This document shows positions 1-64,000 of a DNA stretch of 64,000 nucleotides, one piece after another. The notes beneath the pieces are model-generated. The model saw nothing but the letters and a program-made list of their open reading frames with translations. It had not been told where the DNA came from and did not search any database. The DNA comes from Thraustochytrium sp. TN22 (Eukaryota > Sar > Bigyra > Thraustochytrida > Thraustochytriidae), in the NCBI GenBank assembly GCA_013306675.1, contig JABLUY010000007.1, forward strand, positions 124,001 through 188,000, read 5' to 3'. Position 1 is the stretch's first letter. Each line of letters begins with the position of its first letter. A program made the position numbers and the translations under genes.

Positions 1-2
1 AT

Positions 3-1487
3 GAGCACGCGGAGGACGCGGGCCGCCGCCAGGAGCAGCAGCAGATGATGGATGACTTCTTGGCGCGCCAGGATCACGAGGCGGAGATGGCCGCTTACAA
101 TGACATGAAGCGGTACCTGAGCTCGGACCAGGAGAAGCGCCGCCAGTCGCTGCAGGAGTTCCTGCAGCAGGAGTCCGAGCTGCGCCAGCTCCAGGCGGTC
201 GAACGCGAGCAGGAGGAGCACCAGCAGCGCAAGCACCAGCAGCACCAGCACCAGAAGGAGTACCACCCTTACTACAGCCAGCAGACGCAGCAGACGCAGA
301 AGCAGACGCTGCACGAGCAGCGCGGCCACGACGTGGAGGAGGAGGAGAAGTCGCGCGAGCGGGAGCTGGACCTGCAGCAGGCGCGCAACGAGGCGCTCGC
401 CGCGCTCCGCTTGGAGCGCGAGATCGAGGAGCGTCTCAACCAGCTCAACGCACTCAAGGACCAGTCGCTGGGCCGCTATCGCATGGAGATCTCCAAGAAG
501 TACTTTTTGGCGGAGGACACGGGCGCGAGCGTGGCCACCGACGACGAGGAGGCGCGGAAGCTGCACCTGGGGGCATCCGCTGCGGCACCGCGCCCCGTGG
601 ACGAGTCCAAGCGCGCCAGCCTGGAGTCCGTGCTGCCGCCGCCCCCGCCGCGCGCTGGCGCCACCTCCCTGGAGTCCGGTGAGGAGGAGGAGGAGGGCAA
701 GCGCGACTATGAGGAGGACGGCCATGAGGAGGAGCGCGACCAGCATTTCGTGGACGACCGCGATGTTGAGGAGGACTTCGCCAGCGACAGCGATGATGAA
801 GACTACGAGGACGACGACGCCGCCACGGTGGTCCTCGACGAGGACGCGCGCCGCCAGGAGCATGAGGAGGATGAGGACGAGCTCTTCCGGCTTCAGCAGC
901 AGATGCAGGAGCAGGAGCTGCTCGACCAGCAGCGCTGGCGCGAGGAGATGCTTCGTAACCAGGCGGCGGCGGGCGAGGGCGCCCGCTCCGCCCGTGCGGA
1001 GCGCCTTGCGGCGGCACGCGCCGTGGCGTGGAAGGGCGCCAAGGTCACGGCCAAGCACGCCAAGAAGGGCGCCAAGGTGATGGGTGCGCATGCCAAGGAG
1101 GGCGCCAAGATTGCCGGCGCCCATGCCAAGGTGTACGGCGCACATGCCAAGGAGAACGCCAAGATCTACGGCGCGCACGCCAAGGAGAACGCCAAGGTCT
1201 ACGGCGCGCATGCCAAGGCCAAGGCCAAGGTGTACGGTGCGCACGCCAAGGAGTACGCCAAGGTTTACGGCGCGCACGCCAAGGAGAACGCCAAGATCTA
1301 CGGTGCGCATGCCAAGGAGAACGCCAAGGTCCTCGCCGGGCATGCCAAGGTCAAGGCCCAGGAGGCCTGGGCGCGCGCCAAGCCTATTGCTCGTGCCCAG
1401 AAGCAGAAGCTGCGCGACTACATCAAGCGCAAGCGGGCCGCCAAGGCTGGCCTTCAGTCTGAAGTCCCGCCGCAGCCGATGGCCTAA
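3..1487 (+). CDS. Coiled-coil protein with C-terminal 11-residue repeats (5' partial)
   Basis: The frame is open from the window edge, so the N-terminus lies outside; the first in-window ATG is at 45. The visible part opens with a Gln/Glu-rich, strongly helical segment (QEFLQQESELRQLQ, then Q/H-rich), then helical Leu/Glu/Arg stretches, a Pro-rich linker, a long Asp/Glu-rich stretch (about 660-860), and another Q/E helix. From about 1030 to 1370 it carries about ten tandem copies of an 11-residue unit close to AK-hydrophobic-YGAHAKEN. Eleven-residue amphipathic repeats of this spacing are known in LEA proteins, perilipins and synucleins, which fold as 11/3 helices on lipid surfaces. That functional link is inference. 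The C-terminus is basic and ends at TAA. I do not recognise the family. Confidence 0.75.
   Translation, partial: EHAEDAGRRQEQQQMMDDFLARQDHEAEMAAYNDMKRYLSSDQEKRRQSLQEFLQQESELRQLQAVEREQEEHQQRKHQQHQHQKEYHPYYSQQTQQTQKQTLHEQRGHDVEEEEKSRERELDLQQARNEALAALRLEREIEERLNQLNALKDQSLGRYRMEISKKYFLAEDTGASVATDDEEARKLHLGASAAAPRPVDESKRASLESVLPPPPPRAGATSLESGEEEEEGKRDYEEDGHEEERDQHFVDDRDVEEDFASDSDDEDYEDDDAATVVLDEDARRQEHEEDEDELFRLQQQMQEQELLDQQRWREEMLRNQAAAGEGARSARAERLAAARAVAWKGAKVTAKHAKKGAKVMGAHAKEGAKIAGAHAKVYGAHAKENAKIYGAHAKENAKVYGAHAKAKAKVYGAHAKEYAKVYGAHAKENAKIYGAHAKENAKVLAGHAKVKAQEAWARAKPIARAQKQKLRDYIKRKRAAKAGLQSEVPPQPMA
1030..1370 (+). repeat. 33-bp coding tandem repeat (11-residue units)
   Basis: About ten copies of a 33-bp unit keep the frame throughout. 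One copy is short: a 7-residue unit (AKIAGAH) precedes a full one. Third positions vary between units, so this is not a very recent expansion. Confidence 0.8.
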
Positions 1488-1613
1488 AAACCATCACATT
1501 CGGGTGGTAAACAAAGCCTGTGTCACTCGCTCGTGCAGGCGGGCTGCGCGAGCGACTGGCGAGAGAATGAGGGAGGTCATCGTGATGAGTGAGCCGCCCT
1601 CCTCTCGGAGGCT

Positions 1614-1660
<47 letters not shown>

Positions 1661-2287
1661 ATGCACCCTCCCCCTCTCTCCTTCTCCTCTTCTTCTCTCC
1701 TCTTCTTCTTCTTCGTTTCCTTTTTCCAATTGCAAAACAAACCCGAGCTTGTCTCTCTGATGATGTACTACAGGTTTCTCTGATGGTCTTGCTCCACTGC
1801 ACAAAAGCACAAGTCGCACTTGGGCAAGCCACTTACGCTTGCCGCCACCGTCACGCTTGGACGAGGAGGCACCGATGCCGCGGTAACACCTCCACCGCAG
1901 TTGCCTGGCCGGCCTGCCGATTCTCTCATCACATAACGAACGCAGCTACCAAGGAAGACACGGGGTTGGGTTGCGCAGCCAGCGATGGGAAATGGCCTCG
2001 TCGAGGCCTCTGCCTCACACTCCAGGGTGTCCACGAGACCTGACCGCGCGCTGGACGGTGGGACAGCGGCACGCGCCGCTGGCCGGGGAAGCGTCGGGGT
2101 GCGCGGACCGACTGCCTACGGGCCTTCCCCAGACGTGCTGTTTCTTGCCTGTGTTGTGATCGAGGACGCTTTCCCGGGACAATGCATATGCCATGCCACT
2201 GCCATGCAAGGCGTGCCATGAGAAGAGAAGAGGAGAGGAAGACGGCAAGCTTGTTTTGCATAAAAACCAAATACGTGAAAGGTGTAG
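1488..2287. other. Convergent intergenic region with (CT)n
   Basis: Tail-to-tail spacer between the first gene and the Q-rich gene. It holds a pure (TC)n run at about 1620-1657, followed by CT-rich sequence to about 1725. I see no credible gene; the short ORFs here come from the dinucleotide run. Confidence 0.6.
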
Positions 2288-4300
2288 TTATAAATGATCG
2301 CCGGCGTGCTGGTGCACATTATCGCCATCGGCCACAGCGTCATCGACATCGGCCGGGACGGCGGGCGCGGTGGTAACGGTATCAGGAGCGCGGTCGGCGT
2401 GCGTGCCCCAAATGTGCACGGCGCGCTCGATGGCGGCCATGGCTGGCGGAGGCACGGCGCCATAGGGCTTGGAGGCGAGCAGCTCATCGATGCGACGGAC
2501 GACAAAGGCCTGATCCCGTGAGGCCCATGAATCGTAGCCGACAACGCGTTTGAGTTGCTTGTCGATGGCGCGGCTGGGTCGCTGGATGCCGGCGTAGACG
2601 CAGACATCACACACGGCGCGCAGTTCCTTTCGAATAAAGGTCTTGGCGATGGTGAGCAGGGTAGCCATCTCACCCGGCTGCCAGCGGCCTTGCTGGATGG
2701 GACCCTGCGTCTGCATGCGACGGCGGCGCTTGCCCTTGCGCAGTGCCTCCACGGCCTCGAGCGCCTCGACCTCGATGGACCGCGGCTCGCGGCGGGACGG
2801 GCTGGGGTTGTGGTGGGTGTGGTGCGGGTCTTGAAAGTGCTGCGGGTGCTGCTCGTGTTGCTCGCTAGTGGCGGTGGGGACGGGCGGTGGGGGTGGCATG
2901 GGAACGGTTGGCGCGCCGCGGAGACGCTTGCTGCCCACCGCCTCCGCGTCTTCTGCGCCGTAGGCGTCGAGGGCATCTCGCGCGTCGTGCAGCGCGCGCA
3001 TGGCCCCGGCTGCCATGGCAGAGGCCATGCCAGTGGCGAATGATTCGGCGCCGCGAGGCGACGCGTAGTGCGAGGGAGATGGCGCATTGCCGCTCGTGTG
3101 GAGGTGCGAAGGTGGGACCATCGCCGGGGGCACGGGCGAGGGCGGCGCATGCGCGAGCAGGCTCCGTTCGAGACGGCGCAGGTGCTGCAGTTCCTGTGGA
3201 GGGGCATCCGCTGATCCCGCGTCGTGAGCGTCCGGCGTGAGCTCGGAATGCGACGTGAGAAGGCCGCGTTGATGAGTCGCTCCGCCCTGTTGTTGTTGTT
3301 GTTGTTGTTGCTGCTGTTGCTGCTGCTGCTGCTGTTGCTGCTGGTAGTGGTGGTAGTGGCTGGCCTGAACGCCGCCCCATACACCGGGGGCGCCGGACCC
3401 AGTGGCATGGCCATCTTCGAGAGCGCCCGGTATCGAGGAATACGGCGCCGGCAGCGAAGAAGTCGCTGCCTCGTTACTGCTCATGCCATTGCTGTACAGA
3501 AAGGGCCGCGCGGCGTCTGCAAAGGCCTCGCTGCGCTGCTGGTAGTGATCCCAATACGGGTAGCCGCGCATTTGCGCGGCGGGAGAGTATTGATGCTGGA
3601 GTGCAGTTGCCACTTCGTACCAGGAGCTGCTAGATGGTGAAAGTGCGAGCGGTTGCGAGAGGTCCTGTGTTTGATGCTGCTGCTGCTGCTGCGCATAAGC
3701 GTCGTGCTGGAGGCGGTGTTGTGCGGTGGCGCGGTCAATAGGTGAGCGCGCGAGAGAGAGTTGCACCGACTGAGGCGCTTGGAAGGGGTCTTCGCTTGCC
3801 ATGGAATTCGTGTGTTGTTGGCTTTGAATGTAGGCTTGCTGCTCCTGGAGATGCCGGAGTTGCTGTATTTGAAGTTCGCGTTGGCGGAGGAACTCGTGCT
3901 GCTCCTGGTGCGTCATCGCCTCGCGCGCGGCTTTGGGCAAGTGCGTTCGAGGCGGTTGCGCCGTCAGAGAAGAAGAAAGAGACGACGACGACGACGACGA
4001 GGAGGAGGAGGAGGAGGAAGAAACTGACGAAGACGCTGGCGCTCGGCTGAGCGATGCGCGGGATTTGGCTGGCTTGGACGGGAGTGTGGATGAGATCGCC
4101 GAGGTCGGCGGCGTTTGATCCTGCTGTGGCTGCTGGCACGACAAATCCGGGACTTGACCACCACTGTAGGGCTCAAGGAAAGCGTCGTAGATCCAGTCTT
4201 CGTCGCGGGGCTCGTCTGAAGAGGGAGGTGGTGGTGGTTGAAGGCGAGGCGCGAGCTGTTGACTACGCTGACGCTGTGGCAGTTGTTGCGTCGGTTGTTG

Positions 4301-4340
<40 letters not shown>

Positions 4341-4414
4341 GGCGGCGGCGGCGGAGGCACGCGCGTGCGCGGCTCCGCGCCAACGCCTCGCGCAGGTGCG
4401 CCTGCGCCTGGCAT
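2288..4414 (-). CDS. Q-rich nuclear protein, possible transcription regulator
   Basis: A 708-residue single-exon frame. I start it at the ATG at 4414 (MPGAGAPARG); the longer open frame upstream has no ATG that looks used. It has three low-complexity blocks: a polyglutamine tract just after the N-terminus (about 4294-4340), a polyserine block (about 3975-4015) and a second polyglutamine tract (about 3290-3345). Near the C-terminus are a basic patch (RKGKRRRR) and a compact region starting GRWQPGEMATLL and continuing through VCDVCVYAGIQRPSRAIDKQ. This region has the Trp and hydrophobic spacing of a small helical DNA-binding fold, perhaps Myb/trihelix-like, but the match is weak. Polyglutamine plus a nuclear-type basic patch suggests a transcription factor or cofactor; this is inference. 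Confidence 0.6.
3290..3345 (-). repeat. Second CAG/CAA polyglutamine tract
   Basis: Alternating blocks of CAA and CAG codons, coding about 20 glutamines inside the same Q-rich protein. Confidence 0.85.
4294..4340 (-). repeat. CAG/CAA polyglutamine tract
   Basis: CAA then CAG codons in a row on the minus strand, coding a Q run near the N-terminus of the Q-rich protein, followed by a proline run. Such tracts vary in length between alleles. Confidence 0.85.
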
Positions 4415-5639
4415 AAAAACTAGCCTAGCGGTCTTGCGGCGTTTTGCACATAAAGGCCAGCTACGCTCAGCACGCAAGCACGCACGCACGCGAGGCAGGC
4501 GGGCGGGCGCGAGCGCGCGAGCGCGCCGCGCCCTCGCTTGCGCTGGCTGGCCTCTGTGCGCGCGGCGCCGCCCCCCCAACCTTCACGTGTGAGCTGCCTG
4601 CCTGCCTGCCTGCCTGCCTGTCTGTCGTCTGCAACGCACGGGGCAAGGCGAGGCGGGGCCCGGGCCTTGGCCACGGCGCTCCGACCGAGACCAACACGAG
4701 CGAGCCTCTCGATGCGACGAGATAGATGCCGGGTTTGCTGGCCCCGCCGCTACAGCGCGCGCACCTGCCTCCTTGGTCGCCACTGCGCCGCGCCGCGCCG
4801 CGCCGCGCCGCGCCGCGCCGCCCTGGAACGTCCCCGAGCTGCTAGCTCGGCCAGGCTCACGCTCGGCGCTGCGCGCTGCGCCTCTCCAAGCGCGCCCGCG
4901 AGCTCTCGCGCTGGCAGGCAGGCGTACCTGTCTGGCGGCGCCAGCAGCGAGCGCGCTTCACGCGCGCGTGAATGCTAGCTTTGCGCGCTGATGGGCGCGC
5001 GCCCCTTCGCCCCGCCGCCAGCGCCAGGCCCTCCCTCCTTCTGCGGTCCCGACTCGCCCAGCCCGCCCGCCCGCCCGCCAGCCGGCCCGCGCCTGCCGCC
5101 GCGACGCGCCGCTGCTGCCGCCGCCGGCCCGCTGCCGCCGACTCCGAGCGCAGCCGCGCTGCGCAGTCTGCGCGCCGAGGAACGACTGCCGCAGCCGCCG
5201 GCGGGCGCCGCTGCTGCTGCCTGCCTGCCTGCCTGCCCGCCGCTGCCTGCGTTTGGGCGGCGCTCCCCACAGGTGGTGGTGGCTCGTCTGGCTGATGGGC
5301 CACTGCGCCTGCGCGCCTGCCCTGCCAGGCCCGGCAGCGGCGGGGCCCAGCCGGGCGCAGACGGCAGCGCTCGCTCGCTCGCTCCAGCGGGCGCCGCGCC
5401 GCGCCGCTCGTGCCGCGCGCGCGCGCTCTCCGCTCCGACTGGCTGGCGGGCTGGCTGGCGGGCTGGCTGGCGCACTGGCTGGCGGGCTGGCTGGCGCGCA
5501 GCGGGGAGGCGCAGCTAGCGTCGTGCTGGCGCCGCCTGGCGGGCTGGCCTGCCTGCCTGCCTGCCGCCTGGCCACCAAAGCTCGCCTCTTTGGAAGCGCC
5601 CCGAGGCGGCGAGCTGGCCGAGGGCGCAGGAATGAATGC

Positions 5640-5740
5640 GAGGCAGCGAGGCGAGGCGAGGCGAGGCGAGGCGACGCGACGCGACGCGAGGCGAGGCGAG
5701 GCGAGGCGAGGCGAGGCGAGGCGACGCGCAGCGCGGCGCG
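5640..5740. repeat. GGCGA pentamer array
   Basis: Runs of GGCGA interrupted by GACGC units. A second block of the same pentamer lies at about 6016-6070. Confidence 0.8.
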
Positions 5741-6015
5741 GCGCGGCGAGGGAGGAGGCGTAGGCTTGTACTGCAGTGCACTGGCCGAGCCCGAGCCCGC
5801 TGCCCGTCGTCGCGGCGGAGGGCGGGCGCGCGCCCCCGCGCGCAGGCCGCGGCTGCGTCGCGTGCGTGGTCCGCCTCGCCCGCAAGCGCTTGCTGCCGCA
5901 CGCGCGCGCTGTGAGCCAGAGCCTGAGAAGCAACGCAGCTGCGCCCAGCACGGGGCCCTCGCTCGCTCGCTCGCGAGCGCGCGACCTGGCGAGCGCTCGA
6001 GCGCGCTCCGTGCAG

Positions 6016-6070
6016 CGGCGAGGCGAGGCGAGGCGAGGCGAGGCGAGGCGAGGCGAGGCGAGGCGAGGCG
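6016..6070. repeat. GGCGA pentamer array, second block
   Basis: About ten uninterrupted copies of GGCGA. Same family as the block at 5640-5740. Confidence 0.8.
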
Positions 6071-6805
6071 ACGCGGCCTCCGTCTCCGCCGCCGTCCTGC
6101 GTCCTGCGGCTTCCCTGGCCGCTTGGAAGCGCGCAGGAAGCCGGGCGCGCGCACGAGACGATACAAGACGATGCCAACGATCTGGCGCTGCGGCGCAGGC
6201 TGGCGGGCGAGACGCTGCCTGCCTTCTGCAAGACTCCAAGTTCCTCGCAGTGGCTACCTACCTACCTCTATCCTCCAGCTCCTCCGGCCTGCGCTGCGTC
6301 GCCCTTCGGTCCGCCGGCCGCGCTCGTGCTCGCCGCCCCAAGTACCAGCGCGCTCGGGGCGTGCGCGACTGCGATCTGCTACCAGGCTTGCCTTGCCTGG
6401 TCTGGCCTGGCCAGGCCTGGCCTGCAGTGCCTGGCTGGCTTGGCGCTGCCCAAGCTCGCGCGCGCTCCGTCTCCGGGACCCTCGTCTCGCAGTCGGCGTC
6501 GAGTCCTCGGTCCCGTCTCGTCCGACTCCCCGCCCTCGCGCTCGCACTGCAGCCCCTGCACTGCAGCCAAAGCTGCTGTAGCTTCTGCTCCAAGTTCTTC
6601 GCGGCCGCGATCGATCAACCTTGGGGCGACCCTGCGCCGGGCCGCTCGCCGGCCGTCCGCGCGCGGGCGCCGCGGCGCTCCTCGATCGAGCGAATCGGAG
6701 CGATCGAGCGATCCAGCTGTGGCCTCGATCGCCGCGGCCCGCTCAGGCATGGCTTGCTTGCGCAGCTCGTCAACGGGTGAGCCAGGCAAGCCGGGAGACG
6801 CGCGC

Positions 6806-6897
6806 CGAGCCGAGCCGAGCCGAGCCGCGCCGCGCCGAGTCGAGCCGAGCCGAGCCGAGCCGAGCCGAGCCGAGCCGAGCCGAGCCGAGCCGAGCCG
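6806..6897. repeat. GAGCC pentamer array
   Basis: More than a dozen GAGCC units with a few GCGCC and GAGTC variants. Related pentamers recur at 29165-29245 and 53315-53390. Confidence 0.8.
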
Positions 6898-7032
6898 CAG
6901 GCAGGTGACGCTCCTGTGGCTCAGCTGCGGGCAGCTGTGGACGAGGAGGCTTGCCGGGTTCTTGGCAGTCACGAGGCGGGCGAGGCGAAGCGAGGCGGGG
7001 CGAGGAGCCGCGCTAGATCGCGCGTTTTCCAA

Positions 7033-7092
7033 GCAAGCAAGCGAGCAAGCAAGCAAGCAAGCAAGAAAGCAAGGAAGCAAGCAAGCAAGCAG
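7033..7092. repeat. (AAGC)n tetramer array
   Basis: About 14 AAGC units with AAAG/AAGG variants. Confidence 0.75.
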
Positions 7093-8012
7093 CGGACGCG
7101 CGCTGAGCGCTGGCCGGGCGCGCCGGCCTGAGCTAGCTTTGCGGCCTTTTGCGCGCAGCGAGCTAGTTCGCCAGCTCTAGCTAGCTAGCGAGATAGTGAA
7201 GCAAGCTCGAACTCGGGAGGCTGCCCGCGACCACGAGCGACAGAGAGGGAGCCTCAGCAGCCTGAGGACCGCTCCGCCACTGGCCGGTGCCAGGCCCGTG
7301 GCGGCTGGCACCACTTGGGGGTGCACTTCACAGCGAGGTTGTTAGTCCTGTGGTTAGCCACTTGAAGCACGGCGCGGCTTGCCAAACCCGACTCGGAGGC
7401 GTTGTGCAGGTGGCGACAGGCCAGTCAGCCTGCTGGCTGCCTGGCTGCCTGGCAGCCGCGCGCCCGCGACCTGGCTGGCGCGACTGCCGCGAGTAACGTT
7501 AGCTTTCGGTTGGGTAACCCGGGATGACTCTCGCTGTCGTTTGTAGCGACTGCAAATGGCGCAGGCAGCCGCAGGCAGCCGCAGGTACTGCTGCTGGCGG
7601 ATCTCGACAAAATGCCAGGAACGCAGAACGTTACAACTAGGTACAGTGGCTATGGCAAGGAATGCGGCAGACCCACCGGTGCCACTGCAGCCGTCCTGCA
7701 GCCTGCTGCAGGCCGGCACTAGTTTCAACAAGGGCCCAGGGCTCCAAGCCCGCGAAGCGCGGGCAAGCGCTTCGCGGGCAAGCCAAGCCTTGAATCGCTG
7801 GTTGTGGTCGTGAACGAGCCGCCGTCCGACTTTGCCAGCAGGTAGGCCGGCCAACTGGAGCTGCGCGAGCTTCGGTAGCTCCGCTGCGACAAGATGCACG
7901 TGGCCAGCCTGGAGTGGCCAAGTGCAGCCGCAGCGGAAGGCTTGCAGCGCGTTTGTGCGTGCGTGCTAGAGGGCCGGCCCGGGCAAGCCGGCCGGCAAGC
8001 GAGCGTCCGTTA

Positions 8013-8053
8013 TCATGGTGTTTAGACTATCTCGTGGTGTTTAGACTATCTCG
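8013..8053. repeat. Two-copy 20-bp direct repeat
   Basis: The unit GTGGTGTTTAGACTATCTCG (allowing one change at its start) is present twice, back to back. No function seen. Confidence 0.6.
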
Positions 8054-10617
8054 CCGAGCTAGTTCGGCCAGCTAGCAGCGCCTAGAGACGCACGCCGCCC
8101 GGGCTGACATGCGTTGGTCGCAAGTCAGAAACTGTGATCCAACCTGCGGCGGTATGGCGAAAAACAAGACCACTTCCTTCTGTGGGCTGTTTTCGGATCT
8201 CTCTCTCGCGAAACCATCAAACGAACAAACAGACTGGGCTCTGTTGCGCCATTGGCCCGTTTCCAGAGAGCGTTGGCTGGTCGGAGGCGTAGACTTTCAC
8301 ACCGCGCGCCACGCCTTTTGTCCTAGCTCTTGGGTGGGTCGCCATTGGCAGGCCAGGCTCCCCCAGGCTCCCCCCCCCCCCCAACCATCCATCGGATTCC
8401 ATCCGCCTGGGTGGCTACTGGCGTGGCCGCATCTCATGTCATGTCCGTGGCAGGCGTTTGGCCAATCCGCCGTGTGCTACCTCCACTGCGCTCGCCGCCG
8501 TGACTCGCGGGCCAAGCTGGGCTTGCTGGTCTTTCTTTTCTTGTCACGGTCTGTCTGCCAGTAGCAGTGAGCAAAAATTGCAGTCCCGGCCCGCTCCTGG
8601 CGCACCGAGCCCCAGCCGACCGCCCGCGAGCGAGCCTCGCTGGCAGAGAAACGAGAAAGAAGGCCGGCCACCGGCACGGGCCCCTCCATTGCTTGCGCTT
8701 GATCACCGAGCCTAAGCGAAACGAGCTAGCCTGCGGTACCGTGGAAGCACGACCAGGTCGGTCGGCTCTGACAGGAAGAAGGAAAGCCCCGGAACCATGA
8801 ACGGCGCAAGATTTGCCCCGCCATTGATTGTGCACACCGCCAAACGGGCCACAACGGGTGGTGCGTCGCCGACCAAGTCTCAAGAAACTCTGCTCCAGCT
8901 AGCTAGCTAGCTAGCTAGAGCGCTACTAGGAGTCAGACCTTGCGCTAACCCGCCGCTGCGGCCAGGCATCGAGCTTGAGCGTTTTGCGAGGCCTCCTTTG
9001 GCCGGCGTTTTTGGCCGGTTGCGACGGCGGCGCCTACCCCCTCTCGTCACGGCGTCACGGCGCTGCTCGCCCACTCGACGCTCGTAATCGATCCGGGTCG
9101 ATCGCAAAAACGCACTTGTGCTCGAACCTGCTGGCGCCTGACTGCTGGCCGGCCGCCGACTCGGAGCCTTTGCCAGCCATGCATGGCTGACGGCCCTGAC
9201 CCCAGGGTGGCAGGGCCCAGGGCCCCAGACTGCTCCAAGTCCTGGCAAGCAAGCAACGTGACTCGAAACTTTGAAAGAATGGCTGGCGGGACGGTTGGCG
9301 CGGTTGGCCAGGATTGGCGGGTGGCCATCGGTGGCCGCGGGTGGCGGCGGCTGGCCAGGCCGAGGCTGGCCCGCCCTGGCCGCGTGCGCCGTGCGGCACG
9401 GATTGCATTTCTGGGAAGCCGTGACGTGAGCACCGGCTGACATGACAGCCTGACAGGCCTACCGCCGAAAATCGGAGGCACGGAGCCGCCCGGTGCAGCA
9501 TTTTGCAAGGTGGCGACAAGCGTGGATGGTTTGTTTGCCTCACTCACACGCCAGCCAGCTGAGCTGGAACTTTGCTGCTGCTAGGCCTAGCTGTGCGAAT
9601 CGCGGGGCTAGCCGAGCTAGGCCTCGTGCAGCAAGCTCGCGCAAGCTCGCCGTGAACGGTGACCCGTCACTGCCGCCACCGTCAGAGAGCGCGCGCGCGC
9701 GGCGCTCCAACTTGAAGGCTCCCTGACTGACTGACGGCCTGACCGAGCACGCAACCGAATCGCTCACGTCAGTCGGCCCGGCGGATGATGGACTGGTCGA
9801 CGACGTTCCCCAACGACGCCACCGCCAGGGGCCCAGCGGCGCAGTTCGAGTCGGAACTCACGCTTGGACCGGCGACGGGCGGCCACGGCGGCCACGGGCC
9901 ACGCCAGTTCGTTCAACGCGGCCGCCACCTGCATTGCATGCGCCTTGAGCTTGACTGCGACTCGCGATTCACTGCCAAGCAAGTTCCAGGTTTGGACCAG
10001 GTGAAGCTCGGTAGCGAGCGTGCGAGCGAGCGAGAGGGTGGTCACCATTGGCGCTGCGAGCGAGGCTCGAACGCGGTTTGAGGCGACACTGACGCGGACA
10101 TTCTGCAGGCGCAACCAAAGATTCTGCAGGCGCAACCAAGTGCTTGCCAAGGCAAGCCAAGGCAAGACACTGCAAAAAAAAGCAGATGCTGTGAACCTGG
10201 CAATCTATTTGCGCGTGAAGGTCTGGTGGCACGCCGACATGCGACTTCGGCACGAGATGCTCGTTGCGCCTGCCGGCAGATGTGACGCGCTCACAGTCAA
10301 TTCGCTCACCGGCAATGTGCTCCGCATGCCCTTTGCAATGTTTTGCGTCTTTGCTGCACGCACTGCACCGTGACGGACCCGGCCAGCGCCGTCACGCTGG
10401 CCATGCTCGACAGCGCCGTCTCCCTCGTGTTTGCCGTCGCGCGTCAGACTGGAACGAGCGACTTGGAGCCCGGCGGTGGTTAGGTTGTTCATAGACCCTG
10501 CCCTTCTCTTCTTGCTCTCGAGGCCTAACTTATGACACGCGGAACGTCACGGTCACGATCAAACCCTCACGGTGCCTGCGCGCCGCGCGCCGCGAGGGCG
10601 AGGCAGGGCAGGGCAAG

Positions 10618-13600
10618 ATGCCAGGCGTGCGGGTGGAGTACAGCCGCAGCGGGCGCAGCGGATGCCGCGGGCGTGCGTGCGGCAAGAAGATCGCGCAAGG
10701 AGAGCTACGCGTGTGCGAGGAGGTCATGGGCCCGGTGGCGGGCGGCGCGCTGCGCGCGCAGCAGCACTACTTTCACCTGGACTGCTTCCCGCAGTCGCGC
10801 TGGGCGCAGCTGGAGACCGTGGCCATGGACGGCCTGCACTTTGGTGACTCGGCCGAAGTGCTCAAGCGCCTTGGCGGCCGTGCGACGGGCGGCGACGCAG
10901 CGCCGTCCTCAGGCCGCCGTGCCAAGTCCTCGTCCTCGTCCTCGGCCTCACCACCCTCGCTCTCGACGGCAGCGGTCGTAGGGCAGGCAGAGCCGCAGAA
11001 GCTCGCGAGCCGCAGTGCCGCGCCGCCTCATGACCCACGTCTGCTGACGCCGGACAAGGCGGCCGAGGTGCTGACCGGCCCGGTGGGCTTGGAGCCGCGC
11101 TTTGTAGACATGCTGATGCCGTTCCAGAAGCAAGGTGTGGCCTTCGCAGTGCGAGAGTGCAAGGGGCGCGCGCTCATTGGCGATGAGATGGGCCTCGGCA
11201 AGACCGTGCAGGCCATTGGGTTCGCGCTCGCCTTTCGCCGCGAATGGCCGCTGCTCGTTGTGGCGCCCTCGTCCGTAAAGCTGAACTGGGCGGACGAACT
11301 GGAGAAATGGGCGCCGCAGCTGCAGCCCGGCGACGTCAACGTCGTCAAGTCGCGCACCTTCCCGGGCGACCTGCGCAAGCCAGTCACCATCATCACCTAC
11401 GGCATGTTCGCACGAGGCAGCAAAGTAGCCGAAGCCATTCAGGAGGCGCGCTTTGGCGTCGTCATCGTCGACGAGAGCCACTACCTCAAGAGTTCCACGG
11501 CCATCCGAACCAAGATGCTCACGCCCATCTTGCGCGACGCGAGGCGCGTCGCGCTGCTCAGCGGCACGCCGGCGCTCGCGCGCCCCATCGAGCTCTGGAC
11601 CCAGGTCAGCGCGCTGCGGCCCGACCTCTTTTCGCGCTACCGCGACTTCACCTCGCGCTACTGCAAGCCGACGCGCCGCCCATGGGGCATGGATCTCAAC
11701 GGCGCCTCCAATCTCGACGAGCTGCACGACAAGCTGCAGGGCCTCCTCGTGCGCCGTCAGAAACGCGATGTCCTGCGCCAGCTCCCACCCAAACGCCGCC
11801 AGCTCCTCCGTCTCGATGTTTCCCCCAACTCCGCGCCCATGAAGGAGGTCACCCGCCTGCGCCAGGACCTGCGCAGCGCCGACCTCGGTCAGCTCCTCGG
11901 CAGCGGGCCCGCGCCGCCCGGGGGCTACGACCCGGACCTCGTCCGCGACGCCGTCGCCGCCCGCTCCGAACAGCGCCGCGCGCTCATGGAGCTCTACAAG
12001 GCGACGGGCGCCGCCAAGGCGCAAGCCGCCGCCGAGTACGTCTGCTCCACGGCCGAGGAGACCGGCAAGCTCATCGTCTTCGCGCACCACCTGGCCGTGC
12101 TGGACGAGCTGGAGACCGCGCTCACGCGCAAAAAGGTCCGTCTTGTGCGCATTGACGGCTCCGTGTCCACTGCCGATCGCCACGCCTACGTCAAGCGCTT
12201 CCAGGATCCGGCCTCGGGTGTCTCCGTTGCCCTGCTCGGCCTCACATCCGCGGGCCAGGGCATCACGCTCACCGCCGCCTCCACCGTCGTCTTCGTCGAG
12301 ATGCACTGGACGCCCGGCGTCCTTGTGCAGGCCGAGGACCGCGCTCACCGCATTGGCCAGGTCAATTCCGTCAACGTCATCTACCTCACCGTCAAAGGCA
12401 CGCTCGACGATATCGTTTGGCCCATGGTCCGCCGCAAGCTCGACACCGTCGGGAAGGCGCTTGACGGCAAGCGCCACGAGAATCAATTTGCCAAGGCCCA
12501 AAGTCTCGACGTCGACGCGCGTCATATTGATACCGCCGCCGCCGACGACATTGAGGACGCTGACAATCCCGGCGCCGCGGGCGCAGCCGACGCCGCCGCC
12601 TCTTTTCCAAGAGGAGACGTGCGCTCTTGGTTTGCTGTCAAAGAACCCGATGACGTATCGTCTGCGGCGCCCGCCACGCCGGCTACCCTCACGCCGCTCA
12701 AGCGCAAGAAGACGACCGCCGACAGGCCGGCGGTCGTGGCAATCGATGACGTGGACGACATCCTCGATCTCACTGCCTCGAACGAGGCGGTCGCCTGCCT
12801 CGCCAAAGTCCCGCCGCCCCGCACCGTGCGCCGTCGCCGCCTCGACTCGTCCGTGCCGACCGAGGTGCATTCCAACGACACGCCGTCGGCGCCCGTGCCC
12901 ACGCCAGACCCAGACCCAGTCCCAGTCCCAGTCCCAATGCTCACGCCGCCACCCAAGGGGAGCGCCACAAAGCGTCCCACCCCCTCGGCCCTTCCCGCCC
13001 TCTCTGACGCCGACCTGGGCGACGAGATCGAGGACGACCCGGCCAGCGTGCGTGACAACCCGACAATGACGCCCTCCGCTCAGGCACTCGGCCTGCGCTA
13101 CTCGGTCTCGGGAAACACCGGCCGCATTTTCCTCTACAACGTTCGCGAGGAGCCTCTGGGCGTCAACTTTCCGGCCGAGGTCGCGCTCGAGGCACGCTGG
13201 GCCGACTGCCCGCAGCTGCCCAAGGCGCTCCACCAAGACGCCTCCGCACTCGCCGCCATCCAGCGCTTCGCACGGCAGTGGGCCGGTCTCCGCGCCGTGG
13301 AGCAGGCCGCGCTCTCGGACCGCGTCCTCCGTCCACCCCTGCTGCCCCTGGTGCAAGAGCTCCACGCCAAACGCCTCAGCAAGGCGCCCTGCTTCGAACG
13401 GTACGCGAACCGGGGCATCGCCGAGGACGGCGAGGACCCAGCGACCACGGAGATCACCACCACTGCTACGACGGACACCGCCTTGACGGGGAGGGAGAAG
13501 CCCCCGGGTCCCATCTGCCTGGAGTGCGCCAAGCCCGTGCCGGCGGACCTCGTAAAGCTGCAGATCATCACCTTTTGCTCGTACGAGTGCGCGAGCAAGA

Positions 13601-14004
13601 ACCGCATCAAGCTGAGCGGGTCCGCCATCCGCCGCCAGCTCTTCTCGCTCGAACATGGCGTATGTCAGCTCTGCCAGGAGGATGCGCAGGCCACCTTTGA
13701 GCGGGTCAAGGCCGTCACTCCGGCCGAGCGCTACCAGATGCTGCTCGGTACCAAGTACAAGCCCACCAAGCAGCGCCTGGAGAACCCTCGAGCAGGCGAT
13801 TTTTGGCAAGCCGATCACATCCACGCCGTCGCGCTCGGCGGCGGCCAGACCTGCATGCTCAACTTTCGCACGCTCTGTTGCCCATGCCACGAGCGGGAGA
13901 CCAAGGCGCTCTGGCGTGCTCTTCGCGACCGCGATCGGGAGACTGCAGCCCAGGGCTCACGCGACATCCGCGGATTCTTTTCTGTAGGCCGCACCACTTT
14001 GTGA
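10618..14004 (+). CDS. ZRANB3: ZRANB3-like SNF2 translocase with PARP-type zinc finger and HNH nuclease
   Basis: A 1128-residue single-exon protein. Residues about 5-85 look like a PARP-type zinc finger (EYSRSGRSGCRG, a later HYFHLDCF), a DNA-break-binding module. The SNF2 core follows: motif I GDEMGLGKT at about residue 188, motif II DESH at about 285, then the second RecA lobe from about 486 to 610 with GQGITLT and EDRAHRIGQ. DESH instead of DEAH is typical of the SMARCAL1/ZRANB3 branch, which remodels stalled replication forks. After an acidic, Pro-rich linker there is a C-x2-C...FCSYEC zinc-binding patch (about 967-998) and an HNH region (EHGVCQLC..., QADHIHAVALGG, CCPCHERE, about 1012-1100). 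The C-terminus SRDIRGFF resembles a PCNA-binding PIP box with Ser in place of Gln. Human ZRANB3 has an NZF finger rather than a PARP finger, so orthology is probable but not proven. Confidence 0.88.
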   Translation: MPGVRVEYSRSGRSGCRGRACGKKIAQGELRVCEEVMGPVAGGALRAQQHYFHLDCFPQSRWAQLETVAMDGLHFGDSAEVLKRLGGRATGGDAAPSSGRRAKSSSSSSASPPSLSTAAVVGQAEPQKLASRSAAPPHDPRLLTPDKAAEVLTGPVGLEPRFVDMLMPFQKQGVAFAVRECKGRALIGDEMGLGKTVQAIGFALAFRREWPLLVVAPSSVKLNWADELEKWAPQLQPGDVNVVKSRTFPGDLRKPVTIITYGMFARGSKVAEAIQEARFGVVIVDESHYLKSSTAIRTKMLTPILRDARRVALLSGTPALARPIELWTQVSALRPDLFSRYRDFTSRYCKPTRRPWGMDLNGASNLDELHDKLQGLLVRRQKRDVLRQLPPKRRQLLRLDVSPNSAPMKEVTRLRQDLRSADLGQLLGSGPAPPGGYDPDLVRDAVAARSEQRRALMELYKATGAAKAQAAAEYVCSTAEETGKLIVFAHHLAVLDELETALTRKKVRLVRIDGSVSTADRHAYVKRFQDPASGVSVALLGLTSAGQGITLTAASTVVFVEMHWTPGVLVQAEDRAHRIGQVNSVNVIYLTVKGTLDDIVWPMVRRKLDTVGKALDGKRHENQFAKAQSLDVDARHIDTAAADDIEDADNPGAAGAADAAASFPRGDVRSWFAVKEPDDVSSAAPATPATLTPLKRKKTTADRPAVVAIDDVDDILDLTASNEAVACLAKVPPPRTVRRRRLDSSVPTEVHSNDTPSAPVPTPDPDPVPVPVPMLTPPPKGSATKRPTPSALPALSDADLGDEIEDDPASVRDNPTMTPSAQALGLRYSVSGNTGRIFLYNVREEPLGVNFPAEVALEARWADCPQLPKALHQDASALAAIQRFARQWAGLRAVEQAALSDRVLRPPLLPLVQELHAKRLSKAPCFERYANRGIAEDGEDPATTEITTTATTDTALTGREKPPGPICLECAKPVPADLVKLQIITFCSYECASKNRIKLSGSAIRRQLFSLEHGVCQLCQEDAQATFERVKAVTPAERYQMLLGTKYKPTKQRLENPRAGDFWQADHIHAVALGGGQTCMLNFRTLCCPCHERETKALWRALRDRDRETAAQGSRDIRGFFSVGRTTL

Positions 14005-14409
14005 AACGAATCTGGACTCTGCTTTGATGTGAACGAGCCTGCTCTTCGCGACCGCGATCGGGAGACTGCAGCCCAGGGCTCACGCGACATCCGCGGATTC
14101 TTTTCTGTAGGCCGCACCACTTTGTGAAACGAATCTGGACTCTGCTTTGATGTGAACGAGCCTGCTCTTCGCGACCGCGATCGGGAGACTGCAGTCCAGG
14201 GCTCACGCGACATCCGCGGATTCTTTTCCGTAGGCCGCACCACTTTGTGAAACGAATCTGGACTCTGCTTTGATGTGAACGAGCCTGCTCTTCGCGACCG
14301 CGATCGGGAGACTGCAGCCCAGGGCTCACGCGACATCCGCGGATTCGTTTCCGTAGGCCGCACCACTTTGTGAAACGAATCTGGACTCTGCTTTGATGTG
14401 AACGAGCCT
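13918..14409 (+). repeat. Four-copy 123-bp tandem repeat spanning a stop codon
   Basis: Copies start at 13918, 14041, 14164 and 14287. The first includes the last 29 codons and the TGA of the SNF2/HNH gene; the other three lie downstream. The unit is 41 codons long, so every copy keeps the gene's frame and repeats the PIP-like ending and its TGA. Only a few base differences separate the copies, so the expansion is recent. Confidence 0.92.
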
Positions 14410-14610
14410 TTAGTTACACTGGGCAGCAGCCGACTGCTCCTTGCAGAAGTCGTCAAGGGGCCCTCGCAGATCAAGGCCGGCCACCACATATGCCGTGCCT
14501 GGTGCCAATGATGGCGCATCTCCAAGGTGATTCAGCAAACAGCACGGACACACACAAACACACAGACACTTGTCGTACGGAGCTGGCATGCATAGAAGGT
14601 ATCCGCCCCC

Positions 14611-15705
14611 TCACGTGTTCTTGGACGAGGTGCTGCCGTCGTCTTCTTCGAGAGCTTGTGAGGCCATCCCTGACTGCACCGAGGCTGGCTCGCTCGACGG
14701 CGTAAGCACGCGCGCAGCGTGCAGCGCAGATCCGGCGGGCGTGTCGACCGCCAGGACATCATACATGTCAATCTTGCGTCGAAGAATGTCCTTGCACGGT
14801 CCAAGCAGGCGCTCAAAGGCTGCCACGTCCAGGTACGCGCAGGTCACGGCGGTCTTGGCCACGACGCTGGCGGCACGCGGCTGCTTTTCGACCAGCGCCT
14901 TCTCGCCGAAGAAGTCGCCAGGGCCAGCCTGGCCCACCGGCTTGGACGGCTCCGCCGCCTTGAAGGCCTCCACCTCGCCCTCCATGACAATGTAGAACTT
15001 CATGTCCGCGAAGTCGTCATCGCCCTCTGTGATGATGGTCGACCCGGGTTCAAAATACTCCTCCACGAGGACGTCAGCGACGCGATTGATTTCACGCTCC
15101 GCAAGGTTCTCAAAGAGTGCGCAAGTGGTCAAGAAGGCCGCGTATTTGGACCGCTTCGCGCTCTGGTTCGAGTACAGAATGTGTCGGAACGCCTGGCGGT
15201 CGAGCGCCCACAACACGCACTCGTCCGTTGCCTTCACCGTGGCGGCACGCGGACAATTGTACATGAGCGCGAGCTCGCCGAAAGAACTCCCATCCTTGTA
15301 GCTGTGCACCTTGGTGCCATCTACAAAGACGTCAGCGGCGCCGTTGTCCAGCACGTAAAAGAAATCGCCCTCCCCGTTTTGCTCGATGATGGGCGTCCCT
15401 TCGGCCACCAACTTCTCCACCATCGCGCCGAAGACCTGGTCGCGCTGTTCCCTGTCCAGCGAGGAGAAGAGGAAGTTGTGCTGCACGGCGCGCTCAATGC
15501 GCTCCAATTCCTCGGCCGACTTGGGCGTCAGCACTGGCACGTACGGCTGCGCCTCACTCGCGTCGTAGCACTCCGCCGACACTGACTTGCGCCGGTTGCG
15601 CCGCTTCGGTTGATGCACGGGCCCCGCGTCCGCGGCCGGCATCTTGACGCCGCCTGCCTCGCCGCCAGGCGCCGGCGTAGGCACCACCACCGCCGCGTCA
15701 GACAT
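14611..15705 (-). CDS. PRKAR: cAMP-dependent protein kinase regulatory subunit
   Basis: A 364-residue protein starting at the ATG at 15705 (MSDAAVVVP); the frame extends further upstream only from a GTG. A pseudosubstrate-type site RRNRRKSVS lies at about residues 35-43; a Ser after RRK means it could be phosphorylated like type II subunits. Two cyclic-nucleotide-binding domains follow, with phosphate-binding cassettes FGELALMYNCPRAA and FFGEKALVEKQPRAA, each carrying the Glu and Arg that hold cAMP. Only about 35 residues precede the inhibitor site, and they are Ala/Pro/Gly-rich. The helical dimerisation/docking domain of animal R subunits is therefore missing, as in some protist R subunits. 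It probably holds the catalytic subunit inactive until cAMP binds. It converges on the SNF2 gene. Confidence 0.92.
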   Translation of the reverse strand: MSDAAVVVPTPAPGGEAGGVKMPAADAGPVHQPKRRNRRKSVSAECYDASEAQPYVPVLTPKSAEELERIERAVQHNFLFSSLDREQRDQVFGAMVEKLVAEGTPIIEQNGEGDFFYVLDNGAADVFVDGTKVHSYKDGSSFGELALMYNCPRAATVKATDECVLWALDRQAFRHILYSNQSAKRSKYAAFLTTCALFENLAEREINRVADVLVEEYFEPGSTIITEGDDDFADMKFYIVMEGEVEAFKAAEPSKPVGQAGPGDFFGEKALVEKQPRAASVVAKTAVTCAYLDVAAFERLLGPCKDILRRKIDMYDVLAVDTPAGSALHAARVLTPSSEPASVQSGMASQALEEDDGSTSSKNT

Positions 15706-16252
15706 GGCCACCACCCTGTCGCCCCGCTCGCTGAATGGATCGATCAATCGATCCACGCCCCGACGTCGCCGATTTGCCGCGCGCTGCTGCCCTAGCCGCG
15801 GCGGGGTCTACTTTGAGTCGTGCGAGCCTGCGCTCGAGGCCTGCACTGCCGCCGCACTGCAGTTCAGGCGCGTTCAGGCTCAGGCTGGGCAGGGTTAACT
15901 GGATTCCCGCGCCGAGACACCCGCATCCAGTCCCCACGCTTCAGGACCTACCGGAAACGTGCGCGCCGCGCGCAGTCCACTTGTGCGGCGCCTTGGACTT
16001 GCGAAGCTAGCGCTTACGAGCGTAGGTGGGCGGAGTCATTTGGAGAGCTGTACTTTGCGAGACGCTCGCTCGCGTGCACCCGCCAGCACTGTGTGCTGTG
16101 GCAAGCTGTGCCCGCAAGATCTGCCAAGCGCAGGAGTCAATTGAAAATTAAAGTAGCCAACTGTGAGCGCGCGCGCAGCATCGTTCTTTTTCTGGCCATA
16201 ATGCCATACAAAAATCCCAAGCTTCTTTCTTTTCTCTTCAGTTTCTCCGTCA
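15706..16252. other. Intergenic region upstream of the PKA-R gene
   Basis: Holds the presumed PKA-R promoter and the 3' end of the ZIP gene. A 15-bp GATCGATC-type palindrome lies at about 15736-15752. No gene seen. Confidence 0.5.
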
Positions 16253-17365
16253 TCACGGCTCTGCCAAAATGGTGAGAATCATGACCCCGAAACCGAGGGC
16301 AAAGCCTATTGAGGCGGCTCGCGGCTCGCGGTAGGCGCGCGCCTCAGGGATTAGCTCGCGAAAGGAGACAGCCGTCATGATGCCCGCCACGAAGCAGAGC
16401 AAGTACGAGACAAGCCAGGGCGAGCGGCGAAAGTGGCCCTGCAGGAGCGTGAGCGCAAAAGCCGCGCCCAGCGGCTCGCTCAGGCCACTCAAGAGCGCCA
16501 TGCCAATCGCGTAGCGCTTGCGACCGGTCGCTGCGTAAATGGGCACCGCGATGGCCAGGCCCTCCGGAATGTTGTGCAGCGCGATCGCTAGTGTGACGAC
16601 GAAACCGAGCGAGTCGGACTTGCCCAGCTCCGACTCGGCATTGGACTTGATGTTGGCCACACTCACGGCGAGGCCTTCCGGAAAGTTATGCGCCGTCAGC
16701 GTCACCATCATGATCATGCCGAGCCGCAAGTTCTTGAGCTTGGTGTTGTGGTGGTGCGTTGCCGTGGATGCCGACCCGGAGCCCGCAGGGTCGTCGTCCT
16801 CCAGCTTTTGCGCCACGCGCCGGTGGTACTGCGGCAGCATCATACGCTCCGGCTCTGGCAAGAGCCGCATGAGCAGGTCGAAGATGAGCCCGCCGCAGAG
16901 CGCCACAAGCGTCGGCCACACGAGCCCGTCCTCCAGGATCAGCGGAATGTACATGTCAAAGATCGACACCGTCAGCATCACGGCTGCTGCTAGCGACATG
17001 GAGAACGCCATGTGCCGAGGCCGCGGCTTGCGATCCAGAGCCACCACCGAGAGCGCGCCCACGCCCGTCGCCAGCCCGGCCACCAGGCTCATGAAGAGCG
17101 CCGTCCAAAAGTCGCGCGCTTCACTGCTTGCCGCGTCCAAGCCCGCCGCTGCCACAGCAACATCGGCGGCAGCCCCGGCGGCGTCCGCCGCTGCGTCCGC
17201 CAGCGGCCGGCCCATCGCCTCCATCGCGCGCGCGCTTCTGCGCCTCGCGCTCTTGCTCGCTTGCTGGACTGCCCGCGTGGGCCCCCTGACTTGACTGCGA
17301 GCGGCTCCATCAACAACATGATGATGATAAGTTACCGCCGCCAAAGCGTAAGAGACAGTGGTCAT
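16253..17365 (-). CDS. ZIP-family divalent metal transporter
   Basis: A 370-residue multi-pass membrane protein. The longest frame begins at a GTG; the first ATG is at 17365, and other possible starts are 17224 and 17215 (MEAMGRPL). The ZIP signature helices are clear: HNFPEGLAVSVANIKS and HNIPEGLAIAVPIYA. Their His and Glu form the binuclear metal site that moves Zn2+ (or Fe2+/Mn2+) into the cytosol. A His-containing variable loop (ATHHHN) precedes the first of these. Before it are helices LVAGLATGVGALSVV and AVMLTVSIFDMYIPLI, and after it GLSEPLGAAFALTLL. The HNFPEG/HNIPEG pair and the Ser-Glu-Pro-Leu-Gly segment resemble the ZupT/ZIP11-like group. Membrane location and exact metal are inferred. 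Confidence 0.9.
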   Translation of the reverse strand: MTTVSYALAAVTYHHHVVDGAARSQVRGPTRAVQQASKSARRRSARAMEAMGRPLADAAADAAGAAADVAVAAAGLDAASSEARDFWTALFMSLVAGLATGVGALSVVALDRKPRPRHMAFSMSLAAAVMLTVSIFDMYIPLILEDGLVWPTLVALCGGLIFDLLMRLLPEPERMMLPQYHRRVAQKLEDDDPAGSGSASTATHHHNTKLKNLRLGMIMMVTLTAHNFPEGLAVSVANIKSNAESELGKSDSLGFVVTLAIALHNIPEGLAIAVPIYAATGRKRYAIGMALLSGLSEPLGAAFALTLLQGHFRRSPWLVSYLLCFVAGIMTAVSFRELIPEARAYREPRAASIGFALGFGVMILTILAEP

Positions 17366-17495
17366 GATGGACGTCAACACGACGAATGCGTCAAGACAAG
17401 TCCAGCTTGAGCACCCAGCAACAGGCCCAGCCTGAGCGCCAAGCGCCAAGAGCCCGTCAGAGGAAATGCCCACGACAGAGAGTCAGTCAAAATGC

Positions 17496-18464
17496 TTACT
17501 TCGCTGGAGAGCGATAGGCCTTTTCGTGGAGCGTTGCTCTCACAGCGAGGTACTCCTCGCGCGAAATGAGGCCAGCCTTGAGCATCATGAGCTGAATGTT
17601 AAGCTCGCTTTGTGCGAGCCTCTGCTCTTGCAGTGCGGACATAACGTTCTCGTGTGCGAGCCGCTGATCGCGGACCTCGGCCCTTTGTGCGCGCCGCTCA
17701 TCGCGGTCCTTTGCGATATCTTCGCGGAGACTCGCCAAATCCTGCGCCATCGCTCTGGAGGACATTGCCAACGTCTTGGTCACCGATACGAGTGCCTGGG
17801 TAGTCTTGTCCGCATCCGCACGCATCTCAGCCATCGCAGAATGCCAAACCTTTTGGTTCTCGAGCATCTGGGCGGCAACTTCATCCCGGGCCTTGTCCAG
17901 CATCGCCGCGGTGCGACCTGATACAGCCTCCACGACGTCAGAAAGTTGCTCCATCAGCGCGCCGACGACCTTTTGTCGCTTCGTGGAGGGCGGAATCTCG
18001 CGCTCGTCACAGCTGGAGGCTGGTGAGCTATCGGGATGCTGGAGCTCCCGCTTCTTGCGCCAGGCCCGCCTAGCACTCCGCGCCTGTCTCGGTGCCGTAC
18101 GACGATTGTGAAGGGCCGCCCCACCATCATTTTTCGCACCTGGAGTCGCCCGGCCAGCTACCGCCGTGTCCCGAGCCGTCGCTGCCGCGGCCTGGGCAGC
18201 CGCCGCCGCGGCCTGACAGAAAGCAGCCGGCGTCTCTTGAACTACCACAGACTTGCTCTCAACCTTCACCTCCTTGTCGATCGTCGCAAGAGGCTGCAGG
18301 AAAAGCATCGCAGCCGGCGACATGCTCGTCAGCACCAGACCCCGGTCGTTTTGGGCGAGACCCGGGGTCGTGGGGACGAAACAAGCTCCAGTGGCGGGGG
18401 TATCAAGGCCGCCTCCCGTCTTTGCAACGTCGGTCTTGGTGGCTGCCATCGTTGTCACACTCAT
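17496..18464 (-). CDS. Hypothetical nuclear coiled-coil protein
   Basis: A 322-residue single-exon frame with ATG at 18464 and TAA at 17496. The N-terminal third is low-complexity, with an Ala-rich stretch. A basic segment (RRAWRKKRE) and TKRQK look like nuclear localisation signals. The rest is a long predicted helix rich in Glu/Arg/Ala (for example REDIAKDRDERRAQRAEVRD), ending LISREEYLAVRATLHEKAY. It might be a DNA-binding or scaffold protein, or derive from a mobile element, but no family is recognised. It lies 130 bp upstream of the ZIP gene on the same strand. Confidence 0.6.
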   Translation of the reverse strand: MSVTTMAATKTDVAKTGGGLDTPATGACFVPTTPGLAQNDRGLVLTSMSPAAMLFLQPLATIDKEVKVESKSVVVQETPAAFCQAAAAAAQAAAATARDTAVAGRATPGAKNDGGAALHNRRTAPRQARSARRAWRKKRELQHPDSSPASSCDEREIPPSTKRQKVVGALMEQLSDVVEAVSGRTAAMLDKARDEVAAQMLENQKVWHSAMAEMRADADKTTQALVSVTKTLAMSSRAMAQDLASLREDIAKDRDERRAQRAEVRDQRLAHENVMSALQEQRLAQSELNIQLMMLKAGLISREEYLAVRATLHEKAYRSPAK

Positions 18465-18520
18465 CCTCTTCAGCTGCAGATCCTACTGAGGCTCGGCTGG
18501 TTCGCACAGCGACGCACGGC

Positions 18521-18640
18521 GACCCACGCTCAAGGCAGCAGCAAGACTGTCGGCAAAGGAGGGCTCTGCCACCAACCCGCGACCCACGCTCATGTAGGCC
18601 GCAGGACTGTCGGCAAGGGAGGACTCTGCCGCCAACCCTC
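18521..18640. repeat. 60-bp direct repeat, two copies
   Basis: Copies at 18521-18580 and 18581-18640, about 85-90% identical, each starting GACCCACGCT. They lie 57 bp upstream of the start codon of the coiled-coil gene on the minus strand, so they could be part of its promoter or 5' leader. Confidence 0.75.
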
Positions 18641-18960
18641 TCCCGTTTGTCGTCGTGGTCGTTAGGTCCCGCGCTGCCGCGGCCGCGCTGGATTGCGCGA
18701 CCGACGCTCTAGTCGCCCCGCTAGCGTGGCGCGGCTCATCCGCTAGCGTGGGTGCGGTGCGCAGCACCGTCCGTGTCGCGCGCAGCGCCATCCCTGCCTG
18801 CCGGCCTCGCCCGCCGCGCGCGCCCGCCTGGTTTGCCTGCCCGCCCCGCCCGACAGCCACGTGAATTTGCATGCATGCTCGAAGCAAGGAGGAAAAAAGT
18901 CGCGTCGCGTGGTGGCGGACGGGTCTGCTACAGTCGCGGACACGCATGCTAGCTGTCGGC

Positions 18961-19401
18961 AGACGACCGCGCGAGTTCAATTACATGTCGCGCTACCTGG
19001 TATCCAAGGACCAGAACGATGAGCCGCTCTGCTTCCACTCCAAGCACCTCTTCCTGGCCTGTGATGACTGCATGAAGGCCGGCAAGGCGCAGCGCTGCGG
19101 GCACAACGCCTTCTTGCTGCCGCAGTGGTCCAGCGTTCGCAAGCCCAAGCTCATCGAGAAGATCATAAGATGCTGCTCAACAGGAATTCGGCGGCATCGC
19201 CAGCAACGTCAACAAGCAGGCCTTCAACGACGCCATGCAGGCACGCCTCTTCAACGGCGCGCCGTACTGGATCAACACGATCCGCAAGTACCGTTCATCG
19301 CCGTCGACCCCAACGGCGCGGGCCGCAACAGCGACATCGCGCTCATCAGCATGCTGCGCGTGGCCTTTCGGTTCGTCATTCTCGGCATGGAGAGCTGCTA
19401 G
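18961..19401 (+). pseudogene. Fossil fragment resembling a viral terminase large subunit
   Basis: A broken stretch with strong protein character that no host gene here explains. The first part is Cys/His-rich (ACDDCMKAG, CGHNAF) and the last part holds AVDPNGAGRNSDIALIS. An Asp followed by a Gly-rich turn and a second Asp in this spacing is what the RNase H-like nuclease domain of large terminases shows, as in herpesvirus- and mirusvirus-type packaging enzymes. It looks broken, with about two or three breaks, and it is short, so only part of a gene is present. Readable similarity suggests it is not very old. Family assignment is from memory of motifs and is uncertain. Confidence 0.35.
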
Positions 19402-20152
19402 ACGAGCTACTCGTGGGCGAGCAGCGTCTCTCGCAGTGCCACGCCCAGCGCGCCAGCCCAGGCGTTGCGAGCCTGCGAGGGAGAGCGAGGGCGAGAGGGC
19501 GAGAGCGATCGACCGCGATCAACCGCGTCCGCGAGCCGGGGCAAGCCGTCCTCGTGGCGTAGCTGGGACGCGCTTGGCTGGTGCATGGTGGTGCATGCGG
19601 CGAAGAGCGCTGTTGGCGCCGCCGCTGCCGTCGCCTGGCAGTGACTGCGATCGCCTTGTTGATTTCAATGATCTCGGCCCTGGCAGGCGCCAAGGCATGA
19701 TGATGATGGCGGCGGCCGCACGCCGTCGAGAAGCATGTCAAGCATGGCAAAGAAACTCGGACTTGAAAATGTCAATCCAAGGCCGTCCGGTCCCTCACGC
19801 CGAGACGGAGGGCAAGTGCTGAGCACCATGGGCACTAAGCTGAGACCTGCTTCATGTCGCGGCCGGGAACCCTCCCTTCGATGAGGTCAACAACAACATG
19901 GCGCGCGTGTGCGACTAGATTTTGCAAGGAATTCGGCCAGATCGCCTTCTGCGAGAAGGCGTGGCCGCCAGATCCTTGTTGTTGAAGATCGTGCGCTTCA
20001 CATAGAAGGAGAATTTGTCATGGTCAATTCGAAGCTACGAAGTCACTGTCGACGACCATCGAAAAGCGAGCGAGCGAGCGGCGCCGCTATAGCGCGAGGC
20101 TTGCCAGCTGTAGGCGCGAGCGAGGAGGCACGCGAGCAGACAAAGTGCTGCA
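19402..20152. other. Intergenic, no gene seen
   Basis: Short frames only, none with convincing protein character. It could hold more of the degraded element to its left. Confidence 0.4.
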
Positions 20153-20260
20153 TTACTTGCCGCCCTTCTTGTCCTTCTTGCCGCCCTTGGGGGCGGCGGC
20201 GGCCTTCTCCTTGGGCGCGGCCTTCTCCTTGCCAGCCTGGGGGTCAGCGGCCTTGGGCAT
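20153..20260 (-). CDS. Small Lys/Ala-rich basic protein, copy 1 (diverged)
   Basis: A 35-residue frame MPKAADPQAGKEKAAP... ending KKDKKGGK. It is the most diverged of five related genes on this strand (also 21784, 23675, 25385 and 27229). All begin MPK and end in a Gly/Lys-rich tail, and four of the five ATGs follow the context CAAGA(A). The protein resembles the C-terminal tail of linker histone H1 and small H1-like proteins of protists, so DNA binding by charge is likely but inferred. It has no globular domain. Confidence 0.6.
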   Translation of the reverse strand: MPKAADPQAGKEKAAPKEKAAAAPKGGKKDKKGGK

Positions 20261-21783
20261 TCTTGGAGGCTTGGTACGCTGTGCCGCGGCGAGCGCTGCT
20301 CTCTTGATTTGCTGTTTGGCTTGCAGGGTTGCGGGTCTGCTCAGCATCTGTCGCGGCGCGCCGCCCCGCCCCGCCCCACCCCGCCCCGCCTCACGCGCGG
20401 CGCGCTGCTAGCGATCCTAGCTGCCTGCTAGTACAGCTAGCCGTCACCTCGGGGCGCCGACTCGCGCTCCCTCGCCCAAGATCTGCATCAAGCACCCGGC
20501 CGAAACGAGACGCGCCTCGACGACCGCTCCAGCGCTCGCCCGTTGCACCGTCCCATGCGTCGTGCTCAGCAGCGTCCGTCGTGCTACAAGCAAGAAGAGC
20601 CTCCTTGAGCTTGCTCAACGAGAGGGCAGCGTCCACCTCGCCGCAGGGCCCCAGCCCCACGCCGTCCGTCACCGTGGTCCCCGGCTCGACCGCCGGGGCG
20701 CCAACGCAGGGGCACCGACGCCACGCGCGGCCGGCCGACGGCGTCCTTGCCTCGCCCCTCGCGGGCAGCGACCAGCCTTGCTCGTTTCGCCTCCGATCGC
20801 GCAGCCAACTCGAGGCCCGCCTCGAAGCCAGGTCGCCGCCGCCCCCCTGCGCGTCCCAACGTGGTGCGGCGCGTCCCACAGAGGGCCCGCCGGTGCGCAT
20901 CCTGGGGTCGTGGACGGCGGGGTCCCGCTGCACTGCGGGCCGGCCTCCGCCGGCGCCGCGGGCAGCTCGGACTGGGAGGTGCCAGCCGGCCCGGCCGGCC
21001 AGCGCCAGCCGGCCAGCCACCATGGCCAGCAGGCCGAGGCGCGACGCGACGCCTCTGGCACTGATCGTCGGTGCAGCGGCCGAGGGTTGACGAGCCCAGC
21101 TGGGCAGGCACTGGCAGGCAGGCATCCCTCTCGCAGTCAAAGCGCAGCCCGACCAATCCGGCCCGGCCGTCGCCGTGGGGGCCTGCCTTGCAGGCCTCGG
21201 CCTGGCCGACCGGGTCGGGCGAAGCAGGCCCGGGCGGGCCTGCTCAGGCCGGGGCCCTTGGTCAATCCGCGGGTGGCTTCACCGAGTCTGCCCCTGGATT
21301 CATCGGCCGCGGCTCAGCGGCCCAGGCAGGCGGGGCGTCCTTCGGCCGCCGTCCGAAGCAACGCGTGCGGGAGAGAAAAGGAACGCTCTGCTGCGCGCGC
21401 AAGGCGCGCAAGGATTCTTCTTGGCAAATTGTCGGACCTCCTGGTTTCCTTCTCGAAAGATCCAATCGAAAGATCCAAGCCAAGTGCGGCCCACTGGCAC
21501 CCTTTTCAGCCAGCTGCTAGAGCTCTTGCCACGCTTGCCAACTTTGAACAACCAATGCGAGCAAGGATGTCTTCCTCCACCATCACCCGTCACTCGGTGA
21601 ACCACACCAAGCACACCAAGCACGTAGCCAGGGTTCGTGATGATTGTCCTGTTTTGGAAGAACGCACGCAGCGCACGCAAGCAAGAAAGGTCATCGTCAC
21701 AGAAAAAAAATTGTGGTGCTTGTTGCGGTCAAGCGATACACTTGGCACAGGCAATTTTCAGAGCGAGGACGCCGGTTCGCCAG
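20261..21783. other. Spacer upstream of small-protein copy 1
   Basis: GC-rich. Several long overlapping frames on both strands (for example 20562-21908 plus and 20391-21140 minus) lack recognisable domains and I regard them as chance. It should hold the copy 1 promoter. Confidence 0.45.
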
Positions 21784-21903
21784 TTACTTGTCAGCCTTCT
21801 TGCCGCCGGCCTTCTTGCCCTTGGCGCCGCCCTTGCCCTTGGGCGCGGGCTTGGCCGCCTTCTCCTGGCCAGCCGCGGCCGCCTCCGGGGCACCCTTGGG
21901 CAT
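21784..21903 (-). CDS. Small Lys/Ala-rich basic protein, copy 2
   Basis: A 39-residue protein MPKGAPEAAAAGQEKAAK... ending KKAGGKKADK. It shares the MPK start, the GQEKA segment and the KKADK end with copies 3-5 but differs at about a third of positions, so it is an older duplicate. The conserved end and start against changed flanks argue for selection on the protein. The likely role is an H1-tail-like nucleic-acid-binding peptide (inference). Confidence 0.7.
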   Translation of the reverse strand: MPKGAPEAAAAGQEKAAKPAPKGKGGAKGKKAGGKKADK

Positions 21904-23674
21904 CTTGAGCTTGAGTTGTGCTGCTAGAGCGAGCTGAGGATTTGCTTGGGCTTGGAGTTGCAGGTCTGCTGCGAGGTCTGCCTCGCCGAGGCGCCCGCTC
22001 TGCCCGCGCCAAGCAGAGCAGCCAGGCCTGCCAGGCGCCCATTGGCAAGCAGAGGGGAAAGATCCAGCCGTCGCCGCGGCGCCCCGCGCCCACGCGCTCG
22101 GTTCGGCCTCCCGGCGCGCTCCTACGCCTGCACGTAGCCGCCGCACTACGACCCGTACCGCTCGCGCCGCGCCGTCACCGCGGCGCCCCCGCTCGCGTGG
22201 CTAGGCGCTGACAGCCTGAGGAGCAGCGAGCGAGCAGCACGAGCAGCGCGCCGCGAGCAGAGGAAGGTAGACGCGAGCGAGCGGCGAAAAGCTGAGCCTG
22301 GCTCACAGGGAGGACTTGGACTCGGAGGGCCCCCGGAGCTACTGCCTGCCCAAGACCCGGCGCCGCACTCGCCCGAGCAGCCAGCAGCCAGCAGCTAGCG
22401 CTGCTGCGAGCGGCGAGCCGACGCACTGCGCGGCGGACGACGCCACCGGCCGGTGCGTCGCTCGCCCGACGGCTTGTGGCCACCCGCGCCGTCGCAGACG
22501 CTGCCGCGACTGCAGATGTCCCACATACGAAGGGACCGGGACAGGCGGGGCTGGTCCCCTGGCGCAGGGCGTGGACAACGAGCCTGCTGAGGAGGACGCG
22601 GCGGAGGAGGACTTGGAGGACTCTGATGCGAACAGGTAGGTGGAGACGGGTCATTGGAGTTCACTTGCGGGACCCGGGCGCGGCGGCGAAGACCTGTGAA
22701 GGCCGTGAAGCGGCCGAAGAGAAATGCCAAGGCCAGGCCATGGCCAGGAAGTAGCCGGCGAACCTCATGACGATGGCCATCGGTGCTCAGGCAGAGAAAT
22801 CTCGCCAGAGTGGTCTCAAGGGTGCTTGTGAGGTGGCTGCGCGCGGACCTGTGATCAGCCCGGTGCTTCACTGATTCTTTGGGCTCTGGGCCTCGAGCAC
22901 GAATCGCGGTCTCCAAACGCAAAAACGCAAGCGATGGTCTCGAAGAGCAACGACGGAGCCTTGAAGTTTTCATGCTTCACCACCAGCCTGGAAATTGCAG
23001 AGAGGCCTTGTCGACGGTCATACACCTCTCGGGTTCTGTCTCCTCTCGTCTCTCTGGGTCTACGTTGCTGCGGTGGTGTCGGCAGGTCGCGGTGCGACAG
23101 GTCTCTGCAGAGAAAAGAACCACCTGCTACGTTCGCCAGAGAGCTAGAGACAGACAGACTGAGAAGGCGAACCGCAAGTTAAGCACGAGCGGGGCCTTGA
23201 AGACGGCGTACCGCGAGCACAGCACGAGCGTGACCCCCCTCCCCCATGACGCACCATGACGCCGCAAGATGTGTGCTTTCCAAGCAGGTGAACCTACGAG
23301 GGTTCGCACAGCGGTGACTCACCAGTGCCTCTCAAGGTGTACAGCGGGTGCTTGTTGACCGTGACTCGGACGAGATTTTGCGCAGGAGAAGGCAACAGCG
23401 ATGCCTAGCGGAGCAAGCGCATCGCAAGCACGCCAAAGTCGTGGCATTCGAAGCAGCACATCAAAAAGGGGACTCCGAGGGACGGAGCGCTTTGGGAGCA
23501 GAGCACGGACGCGACATTCCAAGACGCAAAAGACGCTGCGGGGCACTGGCAGCGTGCAGGAAAAAGCTTCAAATGACAGAACTTGTTCAAAAAGGTCACC
23601 TCTACGTGCTACCAAATCACAACCTGGTGGTCACTCGTCGGACACGGCGAAGTGCCGCTGCGCGAGGCGCTGCG
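21904..23674. other. Spacer between small-protein copies 2 and 3
   Basis: No convincing gene. The upstream part does not match the duplicated block that follows copies 3-5. Confidence 0.45.
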
Positions 23675-23803
23675 TTACTTGTCGGCCTTCTTGGCGCCGC
23701 CCTTCTTGGCCTTGGCGCCGCCCTTGGCCTTGGGCGCGGCCTTGGAGGCCTTCTCCTGGCCGGCGGCGGGCGCGGCCGCCTCGGGCTTGTTGGCCTTGGG
23801 CAT
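23675..23803 (-). CDS. Small Lys/Ala-rich basic protein, copy 3
   Basis: A 42-residue protein starting MPKANKPEAAAPAAGQEKA and ending GGAKKADK. It is identical in sequence to copies 4 and 5. About a quarter of its residues are Lys, a third are Ala, and there are no aromatic residues, so it should be unfolded alone. The leader upstream (about 700 bp) is also shared with copies 4 and 5. If expressed, the three genes would give the same product, as is common for highly expressed chromatin or ribosome-associated proteins. Role inferred only from composition. Confidence 0.75.
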   Translation of the reverse strand: MPKANKPEAAAPAAGQEKASKAAPKAKGGAKAKKGGAKKADK

Positions 23804-25270
23804 TCTTGTCTTGAAGGTGCTCGGTTGAGCTGCTGGTGGAGGCTTGTTTGGTCGCTGGGTTGCAGGTCTGCCTCTGCCCCGCGCGCGGCGGCGGCCTGCT
23901 TCGCCTCGGCGCTCTGCTTGCGCGCCTTGAGTCGCCGCGGCACCCCTGGCTTCCCAGCGGCGCGGGCGCCGAGACAAGCCAGCGCTTCCTGCTCTCCGCG
24001 GTCGAGCGCAAGGCTCAGCGCAGCCAGCGCCTCCAGCACGCAGGAAACGGCGCGGGCCCGGGGCGACACTGGACTCGCCTCGCCTCGCCTCTTCCGCTCG
24101 GCTCAACGCCTCGCGGCCGCTCGCGCGTGGCTGGGCCCAGTCGCGCGCGCTCGAAAGCGGGCGCGAGGCTCGCTCGCAGCTTGTGGACGCTCGCGACGTC
24201 GCAGAGAACGCTGTGCCTGCAGCGAATGCGCCGAGATGCGCCGAGATCGCCGAGAGGCGCCGAGATGCCGAGCAGCGGTCCCTGTCCCGGGACAGGGACC
24301 TGCGGTGCTCAACCGGGCACGACGACGCTGCCGCGGCCGCGGCCTGCTGCCACCGCCGCTGCGATCGCCTCGAGGCGCGAAGGGCGAGGGACGTACTGGC
24401 GATGAGGCTGGGCTGCGCGATGGTCTTGGAGATGACGAAGAGGACTAAGAGCTGTTGAGATGCAAGGTGCCGAATCGCATCCACGGATACCTGACAGTGA
24501 GTGCGAACAGCTCAGCAAGGGCTTGCCTTGCGGCGCCCTGCGGCAAGCTTGCCTGCGTTCTGGCGTCGTGCTTTGTGCGTACTTGGCTTGCTGCAAGGTT
24601 CGTCGGAGCGAAGCTAGCTCCCAGCTCGCTTGTCGTCTCTCATGAAGCAAACGCGGTGAGACGTACAAGAATCACAAGGGACGCCACATCAAGGTTCGAC
24701 ATCTTCTACGCGGTCTATGATGCTCTCGAGGACTGCGAGACCATGCGGGAGGCTTGCGTCTGTGAAATCAGCATCACAGCTGTGATGGGCTGGTCCCGGT
24801 GCCACGTTGGTGATGGACGCTCCTTGGAGGCTCCTGGATCGCCCACAGAGTCGTCGAGCACATGCTATCTTCTCGGTGAAGCGATACCATCCGAAAAGGC
24901 ACTTTCCTTGGCGCTTCTAGCGCTGTGGAAATGCTGCGCTTCTGCGGGGCGCCTGCGACATGTAGCCTCACAAGGGCTTGTCTTCAGCCTTAGGTGGCTC
25001 TAGCGGCGGTCTGGACGCATGCATTGGACTGTGTGGCTCATGCTGAGCGAGTTCACGCGTACAAGCATCGTGAACTTCGATGCTGGTGCTCGAGACTCGC
25101 CCTCGCGGGCATCAGCGAATGGGTCACAGCCGCAAAAATCGTCAGCTATCCGAGCACCCTCGCCTTTTCGGCTCGAGCGACACATCCAGGCGCGGGCTGG
25201 CGATCATACGTTTGAGTCTAAAGACGTCGAGGCACCCGTGCCTTCACTCGTGCAAGACGAAGGAGATAAG
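23804..25270 (-). repeat. Segmental duplication, unit A
   Basis: Upstream flank of copy 3. It matches the flank of copy 4 over roughly 1.3-1.5 kb, nearly identical for the first ~350 bp and diverging further out. The marker segment CACAGCTGTGATGGGC lies about 970 bp upstream here and about 960 bp upstream in unit B. Confidence 0.75.
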
Positions 25271-25274
25271 GATG

Positions 25275-27000
25275 AGAAAGAAGAAAGTACAAAAGATGAC
25301 TCAAATGATGGCGCGAGGCTCATTCATAATCAGCAGTCGTGTCGCCCTGAGGCCTGAGTGAAGAAGAGATCCCGAGGCCGCGCATTACTTGTCGGCCTTC
25401 TTGGCGCCGCCCTTCTTGGCCTTGGCGCCGCCCTTGGCCTTGGGCGCGGCCTTGGAGGCCTTCTCCTGGCCGGCGGCGGGCGCGGCCGCCTCGGGCTTGT
25501 TGGCCTTGGGCATTCTTGTCTTGAAGGTGCTCGGTTGAGCTGCTGGTGGAGGCTTGTTTGGTCGCTGGGTTGCAGGTCTGCCTCTGCCCCGCGCGCGGCG
25601 GCGGCCTGCTTCGCCTCGGCACCCTGCTTGCGCGCCTTGAGTCGCCGCGGCACCCCTGGCTTCCCAGCGGCGCGGGCGCCGAGACAAGCCAGCGCTTCCT
25701 GCTCTCCGCGGTCGAGCGCAAGGCTCAGCGCAGTCAGCGCCTCCAGCACACAGGAAACGGCGCGGGCCCGGGGCGACACTGGACTCGCCTCGCCTCGCCT
25801 CCGAGTCTTCCGCTCGGCTCAACGCCTCGCGGCCGCTCGCGCGTGGCTGGGCCAGCAAGAGCGGGCGCAAGGCTCGCTTCGCAGCTCGTGGGCGCTCCTG
25901 ACGCCGTAGAGAACGCCGCGCCTGCAGGACCGTGGCGGACCGTGCCACGACCCGGGACTGGGACAGGGATCTGCGAAGATCGACCGGACACGATGATGCT
26001 GCGGCATTGCTGCCGCTGCTGCGACCTGCTCCCGCCGCCGCTGCCAGCCGCCATCACCGTGAGGGGCGAGGGGCGAGGGACGTATGGGGGATGAGGATGG
26101 GCTGCGCGAGGAGCTTGAAGATGACGAAGAGTCAGAGATGCAAGGTGCCAAGCCGCAGAGACTTGAGCGCGAACGGCTCAGCAAGAAGTTGCCTCTGCGG
26201 CAAGCCTGTTTGCATTGTGGCGCGTCATGCGGTGGGCCTGGCTTGCTGGGAGACACGCCGGATCTAGTTTCAGCTGCCCCACTTGCTAGCTTGCAGCTCG
26301 CTTCTTGTCTTTTTTACGATGCCAGCGCGATGGCATGGCAAGAATTTCAAGGACGTCGGGCCATCGCTATCACATCAAGGTTCGTCTTCTCTCCTGCAGC
26401 CAGAGATATCCTCGAGGACTGCGAGACCATGGCGGAGGCATTGCGTCTGTGAAGGACTGTGAAGGACAGCATCACAGCTGTGATGGGCCAGTCCCGGCGC
26501 CACGATGGTGATGGACAAGAGCCGACCTGCGAGGCTCCTGGATCGCCCTCAGAGCCGTCAAGCACAAGCTATCTTCTCAGGGACGCGACACCATCCGAGA
26601 ATGCAATTTGCTTGGCACCCTTGGCGCTGCAGAGACGCCGCGCTGGACATGTCAGTATCTCGAGGTCTAGTCTGCAGACTTTCGTGGCTGGGTCGGTGCA
26701 ACGAACGCACGCATGCGCATGCATTGGAATGTGCCCTTTTTGCTAAGCGAGTTCGCGCAAGGAAGCATCTTGAGGTGCGATGCTGTTGCACGACAACATG
26801 GAGACACATCATCGCAGGCATGAGCACCTGGGTGATAGGCGCATGAGCCGTCACCTAGCTAGCCAGCACACTTGCCTCAATCGGCGCCTTCGAGCGCGCC
26901 CTTGCGGCCTTCTCGTGATCGGCAGCAATGCTGCCTGGGAAGGCCGTGACCGAGGACAAGGAATTTGACCTCGCAACACTTGTGACCTGAGATCGTCCAG
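25275..27000 (-). repeat. Segmental duplication, unit B
   Basis: Contains copy 4 (25385-25513) and its flanks. The downstream flank (about 25275-25384) is also found before copy 5 (about 27130-27228), which marks one edge of the repeated unit. Confidence 0.75.
25385..25513 (-). CDS. Small Lys/Ala-rich basic protein, copy 4
   Basis: Same 42-residue product as copy 3, with the same AAGACAAGA context before its ATG. It lies 1710 bp from copy 3 in a tandem, same-strand arrangement. Confidence 0.75.
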   Translation of the reverse strand: MPKANKPEAAAPAAGQEKASKAAPKAKGGAKAKKGGAKKADK

Positions 27001-27129
27001 GCTCTGTCAGGGCCTTGATCGGTAGGTCCTTTGCGCGTCACCTACCTGTTGTCTTCTAGTGGTGACATCAGAGCACCCGCGCGATGCCCGATCGAGAGCA
27101 GGCGCTGCCGCCGCAAGACGAAGATAAGA

Positions 27130-27900
27130 AAGTACAAATGATGACTCAAATGATGGCGCGAGGCTCATTCATAATCAGCAGTCGTGTCGCCCTGAGGCCT
27201 GAGCGAAGAGAGGTCCCGAGGCCACGCATTACTTGTCGGCCTTCTTGGCGCCGCCCTTCTTGGCCTTGGCGCCGCCCTTGGCCTTGGGCGCGGCCTTGGA
27301 GGCCTTCTCCTGGCCGGCGGCGGGCGCGGCCGCCTCGGGCTTGTTGGCCTTGGGCATTCTTGTCTTAAAGGTGCTCGGTTGAGCTGCTGGTGGAGGCTTG
27401 TCTGGTCGCTGGGTTGCAGGTCTGCCTCTGCCCCGCACGCGGCGGCGGCCTGCTTCGCCTCGGCGCTCTGCTTGCGCGCCTTGAGTCACCGCGGCACCCC
27501 TGGCTTCCCAGGCGGCGCGGGCGCCGAGACAAGCCAGCGCTTCCTGCTCTCCGCGGTCGGGCGCAAGGCTCAGCACAGCCAGCGCGTAGGAAACGGCGCG
27601 GGCCCGGGGCGACGCTGGACACCCCAACCCGGCCCGGCCGCACCGGCGGCGCGCGAGCCGGCCGCGCGCGAGCTCGGCGCTGGTGTCGCCGGCAGCTCGT
27701 GCTCGCCGGCGACGTCGCAGCGAGCAGAGCGCCTGCAGCGCCCACTGGCAGCAACCTGCGAAGGACCGAGGGCCAGGGACCCGAACGAAGGCTGGAAGAG
27801 GAGCCGGGCAGCGCTCTTGCTCAGACGATGCGGAGTGGTGAGAGGGCGTTGGCACATGCCACGTGCAGCCATGCTGGTCGGGGACGACGTTGCGCTGGGC
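27130..27900 (-). repeat. Segmental duplication, unit C
   Basis: Contains copy 5 and about 250-300 bp of closely matching upstream flank before similarity is lost near 27610. Spacing from unit B is 1844 bp. Confidence 0.7.
27229..27357 (-). CDS. Small Lys/Ala-rich basic protein, copy 5
   Basis: Same 42-residue product as copies 3 and 4. The region just upstream carries small differences (for example CTTAAAG in place of CTTGAAG) while the coding part is unchanged, which fits selection or gene conversion on the coding part. Confidence 0.75.
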   Translation of the reverse strand: MPKANKPEAAAPAAGQEKASKAAPKAKGGAKAKKGGAKKADK

Positions 27901-28564
27901 ATGGTGGGTGAAGCCGCCTGCAACCACAAACGGTCCTGATTTTGATTGATTTTGATAAAAGAGCTTCAAGTTGCAGGAGTCGTGGAGAGGACTTGGGACG
28001 CTCGAGGCGGGGCAGGGCAGGGCAATCACGTTAGCGTGCAGACGACGTCAAGACCTTGCGCATGCAGATAGAAAACGTATAGATGCTGAAAAGCGCTCGA
28101 GCGCAGTAGCTTCGATTCTCGCATGGCTGTCCTTGTGCTCGAGGCGCCATCGCGCCGTGAAACGCAAGAGTGACACGGGCTCCATCTTTGCGAGCGCGAT
28201 GTACCTAATTGGCACGGTCCTCCAGAGTGGTGAGACGAGCATGTTGTGAGGTCGGGTTGTCAACCAGAGGCTCGCGAAGCGCACGTGTGGTGGAGCGCTT
28301 GGGACTCGCCTGGGATGCGAGCACGACCGGCTCGCAACCTGGCAGCTCTGCTCTACTCCGCTACTCACTGTCAAGCTTCTGCAACTTTTCACACGGCTGC
28401 TGTTGGAGGCCGCTGCTGACAAAGAATCAAGCATCGATCAATTCACAAAAACACCCCTTCCAATCAACCAAGCCTCGCTGGACCGTCGCACTGCTCCACG
28501 TGCGGGACTCGCTTGTCGCAGGCTCCAGCTTTGTGTGTGGGCGCGGCTCGGCGCGGCTCGTCTT

Positions 28565-28984
28565 TTACTTGCGTTCCTTCTTGCCACGGTCCTTCTTCAA
28601 GTTGCGCCTTGGGATGGCCTTCGGCTTTGGCTGCCAGCGATCCCCGCCATCTCGGGCTTGATCCATCCCTGGCCATCGCGGCCTTGCTTGCATGCGAGGG
28701 CTCTTGCGCGCTCTTGCTGTCAAATGCCCGTTCTCGCCGTCGTACTCCGCGTCGCCGTGCATCGCGATGGCGAGCACCTCTGCGACCCTCACTGCTAGCC
28801 AGCCAGCCTGCTGTTCGCCCACCACCACTGTCACCGCGGGCTCCCGCGCTTCAACTTGCACCGTCCGCCCCTTCCACGCTAGCTCCGTCTTCCTCGAGCC
28901 TGCTGCAGCCTCCCGCCAAGTTGAACCCACCCCGCCCGCCGCCGCCGCCGGCCGTGCGCCGGCCCAGCCCAGCCCAGCCTGCAA
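28565..28984 (-). CDS. Possible small basic protein
   Basis: A 139-residue frame with a few sensible-looking segments (AREPAVTVVVGEQQAG, then AIAMHGDAEYDGENGH) and a strongly basic end RRNLKKDRGKKERK. No family is recognised. The true start may be one of the internal ATGs, or the frame may be a chance product of GC-rich sequence. Confidence 0.25.
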   Translation of the reverse strand: MQAGLGWAGARPAAAAGGVGSTWREAAAGSRKTELAWKGRTVQVEAREPAVTVVVGEQQAGWLAVRVAEVLAIAMHGDAEYDGENGHLTARARKSPRMQARPRWPGMDQARDGGDRWQPKPKAIPRRNLKKDRGKKERK

Positions 28985-30002
28985 CCTGGCCGCGCCGCCG
29001 CACTGCCGTCACCGCAGGCCGCGGGCTCGGGCTCCGTCCCCGCGCGCGTGCCAGGTGGCTCCTGGCCCGGCTCAGCCACCTCACTGTGAGTGAGACGGAG
29101 CCCGGCTCACACTGCAGTGCTGCGCTGCAAGTTGCCAGGGCCAGGCAGGCACTACTGCCCCGGCTCCGGCTCGGCTCGGCTCGGCTCAGCGCGCCTCGCC
29201 TCGCCTCGAGTCGCTCGAGTCGCTCGGGTCGCTCGACTCGGCTCGGCCAGGCTGCTCGCGGGCCGCCGGGGCCGGGGCGTCGGCCCTCGGCGTCGGTGGT
29301 GGCTGGCGCAGCCTGGCGGCCAGCGGGCTGCTGGGCAGGCCAGGGCGGGCCTGCCGCCTTACGCGGGCCTTTTTTCCGCCGGCGCGTCGCGGCACTTGCA
29401 GAGGCGGGTTTTTCCCTCGACGGCGCTTGAGGAGGTCGGCGGCGGCGGCGGCGAATGATCGCGGGTCCTTCATGTCATACTGGCGCAGGTGGACGGATAG
29501 ATAGCGCGCAAGCAGGGCGAGGGCGACGCGCGCGAGGCGGCCGGTTTCGCGCCGGCGGTGAAGGCCGCGCGGCGCCCGCCTAGCGATGCGGCTAGCGCGC
29601 CGCTAGCAGGCGTCACGGGCCGACGTTTCTGCGCGCGAAGAGGCGCGGAGCGCAGGCCGGCTGGCTGGCTTGCCGATCGATCGATCGATCGATCGATCGA
29701 TCGATCAGCTAGCCCCAGCTACTAGCTAGCTAGCGACTCTCTCCCGCTCACAGCGAGCGAGGAGCCGCGGCCTTGTTGCCAGCTCGCTCGCGCTGCTGGC
29801 TGGCTGGCGCCTCGCCGCGCAGCGCTGCGCCGCGTGCCCCTCTGCGGCGCGGGCTGCGCGTCCTTGTGCGAGTCGTCATGGCCGTGCGGGTGCAGCGCGG
29901 AGGCGGCCGCGGCGGCGCCGGGCCCGGGGCCGCCGCGGCCGCCGAGTGCTGTGCGGCGAGCGCGGCGCCGCGTCCAGGCTGCGCGCCGCTCCGCCCGCCT
30001 GG

Positions 30003-30034
<32 letters not shown>

Positions 30035-30682
30035 CTGCCCGAGCGAGCGCGCGAGTCCGGGGCCCCTGCGCCGCCGCCCGCTCGGCCGAGTTTCCACTAG
30101 GCGCGCCCTAGCGGAGTCCTACTGGACAAGGGAGCGGGCGGCCGGCCGGCGGCTGGGGGCGGCGCGGCGCCGCCGGCCTGGGCCGCCTGGCCGCCTGGCG
30201 CTCGCTCCGTGCCGTGCTGTGCTGAGCGCCGCTCCGCTGCCAGTGGCGCGCTGCTCCGCTGGCGCGCTGCTAGGCGCGCTGCTAGGCGCGCGCTAGCTAG
30301 CTAGGCTAGTGCTGCGCTGGGAGCGGCGCGCTCGCTCGCTCGCTCCGAGTCGCGCGCGCGCTCGGCTCGGCCAAGGCTAGGGTAGCAGCTAGCCGGCGAG
30401 CTATGGTGCTTTTTCCCGCCCGCTGACCGACAGGCCGGCCGGCGGCAAGGGCAGCAGCAAATGCGCGGCCGGCGGCGCGCAAGTGGAGCTGAGCGCGGCC
30501 AACGCCCTTGAAGGCGGGTTTTTGCCCTGCCTGCTTGGCCGTAGCAAGCGGCTTGCGGCGGCCCGCCGGCCGAGGCGGCCCGCGGCGGCAGCAGACCCGC
30601 AACACAAGCAGCAAACCAAGCACACAAGCAAGCAAGAGGCAAGCGAGCAAGCAAAGCAAGCAGCCGAAAGAACAAGGACAAG
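28985..30682. other. Spacer upstream of the H1-like gene
   Basis: Simple repeats: CGGCT/CGCCT pentamers at about 29165-29245, (GATC)n at about 29676-29706, (CCTG)n at about 30000-30035, and CTAG palindromes near 29712-29730 and 30290-30305. No gene seen. It should hold the promoter of the gene at 30683. Confidence 0.5.
29676..29706. repeat. (GATC)n palindromic tetramer array
   Basis: About seven GATC units in a row, self-complementary and able to form a hairpin. Confidence 0.85.
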
Positions 30683-31132
30683 ATGGCGACCACCGTGGCT
30701 ACCCCTGTCGCCGCGCCGGCGCGCACGCTGCGCACGCGCGCACCGCCTGCTGCCGCGGCGGCTCCGGAGGCGGCGGCCCCCAAGGCTGCCCCCAAGCGCA
30801 AGGCCCCCGCCGCCAAGGCGCCGGCCGCCAAGGCCGCCAAGGTGCGCAAGGCCGCCGCGCCCAAGGCGCCCAAGGAGCCCAAGGCGCCCAAGGAGAAGGC
30901 GGCGCCCAAGCCCAAGGCCGCGCCCAAGGAGAAGGCCGCCCCGAAGGAGAAGGCCGCGCCCAAGCCCAAGGCGGCGCCCAAGGCCCGCAAGCCGGCCGCC
31001 AAGAAGGAGAAGGCCGCGCCCAAGGGCAAGGCGGCTGAGAAGGAGGTCGCCCCGGTTGAGGAGGCCAAGGTGGAGGAGGAGGTCAAGGCCCCCGAGGCCA
31101 CCGAGGAGGTTGCCGAGGCCGAGGAGAACTAA
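30683..31132 (+). CDS. H1-like Lys/Ala/Pro-rich chromatin protein
   Basis: A 149-residue protein starting at ATG 30683 in the context ACAAGATGG. The N-terminus is Ala/Pro/Thr-rich with two Arg-containing segments (ARTLRTRAPP). Residues about 30-120 are a run of AAPK/KEKAAP-type units, the composition of linker histone H1 C-terminal domains. The last 25 residues are acidic (VEEAKVEEEVKAPEATEEVA). There is no winged-helix globular domain, as in the small H1-like proteins of several protist groups. It probably binds linker DNA; this is inference from composition. It converges on the selenoprotein H gene. Confidence 0.8.
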   Translation: MATTVATPVAAPARTLRTRAPPAAAAAPEAAAPKAAPKRKAPAAKAPAAKAAKVRKAAAPKAPKEPKAPKEKAAPKPKAAPKEKAAPKEKAAPKPKAAPKARKPAAKKEKAAPKGKAAEKEVAPVEEAKVEEEVKAPEATEEVAEAEEN

Positions 31133-31769
31133 AGGCGCACGCGCGACTGCCGTCTGTGCCTGCCTGCCTGCCGACCTGCCTGCCTGCCTGCCTGCCTGCC
31201 GACCTACCTGCCTCTACTCCACTCCAGCAACCCATCGCAACCATGACGGGGTGTCGTGCGTCGTACCGCGCCGCCCCGCGCCGCGACCGAGCGCCGTGAC
31301 CGGAAAGCCGGACATCGTTTGTGAGCTAAAATTGCTAGCTAGCTCTAGCTAGCTAGCGAGCGAGCGAGCTCGTTTCGACGGCTCTTCGCGCGCGCGCAAT
31401 TGCTCGATCGCATGACCAAACAGGGTCACATTACGAAAACTTTTTGTCACTCTCTGTACTCCTTTTCGTTTGCTCTGCCCGTCTCTCTCTCGCTGCGAGT
31501 CGTGCAGGGGAAGAGAAGGCGCCCCGCCCGATACAGCACAAGCTCGGCAGCAAGAAACGTTTGGAAAAATTGTTTGCTCTTCTCCCAAGACTAGCATGGG
31601 CAGGCGTTGAGTGTCGGCGCGCGGTCGGGCCTCGCTCGTGACGACGAAAAAAAAGTCAGCGTCGCAAGCAAGAAATGCGGATTTGAACCCAGCCGCGGGC
31701 GTCATAAAAACGGTGCATCGGGAAAGGCTGTATTGGACGAGCAGGGCGGAGACCGAAAGAGCTCCCTCG
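31133..31769. other. Convergent 3' region between H1-like and SelH genes
   Basis: Holds (CCTG)n at about 31158-31200, CTAG-rich sequence at about 31330-31365, and both 3' UTRs. The selenocysteine-insertion element of the minus-strand gene would be expected here; a weak candidate is at 31653-31705. Confidence 0.5.
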
Positions 31770-32600
31770 CTAGGCCTTGCCAAGCTTGGCGAGGATCTCG
31801 TCGGCGACTTGGTTGATGTCTAGCTCACGGAGCCTCTTGAAGGGGCGCGGCATGCCGACGAGCGAGACGACGGTCTCGCCCTTGCAGGTGACCTCAAAGG
31901 TGCCCTTGCGAGGGCGTCCCTGCGGATTGTAGGCCGCAGAGACACCCTGGGCAGCGAGGAGGTCGCGCAGCTTATTGAAACTGCGCATAAAGACGCCTCA
32001 GGACTTGCAGGCCTCAACGGCGGCCGCCTCGGGCTCCTTGGCCTCGGGCTCCTTGGCCTCGGGCTCCTTGGTCTCCTCGGTGGCGGCGGGCTTGTCCTCG
32101 GCGGCCTCGGGCTCGGCAGCCTCCTTGGTCTCCTCGACGACGGCCTCCTTGGGCTCCTCCTTCTTGGCCTCGTCCTTCTCCTTCTTGGCAGCGGGCTTCT
32201 TGGCGGCGGGCTTCTTCTCCGCGGCGGGCTTCTTCTCCGCGGCGGGCTTCTTCTCCGCGGCAGGCTTCTTCTCCGCGGCGGGCTTCTTGGCCGCGGCGGG
32301 CTTCTTCTCCTTGGCGGCGGCGGGCTTCTTCTCGGCGTCAGTCTTCTTGGCCGCAGCGGGCTTCTTGGCGGCGGCCGGCTTCTTCTCCGCGTCGGCCTTC
32401 TTGGCAGCGGGCTTCTTGGCGGCGGCGGGCTTCTTCTCCTTGGCGGCGGCCGGCTTCTTCTCCGCGTCGGCCTTCTTGGCGGCCGGCGCCTTCTTCGCCT
32501 TCTTCGCCTTGGCCGGCGCCTCCTGCGCGGCCTGCTGCGCCATCAGCTCCACCGGCCGCTTGCGCTCGCGCGTCGAGCGCCGCAGCTCCTCGCCCGCCAT
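31770..32600 (-). CDS. SELENOH: Selenoprotein H with H1-like N-terminal tail (in-frame TGA = Sec)
   Basis: Two frames that look separate, 32600-31998 (200 residues) and 31988-31770 (72 residues), are in the same phase and separated only by TGA (32000-31998) plus three codons. The TGA sits in Cys-Lys-Ser-TGA at residues 198-201, the CxxU redox motif of selenoprotein H (human Cys-Thr-Ser-Sec). Downstream are the family's other marks in order: a Val/hydrophobic turn, a helix, an Asn-Pro then PRKGTFEVT strand, and a final helix, with about the usual length (75 residues after Sec). The whole is 276 residues against about 122 in human. The extra length is a Lys/Ala/Pro-rich tail with an acidic end, preceded by RRSTRERKRPVE. 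Human SelH is a nucleolar DNA-binding oxidoreductase; nuclear location here is inferred. A plain stop at TGA would leave a tail-only protein and an orphan fold. Confidence 0.85.
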
Positions 32601-34029
32601 CTTCGCGCTGGTCGCCCCGCTTCGCTCCGCCTCTCCCGCTCTCGCTCTCGCTCGCTCGCGAGCTCGCGAGCTCCCTGGCGCTCGCTCGCGCGCGCTCGCT
32701 CGGCGACGGCGACGGCGACGACGACGGCGACGACGACGGCGGCGGCGGCGGCGACGGCGGCCTGCGCGGGGATGGCGGTTTGCGCGCGCCGCCGCCGCGC
32801 GGCCTCGCCGCCGCCCGCCGCGTGGTCGTTAGCGGCGTAGTTAGCGAGAACGAGCAGGCTTGATCGCGCGGCTGGGTCGGGCCGCCGCGCGCGATCCTTG
32901 CCTTCGCCGCCACTGCGGAATTTCGCCTCGCGCCACTTGCGCGCGCGCGCGCCACTGCCTCTGCGCCCTTGCGCCGCCGCCGGTTCCTACTTGTCTTTTT
33001 CCCAGCGGCGCCACGGCGGCCGCCGCCGCGGTCACGCCCCAGCCTGCCTGCCTCGCCGCGATCCTGCGCCGCGCCCTGGCCTGGCTGGCCGGCCGGGCCG
33101 AGGCTCGCCGCTCGCGGCCCGCCCTGGAGCGCGCGCCGTGCGCCGCCGCGCCGGGGCGCGCGCCCGCCGCCGCGCGCCGCGCCGCGCCGGGCCCGGCCAG
33201 GCCGGCCGCCGCCGCGCGGCCGTTGGACGCCGAGCCGCGCGAGAACCGCGGGGCCCTGGCGGCCACGGCGGCGAGGCCGCGCGAGGCGCGCTGCGGCAAG
33301 ATGCCGGCGAGGAGGCCGTCCGAGTCGTCGTTGGTGGTTGGTCGGTTAGTAATCTAATCGAAGAAGCTAAAGGTTGGTGGAGGTTGGTGGTTAGGAGGTG
33401 GGCGCGCAGGCGGAGCACGGGTGCTACGGGATGATGGGCAGGCCACTGGCAGGCCAAGTGAGCGATTCGTGCAGGTTCGTGATCATGCCGGGCGAGGCCG
33501 GGCGACTGGGATGCCGAGCGTGCCGAGTCGGGGCAGGTAGGGTACGGCGGTGGTGATTCCCGCGAGCTGCCAAGCCACTGCTGGAGCCGGTGGTGGACAC
33601 CCGACCGCGGAGCTGTCAACCCGGGCCGGCTGACTGGTGGCGAGTCTGGTGACGTCGTGAACTTGGTTGGAGGAGGCAAGCAAGCTGCAGCCAACGCGAG
33701 CTAGTTCCAAAGGTGCTACGAAAAGCAACTGCAAGGCCAGTGCAGCACAACTTGAAGGCAACTGGCTGGATGTTAAAGAGAGCACCTGTGCAGTGGGGTG
33801 ACACTGGCAGTGCAAGTGGTCGGTCTCTGGCTCTCTGCGACGCTGTGGGCGTAGGCCCCGTCGGGCGGGCCGCAAGGGGGAAAGCAACTCGGCTCGTTGC
33901 GGCAAAGAGCATTCTCATGTCAGAGCGCACAGCGTGGTTCAAGTTCTATCTTCTTCTTTTTGTTTCTTGGTGCTTCTAAAGTTGGTGTGTGTGTGGGTGG
34001 GTCGCTCTCGCTCTCGCTGTCGCTCAGCC
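32601..34029. other. Spacer between SelH start and RPA1 end
   Basis: GC-rich with GACGGC-type repeats at about 32700-32760, which should include the SelH promoter, and a less GC-rich stretch from 33300 onward. No gene supported. The long plus-strand frame that starts inside it is the antisense of the polymerase gene. Confidence 0.5.
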
Positions 34030-37000
34030 TCAGGACTTGGCGCGGTTCGGGACAAGGAGGTCAAAGGCGCCGGAGCCGGTGGTGAGCAGCTGGCCAAGGC
34101 AAAGGCGTGCCGAGGGAGAGGTGAGTGCGTCGGCCTCGTTCTCAATGGCGGCCTTGGTGAGGAAGTTGGAGGATGTCTCAAAGGTCATGCGCAGGAACGG
34201 CGAGGAGGAGCTCTCGATGCCGCCACGGTTGAGCGCGCGGTAGCCGCCCTCATACGTCATGAAGTCGGCAGTGAGCCCGAGGTGGTGGGCGGAGGAGGTG
34301 ATGCCGTAGACGCCAAAGACGTTCTTGACCTCGCGCACAATGGCGGCGCGCGCGGCCTCGACGCCGTAGGTGTGCAAAAAGGCGCCGACGTCGTTGGCCT
34401 GAATGGCGTTGACGTCGACGCCGAGGGGCGCCAGGCGCCAGGCCTCGGCGAAGTTGCAGCCAGCCGTCTGAATCGCCAGCCGCTTCTTCTCGCCCTTGCC
34501 CTGGTCCACATGGGCGGCCGAGATGCCCGGCACGGCGCGCATCACGGCGTGGCGGGCCACCTCCTCGGCAATGCCCACCAGGAGAATCTTCTTGCCCGAG
34601 GCCTTGAAGCGCAGCTTTACCTGCAGCTTGGCAGCGCGCTTCCCGCCCGCGCCCTCCGGCACGTAGTCGCAGTCCACGAAGAAGGACTGGCGCGCGCGCG
34701 TCGGGACGCTAATGCCCACAGCACGCCGGCCGGTGCGCGGCGCGGACGAGGTGACGCGCTTGCGGGCCACGGCGGCCGCGCGGTCCGCGCCGTCCGAGTC
34801 CGACTCGCTGCCCAGGCCCGAGGTCTCCGTGGTGCGCCCGTCCCGCGCACGCGAGTCCACGCTGCTGACATCGCTGTCCGAGCCCGTGTCCGAATCGTCG
34901 GCGCCAGCGTCCTGATTCTTCTTCTTCGTCTTTTTCTTGCTGTTGCCATCGGCGCCATCACGGCCCGCCTCGCTGTCGCTAGAGTCCACGACGGCCGCGT
35001 CGTCGGCGTCCACGTCGTCGTAGCCGTCCATCTCGGCGGTCTTGGCCTTCTTGCGGCCACCGGCCTCGGCCGCGTCGATCTCGTCGTTGTCGTCATCGTC
35101 GTCATCGTCGCCCTCCTCCTCGACATCGGAACCGTCGGCGCGGGCACCGGCGTCGCCATCCTCGTCGTCAGCGCCCGCAGCGCGGCCCGCGTTGCCCAGA
35201 GTCTCGGCCTTGGACTTGGAGATGGTCTTGGCGACGCGGCGCAGCTCCTTGAGGATGGCGCTCACGAGCTTGGGAACAAACTCGTCGCCGAACTGCGCGG
35301 CAATCTCCTCCATGTCAAGCGAAAACTCCTGCTTGATGCCGCCGAGCGGCTGCAGGCGCATGACCAGCGTGTACTCGCGGTACCACTCGCCCGAGCCGCG
35401 CTCCACGCGCGAAAGCTCCGCTGCCTCGGCGCCGTAGGCGAACTGGCCTGTCCGCTTGGACAGGCGGCAGAGCGTCTCGTGCACCTCGATGCCACGCTTG
35501 GCGCAGATGAGCTCCGAGAGCCGCACGCGGTACAGCTTGGCCTTGATGGCCTCGGCCTGTTCCAGCGTCACGTCGGGCCGCAGCGGCAGCACCATGGACG
35601 GCGTCTTGATCTTCTGCGACGCCGTCATGAGCAGCTCGCGCAGGCGCGGGATGCCCAGCGTCACGTTGCCGGCGCCGTGGCCCGCCAGATGGAAGGTGTT
35701 GAGCGTCATCTGCGTACTTGGTTCGCCAATACTCTGCGCCGCGATCACGCCTACGTTCTCGCCCGGCGCACACAGCGACTTGAGGTACTTGACGTAGAAG
35801 ATGTTGCGCAGGCGCTCCTTCTCCTCCTCGGACTTGAGCTGCTGCCCCGGGTTGCGCTCCAAGAAGTCGTCCAGCTTCTCTTGCAGACGCTCGCTAATGG
35901 AACCCAGGTACTGGTCCGGCGACAGCTCCGCCATGACCGGATCCGGCATGCGGCTATACACGAGCTGCGCGCGGTCCGACGCAAGCGGCACACGCACCAC
36001 CTCACCATCGCTCTCAAAGCGCACGTCCACCGCGCCGAGGCGCTTGTGCGTCTTGAGAATGCGCCCCGCTTGAAGCCCCGGCAGGTACGAGTCGTCCTTG
36101 CCCAGATCCGTGGCGCCCGGCCGCGGTCGCCGCGCGCGCACCTCGGCGTTCGCGAAGAGCGGAATCTGACCGTCCGCCGCGCGCCCCGCCTTCTCGCGCG
36201 TGCGCGACACGCGATGGTACCACGAGCGCGCCTCCGTCATGTTGATGCCCTTGTCCTCGGCCGCGCTTACGTTGAGCTCGCTCGCACCCGAGCCCATGCG
36301 CAGCCGCTTCAGCAGCGCGCGCGCGTTCGCGTGCAGGAACCCCAGCGTGAAGTCGTCGCCGCTCAGGTAGCTCGTGTTGAGCGCGTCCAGACCGTCACCG
36401 CCGTAGATGAACTGCACCACGCCACCGTCCGCCTGCCGCACCGTGCGGTCGTAGCCCACCGACAGCGTCTCCATGTGCTTCACCAGACACCGCTGAAGGT
36501 AGCCGGAGCGAGCGGTCTTGACGGCTGTGTCGATCAGGCCCTCGCGGCCAGCCATGCAGTGGAAGTAATACTCCTGGGGCCGCACGCCCGTGAGGAAACG
36601 GTCGCTCACGTAGCCGCCGGCACGCGGCGTCGGGTCGAACGGCGAGAAGCACGGCAGCGACTTGCCGGCGATGCTGCGTGGCACGCGCCGGCCTTCAAGC
36701 GCCTGCTGGCCCAGCGCGCACGAGATTTGCGAGTGGTTCACCAGCGAGCCCTTGGCGCCCGTGTGCACCATGCGCGAGAAGCAGTTCTCCGGGAACGGCT
36801 TGCGCTGGCCCTGCGGCAGGCACCCCTTGATGATGTCTGAGGTAATCTTGCTCGTCACGCCCTGCATCGCGCCGTCCAGCAGAGCCTCGTCGTCCTGGCC
36901 TGCCGCCTCCGTCCGGATGCGATGCTCCAGCGCGCGTGCCACGTCCTCGTTTGTCGCCTTCGCACGCTGCGACTCCTCAATGCCGGCGAACTCCGCCGAC

Positions 37001-40000
37001 AGCTGAACACCCTGCGCCACCGAGGAGCGGATGCGCTCCGTGCGCAGGTTCTCCGCTTCGCGGTTTAGGACCAGGTCCTCGATCGCGCACGTATGGCCCC
37101 ACTTTTGTGCGCAGTACGTGAAGAGCCGCCCGAACGCAGACAGCAGCTCACCCGCCGCGTTCGGTCCGTAGAGTTCTGTGCATGGAAATCAAAAGACCCC
37201 GTCTCCGTCAGTATTCTCTGCCTCCTTGCCTGCTTGCCGCTTCCCCAAGTGCAAGATCTTGTTACGTATGGGCGAGTGAGCGCGAGGGCAGAGGCCATGC
37301 ACAGGCCTCGCTCTCATGCAACCCAGAGGTTGGCACTGCACTCGCAACTCGACTGTGCGGACAACTGAAAAGAGCTCCCGTCATGGACGCCGAGGCGACT
37401 GATGGGCTCATCCCTTGTGTCCGGACCGTTTTCTTTTCTCTCTCTCTCTCTCTCTCTCTCCCCTTGCACGCGTGCACGCGCGAATAGAAACGTACCGTAG
37501 ACAGAATGCACGAGGCCGTGCTTGGAGGCGCCAAACTGCGCCTTGTCAAGAATGCCCGTAAGAAGCTCGCCCTTGCGAACAATGACGCGCGTCTGGCCGA
37601 GCGGGCCGTCGACCTCGCCCACAAAGGCGGCCGCCTTGCGCTCAGCCTCGGACATCTCCTCCGGCTTCGGCTCAGGATAGACCTTCCAGGCAGCAGCAGG
37701 AGTCTTGGTCTTGCCAGGGCCCATGGTGAGCAGCTGGTCCGGGTCAGTGGTGCCAACCAAATGGGCGAGGAGCGAGGAGATGACCTGCTTGCCAGACCAC
37801 ATCGGCTTGGGCTTGAGGATGCAGGGCGGCAGCAGGCGGATCTCCGGCGAACGAGACTTCATGGCACCACAAGCCTCCACGAGCATCTGCGTATACTCCT
37901 CGCGCGTGAGGAAGGTGTTCTGCTTAGTAAGCATAACGCCCATGTCGACGTGGTCCTGGATAAGGCCGCGCAGCGGGTTGCCGTCCGTTGTGCTGCAGTA
38001 CTGGTGATTGGTGTAGGCGATCTCATACGCCTCGGCGCGACAAAGCTCAGACTGTGGCAGGTGCAGGTTGATCTCGTCGCCGTCGAAATCGGCGTTGTAC
38101 GAGTTGCAGTTCGCGTAGTGCAGGCGAATGGTCTGCATGGACTCGTTGTTGATGACGCGGACCTTGTGGGCCATGAGCGAGGGCTTGTGCAGCGTCGGCT
38201 GACGGTTCGCCAGCATGACGTCGCCGGAGCGAACGTGGCGCCACACCTTCATCTGGCCCTGCAGAGAGAGAGGTGCCAGCGCACGGTTGTGCTCGCGCCG
38301 GTACAGACCATCGTCGTTGCCAGGGCGGAAGCCGCCAGCGCGCGCCTGAGCGTTCTCCACAAGACGCAGCGCGTGCAGGTTGGTCAGCTGATCCGCCAGC
38401 TCCTCGCGCTGGCGCTCCGTGCGACGTGAAAGGTCAATGAGCTGGCCCTGCTCGTCCTCCACAAAGGCGGCGCCCGGGTAGTGCTCCATGCCGTTGCGCA
38501 CCATACCGGCGAGCTCCTCGACGTTCCACGAGGTGACCGGCTCGCGGTAGTGCAGCTTGCGCGCGAAGCGGACCGGGAGGCCCACCTCGTCCGTGCCGAT
38601 GTAGGGATCGGGCGAGATGACAGACCGCGCGGCGTAGTTGACACGCTTGCCCATCATGTTCTGGCGAAAGAGACCCTCCTTCTTCTCAAGCGTTTGGCGC
38701 ACGCCGGGCGCCGGGTCGCGCGTGTTCACCTTGGACGAGTCCAAGAAGGCATTCACCGCCTCCTGCATCTCCACCCACGTGTTGAGGGCTCGCGTCACCT
38801 TGTCGGTCTGCAGGCCGCGCATCCGACGAGCCGCGTCGCGGGCAGACGCCGGGGCGCTCGCCTTGGCCGTCACCAAGGCGCCGGACGACGACGCAGAGGA
38901 GTCGTCCGCCTCCTCATCGCTCGAGTTCACAGCGCCGTCTTCTTCGGCGTCCTCGCTGAACACCTGGCGCAGCGTCTCGTCAGCCTTGATGATGGCGGCC
39001 AGCGCCGTGTTCTGCGGGTGCTCAAAGAGCGAGCCGGCCATGCGCGCGGGCGGCCGGAAGCGCGACGGCGGCACAGCCAGCGTCTGACAGAAGAACGCCT
39101 CGTAGCCGCGCGGGTTCACGCCGCCGCGCACGCGGCACCAGATGCGACTGCAGATGCTAGCCTCGGCGCGCCACAGGGCTTGCAGCTGCTCGCGCACCTC
39201 GGCCGGATGCACGTAGGTCTCCTGTACAGCCGCCGATGACGTGACGCTGTCAAGGGCGTGGCCCTCGCTAACGCCGGCGCTCTTGGGCGTGCGCGCGCCC
39301 TCAGGCACAGCGAGCGCCTCTGGGGCCGCGGCCTTTGCTTTGTCCTCGGCCTTCTTCTTCTTCTGCTTCTGCTTCTGCTTCTGCGCCTCGCTGCGGCGCT
39401 TGTCGTCGTTGTCGTCGTCGGATTCGTCGTCGTCGTCGTCGGACTCGTCGCTGCTGTCGACCCTCTCCGACGCCGAAGACTTGCCGTTGCTCCCCTTGGC
39501 GCCATCCTCGTCCTTGTCTTCGTCCTCGTCCTCATCCGCACCCTCCTCAGCCTCGTCGTCCGCGAGCGAGCTGCGGGCCGCAGAGGCCGTTGGCGCGCGG
39601 CGCACGGAACCGCGGACGGGACGCGCGCGGCCTTTGACCGGGATGCGAAAGATCTTGAGGTAGCCGTCCTTGCGGTACCTGGCGGCCGGCACGCGGCACG
39701 ACACGCACTGGACCGGTTGCGAGCGCATGAAGTCCTTGACAACCTCGCGCCAAAGCGAACGCGCCTGCATGTGCATCTGCACGCGCGGCGCGCGGCTGTT
39801 GGCGCCCGGCACAGCCGCGGCGCTGGCGTCAGCAGCAGCCGAGACGGTCGCGGCGCTGAGCGCCTCCTGCGCCGCAGCCTCATGGCGCGCCAGCACACGG
39901 TCCATGTGCGCCATCTTGAGCGCAGGGCCGTCCGTAGTCTTGGTGAGCGGCGCCACACCAGACGCCATCAGCTCCTCGTCCAGCTTGCTGGCCTCGCTGT

Positions 40001-40430
40001 ACATATTGGCCTCCAGAAGCAGCAGCTTCACCCGAGTGACGCGCACCTGGTGGCGCGCCATGCGGAAGTGCTTGCAGATGGGGCACATCATCTTGAGCAG
40101 CGCATACATGGTCGGAAACAGCAAGGGGTTATACACCGGCACGCAGAGCTCCACGTGGCCCAGGTGACCCGGGCACTGCAAGCTGTCCAGCCCGCACGTC
40201 GGGCACAGTCCGTGCTCGCGATCCGTCGGCCCCATGGCCAGGTCGTACAGACCTCCTGCCACCGGGTTGCTGAGCGCGTCGAACGACAGCGGCGACGTGA
40301 TGCGCAGCGCGCTCAGCCGCGCGATCTCGTCCTTGTTGTACCACCCGAAGGAGACCTCGCGCAGCTCATTCAGCATGGCGAACCGCCCCGACGAGCTATT
40401 GCCCGCCGGCATCTCGCCCGAGAAGCTCAT
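34030..40430 (-). CDS. RPA1: RNA polymerase I largest subunit (RPA190/RPA1), two exons
   Basis: Exon 1 is 40430-37496 and exon 2 is 37175-34030; together they give 2026 codons with no leftover base. I start at [10 protein letters not shown], since the frame upstream opens at a GTG. The clamp zinc site [14 protein letters not shown] is at residues 76-89, and the Mg2+-binding catalytic loop NADFDGDE is at about residue 780. Exon 2 carries the conserved [36 protein letters not shown] (trigger-loop region) and [18 protein letters not shown] blocks. It transcribes pre-rRNA in the nucleolus. At about 2026 residues it is longer than usual (about 1660-1720); acidic insertions near 39330-39560 and 34740-35180 explain this. 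The second is where Pol I carries its acidic linker, so the identity as Pol I rather than II or III is well supported. Confidence 0.94.
37176..37495 (-). other. Intron of RPA1 with (GA)n
   Basis: A 320-nt phase-1 intron, donor GTACG after CTACG and acceptor CATGCACAG before AACTC. Joining gives HSVY-E-LYG, which restores a conserved polymerase segment. It contains a (GA)n run at about 37438-37462 (read on minus). Confidence 0.9.
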
Positions 40431-41538
40431 TGCGCGCGGGCTCTCGCCGGCGCGCCCCAGCCCCGATGCGCCGCGCCACGCCTCCGCGTGCGCGCGCTCC
40501 GAGACTGCTGCCTGCCTGTGCCGCCGCTCCGCGCCGCCCCGCGCCACCCGCGCGACCCCGCTCCGCGGCCAGTGAGGGGTCGGTTGGTCCTTAGAAAAGG
40601 GCGTCGCAACGCGGGCAAATTAGACCGGTTCGACGGCGAACCCGGTCTATTTTCATGACCATGTCGCTTGTGATCCACATGCGCTCGAGAGCAATGCTTT
40701 AGCCAGACATAGTTCAATTGCTTTATGCTCCGCTTCCTGAAATTTTGATAGTTGTTGGTTCTTTTTTGGTGCTGTTATCTATTATTGAAGATGACACCTT
40801 CGTGACCATCTGTAGATCAAGCATTCCAGTTCTGGGTGTTCCCTTCGACAGAGGAGCCTCAAGACGGTGAGAGGTGTCCGCATGCCCTCGTAGTGCACTT
40901 GAAATTCGAGCTCGGGTATCTATAGGTCCTTCAAAGAACTCGAACTCTCTTGAAGTTTTCTCATGAAATAATCAATCGAATTGTGATTTTCTTCGGCCAT
41001 TGAACATAAAGGTTACATAGCTTTCTTTTGTGCCAATTTTGATTGTGTCTGAGATGAATTGATTGAATATTTCGCATGAGAAGTTTGTTGTATTTGCCAC
41101 TGTACAAATCCGTAGTTAGAGAAATGGGGGGTACGCACTACCAAGTTAGGCTGTCTTGTGTGACATGTACACACCTTCTTCGTCGCATGAGGCGTTGACT
41201 CGGGGCCGGGTTCTGCCAGCTTGCTCGTGCAAGCCCTGTCCCAGCGTATAATGGCCGTGCGAGCGGTCTGCGAGCGAGAGCTGAGAAAGCGAAAGGGATT
41301 GCACGCGCGCGCGTACGACGCGCGCGTGCGCGTACGAGGCATCCGCTGCGCGCGGTCGTGCCGAAGCCCCGGCCTCGGGCTGCTCCCATCGTTGTGAGGC
41401 ATCATCCATCCCGCGGATCCGCGGGCGCGGATCCGCGGGCGGGACGCGGGCTGAGGTGGCGCCTTGGCGCGCTTGCGCCTTGGCGCGCTTGCGCCTTGGC
41501 GCGGCTGCGCGCCGCGCAAGGGTCAGGGTCTGGCCACC
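40431..41538. other. Divergent promoter region with an AT-rich island and hairpins
   Basis: Between the start of RPA1 and the start of the transposase gene. From about 40650 to 41110 base composition is far more AT-rich than elsewhere in the window. Hairpins: 40621-40649 (TAGACCGGTTCG with its complement, one-base bulge), 41302-41328 (10-bp GC stem, 7-nt loop) and the perfect palindrome CCCGCGGATCCGCGGG at 41410-41425. A 16-bp unit GCGCCTTGGCGCGCTT is repeated about three times at 41459-41505. Confidence 0.6.
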
Positions 41539-44500
41539 ATGGAGAATCAGACAAGGTTTGTTGAGCGCCTGTCGGAGCTCGTCGCCTCAGCTCCTGGCTT
41601 GTGGGGTCTCTGGTGGTCGCCCGAACCCAACCACATCCCATCTCGCTTCGCTCGTTGGTCGAGATGGCGCGCAACCAAGGCAAACAACATATGTGTGCTC
41701 GAGCTCGATGGTGGGCAGTACTGCCTGCTATACGACAAGGAGAGGAAGAAGAAGCGCCACTGGTTCTGCATCGTGCAAGCAGGCAACTGGAGCGAACCAG
41801 GTACGCTCCGCGGGCACGTTGATGCCCTTCGCTGTGGCCCCAATGCACCCACGCCCGAGCAAATGATGGTGCTCAATGACCTCCTGTCCGGCATGAAGGC
41901 TCTTGTTCAGGAGTACAGCTGCAAGCGTCAGAGAACAGACGCGAGTGCGTCTCCCGCCGATGACCAGCCGGTGGTTAGGTCCTCGCGGAACGCAGGTCCC
42001 GAGACCGGAGGCGCGCCTGCGCCGCCCGCAGCGCGCTGCCAAGGCTTTCCAGCAGCCTATTGCTTCTCTGACAGCGTCGATTCAAACGGCACGACCGGGT
42101 GGAGCACGACGTGCACGGGCGGAACCGCGACGAAACGATGTGACGCGTGCGTGAAGGCGTTTGCATGCAACAGGTCCTACATGTGCCGGCTGAGAACGGC
42201 ACTCATGACGCGGGACGTTACGCTCGACGATGACGTGACGTTTGACAAGCTCGTGGAGGTGATCGTGCGGATGCGGCGCACCAACGAGGACCTCGAGAGG
42301 AAGATCAAGAGGATCACCGCAGAGCAAGCGCGTCCCCGCGAGCCAGAGGGAAGCGAGTCCACGCGCGAGCTCGTCGAGCTCATTGAACGTGTAAACGTGC
42401 CGTCGTCACACTTCCTCTACAAGTTCACGTTCTCTATGTACCACGCCATGGAGGCCTACATGACAGGCAAGGGTCAGTATCATTGGGACACAAACCCACA
42501 CTCGCGTGTGGTGAAGTCCTTCTTCATGTTCATTCACATGCTGCCACACTCCTCGCGGATCCTAAATGCACTTCACGGTTATGGCCAGATGGGTCGCGGG
42601 AACAACGCCAACAAGGGACCAATCAACATCCACCTTTTCAACCTACCCATCCCGACCGTGACAACGCTGCAGAAGAGCGTGGGGAGGCTCGGCTCGCCCT
42701 ACACACCGTTCCGGAGCGGATGCATTGAGCGTTTCTGCAAAGCTATGCTCGCGAAAGGCTCGCTTCTTTACGTGATTACGATGGACGGGATCGAGGCAAA
42801 GAGGGACGGTCTCCTCGAGGTGGCCTCCTTCGAAGGCAAGCCGTACTTGATCGGCCTCGACTACTACGAAGAGGAGCGCATCCGCGCGAGGCACAAGGAC
42901 GAGGGGAAGGAAGAGGCAGACATTGTGCAAGAGCTGTTCACCTTCCGCGGAAGCATCGCGGCAGCCAAGCTCGTCACAGTCATCCTCAAGAGTCCCGACA
43001 ACCGCATTCGGATCCCGGTCGCCGCCGTCCCTGTGCGGAGCGAGAACGCCAGCGCGATCTCCCGAATTGTGAACGACGTCGTCGAGCGAGTGCGGGAGGC
43101 TTCTGGGGACAGGCTCGAGCCAATGGCGGTCTGCTCGGACGCCGCGGCAAGCAACCAGAAGGGTTTCGCCCAGAGTGCAATCTCTGACGAAGCCACTCGG
43201 CCCGGGGCCAACGGGGTCGACGAAGAGGACGAGGAAGCGGACGATGACGACTCAGACCTCGAGGATCACGACGTACGCGAGCAAGATCAAGACGGATGTG
43301 AGGAGGACAGTGCGGCGGCCAACCCTCCCGCTGCTCCTGCGGCCTCCCCTGCGAGGCTGGTCCTGGACAAGGACCACATTGTCAAGGCCTTCGTGGGGCA
43401 GCTTCGTAGGAAACAACTCCGGCACAAGGGCAAATCGTACCAGCTCATCGAGCTCCTGATCGGTTTGCGCAACAACAAACCATGCCTGAGCGCCAAAGGC
43501 CTGTGCAGGAGCGCGGACATCCCATTGCAAGAATTGCTCGCTGGCGGGCTCTCGCCGGAGTCCATCGAATGCCTCGCCAAGGTGCTCCCGGCCAGCGCAT
43601 TTCTCGACGAGAGCAGAACCAAGCTGCGGATTTCCGCTCACGAGGCCATTCGCAACGCCATGAGGATCCTCGTCACACCGGCTGCGCTCGACGACTCTGA
43701 TCCGATGAACTGCAAGCTCCGACTCCAGCTTATCTCGCCTGCCGTCCAACGCGTCCTGCGGATGGCAGAGCTGAGCGAGCACACGGGCGTCCTCGCCGAG
43801 CTGATGCAGATCGGCACAGACATGTACTACATCTTCGAAAAAGACGACTTCCGGGCGTGTGAGGTGAAACGAACACAGCGCCAGGACCGAAGCATCGGAG
43901 AGGTCGCCGCCGCTGGTCAGCATATCCAGGTCAAGCTGGAGGCCTGGTATCACGACTATCACGTCCCGATCAACGGCAAGACCAACACCAGCGGTTTCAT
44001 CTCCACGCTAACGTTCCGCAACCTCATCAGCTTCTGCAGCGTCTGGCGGGAGCTAGAACAACGTTCGCACGAAGAAGGCATCGCAGACAGCATCGTCCCT
44101 CGCGCACTCCAGTCCATGGACAACGAGACGCTGCACTCCATGATCCGCGAGCCCTGCCAAGACATCAGCATCAAGACCGGCCTCAGCCAGTTTGGCGCAT
44201 GCGCGCTTCGCATGGCTGTCCTCGCCGAGCCCAGGCGCGGGTACATCCTTCTAACGTCTCGGGACATCATGGCGCAGTACTCGACCATGGAGCGAGAGCG
44301 CATCGAGGCGGGCGAGTTTCTTCGTGTCGAGTCCTCAGACTGTGTGAACCCATTCGAAAAACTCTGCGGGCCCATGTATTACAACAACGCATGGGACGGG
44401 TGCGCCAAGGAAACCAAACTGCCAAAGACGTGCGAAGCGTGGACGGAGCAACTGCGCGCGATGTACGAGATGGAGAATCGCGCACGCACAACAACGCTGC

Positions 44501-45261
44501 GCGACTCGCTCAGAAGGTATTGCGCGACCAGTGCTGAGCAAGTCAATGAACGAGCACGCCAAAGGTCCTCCACATCGCGCGACCAGACGTATAGCGGTGG
44601 ATTCAAGGCGCTCAGCATGATGCGGGACCCAGATCGCGCGCAGGTCACAAGCTTCAAGGCACCGACCAGCAAGACCAATCACAAGGTCCTCTGCACCACG
44701 GCGATCCTGGCACACATGACACAAGGCGCAAACGTGGTGAGCCATGAAACATTCAAGACAACGCAGGGAAGCTCGCCGCAACAGCCGTCCAAGAAGCTCT
44801 GGGTATCTTTCGGCTTTCGCTCCAACAAACGTGAGCCCACGATCGAGCTCATCACGAGGGAAGGGCGCCGGGAAGAGAAAACGGTCGTCATCCTAGCACA
44901 GTCGAAGGTTTACGGCCTCCGCTTCCAGCCGATGGGAGTCCATGGCTCCAGCAACCGAGGTAGCGACCCGCGCAGGGCCATCATTCGAGCCTTCTTGGCT
45001 ACAAACGAGCATCACATTGAAGCGGACTTTCCGCTCACAGCACTCGGCAAGAACCCGGCTCAGACGCTCGCCCAGATCGTCCGAGTCAAATCGGCGGGAA
45101 GCTCCATGGGCTGGGCGCTGGCCTTCCGCCAAAGCCAGGTGACTCGCGCGCTGCTATCGACAGCGCAGCGTCTGGACCAGGCGTCCAAGGCTTTGCGCGA
45201 GGCCATGAACGACGCGGCGGCCACTGCCTCTAACGGCGCAAGAAAACTATTTAACTCTTAA
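41539..45261 (+). CDS. P-element-like DNA transposase (intact ORF)
   Basis: A 1240-residue uninterrupted frame starting at a textbook context GCCACCATGG (the longer frame upstream lacks an ATG). The N-terminal third has a Cys-rich segment (TKRCDACVKAFACNRSYMC) and a short coiled coil (RTNEDLERKIKRI). The middle resembles the RNase H-like core of P/THAP9-type transposases: a conserved lead-in LPIPTVTTLQKSVG, a first Asp in YVITMDGIEAKRDG and a later CSDAAASNQKG. An acidic insertion (EEDEEADDDDSDLEDHD) follows. The C-terminal half has no recognised domain. Intactness means a recent insertion or a host-adopted gene. I could not find matching terminal inverted repeats. Family assignment rests on motif order only. 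Confidence 0.6.
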   Translation: MENQTRFVERLSELVASAPGLWGLWWSPEPNHIPSRFARWSRWRATKANNICVLELDGGQYCLLYDKERKKKRHWFCIVQAGNWSEPGTLRGHVDALRCGPNAPTPEQMMVLNDLLSGMKALVQEYSCKRQRTDASASPADDQPVVRSSRNAGPETGGAPAPPAARCQGFPAAYCFSDSVDSNGTTGWSTTCTGGTATKRCDACVKAFACNRSYMCRLRTALMTRDVTLDDDVTFDKLVEVIVRMRRTNEDLERKIKRITAEQARPREPEGSESTRELVELIERVNVPSSHFLYKFTFSMYHAMEAYMTGKGQYHWDTNPHSRVVKSFFMFIHMLPHSSRILNALHGYGQMGRGNNANKGPINIHLFNLPIPTVTTLQKSVGRLGSPYTPFRSGCIERFCKAMLAKGSLLYVITMDGIEAKRDGLLEVASFEGKPYLIGLDYYEEERIRARHKDEGKEEADIVQELFTFRGSIAAAKLVTVILKSPDNRIRIPVAAVPVRSENASAISRIVNDVVERVREASGDRLEPMAVCSDAAASNQKGFAQSAISDEATRPGANGVDEEDEEADDDDSDLEDHDVREQDQDGCEEDSAAANPPAAPAASPARLVLDKDHIVKAFVGQLRRKQLRHKGKSYQLIELLIGLRNNKPCLSAKGLCRSADIPLQELLAGGLSPESIECLAKVLPASAFLDESRTKLRISAHEAIRNAMRILVTPAALDDSDPMNCKLRLQLISPAVQRVLRMAELSEHTGVLAELMQIGTDMYYIFEKDDFRACEVKRTQRQDRSIGEVAAAGQHIQVKLEAWYHDYHVPINGKTNTSGFISTLTFRNLISFCSVWRELEQRSHEEGIADSIVPRALQSMDNETLHSMIREPCQDISIKTGLSQFGACALRMAVLAEPRRGYILLTSRDIMAQYSTMERERIEAGEFLRVESSDCVNPFEKLCGPMYYNNAWDGCAKETKLPKTCEAWTEQLRAMYEMENRARTTTLRDSLRRYCATSAEQVNERARQRSSTSRDQTYSGGFKALSMMRDPDRAQVTSFKAPTSKTNHKVLCTTAILAHMTQGANVVSHETFKTTQGSSPQQPSKKLWVSFGFRSNKREPTIELITREGRREEKTVVILAQSKVYGLRFQPMGVHGSSNRGSDPRRAIIRAFLATNEHHIEADFPLTALGKNPAQTLAQIVRVKSAGSSMGWALAFRQSQVTRALLSTAQRLDQASKALREAMNDAAATASNGARKLFNS

Positions 45262-46028
45262 GAGGAAAGGACAAGAACTTGACATAAAGGCATCACTTGA
45301 CGATCATCTGGATCTCTCACCGCCTCGACGTGTAGCGTAAGTCTCACGCGCAGCCGCCACAACGCGCGCGCTGGGAGCTCAGCTAGCGCTCACTCGCCAC
45401 GCGAGCGAGCGCTAGAGCCTCATAACGCGCACTCGCTACGCGAGCGAGCGCGGAACCGCGGCGGACTGTGCGAGGAACGCTTCCCAGGCTAATATGGGCC
45501 GCCAGAGCGACCAACCGACCCCTCCGGCCAGTCGCGCTTTTTCCTCGCGTCCACCGGTTCTTGTCAGGAACTCGGGCAAATTCGTAAAGAGGCAGACGTC
45601 AAGAGGCAGAAGAGGCAGGTCAGAGGCAGTCAAGAGGGTCAACAGAAGCGTACCTGCTTCACACCAAGCGTTGCCCTGTCCTCGGCTCATGGACCTGCAA
45701 GACCTGCAGAACAAGCTGGAGTGCATTTGCAATCGTGGCACACGCCATGGCAAGCAAGTCGCGGCCAGACATTGTACCGCGCATTGTGTAATCCACGCGT
45801 CGCGTCGTGAGTTCGCCCAGTCCAGCGTGCCACATTCGCGTCCGTCTTCTGCACTCTTGTTTGTCAAAGCGTTGACTGAGCTACGCTTGGTCGTCGATAG
45901 AATTCCATCCTGACATGCGGCCATGACGGTCACAATCACAGGTCTTTATGTACTCGGTCTCGAGGCTACTAGCTAGCTAGCTGGTATCGTCAGCGGGTCA
46001 TCGTGTCAGAGAGAGCTACAAGAGGTAC
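45262..46028. other. Spacer downstream of the transposase
   Basis: Two related GC-rich hairpins at 45383-45415 and 45427-45451, then unremarkable sequence. A (CTAG)n stretch lies at about 45969-45982. No gene supported. Confidence 0.5.
45383..45415. repeat. 15-bp inverted repeat hairpin
   Basis: CTAGCGCTCACTCGC and its near-perfect complement (14 of 15) around a 3-nt loop. A second, shorter version of the same hairpin lies at 45427-45451. Could be a subterminal hairpin of the transposon or a stand-alone foldback. Confidence 0.7.
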
Positions 46029-47240
46029 TTAGACATCGTAGCCCTCGCGGCGGTGGATCTTGAGATGGCGTTTCAGTTCAGTGAGGCAGGCGAAGCTCTT
46101 GTCGCAGTTCATCTGCGTGCAGGGGAAAGGCTTCTTTTTGCAGTGCACGCGAAGCACGTGAAGCTTGCAATCAGCCTGCCGGACAAAAGACTTGTCGCAA
46201 TTCTCCTCGGGGCACTTCCACTTCTTGTCACGGGAGTGGTGGTTCTTGACGTGGAGGCTGAGCCCCTCCGAGGTGAGGTAGCTCTTCTTGCAGCCAGCGT
46301 GCTTGCACGGGAATGGGTTCTTCGAACGCGAGTGGATCTTCTCATGACTGCGCAGGCAGCCAACCGTGAAGAAGCCCTTGTTGCAGGACTTGCACACGAA
46401 GACGCGACCGGCGTCGCCCAGGTGCACCCGGGCGTGCGTCTCCATGGTCCACTTCCAGGCGAAGCGCCGTCCGCACCCAGGGTGCGAACACACAAATCGC
46501 AGGGGCTTGCCGGAGCCCTTCTTTTGGATCTTGGACAGAAGCTCGCGGTCGCGGTCGCGCTTGTGCGGCATCGCAACGCTGTCATCTTCCTCGTCGTCTT
46601 CCTCCTCGTGGTCGGCCCTCGCGCGCTTCGTCCTTGTCTCAAGGTCGAGGAGTGGCGAGCCCGGCGTCTGCTGCGGGATTTGGAAGTGGCGCGCGGGCCC
46701 GACGCGGGGGGGCGCAACGGGCGCGGCGCCCAGCAACCCGGAGAAGGCCTGCTGCTGCTGCTGCTGCTGCTGCTGCAGAGCGCGGTCTTGTGTGCCGGCC
46801 CACGTCGAGCTCGCCAAGTGGCGCTCACTCATGTCCGTGGCAGCACCGCCGCCGCTCATATGCTTCCTCGCGTCCGTTAGGCCGCTCAGCGGCGAAGTCG
46901 GCACCTGGACGGTGGCGTCCTCGCGCGACTCGCCGGAGTGCACGCCCAGGGAGTTCGCCGCCAGCACGCCACCCAGCCCTAGGGCGGTTCGCGGCGAGCG
47001 CTGCGCACTCGAGGACTGCAGAGTACTCGCTGACAGGGAGTTGTTGTTGCCGAAGGTTTGGTTTGTGTACAGCGCTGGCGCGCCAGGGTGCGCGCCATAC
47101 ATGCCAGTCTGCGTTGGGACCGCCCACGAGGTCGCAGGCGAGTTCCCCAGGATGGGTTGCGCGCCAGCCCACCCTTGGGCACCCGCGTACGTCGCCGGGT
47201 TGACCAGCGGCGGCTGCTGCCGCTGATGTTGCTGCTGCAT
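46029..47240 (-). CDS. C2H2 zinc-finger protein, C-terminal part of a split gene
   Basis: A 403-residue frame from the ATG at 47240 (MQQQHQRQQPP), directly at the transposon junction, to the stop at 46029. It has a Gln/Ala/Ser/Gly-rich N-terminal half with a second polyglutamine tract (about 46760-46785 on the minus strand), a basic patch (TKRARADHEEE), then five C2H2 zinc fingers in the last 150 residues. The fingers begin FVCSHPGCGRRF, FVCKSCNKGF, FPCKHAGCKKSY, WKCPEENCDKSF and FPCTQMNCDKSF. The CxxxxC spacing of fingers 1, 3, 4 and 5 recalls TFIIIA-type fingers. A DNA- or RNA-binding regulator is likely. Its first residues are a glutamine run cut by the transposon array, so I read it as the 3' part of the gene whose 5' part is at 52047-52705. 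Confidence 0.75.
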   Translation of the reverse strand: MQQQHQRQQPPLVNPATYAGAQGWAGAQPILGNSPATSWAVPTQTGMYGAHPGAPALYTNQTFGNNNSLSASTLQSSSAQRSPRTALGLGGVLAANSLGVHSGESREDATVQVPTSPLSGLTDARKHMSGGGAATDMSERHLASSTWAGTQDRALQQQQQQQQQAFSGLLGAAPVAPPRVGPARHFQIPQQTPGSPLLDLETRTKRARADHEEEDDEEDDSVAMPHKRDRDRELLSKIQKKGSGKPLRFVCSHPGCGRRFAWKWTMETHARVHLGDAGRVFVCKSCNKGFFTVGCLRSHEKIHSRSKNPFPCKHAGCKKSYLTSEGLSLHVKNHHSRDKKWKCPEENCDKSFVRQADCKLHVLRVHCKKKPFPCTQMNCDKSFACLTELKRHLKIHRREGYDV

Positions 47241-47241
47241 A

Positions 47242-49580
47242 TCCCAATCCCATCGCCCTAGACGGAGTTTAATCAGGATAGCCATATTATCCCTAGTAAA
47301 TCGGCTCTCCTGCTTGCGCTCGACTGACCTGTTGCTATCATGATTCTAATCATTTTTGGAACTTTCAACTACTGGGTTTGTATGGAAGCGTAAAGTGTTG
47401 GTCACTTCCGACTGGCCTGTGCGGATGCTGAGGCCAACTTGGGCTGCATCAAGGGCACGATGGACTCGTGCTGAGGCTGCTGCGAGAGGATCTTGAACTA
47501 TGGCTTGATGGGGTGTCGGTGTAGCTGGCTTGGGCTACGTGGTCGTTCCTGCTCTGCGCTGTAGGGGTACCGGACGAGGCACTGGCGCTGCTCGAATCGA
47601 CATGATCGAGGCAAATGGGCGAAGGTGTTCCGTTGACGTTTGTCTTGCGCTTCTTGAAGCCTTCGTGAGGCTCGACGCGCACGCGCGTGTGCCACTTGGA
47701 AAAGCAGGTTGTGCGTTCATTCTTTCTCATGAACACGTGCAGAGGCACACCGCAGATGGTGCAACGACGGTGCGTTTGCTTGCCGCAGATGACGCAGAGC
47801 CGCTTGGCGGGAATCCTCTTGTTGTTGGCGTTGAAGGATGCCTTTCCCGCTGCCTCTGAGTCATGTTGCAGTGCGGCATCGAGGCGGATGTCGCGGGCTT
47901 GGCCGTGGTTGAAGAACTTCTGCAACTCGGGGGTTCGCTTGCGCTTACCGGCGGTCACGAGGTCCCTCGCCGCTTCCCTGGTGAGCCCAGTGGGCTTGGG
48001 CATGCTTGGCTGCATGTTGAACTCCACCTGCGCCGTATCGAGCTGCCTGCTCCTGTAGACGTGACGGACCATGTCGACAGTGAGGCGGAACGAGACAGTG
48101 CTGAGCGCTTCAGAGCGGTTCACCTTGTCGCGGAGGGCCTTTAGCCCGTCGCTGTCTTCGAGGTTGCTCTTCCTCGCAGCCTGTAAGTAGCGGTAGACCA
48201 CGATGGCGTTGACAACGAGCTGCTTGTACGTGCGCAACGCGATGTTCTGGTCGCAGCTCAGATTCATGCACTGCGTGTTGGTGATCTGCTCCACGTACTG
48301 TGTGCTTCCGTCGACGCCGCCCTTTGCGACGTTGTATAGCTCCTGCGGTAAGCACTTGATGACATGCACGGGCCGCATGGGCCCCTTCAGAGCGACAAGC
48401 TTGCGCATGGCGCGCCACAGCCGGAAGTGCGAGCTCAGCACCGCCCCCTCCTCCTCGCCGAAGATGGCAGGTGGCTTGGGCGGCGCACCCGCTGTCGATG
48501 CTCTGGTGCGCCCATGTCGTGAGCTTGTCCGCCCACGGTTTCAGAGCGCGCTCCATGGCGAGCCGGGCGTCCGGAGGCACTTCAACGAGGCAGGCGTACA
48601 AACACGAACTCGTGCTGGCAGCAACGTAGAGCACGTGATCGATTTGGAGGACCACAGCTTGGTGCAAGACTTGCGCGCGGTGCTCGGCAGGTATGGCCTT
48701 CCACCAAGTCTCGTCCCCCACGTGTTCATCTGGGTGCTCACGATACGTGCGTCTACCGCGCCTCCAGGCGCGACGCGCGTCTTGATCTCGACGCTGCATA
48801 GTACTGACGATGCGTCGCACTCCGCGCCTGGAAGCCGGACGCGAGCGACTCCATCCGGCGAGACTGCGAGCCCCGGAACGGTCTTGTGCTGAATGAGGCC
48901 GACCTCGAACATGCACTCGCACCACGCGTCGGTTCGTCGACCAACGCAAGTATGTCTTCGAAGTCTTGCTGCGCAGCGGCCTCAGCACGAGCATCCTCGT
49001 CGCCAAGCTCCTCTCCTTCTTCGTCTTCGTCCCCTGTGTCCCGCTTGTCCAGGGGCACGAACTCGCTGTCGCTGTCGCTGTCGCTGTCGTCCTCCACGCG
49101 GTGGTTAGGCCTCGCCGATGCCATGATGTCGCAGTGCGGGCCCGACTCCACGTCCAAGCGCTGCGGCAGGGGCGTGCGAGCTGAGAGCAGGCACAAGGCA
49201 CCCGCCAGGGCCGCCTGCAGCCGCGCGCCGCAGCGCCTGCGGCTCCAGCGCGCTCCGCGACGAAGTCGCGCGCGAGCTCCCCCCAAAGCCGCTCTGGGCG
49301 AACTGCCGAGCTCATCTCATCCTAACCACCACGCCTTCGGCCAAAATGAATAGGGGGCAGGAGCCTTGGGTCGCTTCGAGTGGGCCTCTTCAAGCTCGGC
49401 CCCATCGCTGCGTTTTTGATCGAATGCGGAACTAACTTCGCCAGACTCTAGGCCACTTTTTTGGAGCAAATCGGGAGTAAAGTACCCTCTTAATACGCTT
49501 TAGTGCCCCCTGTGCCGGGCGTCACCGAGGGACCCCCGCGTGGTAGGCGGATACGAGTAAGCATAGAGGTGTGATTGGGA
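47242..49580 (-). mobile_element. TA-flanked DNA transposon, copy 1
   Basis: A 2339-bp element with terminal inverted repeat TCCCAATC...GATTGGGA, flanked by TA on both sides (47240-47241 and 49581-49582). It is an exact mirror image of copy 2: every base x pairs with 99208 - x, and all translations are identical. The two ends differ beyond the 8-bp TIR. Confidence 0.85.
47449..48950 (-). pseudogene. YqaJ-like nuclease / piggyBac-like C-terminal region, copy 1
   Basis: Mirror of the coding region in copy 2 (50258-51759); see that entry. It has the same frame changes and the same 330-residue 3' frame (47449-48441). Confidence 0.65.
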
Positions 49581-49582
49581 TA

Positions 49583-49625
49583 TCCCAATCCCATCGCCCT
49601 AGACGGAGTTTAATCAGGATAGCCA
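49583..49625. mobile_element. 43-bp end fragment of the same transposon
   Basis: Carries only the first 43 bases of one element end, between two TA dinucleotides, linking copies 1 and 2. In full copies the base run after this point begins with TA, which is where copy 2 starts, so copy 2 may have inserted into the TA inside an earlier copy. Confidence 0.75.
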
Positions 49626-49627
49626 TA

Positions 49628-51966
49628 TCCCAATCACACCTCTATGCTTACTCGTATCCGCCTACCACGCGGGGGTCCCTCGGTGACGCCCGGCACAGGG
49701 GGCACTAAAGCGTATTAAGAGGGTACTTTACTCCCGATTTGCTCCAAAAAAGTGGCCTAGAGTCTGGCGAAGTTAGTTCCGCATTCGATCAAAAACGCAG
49801 CGATGGGGCCGAGCTTGAAGAGGCCCACTCGAAGCGACCCAAGGCTCCTGCCCCCTATTCATTTTGGCCGAAGGCGTGGTGGTTAGGATGAGATGAGCTC
49901 GGCAGTTCGCCCAGAGCGGCTTTGGGGGGAGCTCGCGCGCGACTTCGTCGCGGAGCGCGCTGGAGCCGCAGGCGCTGCGGCGCGCGGCTGCAGGCGGCCC
50001 TGGCGGGTGCCTTGTGCCTGCTCTCAGCTCGCACGCCCCTGCCGCAGCGCTTGGACGTGGAGTCGGGCCCGCACTGCGACATCATGGCATCGGCGAGGCC
50101 TAACCACCGCGTGGAGGACGACAGCGACAGCGACAGCGACAGCGAGTTCGTGCCCCTGGACAAGCGGGACACAGGGGACGAAGACGAAGAAGGAGAGGAG
50201 CTTGGCGACGAGGATGCTCGTGCTGAGGCCGCTGCGCAGCAAGACTTCGAAGACATACTTGCGTTGGTCGACGAACCGACGCGTGGTGCGAGTGCATGTT
50301 CGAGGTCGGCCTCATTCAGCACAAGACCGTTCCGGGGCTCGCAGTCTCGCCGGATGGAGTCGCTCGCGTCCGGCTTCCAGGCGCGGAGTGCGACGCATCG
50401 TCAGTACTATGCAGCGTCGAGATCAAGACGCGCGTCGCGCCTGGAGGCGCGGTAGACGCACGTATCGTGAGCACCCAGATGAACACGTGGGGGACGAGAC
50501 TTGGTGGAAGGCCATACCTGCCGAGCACCGCGCGCAAGTCTTGCACCAAGCTGTGGTCCTCCAAATCGATCACGTGCTCTACGTTGCTGCCAGCACGAGT
50601 TCGTGTTTGTACGCCTGCCTCGTTGAAGTGCCTCCGGACGCCCGGCTCGCCATGGAGCGCGCTCTGAAACCGTGGGCGGACAAGCTCACGACATGGGCGC
50701 ACCAGAGCATCGACAGCGGGTGCGCCGCCCAAGCCACCTGCCATCTTCGGCGAGGAGGAGGGGGCGGTGCTGAGCTCGCACTTCCGGCTGTGGCGCGCCA
50801 TGCGCAAGCTTGTCGCTCTGAAGGGGCCCATGCGGCCCGTGCATGTCATCAAGTGCTTACCGCAGGAGCTATACAACGTCGCAAAGGGCGGCGTCGACGG
50901 AAGCACACAGTACGTGGAGCAGATCACCAACACGCAGTGCATGAATCTGAGCTGCGACCAGAACATCGCGTTGCGCACGTACAAGCAGCTCGTTGTCAAC
51001 GCCATCGTGGTCTACCGCTACTTACAGGCTGCGAGGAAGAGCAACCTCGAAGACAGCGACGGGCTAAAGGCCCTCCGCGACAAGGTGAACCGCTCTGAAG
51101 CGCTCAGCACTGTCTCGTTCCGCCTCACTGTCGACATGGTCCGTCACGTCTACAGGAGCAGGCAGCTCGATACGGCGCAGGTGGAGTTCAACATGCAGCC
51201 AAGCATGCCCAAGCCCACTGGGCTCACCAGGGAAGCGGCGAGGGACCTCGTGACCGCCGGTAAGCGCAAGCGAACCCCCGAGTTGCAGAAGTTCTTCAAC
51301 CACGGCCAAGCCCGCGACATCCGCCTCGATGCCGCACTGCAACATGACTCAGAGGCAGCGGGAAAGGCATCCTTCAACGCCAACAACAAGAGGATTCCCG
51401 CCAAGCGGCTCTGCGTCATCTGCGGCAAGCAAACGCACCGTCGTTGCACCATCTGCGGTGTGCCTCTGCACGTGTTCATGAGAAAGAATGAACGCACAAC
51501 CTGCTTTTCCAAGTGGCACACGCGCGTGCGCGTCGAGCCTCACGAAGGCTTCAAGAAGCGCAAGACAAACGTCAACGGAACACCTTCGCCCATTTGCCTC
51601 GATCATGTCGATTCGAGCAGCGCCAGTGCCTCGTCCGGTACCCCTACAGCGCAGAGCAGGAACGACCACGTAGCCCAAGCCAGCTACACCGACACCCCAT
51701 CAAGCCATAGTTCAAGATCCTCTCGCAGCAGCCTCAGCACGAGTCCATCGTGCCCTTGATGCAGCCCAAGTTGGCCTCAGCATCCGCACAGGCCAGTCGG
51801 AAGTGACCAACACTTTACGCTTCCATACAAACCCAGTAGTTGAAAGTTCCAAAAATGATTAGAATCATGATAGCAACAGGTCAGTCGAGCGCAAGCAGGA
51901 GAGCCGATTTACTAGGGATAATATGGCTATCCTGATTAAACTCCGTCTAGGGCGATGGGATTGGGA
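49628..51966 (+). mobile_element. TA-flanked DNA transposon, copy 2 (inverted)
   Basis: Exact reverse complement of copy 1, 2339 bp, with TA at 49626-49627 and 51967-51968. A 2-bp TA target duplication with an 8-bp TIR, together with a YqaJ-type nuclease, recalls the ISL2EU group of PHIS transposons. The 3' coding part, however, looks piggyBac-like, and piggyBac elements duplicate TTAA. Family therefore left open. Confidence 0.85.
50258..51759 (+). pseudogene. YqaJ-like nuclease next to a piggyBac-like C-terminal region
   Basis: Coding character moves between frames, so the gene is probably broken, or an intron or sequence error is hidden. An acidic N-terminal stretch (VEDDSDSDSDSEF, about 50110-50150) comes first. 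Then about 50281-50460 reads GLIQHKTVPGLAVSPDGVA followed by CSVEIKTR. The D-G then E-I-K spacing is the PD-(D/E)XK core of YqaJ/lambda-exonuclease-type nucleases. About 50470-50715 reads WWKAIPAEHRAQVLHQAVVL. The last frame (50767-51759, opening a little upstream) has ELYNVAKGGVDGSTQY, which resembles the third catalytic-Asp region of piggyBac transposases, and a CVICGKQTHRRCTICG...CFSKWHT cysteine-rich end like the piggyBac CRD. I do not see the first two catalytic Asp regions. Confidence 0.6.
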
Positions 51967-51968
51967 TA

Positions 51969-52037
51969 TCCCAATCACACCTCTATGCTTACTCGTATCC
52001 GCCTACCACGCGGGGGTCCCTCGGTGACGCCCGGCAC
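51969..52037 (+). mobile_element. Third transposon copy, one end only, cut by the gap
   Basis: Starts with TCCCAATCACACC right after the TA that follows copy 2 and matches the first 69 bp of copy 2, then runs into the N gap. Its length cannot be known from this window. Confidence 0.8.
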
Positions 52038-52046
52038 NNNNNNNNN
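52038..52046. other. Assembly gap (9 N)
   Basis: Nine N between transposon sequence and a CAG repeat. Both sides are repetitive, so the true length is unknown. Confidence 0.95.
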
Positions 52047-52047
52047 A

Positions 52048-52106
<59 letters not shown>

Positions 52107-52705
52107 ATCTGGCGAAAGAAAGCGTCATTGCGGGAGCCGAGGTCACTGCCGCTGTTGGAGCGGCGGTGCTGATCCTCGTGGCGCAGGCTCTCGTGCTCAT
52201 GCTCGGGCAGCTCGAAGGAATTGTCACGGCTCTGCAGCTGGTGCTGCGGGTGCAGCGACTGCGACGACGGGAACTGCTGCAGAAGTTGCTGCGGCGAGTG
52301 CGGCGAGTCTTGCTCAAGGCCGCCGAGGCGGCGCGGTGCCTGCGCGCGGTTGCCCATGAGTAGGCTGCCCGTGTCGACCCGTGGCTTGCCGGTGCTCAGC
52401 ACAGGGCGGATTGGCCTGTCGCCGTCATTGGAATCGCCGGCCTCCTCGCCGAAGCCGCGCACGCCGCCACCCTGTAGATGAAAGTTGTACTGGGTGTGCG
52501 GGTACAGCTCGTTGGGCTGTTGAAGCTGGTGTTGTTGGTGTTGCTGCAGCTGCAGCTGCTGCTGCTTTTGCAGGTCGTTGTGAAGCGCAATGTGCTGCTG
52601 TTGCTGCCTGTGTTGCTCGAGCTGGTCCTGATGCTGCTTGGCCTGCTTGGCCTGCGCGAGGCCCGCGAAGAAATTCCGCAGCTCCTCCTGCGCCTCCCGC
52701 TGCAT
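52047..52705 (-). CDS. Q-rich protein, likely N-terminal part of the split zinc-finger gene
   Basis: Starts at ATG 52705 (MQREAQEELRNFFAG) and stays open for 219 codons into a CAG run that ends at the gap. It is extremely rich in Gln and His (LEQHRQQQQH, LQLQQHQQHQLQQP), with a Ser-rich middle. No domain is recognised. The host sequence on the other side of the transposon array (47240 and below, same strand) resumes with CAGCAGCAACATCAGCGG and a zinc-finger protein. The simplest reading is one gene, polyglutamine N-terminus plus C2H2 C-terminus, interrupted inside its CAG tract. A separate short gene cannot be excluded. Confidence 0.55.
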
Positions 52706-54724
52706 TCTTGCTGCTGCAGGTGGTCGCCAGTGGTGAAGGACTCGCCGCTCACAACAGGCACGCAAGCCGTCGAAGCGACGCTCCCGCTGTAGGGGCGCCT
52801 CGGGGCGCCCTGGCTCCGCCGGGCGAGCGAGGGCCCGGGGCGGGCGGGAGGTGAAGCGATGCGGAGCGAAGCGATGCGAGGCCGCGGCGACGGCCTCTCG
52901 CGTCCTCCCGCGTGCCGAGGAAACCAAGCGCTACTAGTAGGCGCTGGCCGCCTCTCGGTGATGAAAAGAAGCCACTGCTTCCCTCCCTCCTCCCTCCCTC
53001 CGTCCGAGTTCGTGCCGCCCGCCTCCCGCGGGGGGGGGGCGGCCGGCGCCGGGCTCTCGCCGCGCCTCGCGCGCGCGCGCCGCCGCGGGCCGGCGGCCGC
53101 GCTCGCCGCGCGTCGTCTCGCCTCGCGCCGCCGGCGTCACCCCGCTCGGCTCGGCTTGGGCGAGCGCGGAATCGGGTCTGCGCCCGAGCTGGCGCGGCTG
53201 GCTCGACCCGACTTGTCTCAACTCGACTCTCTGGAGTCTCGGCGCGCGGCGCGGCTCGGCGCGCGGCTGCCTGCCTGCGAGTCGAGGCGAGAGGGTCTTG
53301 CCGCGTCGCGACGAGGCGAGTCGAGTCGAGTCGAGTCGTGTCGAGTCGAGGCGCTGCGAGTCGAGCCGAGCCGAGCCGAGTCGCGGTACTGGAGACGGAG
53401 AAGAGGAAGGCGCGCTCGGTGGCGGCCGTGACGAGGAAGCCTGCGAAGAACAACACTTGAAGGAGAGGAAATGCGCTTTTGAGGGCGGCACGCATGATCG
53501 TGGTGGGCGCGCCGCGCCGCGCGCCCACCGTGCCCCCCCCCTGAACTGGCGGCGCGGGGCCAAGGGGAGGGCGGCGCGGCGCGCGTGACTGGGCGGGGGG
53601 GCAGCCGCGGCCCATCACGCCCCTCTGATCGCCTCCCGCAGAGCCCGCAGCGGCCGCAGAGCCTCCGCTCACACAGCTCGGGCGGCGCGCCCCGCCGGGC
53701 GGGGCCTGCCCGCTCGTGAGACGGGGCTCTCCCTCTCCTTGCCGGCCGGCCGGCCTGTCATGCTGGTTTGGCTGCAGCCGCCTCTGCTATAGCTGCCAGT
53801 CAGGCGCCGCGGAAAGACGGGAAGACTACAGACAGACCAGCCGTGGTGGTGGGTGGCTGCAGCCAGCCACGCGGCCGGAAGAGCGAGAGCGCGCGCTTCG
53901 ATTCGATTCGAAGCGGCCCGGCCGGCCGGCGGGCGGGCGGGCAGGCGGCCGACGGGCCGGCCGCCATCATGGCCAATCACCAGTGCGGTCGTTCTGCGCG
54001 TGATGCGCGCGCGCGTCACAGTGGGGCTGCTGCGGGCCTTGACAGCGCCCCATGCCGAAGCTGGCGAGCACAGATCAAGCGGTAGCTTGGGGCAAACCAA
54101 GGCGGTGGCAGGGCTGGCGCACAGAGCCCCGCAGCTCCCACCGTGGTGGAAAGCAGGCGCTGGGGAGGAGGGCGCCATCACGCGAAACCGGTCACTCAGC
54201 CCCGGCGCAGCCACAGCCACTGCGGTGCGCGACGTGTCGAACGACCAACGGCTACAACTTCGGACTTGAGCCGTGGAAGCACATTGCCTCGCGACGCTGC
54301 GCTGGAGCGTGCGAGGCCGCGCGCGCGCAGCAGCAAACTCGCGCGGCGCGCGCCAGCGGCGTGCGGTAGCGGCGTGCGGCGGCGATGCGCTGAAGCCCGC
54401 GCAGAGGCCTGCGAGGTCGACGCGCACGTGGCAGGGCAGGACGCGACCAAGCAAGAGCAAGAGCAAGCAAGGAAGGACTCCGCGCACGCGAGCGGCTTCG
54501 CCGCGCATTTGGTCGCGGCCGGCGGAGGAGGCGACGGCGGCGGCCGCGGCAGCGCTTGCTCGCTTGCTCGCTCGCTTGCTTGCGCACTCGCAGGAAACTG
54601 TGCTCGTGCTCGTGCTCGGACCCGGCACAGAGGCCAGGCAAGCCAGCCCAGCATAGTGCCGTCACGCAGGCGAACCAGCGAGTGAGAGAGGCGTAGCACC
54701 ACGTCGACGAACCCACCTGCCGAG
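52706..54724. other. Divergent promoter region with pentamer repeats
   Basis: Between two genes that point apart. Contains GAGTC/GAGCC pentamers at about 53315-53390, a G-run at about 53031-53039, and CCTCC runs. Frames here are low-complexity and appear in several phases; no gene supported. Confidence 0.5.
53315..53390. repeat. GAGTC/GAGCC pentamer array
   Basis: Runs of GAGTC followed by GAGCC. Same family as the arrays at 6806-6897 and, on the other strand, 29165-29245. Confidence 0.75.
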
Positions 54725-57700
54725 ATGGTCGGCGTACACGCACGTCAACAGCGAGAACAGCAACAGCACCAGCAACAGCAACAGCAACAGCAGGAGCAGG
54801 ACGGGGAGGGCTGGGAAGACGAGGAGGGCGGCCTCGTCGTGGAGCAGCAAAAGCAACACGTCTCGAGGCTTCGCAAGAATGACCTCGCAAACGCGGCGCC
54901 AATGCAGCGGCTGCGGCGCGCGGCGGACCCAAAGCTAGGCCGCGAGGCGCAGCGTCTGGAGGCCGAGCAGACGCGGCTCTGGGAGGAGGCGCAGCGCGAG
55001 GAGAAGGAGGCCGAGCTCTCGCTGGGGCGCTCTGGCGGCGTCGACGAGCAAGCGGCGCCGGCCGCTGCCGCTGCCAAGGAGACCGGCCACCTGCGGGCCG
55101 TGCTGCGCAAGGCGCAGGAGGCTGCCGGTCTGACGCTGAGCGAGATCCCCAGCGAGCTGCTCGAGGCGGAAGATCTTGAACTCGCAGTCTGGACCGCGCT
55201 TGTGGACGATGCCTTCCTGCGCAAACTGGCGCGCAGCAACGAGCGCAGGGTGCGCGACGGTGTCCCGCTCGGGTCACAGCTCCGCAGCGCCGCCCTGGAC
55301 CCGGGCGATGGCGCCCTGAACATGCTGTCACGCATCTTCATCGAAAGGGCCGGAGACGACGTGGGAAGGCGCAGAGGCGACGAAAAGCCTGGCGCCGGCG
55401 CCGAGGCCGCGCCGGCGCGTGCTCCGGCTCCGGCTCCGATCCCGGGTCCGACACAGGACTCGGAGGCTTCGGAAAGACAAAGTGTACATGATGATCACCG
55501 TGGTGGTCACCGCCAGCACGAGTCGGAGCCGTCGTCTGCGCAGCCTGAGAAAAGTCCGCCGCAGGAATGGCCGCCGCCGGAGCAGCGCGTTCCGTTCGAC
55601 GGCGTCCGCTCACTCATCATCCCGAACGCGGACAAGGTCACCGACGCCGGCCTGCTGAGCTTGGCCCGTACCTCGCGCAACCTGCGGCGACTCAACCTGG
55701 CGCGCTGCGTGCAAATCACGGACGTCGCCGTGCGTGCGCTGGCCAAGCAGAACGAGCTCCTCGAGGAGGTTGACCTTTCGCAGTGCCCGCACGTGCAGGG
55801 CGCCGGCCTGGTGACCATCGGCGAGTGCTGCCACCGGCTGCGCGTCCTCAGGCTACGCGAGTGCCCTGCGTCCGAGGAGTGGCTCCTCAAGCGCATCGCC
55901 ACAGGCCTGCCCGAGCTACGCGAGGTGGACCTCTCGCGCGGGCTCAAGGTGACCGATGAGACCGTGCGGACGCTGGCACAGCGATGCCCCAAGCTGGAGA
56001 AGGTCGTCCTCGCCGGCTGCCGTGAGCTCTCGGACGTGGCCGTGCTCGCGCTCTCGGAGCACTGCGCCGGCCTCGAGTACCTCGACCTACGCCGCAGCGA
56101 GCTGCGCCACAAGGTCACGGACGTCTGCCTGCTGGCGCTCGCGGAGCGTTGCCCGGGCCTGTCCACCCTGCTGCTCGAGGGCAACGACTTCGTCACGGAC
56201 GTGGGCATCAGTTGGCTTGCGTCCGGCTGTCACGCCCTCGAGAAGGTCTCCCTGAGCGGCCTCTTCAAGGTCTCGGACGCCGGCCTGCGCGCGCTGGCCG
56301 ACGGCTGCCCGCAGCTGACCTGGCTCGACATCAACGGGCTCAAGCAGGTCAGCGACGTCGGCATCCGGTACTTGGCGGACGGCTGCAAGGCCCTGCGCCA
56401 CCTGGAGTGCGCCAGCGTCTACATGCTCACGGACGGCGTGCAGCGCGACTTCGGCATCGAGGGGCTGCAAGCGCTCGTGGCCGCCTGCCGCGACCTCGAG
56501 TACCTGGGGCTGGCGCGGTGCTTCCAGGTCGGCCCGCGCATCCTGCGCCTGCTCTCGGAGGGGGTGGACCCGCTCACGGAGCTCGTCTCAGGCCAGCTGG
56601 GTCACGCGCTGCGAGGCCTCAACCTGCGCAACCTGCCGCGCGTTTCGGCCGCGGCGCTGGAGCCCGTGCTGCGAGGCCGCGCTGCGCACACCCTCGTCCA
56701 GCTCGACCTGGCCGGCTGTGAGGCGGTGCGCGACCGCCTGCTGCGCACCGTGGGCCGCCACTGCAGCGCGCTGCAGCGCCTCGGTCTCGCCGGCTGCTCG
56801 GAGATCACTAGCCGCGGCGTTACCGCCATGTGTCGTGCCACGCCGCCAGGCCGCCCGCTGCGCGCGCTCAACCTCTCTGGTTGCGCCCTCGTGGGCGACC
56901 TCGCGCTCCTGGCGCTCTCCGAGGCAGCCTTCCAGCCCGGCCTGCTCAAGCTCAATTTGCGCGGCTGCGAAAGCGTCTCTGAGACCGGCCTCGCCTGGCT
57001 CGCGGAGCGCGTGCCCACGCTGCTGGAGATCAACGTGCACGGTTGCCAGGCCGTCTCGCAGCGCGGCCTCCAGGCCCTCGCCGGCAACTGGAAGTACACG
57101 CACGTGAAGCGCGATCTGCAGTTCTTCGGCATTGCGCCCGACGACAAGTGCGCCGACATGCGCTTCATCGACGAGTACGGCGCCGTCTGGAAGGCGGCCG
57201 TTCGAATTCAGGGCGTGCACCGGGCCCGCCTCGCCCGCCGCGAGGCGGCCCGCCGCCGCGAGCAGCGATTGCGCCACTGGGTCGCGCGCCGCCTCCAGGC
57301 GTACTGGCGTGGCCGCGTCGCGCGCCGCTACGCCATCCTCAAGCGTATGCAACGCGACCGCGAGGTGGAGGCCGCCACGAGAATGCAGTGTCTCTTCCGC
57401 GCCCGCAAGGCTCGGCAGCGCGCCGAGGAGGAGCGCGAACGCCTGCACCAGTTGCGCTGCGAGCGCGCCGCCGTTTACATCCAAAACCGCTGGCGCGGCA
57501 AGCTGGCGCGGGACCTGCTCGCCGCGGCGCGCCACGCGCACCACCTGTACATGAAGAAGTGCGCGGCCGCCGCCACCCAGCTGCAGCGCATCTTTCGGGG
57601 CCGCGCCGGCCGCAAGCGCTTCGCCTTTCAGCACGCTCTGCGCCTTGCTCGCCTCGCGCAAGAGGAGGCCGCCGCCACCAAGATGCAGGCGCTGCTGCGC

Positions 57701-59986
57701 GGCCGCGCCGAGCGCCGCAAGGCCGAAGCTCGTAAGCGCCTCGCTGCCCTTGACGAGGAGCGCAAAGAGAAGGCCGCGCTGCGCATGCAGCAGGTGGCCC
57801 GCGGCCGTCTTGCCCGTAGGAAACTCGCCAAGAAGCGCGACGCGCTCGCGGCCCGCGAGCTCGCCGCCGTCAAGCTGCAGTGCATGTGGCGCGCCAAAAA
57901 GGGCAGCCTCGCGGTGCACATGCTGCGCTCCGCCAAGCGCCGCAATGCCGAGGAGCGCGCCGCGCTCAAGGTCCAGGCCATCTGGCGCGGCCGTCAGGGC
58001 AAGCTTGCCGTGCAGATGATCCGCCACGCGCGCGCTCTCAAGGAGGCTGAGGACCACGCCGCCGCGCGCCGCATGCAGTGCCTGCTGCGCAAGCGCCTTG
58101 CGCGCCGCCAGGTCCACGAGATGCGCGAGGCCAAGGAGGACCTCCTGAGACGCCAGAACGACCTCGATGAGTGGGCCGCGCTGCTCGTGCAGAAGCACTA
58201 CCGCGGCCGCATCGGCCGCAAGCGTGCTGCCATCTTCCGTGAAGACCGCAAGCGCCGCTGGAAGCAGATGCACGACGTCCAGCAGGACCGCCCTTTCTAC
58301 TACAACCAGGACACTGGCGAGGTGCGCTGGCGCATGCCGCAAGACCTCCTCGACCTCATGCCGCGTCCGGTGTGCACCAACTGCGATGCCATCGATGCCT
58401 ACGTGGAGTGCGGCGCCTGCGCCGAGTACTTTTGCGAGGCCTGCTGGCAACAGGTGCACTACGGCGGCTTCCGCAAAGACCACACCTTTCGCGCGCTCTA
58501 CGACGCCTACGGCAAGCGCGTGGACTACGGCGACGGCGAGTGGCCCTCCATCTGGCCCACCGAGATGGAGCAGGATGACCGCCTTGGCTGGCACCGCCTG
58601 CAGCGCGACGAGCAGCGCGAAAAGGGCCTCCCTGTTACCGCCGGCATTCCTGGCCTCGACCCGACCGTCCTGCCCGCCGCGCCCTCTCTCGCTGGCCTCG
58701 AGTCGGCGCGCTCCGCCGCCCCGGGGGGACCTGACGAGGATGCCAATGAGCCGCCAAGCCTGGCTATGCAAGCCGGCGCTTGGCAAAAGCTCTGGGACTA
58801 CGAGAATGAGCGCGAAATCTACCTGCATAGGATCAAGGAGCGCGTGCGCTTCGAGCGTCCCGACGACTACGAATCGCCGCGCGAGGCCGACTGTTGGAAA
58901 CAGTACTTTGACGAAGACCACGGCGTCTGGTATTGGTACAACTTCCGCACGGGGGAGTCCACCTACGATGACCCAACCGAGTCCTTCTCCTCGTCCTCCG
59001 CCGCCTTGGAGAGCAAGTCCGCCGGCGTCGAATCCAAGCAGGCAGGCTCGCCCTGGATCAAGACCTTCCAGGAAGAGACCGGTCGCGCCTTTTACCACAA
59101 CCCGGAAACAGGCATCTCCGTCTTCGAGCGACCTGCCGAATACGAGTCGCCGCGTGAGGATCCTGAGGAGGCGCGCCGACGCCGCAACCAGCCCGTCTGG
59201 ACGCGCTTCGTCGACGAGACATCGGGCTCTTCCTACTATTTCAACAACGTCACGCAGGCCTCACAGTACGACCGCCCACCAGGTTACGACACGCCTCGCG
59301 CCGACAGCTGGACCAAGTTTTACGACGAGACCGCAGGCCGCGACTACTACTACAACGAGGCCACCGGAGGGACGCAGTACATGCGGCCCGACGGCTTCGA
59401 GACGCCGCGCCCCGAAGGCTACGAGGAAGGGGCCAATGGCTGGTCCAAGTATGCGGACCTCGCAACGGGCGCAATGATCTACGAGAATGCCCATACCGGC
59501 GCTGTCCAGTACGAACGGCCCAGCGACTTTGCCAAGGTCCCCGACGAGGACGAATCCATCCCGTTGCGCGAGGCCGGGCCCTGGCAAGAGTTTCGCCACG
59601 GCGAAGATCTCTACTACTACAACATCGTCTCCGGCGAAAGCACCTACGAGGTGCCGCTCGAGTTTCGGGATGACGTGCACGGCGTCCAGGAGGACCTCGA
59701 CGGCCTCGATCTGGGACTCCAGCGCGACACGGAAGAGGTTGCGCCAGATACCCACGCCGACGACCCATCCTGGATGCAGAACGAGGACTGGTCGAAGGAC
59801 GGCATCAGCGCTTGGCTAACCGCCTTCACCGCGCACGAGTCCTGCCTGGAAATCCAGACGCCCGTACTGAGGCCCGAGGTACGCGAGATCGTTCTCGATC
59901 TCTGCGATGAGCGTGGCTTCGACACTGTGTCCCAAGGCTTCGGCCGCATGCGCTCCCTCGTCATCTGCAAGCCTCCCCCCGAGTAA
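54725..59986 (+). CDS. Giant LRR - IQ - B-box - WW repeat protein
   Basis: A 1753-residue single-exon protein. Residues 1-290 contain a polyglutamine tract and a mixed-charge helical region. About 290-790 hold some 17-19 cysteine-containing leucine-rich repeats of the AMN1/F-box type (for example CPQLTWLDINGLKQVSDVGI). About 820-1172 hold roughly eleven IQ motifs (for example AAVYIQNRWRGKLARDLL, AATQLQRIFRGRAGRKRF), which bind calmodulin. A WW-like unit (PFYYNQDTGEVRWRMP) comes next, then a B-box-type zinc finger (VCTNCDAIDAYVECGACAEYFCEACWQQVH), then seven more WW-like units of the form Y-x-N-x-x-T/S-G...P (for example RDYYYNEATGGTQYMRPDGF). The whole reads as a large scaffold, perhaps cytoskeletal or ciliary; function inferred. 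No intron is needed. Confidence 0.85.
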   Translation: MVGVHARQQREQQQHQQQQQQQQEQDGEGWEDEEGGLVVEQQKQHVSRLRKNDLANAAPMQRLRRAADPKLGREAQRLEAEQTRLWEEAQREEKEAELSLGRSGGVDEQAAPAAAAAKETGHLRAVLRKAQEAAGLTLSEIPSELLEAEDLELAVWTALVDDAFLRKLARSNERRVRDGVPLGSQLRSAALDPGDGALNMLSRIFIERAGDDVGRRRGDEKPGAGAEAAPARAPAPAPIPGPTQDSEASERQSVHDDHRGGHRQHESEPSSAQPEKSPPQEWPPPEQRVPFDGVRSLIIPNADKVTDAGLLSLARTSRNLRRLNLARCVQITDVAVRALAKQNELLEEVDLSQCPHVQGAGLVTIGECCHRLRVLRLRECPASEEWLLKRIATGLPELREVDLSRGLKVTDETVRTLAQRCPKLEKVVLAGCRELSDVAVLALSEHCAGLEYLDLRRSELRHKVTDVCLLALAERCPGLSTLLLEGNDFVTDVGISWLASGCHALEKVSLSGLFKVSDAGLRALADGCPQLTWLDINGLKQVSDVGIRYLADGCKALRHLECASVYMLTDGVQRDFGIEGLQALVAACRDLEYLGLARCFQVGPRILRLLSEGVDPLTELVSGQLGHALRGLNLRNLPRVSAAALEPVLRGRAAHTLVQLDLAGCEAVRDRLLRTVGRHCSALQRLGLAGCSEITSRGVTAMCRATPPGRPLRALNLSGCALVGDLALLALSEAAFQPGLLKLNLRGCESVSETGLAWLAERVPTLLEINVHGCQAVSQRGLQALAGNWKYTHVKRDLQFFGIAPDDKCADMRFIDEYGAVWKAAVRIQGVHRARLARREAARRREQRLRHWVARRLQAYWRGRVARRYAILKRMQRDREVEAATRMQCLFRARKARQRAEEERERLHQLRCERAAVYIQNRWRGKLARDLLAAARHAHHLYMKKCAAAATQLQRIFRGRAGRKRFAFQHALRLARLAQEEAAATKMQALLRGRAERRKAEARKRLAALDEERKEKAALRMQQVARGRLARRKLAKKRDALAARELAAVKLQCMWRAKKGSLAVHMLRSAKRRNAEERAALKVQAIWRGRQGKLAVQMIRHARALKEAEDHAAARRMQCLLRKRLARRQVHEMREAKEDLLRRQNDLDEWAALLVQKHYRGRIGRKRAAIFREDRKRRWKQMHDVQQDRPFYYNQDTGEVRWRMPQDLLDLMPRPVCTNCDAIDAYVECGACAEYFCEACWQQVHYGGFRKDHTFRALYDAYGKRVDYGDGEWPSIWPTEMEQDDRLGWHRLQRDEQREKGLPVTAGIPGLDPTVLPAAPSLAGLESARSAAPGGPDEDANEPPSLAMQAGAWQKLWDYENEREIYLHRIKERVRFERPDDYESPREADCWKQYFDEDHGVWYWYNFRTGESTYDDPTESFSSSSAALESKSAGVESKQAGSPWIKTFQEETGRAFYHNPETGISVFERPAEYESPREDPEEARRRRNQPVWTRFVDETSGSSYYFNNVTQASQYDRPPGYDTPRADSWTKFYDETAGRDYYYNEATGGTQYMRPDGFETPRPEGYEEGANGWSKYADLATGAMIYENAHTGAVQYERPSDFAKVPDEDESIPLREAGPWQEFRHGEDLYYYNIVSGESTYEVPLEFRDDVHGVQEDLDGLDLGLQRDTEEVAPDTHADDPSWMQNEDWSKDGISAWLTAFTAHESCLEIQTPVLRPEVREIVLDLCDERGFDTVSQGFGRMRSLVICKPPPE

Positions 59987-60322
59987 ATAAATTGATGTCA
60001 ATTTTTAGAGAGATCCCAGAAAGGCATTCGCCACGCGTTCGCCACGTGTTCGCCACGCGTTCGCACCGTGTGCACCGCGAGATGGTCTGTAAGGTCGTGG
60101 AGCAAGGGACAGAGCGCCGCAAATAGGCTAGAGCAGACTTCGAGCTGTTAAGTGGCACATTAAAGTGGCACATTTAATCCCTTGGACTTATGGCCGTTGG
60201 TCGCGCACACCCGGCCTCGCAGTGCAGTGTGCCGCGTGAATGGTTGATCACTCCGTGGGCAATAAGAAGGACTCGCACGCGGACACACGCACATACATAC
60301 ATACATACATGCATACACACAC

Positions 60323-60365
<43 letters not shown>

Positions 60366-60458
60366 ATACTCGAACTAGCGCCGCGCGCGGAGAGCTCACG
60401 CGGCGGCGCCGCGTGCGAACAGGGTCTCGCGGTCGCGCTCGCGTAGGCTCAAGGCCCC
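59987..60458. other. Intergenic region with ACAT and AG repeats
   Basis: Between the LRR gene and CFAP52. An imperfect 13-mer (TTCGCCACGCG) is repeated four times at about 60027-60066. (ATAC)n lies at about 60293-60318 and (AG)n at about 60325-60364, some 95 bp upstream of the CFAP52 start. Confidence 0.65.
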
Positions 60459-62471
60459 ATGGAGGACACGCCCGTGGAGCTGGAGCATGTGATTGGGTTT
60501 TCAGGCGAGCACAGCAAGGTGCTGTGCGGCCACCCGAAGAATGCAGACCTGTGCTTGATGGGGTAAGTCTTAGAGGAGGCACGCTTGCAGAAATGCGCAA
60601 AACTGACACGGGGTGGTGAGCATGAACGCAGCATGGGGTGCAACGTGGTGGTGCAGGATCTGCGCGACGACCACAACCAGCGGTTCTTGCAGGGTCATGA
60701 CGAGACCGTTTCGGCGGTGGCGGTCTCGGCCAAGGGCACGCTGGCGGCATCCGGGCAAGAGGGCTCGCGACGCATGGCGGTACCAGAGGCGCAGGTGATC
60801 GTGTGGGACCTGGCCCAGCAGGTGGACGTGTACAGGCTCAAGGGCATTCGGCAGCGCGTGGTGTGCCTGGCATTTAGCGGCGACGAGGTGTTTCTAGCCG
60901 GGTCCGGCATGGATGGCGCCGTGTACGTGTGGGACATGCAGACGGGCGAGGTGGTTGCAAGCTTGGGCACGACCGGCGTGGTGGCGACGTCGCTGGCGTG
61001 GGGCCCAGTGGAGCGCGCGGAGCGGGCGCGGCGGCCCGAGTACACGCTCTTCGCGACGGTGGGGCCCCAGGTGCTGGCGTTCCGCCTCAAGTACTCTGTG
61101 GGCAACATGCAGTACGAGGTGGAACGCATGCCGTTCCGGCTGCCGGCGGGCCTGATTCGCGACTACCTGGACGCCTGCCTGTCGCCGTGCGGCGAGACGC
61201 TGCTCCTGTGCACCAGCGTGGGCGATGTCAACGTGTATCAGTTGGGTGCGCAGGTGTATCGCGCGAGCTTTCCGGTATGCAGCGGCGGCGCGCGCAGCAT
61301 GTGTGCCGCAGGCATGTACGTGTTCGTGGGTGGTGGCGATGGTAGCATTAAGCGACTGTCCGGGCGCGGCGCTGAGTGGCGGCTGGACACGGAGCTGGAT
61401 GTACACGGGTCGGTGACGAGCCTCGCTGCGTGCGGCGCGTCGCGCCTGCTGGTAGGCACGAGTGAGGGCCACTGCTACGAGATCGACGTGGACTCGCTGA
61501 AGGTGTTGCGGGAGATCGAGAACGAGACCGCCCCGCTCGTGGCGCTGGCCTTCAAGCCGGGCTGCTCGATCCGGTTCGCGACCTTGAGCCGCGCCGGCGT
61601 GGTGCGCGTCTGGGATCTTTCGGACTACTCGGTGGTGATGCGCGCGCAGCCGCGGTATCGTGACGAGGGCACATCTCTGGCCTTCGACGCGACGGAGAAC
61701 CAGGTCGTGGTGGGCTTTGCCTCGGGCGCAGTGCGTGCGTGGGGCGAAGTCAAGTCGCAGACGGCACCGATGGCGTGGGAAATTGCCCATGCGCATCGTG
61801 ACGGCGTGGCCTCGGTGTGCGTGACGCAGCTTTACTATGCAACGGGAGGCACGCGCGGAGGGGTGCGGCTGTGGGCGCGCGCCTCGCGCACGCAACTTTT
61901 CGAATTTTCGGACCACGTGGCACGGCCTGTGACCTGTGTGCTGCCGGACTGCCACGCCGCGCACCTGCTGCACTCGTGCGGAGAGGACCGCAGCATTTTC
62001 ACGTACGATCTCAAGAAGGAGCGCCGCATGGTGCAGCACCAGCTCGCGCCGCAGGGCGGCGTGCCGACGTCCTTGACACAGCGGCTCGACGGCGAGCGCG
62101 AACTGGTCACGGCGAGCTCCGACGGGCGCATCTGTACGTGGGATTGCGACATGGACCAGGCCGTTTCGGAGGTCTCGGTGCAGGGCTCCCGCGCGCTGGG
62201 CTTTACCGCGGTACGCGTGTCGCCGGCGGACGGCGCTTATCTCGCGGCGGCCGCCTCGGATGGGCGCGTGCGTATCTGGGACCTGGCATCCGGCAGCTTG
62301 GTCGCCACGTCGGCGGGCAACACCCTGCGGGGCATTACGGACCTGGCATGGAGCCCGGACCAGAAGCAGCTTGTCGCTGTGGCGGCCGACAAGTGCATCG
62401 CAGTCTGGAACATCTACCTCGACGATCTGTCCAACGGAGTCGCCGAGGCGGCCAGCTCCTACCACAAGTGA
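60459..62471 (+). CDS. CFAP52: CFAP52/WDR16-like WD40 protein, two exons
   Basis: Exon 1 is 60459-60562 and exon 2 is 60632-62471, giving 647 residues. Exon 1 starts MEDTPVELEHVIGFSG and ends LCLMG, which parallels the family's VIGFNG start. Exon 2 continues MGCNVVVQDLRDDHNQRFLQGH, matching the LGCTV...NFLQGH segment of CFAP52. About twelve WD40 blades follow (VIVWDLA, VYVWDMQ, VRVWDLSD, VRIWDLAS, CIAVWNIY). CFAP52 sits inside the doublet microtubules of motile cilia, so the organism probably has a flagellated stage. The family is about 620 residues, so this is full length. Without the intron the first 35 residues would be lost. Confidence 0.88.
60563..60631 (+). other. CFAP52 intron, 69 nt
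   Basis: GTAAGT donor, branch-like ACTGAC and AACGCAG acceptor. Splicing joins GG and C into a Gly codon and keeps frame. Confidence 0.85.
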
Positions 62472-62894
62472 TGCAAGGAGCCTGACATGTGAGGAAAGAA
62501 GCGAGAGAGGAGAGAAAGCATCTCTTTTGTTTGTTGTGTGTGAGTGTGATGACGAGTGGCGAAGATTTACGGAAGGTAGGAAAGCGTAGCATGGCGACGG
62601 GGATAGCTGGCCTGCACGACGGACGGCTTCCCAGACTGTTTATCCTGTCGGTCTGTTTCGCCTGAAAACCGCCGAAGAGATATCGTGGTGGGTTCTAATG
62701 CGCTCCTGCTCCTGCTCGACGACTCTCTCTCTCTCTCTCTCTTCCTCTCCATCTTAGAACCCTAAGAAAGGGTGGAGAGTCAGGAAGATTTGAATTTGGG
62801 GCGGAGGGGCAATACACACACATTCTAACTTTGCTAGCTTGCGAAAAGCCAGAGATCAAGTCATCTCGACCATACAGGGGCTGTTTCTTTCAGA
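62472..62894. other. Convergent intergenic region
   Basis: 3' ends of CFAP52 and the last gene. A (TC)n run lies at about 62724-62742. No gene seen. Confidence 0.6.
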
Positions 62895-63998
62895 TCAAGG
62901 GCCAAGCGCCTGCAGCTGGCTCCTAGCGAGCTGCTGCGCCTGAAGATGAAGGGCAGTGTGTCGTGCGCGACCGCGGAGTTCAATGTGTACCCTGCGAGAG
63001 CGCTCCATGTGGTCCTGGATCTGACGCACACGCGCGTGCAGGCTGTCCTGAGCGCGACCCTGGACCTCAAGATGCTTCCACACGCGACGCGCCTGGGCAC
63101 GAAAGTCTTTGCGCGCTTGCATCTGCGCCGCCAGATGGCTGCGCACACGCGCGCCGCGGTGCATGAGTTCTTGCCTTGCGTGCCACTGGCTGTCCAGCGC
63201 CGTCTTCGCATGGTTTGCGAGGGCGCACAATTCCTCGCGAAGATGATACTGACGCCGGTTGTGTTCGAGCATGTGCTGCGCCGCGGCTGCGCGCTCTCGA
63301 AGCCCGTCGGAAGCGAGTGCCGTGTAGCGTGCGTAGGCGCGAGTGCGGAGATTGCGCAGAAGTGGTCCTTGGCGGGCGGCGTGGAGGACTTGCGACTTGT
63401 GCAGAAGCACGGGCGGGTCGACGACGCGCTGCTCAGACGGCACGTAGGTGCGCACCTCGACGATCTCGGCGTTCTTGAGCGTAGACTCGACGCTGATCAT
63501 GCAGACCTCAAAGTAGAGCACGCGAAGGGCGAAGCGCAGGCGTACGGGGACGCCGAGCTGCATCCAGCCTGCCTCGGACTCCAGGACACCATCCTGGTTT
63601 GTCTCCTGAGCGCGACGAATGTCAGCCTGCTCGCGCTCGTGGAGGTCGAGGGAGTCGAGGGCCGCTGGGGCGGCGCGGGTTGCGGTGGCGGCAGTCGTCT
63701 CCATGTGCGCTCCCATGGCTGCCGGGGCCGGCCCGGGAGACGGTGCAGTGATGGCGGGCTGCACGGAAAGGAGATGTTCCATGTGGGCGACCTCGGCGCA
63801 GGCTTCCTTGGTAGCTGTGCGCAGGAGGGCAAGCGCCTGGACCCGGGTCTGAAAGACGCCACGCGCAGCGCGTGCCGCGTGAACGAGGTCCTTGCGCGCA
63901 CGTGCGCGGGCAGCGAGCATCTCGCGAGCCGACTGCACGCATTCCGCAAGAAAGCGGGCCGCGACGCGGCGGCGGCGCACGTTTTCTGGGGCGCGCTC
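62895..63998 (-). CDS. Helical basic protein, 5' partial, not recognised
   Basis: The frame is open to the window edge, so the N-terminus is outside. The visible 368 residues are mostly Arg/Ala/His/Gln-rich helices in heptad-like spacing (for example RKDLVHAARAARGVFQTRVQ, then RQIQDHMERSRRVHIELRG). Between them is a short globular-looking segment (EAGWMQLGVPVRLRFALRVLYFEV). The pattern suggests a coiled-coil or spectrin-like protein. Stop is TGA at 62895. Confidence 0.6.
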   Translation of the reverse strand, partial: ERAPENVRRRRVAARFLAECVQSAREMLAARARARKDLVHAARAARGVFQTRVQALALLRTATKEACAEVAHMEHLLSVQPAITAPSPGPAPAAMGAHMETTAATATRAAPAALDSLDLHEREQADIRRAQETNQDGVLESEAGWMQLGVPVRLRFALRVLYFEVCMISVESTLKNAEIVEVRTYVPSEQRVVDPPVLLHKSQVLHAARQGPLLRNLRTRAYARYTALASDGLRERAAAAQHMLEHNRRQYHLREELCALANHAKTALDSQWHARQELMHRGARVRSHLAAQMQARKDFRAQARRVWKHLEVQGRAQDSLHARVRQIQDHMERSRRVHIELRGRARHTALHLQAQQLARSQLQALGP

Positions 63999-64000
63999 GC

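Follow-up and report, generated by a model that had tools for sequence, protein, structure and literature searches.

Does the minus strand between positions 32600 and 31770 of the window (the whole stretch of DNA analysed, 64,000 nucleotides long) carry two separate frames, or a single selenoprotein H (SelH) gene in which a TGA encodes selenocysteine (Sec)? Read from ATG 32600 to TAG 31770, this strand is one frame whose sole interruption is a TGA at 31998-32000. The ORF before the interruption (31998-32600) comprises 200 codons and ends in EACKS; the TGA is followed by GVF and an in-frame ATG at 31988, and 75 codons separate it from the TAG. With the TGA taken as Sec (U), the product has 276 aa with U at position 201 and CKSU at residues 198-201, a CxxU motif containing the in-frame TGA that aligns gap-free with CTSU of human SelH. 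The tail has a GC3 of 0.97, against 0.81 downstream of the TGA. A sequence-only reading of the locus had described two frames in phase around a TGA at the Sec position, a tail of 197 residues before CKS, and the SelH landmarks NP and PRKGTFEVT within the 75 codons that follow; on reading the frame, its coordinates, the Cys-Lys-Ser-TGA motif, the tail length and the landmarks were all found to be correct. Judged from its sequence, the interval would, with a probability of roughly 0.9, be one SelH gene with an in-frame Sec codon. The SelH family is already known, and the traits that would be unusual in this member are its long N-terminal arm and the placement of the UGA after that arm. Coordinates of the features are collected in Table 1.

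Table 1. Positions in the window of the predicted SelH gene and its candidate elements
Feature	Position	Strand	Basis
Predicted SelH coding sequence, intronless as read, 276 residues, Sec 201	31770..32600	-	frame reading, GC3
N-terminal tail, 197 residues before CKS	32010..32600	-	composition; no Pfam family at E ≤ 1
Imperfect coding minisatellite, 18-bp period, 14.8 copies, 75% matches	32203..32477	-	holds 12 of 13 KKPAA
Putative Rdx (SelH) domain, VEACKSU to C-terminus, 82 residues	31773..32018	-	TIGR02174, Rdx, BLASTP, z 9.1
TGA predicted to be read as selenocysteine in C-K-S-U	31998..32000	-	frame, profile, BLASTP, shuffles
SECIS candidate: AUGA 31705-31702, AAA apical loop, 3' CGAC 31616-31613	31613..31705	-	relaxed descriptor, fold, shuffles

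At E 4.9e-5, the NCBIfam profile TIGR02174 (SelT/SelW/SelH) matched an 87-residue piece that brackets the TGA and extends beyond it, the match spanning the TGA; the entire 276-aa reading was matched at E 4.5e-4. The score of 23.5 bits for the 87-residue piece lies below the curated cut-off of 34.2 (human SelH scores 74.4). Pfam Rdx (PF10262) matched the 87-residue piece at E 0.059, with 14.0 bits against a cut-off of 22.6 (39.5 for human SelH), and at E ≤ 1 matched neither the full 276-aa reading nor the 72 aa from ATG 31988. The cut-offs of both profiles are naming (annotation) thresholds, not defining features. When the genome was searched with TIGR02174 at E ≤ 10, seven matches were returned and the SelH gene was not among them. 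Pfam HTH_29 matched better than Rdx (E 7.7e-4), yet this identity was rejected because the match is below the family's own cut-off and leaves both CKSU and the SECIS unexplained.

Pairwise comparison with human SelH (C for Sec) by BLASTP gave E 3e-7 in a single comparison, with 24 of 81 positions identical. Local alignments were scored against 2000 shuffles each: the domain reached z 9.1 against human SelH (none of the 2000 shuffles attaining the score), versus 2.5 against human SelW, 1.4 against the genome's own SelT and -0.4 to 2.6 against six other Rdx-like pieces of the genome. The portion downstream of the TGA alone gave z 5.9 against human SelH, and the alignment score rose from 50 without the CKSU strand to 70 with it. 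Given these contrasts the similarity is SelH-specific and spans the TGA, with SelW and SelT both more distant from the domain than SelH is. In the rest of the genome, the portion downstream of the TGA had no other match at E ≤ 10. Relatives of the domain sought in viral_contigs and genome_contigs gave 8 and 52 pattern matches, respectively, of which 0 were confirmed, and a search of the PDB at E ≤ 10 with human SelH did not find a SelH structure.

A strict SECIS descriptor, which limits the UGA-to-AA spacing to 9-14 nt, picked up the element of the genome's SelT gene and none in the SelH 3' UTR. The SelH candidate came from a relaxed descriptor applied after the strict one had failed, and the background figures given here are likewise those of the relaxed descriptor. 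It is composed of AUGAC, a helix II of 12 pairs with two mismatches, an AAA apical loop, a second stem and CGAC, and it starts 64 nt past the TAG and 293 nt past the TGA; the SECIS that the sequence-only reading required of the transcript is represented by this candidate 3' of the TAG. Unconstrained MFE and centroid folds gave the same stems, with z -2.66; an equally good fold arose in 2 of 200 shuffles, and the SelT element, folded as a control, gave z -3.04. When the 600 nt downstream of the stop were shuffled 1000 times with dinucleotides preserved, an AUGA element of at least 12 pairs occurred in 4 of the shuffled sequences, and an [AG]UGA element of that size in 17. Over both strands of the 64-kb window the relaxed descriptor matched 18 times, and six of these matches, including the SelH candidate, had at least 12 pairs.

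Thirteen loci of the genome were also scanned with the relaxed descriptor on one or both strands, and at five of them (L011, L013, L017, L020 and L021) an AUGA element with an AAAG loop was present on the gene strand; for L013 the search did not locate the Sec exon that would go with the element. Background-like GUGA matches occurred at L014 (two), at L017 (two, beside the AUGA element) and at L022 (one), and a 13-pair GUGA element at L031, antisense to the gene, is likewise background-like. The distance from UGA to AA is 17 nt in the SelH candidate versus 13-14 nt in the five other elements, and its loop is AAAU where the five have AAAG; for these two reasons the putative SelH SECIS is graded as good, not the cleanest. 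Rfam SECIS models gave no match in the window and likewise none at five other loci of the genome with clear SECIS elements, so the negative result says little. An alignment of five SECIS elements with MAFFT was too poor for a covariance model.

The genome searched is a 37.9-Mb assembly of 453 contigs containing eukaryotic genes, RNA polymerase I and eEFSec among them. Of the Sec machinery, whose absence would have told against a Sec codon, four components were found: a tRNA-Sec (anticodon TCA, 73.9 bits), SepSecS (E 2.6e-114), eEFSec (L024; below the TIGR00475 cut-off, with human-type eEFSec 5izk as best PDB match at E 3.7e-127) and SelD, a Cys-type selenophosphate synthetase fused, in one frame, behind a pyridine nucleotide-disulphide oxidoreductase domain (Pyr_redox_2, E 3.4e-22) (L022, G000 C23:39679-40629). 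The genome's own SelT contains CTSU (L011) and has an AUGA..AAAG SECIS, and two GPx genes with a TGA at the catalytic place (L020 and L021) each have an AUGA..AAAG SECIS. With SelH-specific similarity across the TGA, a SECIS candidate and the Sec machinery in place, the SelH identity proposed for the part after the TGA is well supported.

Several further selenoprotein-related genes were observed. L020 (SKUGLT, TGA, with its SECIS) forms a tandem pair with the Cys-type GPx L019 (GQCGLT), 1.4 kb apart on one strand (G000 C43:76813 and 78231). At L017:1351-1749 (+), a SelW-like frame starting at ATG 1351 has C-K-U-C where SelW has CxxU, with a Cys directly after the TGA, and a SECIS (AUGAC..UAAAG..CGAA) is located downstream of this frame at about 1906. 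Its family match is weak (TIGR02174 E 0.225; Rdx E 0.0025, below cut-off and only after the motif), and a CxUC redox motif within the Rdx family is possible. L016 (G000 C217:27639-27872) contains an Rdx-like piece (E 0.0026), set in an open frame of 1425 residues in which no CxxU is visible. Light-harvesting proteins (PF00504) gave 0 matches in the genome, and the organism is therefore probably not photosynthetic.

The 200 codons before the TGA encode 62 A, 52 K, 34 E and 22 P and contain 13 KKPAA; residues 1-150 of this arm are basic (50 K+R, 22 D+E) and residues 151-200 acidic (7 K+R, 17 D+E). The tail had been described as histone-H1-like. It is indeed K/A/P-rich, and the resemblance to H1 is one of composition: Pfam gave no family at E ≤ 1 and no linker-histone domain, and the seven PDB sequences matched at E ≤ 10 include no H1 chain. 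An H1 fusion by descent is unsupported. Six of the seven PDB matches are ribosomal uL4 tails, the best at E 5.1e-4 over residues 57-133, and the seventh is LRC3 (E 0.55). Searched against its own genome at E ≤ 0.001, with 150 of 1047 candidates scored, the tail matched itself only. Tail-to-tail with the SelH gene is an ORF at 30683-31132 (+) that encodes 149 aa; its product is K/A/P-rich and, as in the SelH arm, a basic part is followed by an acidic one. Copying of the tail from this neighbour is not supported, since BLASTP gave no alignment between the two at E ≤ 100.

The most plausible view of the arm is that it enlarges the basic N-terminus of SelH. PMC10650576 describes human SelH as nucleolar and DNA-binding, with an AT-hook and an RKRK nuclear motif; on the strength of that account, a basic arm would be a family trait, enlarged here, and one that binds nucleic acid would be less surprising than the sequence-only reading held. 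The basic N-terminus may have been lengthened by the KKPAA-coding minisatellite, which makes up much of the tail, into the present arm, basic and then acidic. Through electrostatic contacts with nuclear or nucleolar nucleic acid, this arm would probably tether the enzyme. We give a nuclear or nucleolar tether about even odds. If the arm does bind nucleic acid, this gene offers a natural test of the role of SelH's basic end. Upstream of SelH, on the shared strand, is the gene for the largest subunit of RNA polymerase I (34030-40619, minus strand), in which Pfam Rpb1 domains were found in two frames and the second half has RPA190 as its best PDB match (E 2.3e-175). That both products would be nucleolar is probably coincidence.

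According to the reading as a SelH gene, the ribosome would decode UGA 201 as selenocysteine, directed by the putative SECIS downstream of the UAG, and the C-terminal 82 residues would form an Rdx redox domain with CKSU as its active site; we infer both the Sec insertion and the redox activity from the features described above. An extension of this reading, which we consider unlikely, is that selenium supply selects between two products. When selenium is short, termination at the UGA would yield a bare 200-aa arm, and when it is plentiful, Sec insertion would yield the armed enzyme. Such a choice is suggested by a UGA that sits after a full-length arm, unlike that of human SelH (Sec 44 of 122), and with no intron in the gene as read, an mRNA on which translation stops at the UGA should escape decay that depends on exon junctions; against this, low Sec efficiency often merely lowers the protein level, and the bare arm may be unstable. 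Were both made, as nuclear proteins from one mRNA, a coat on chromatin or in the nucleolus would gain or lose redox activity with selenium status. Because the UGA follows an arm that is already complete, a choice of this kind governed by selenium is directly testable.

It is very improbable that translation simply ends at the TGA, the product being a 200-aa K/A/P-rich protein and the SelH-like part either a remnant or separately translated from ATG 31988. The locus would be read in this manner by a standard gene caller, the tail is a complete ORF and the domain profile scores are weak, but a start at ATG 31988 drops the first strand and CKSU, both of which are included in the SelH similarity (score 70 vs 50), and the frame beyond the TGA is intact, keeps its GC3 of 0.81 and is followed by a SECIS-like element 3' of the TAG. 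Removal of the TGA by a small intron is hardly credible: other genes of the genome (GPx, by reading) appear to contain introns and seven in-phase GT-AG pairs of at least 20 nt surround the TGA between 31880 and 32060 (one starts at 32004 and spans 24 nt, the other six start at 32018 and span 48 to 138 nt), but all seven delete part or all of the SelH-aligned CKSU, the SECIS would become needless, and 24 nt is shorter than nearly all known introns.

As one gene with an internal Sec codon, the locus would probably be missed or split by standard annotation. Among algal Sec proteins, SELENOH is one of the most widespread (PMC7539508), and PMC2375036 reports SelH from Ostreococcus and Drosophila. 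A SelH with a long K/A/P-rich arm is not named in the portions consulted of PMC7539508, PMC10650576, PMC2375036, PMC6627142, PMC2874816 and PMC3473315, which does not prove its absence from the literature. The present gene would place SelH in a selenoprotein-using, apparently non-photosynthetic eukaryote, with an N-terminal arm far larger than in man.

Compared with human SELENOH, the predicted protein has CKSU in place of CTSU and shares the NP and PR.G.FEVT landmarks. A basic N-terminus is common to both proteins, but the tail here is without RGRP or GRP, although QGRPRKG does occur in the domain, within its NP..FEVT loop. In human SelH the Sec is residue 44 of 122 and is preceded by 43 residues, versus 200 here. 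The best PDB match of the tail, the C-terminal tail of ribosomal uL4, belongs to a different protein; as the sequence is of low complexity the match does not imply homology and is probably compositional. The C-terminal tail of linker histone H1 is rich in K, A and P, a composition that the SelH arm shares without the globular winged-helix domain (no Pfam family at E ≤ 1). Drosophila BthD, the fly SelH, likewise joins a SelH domain to a long, charged, lysine-rich tail; that tail is C-terminal, whereas the one described here is N-terminal and built with KKPAA repeats.
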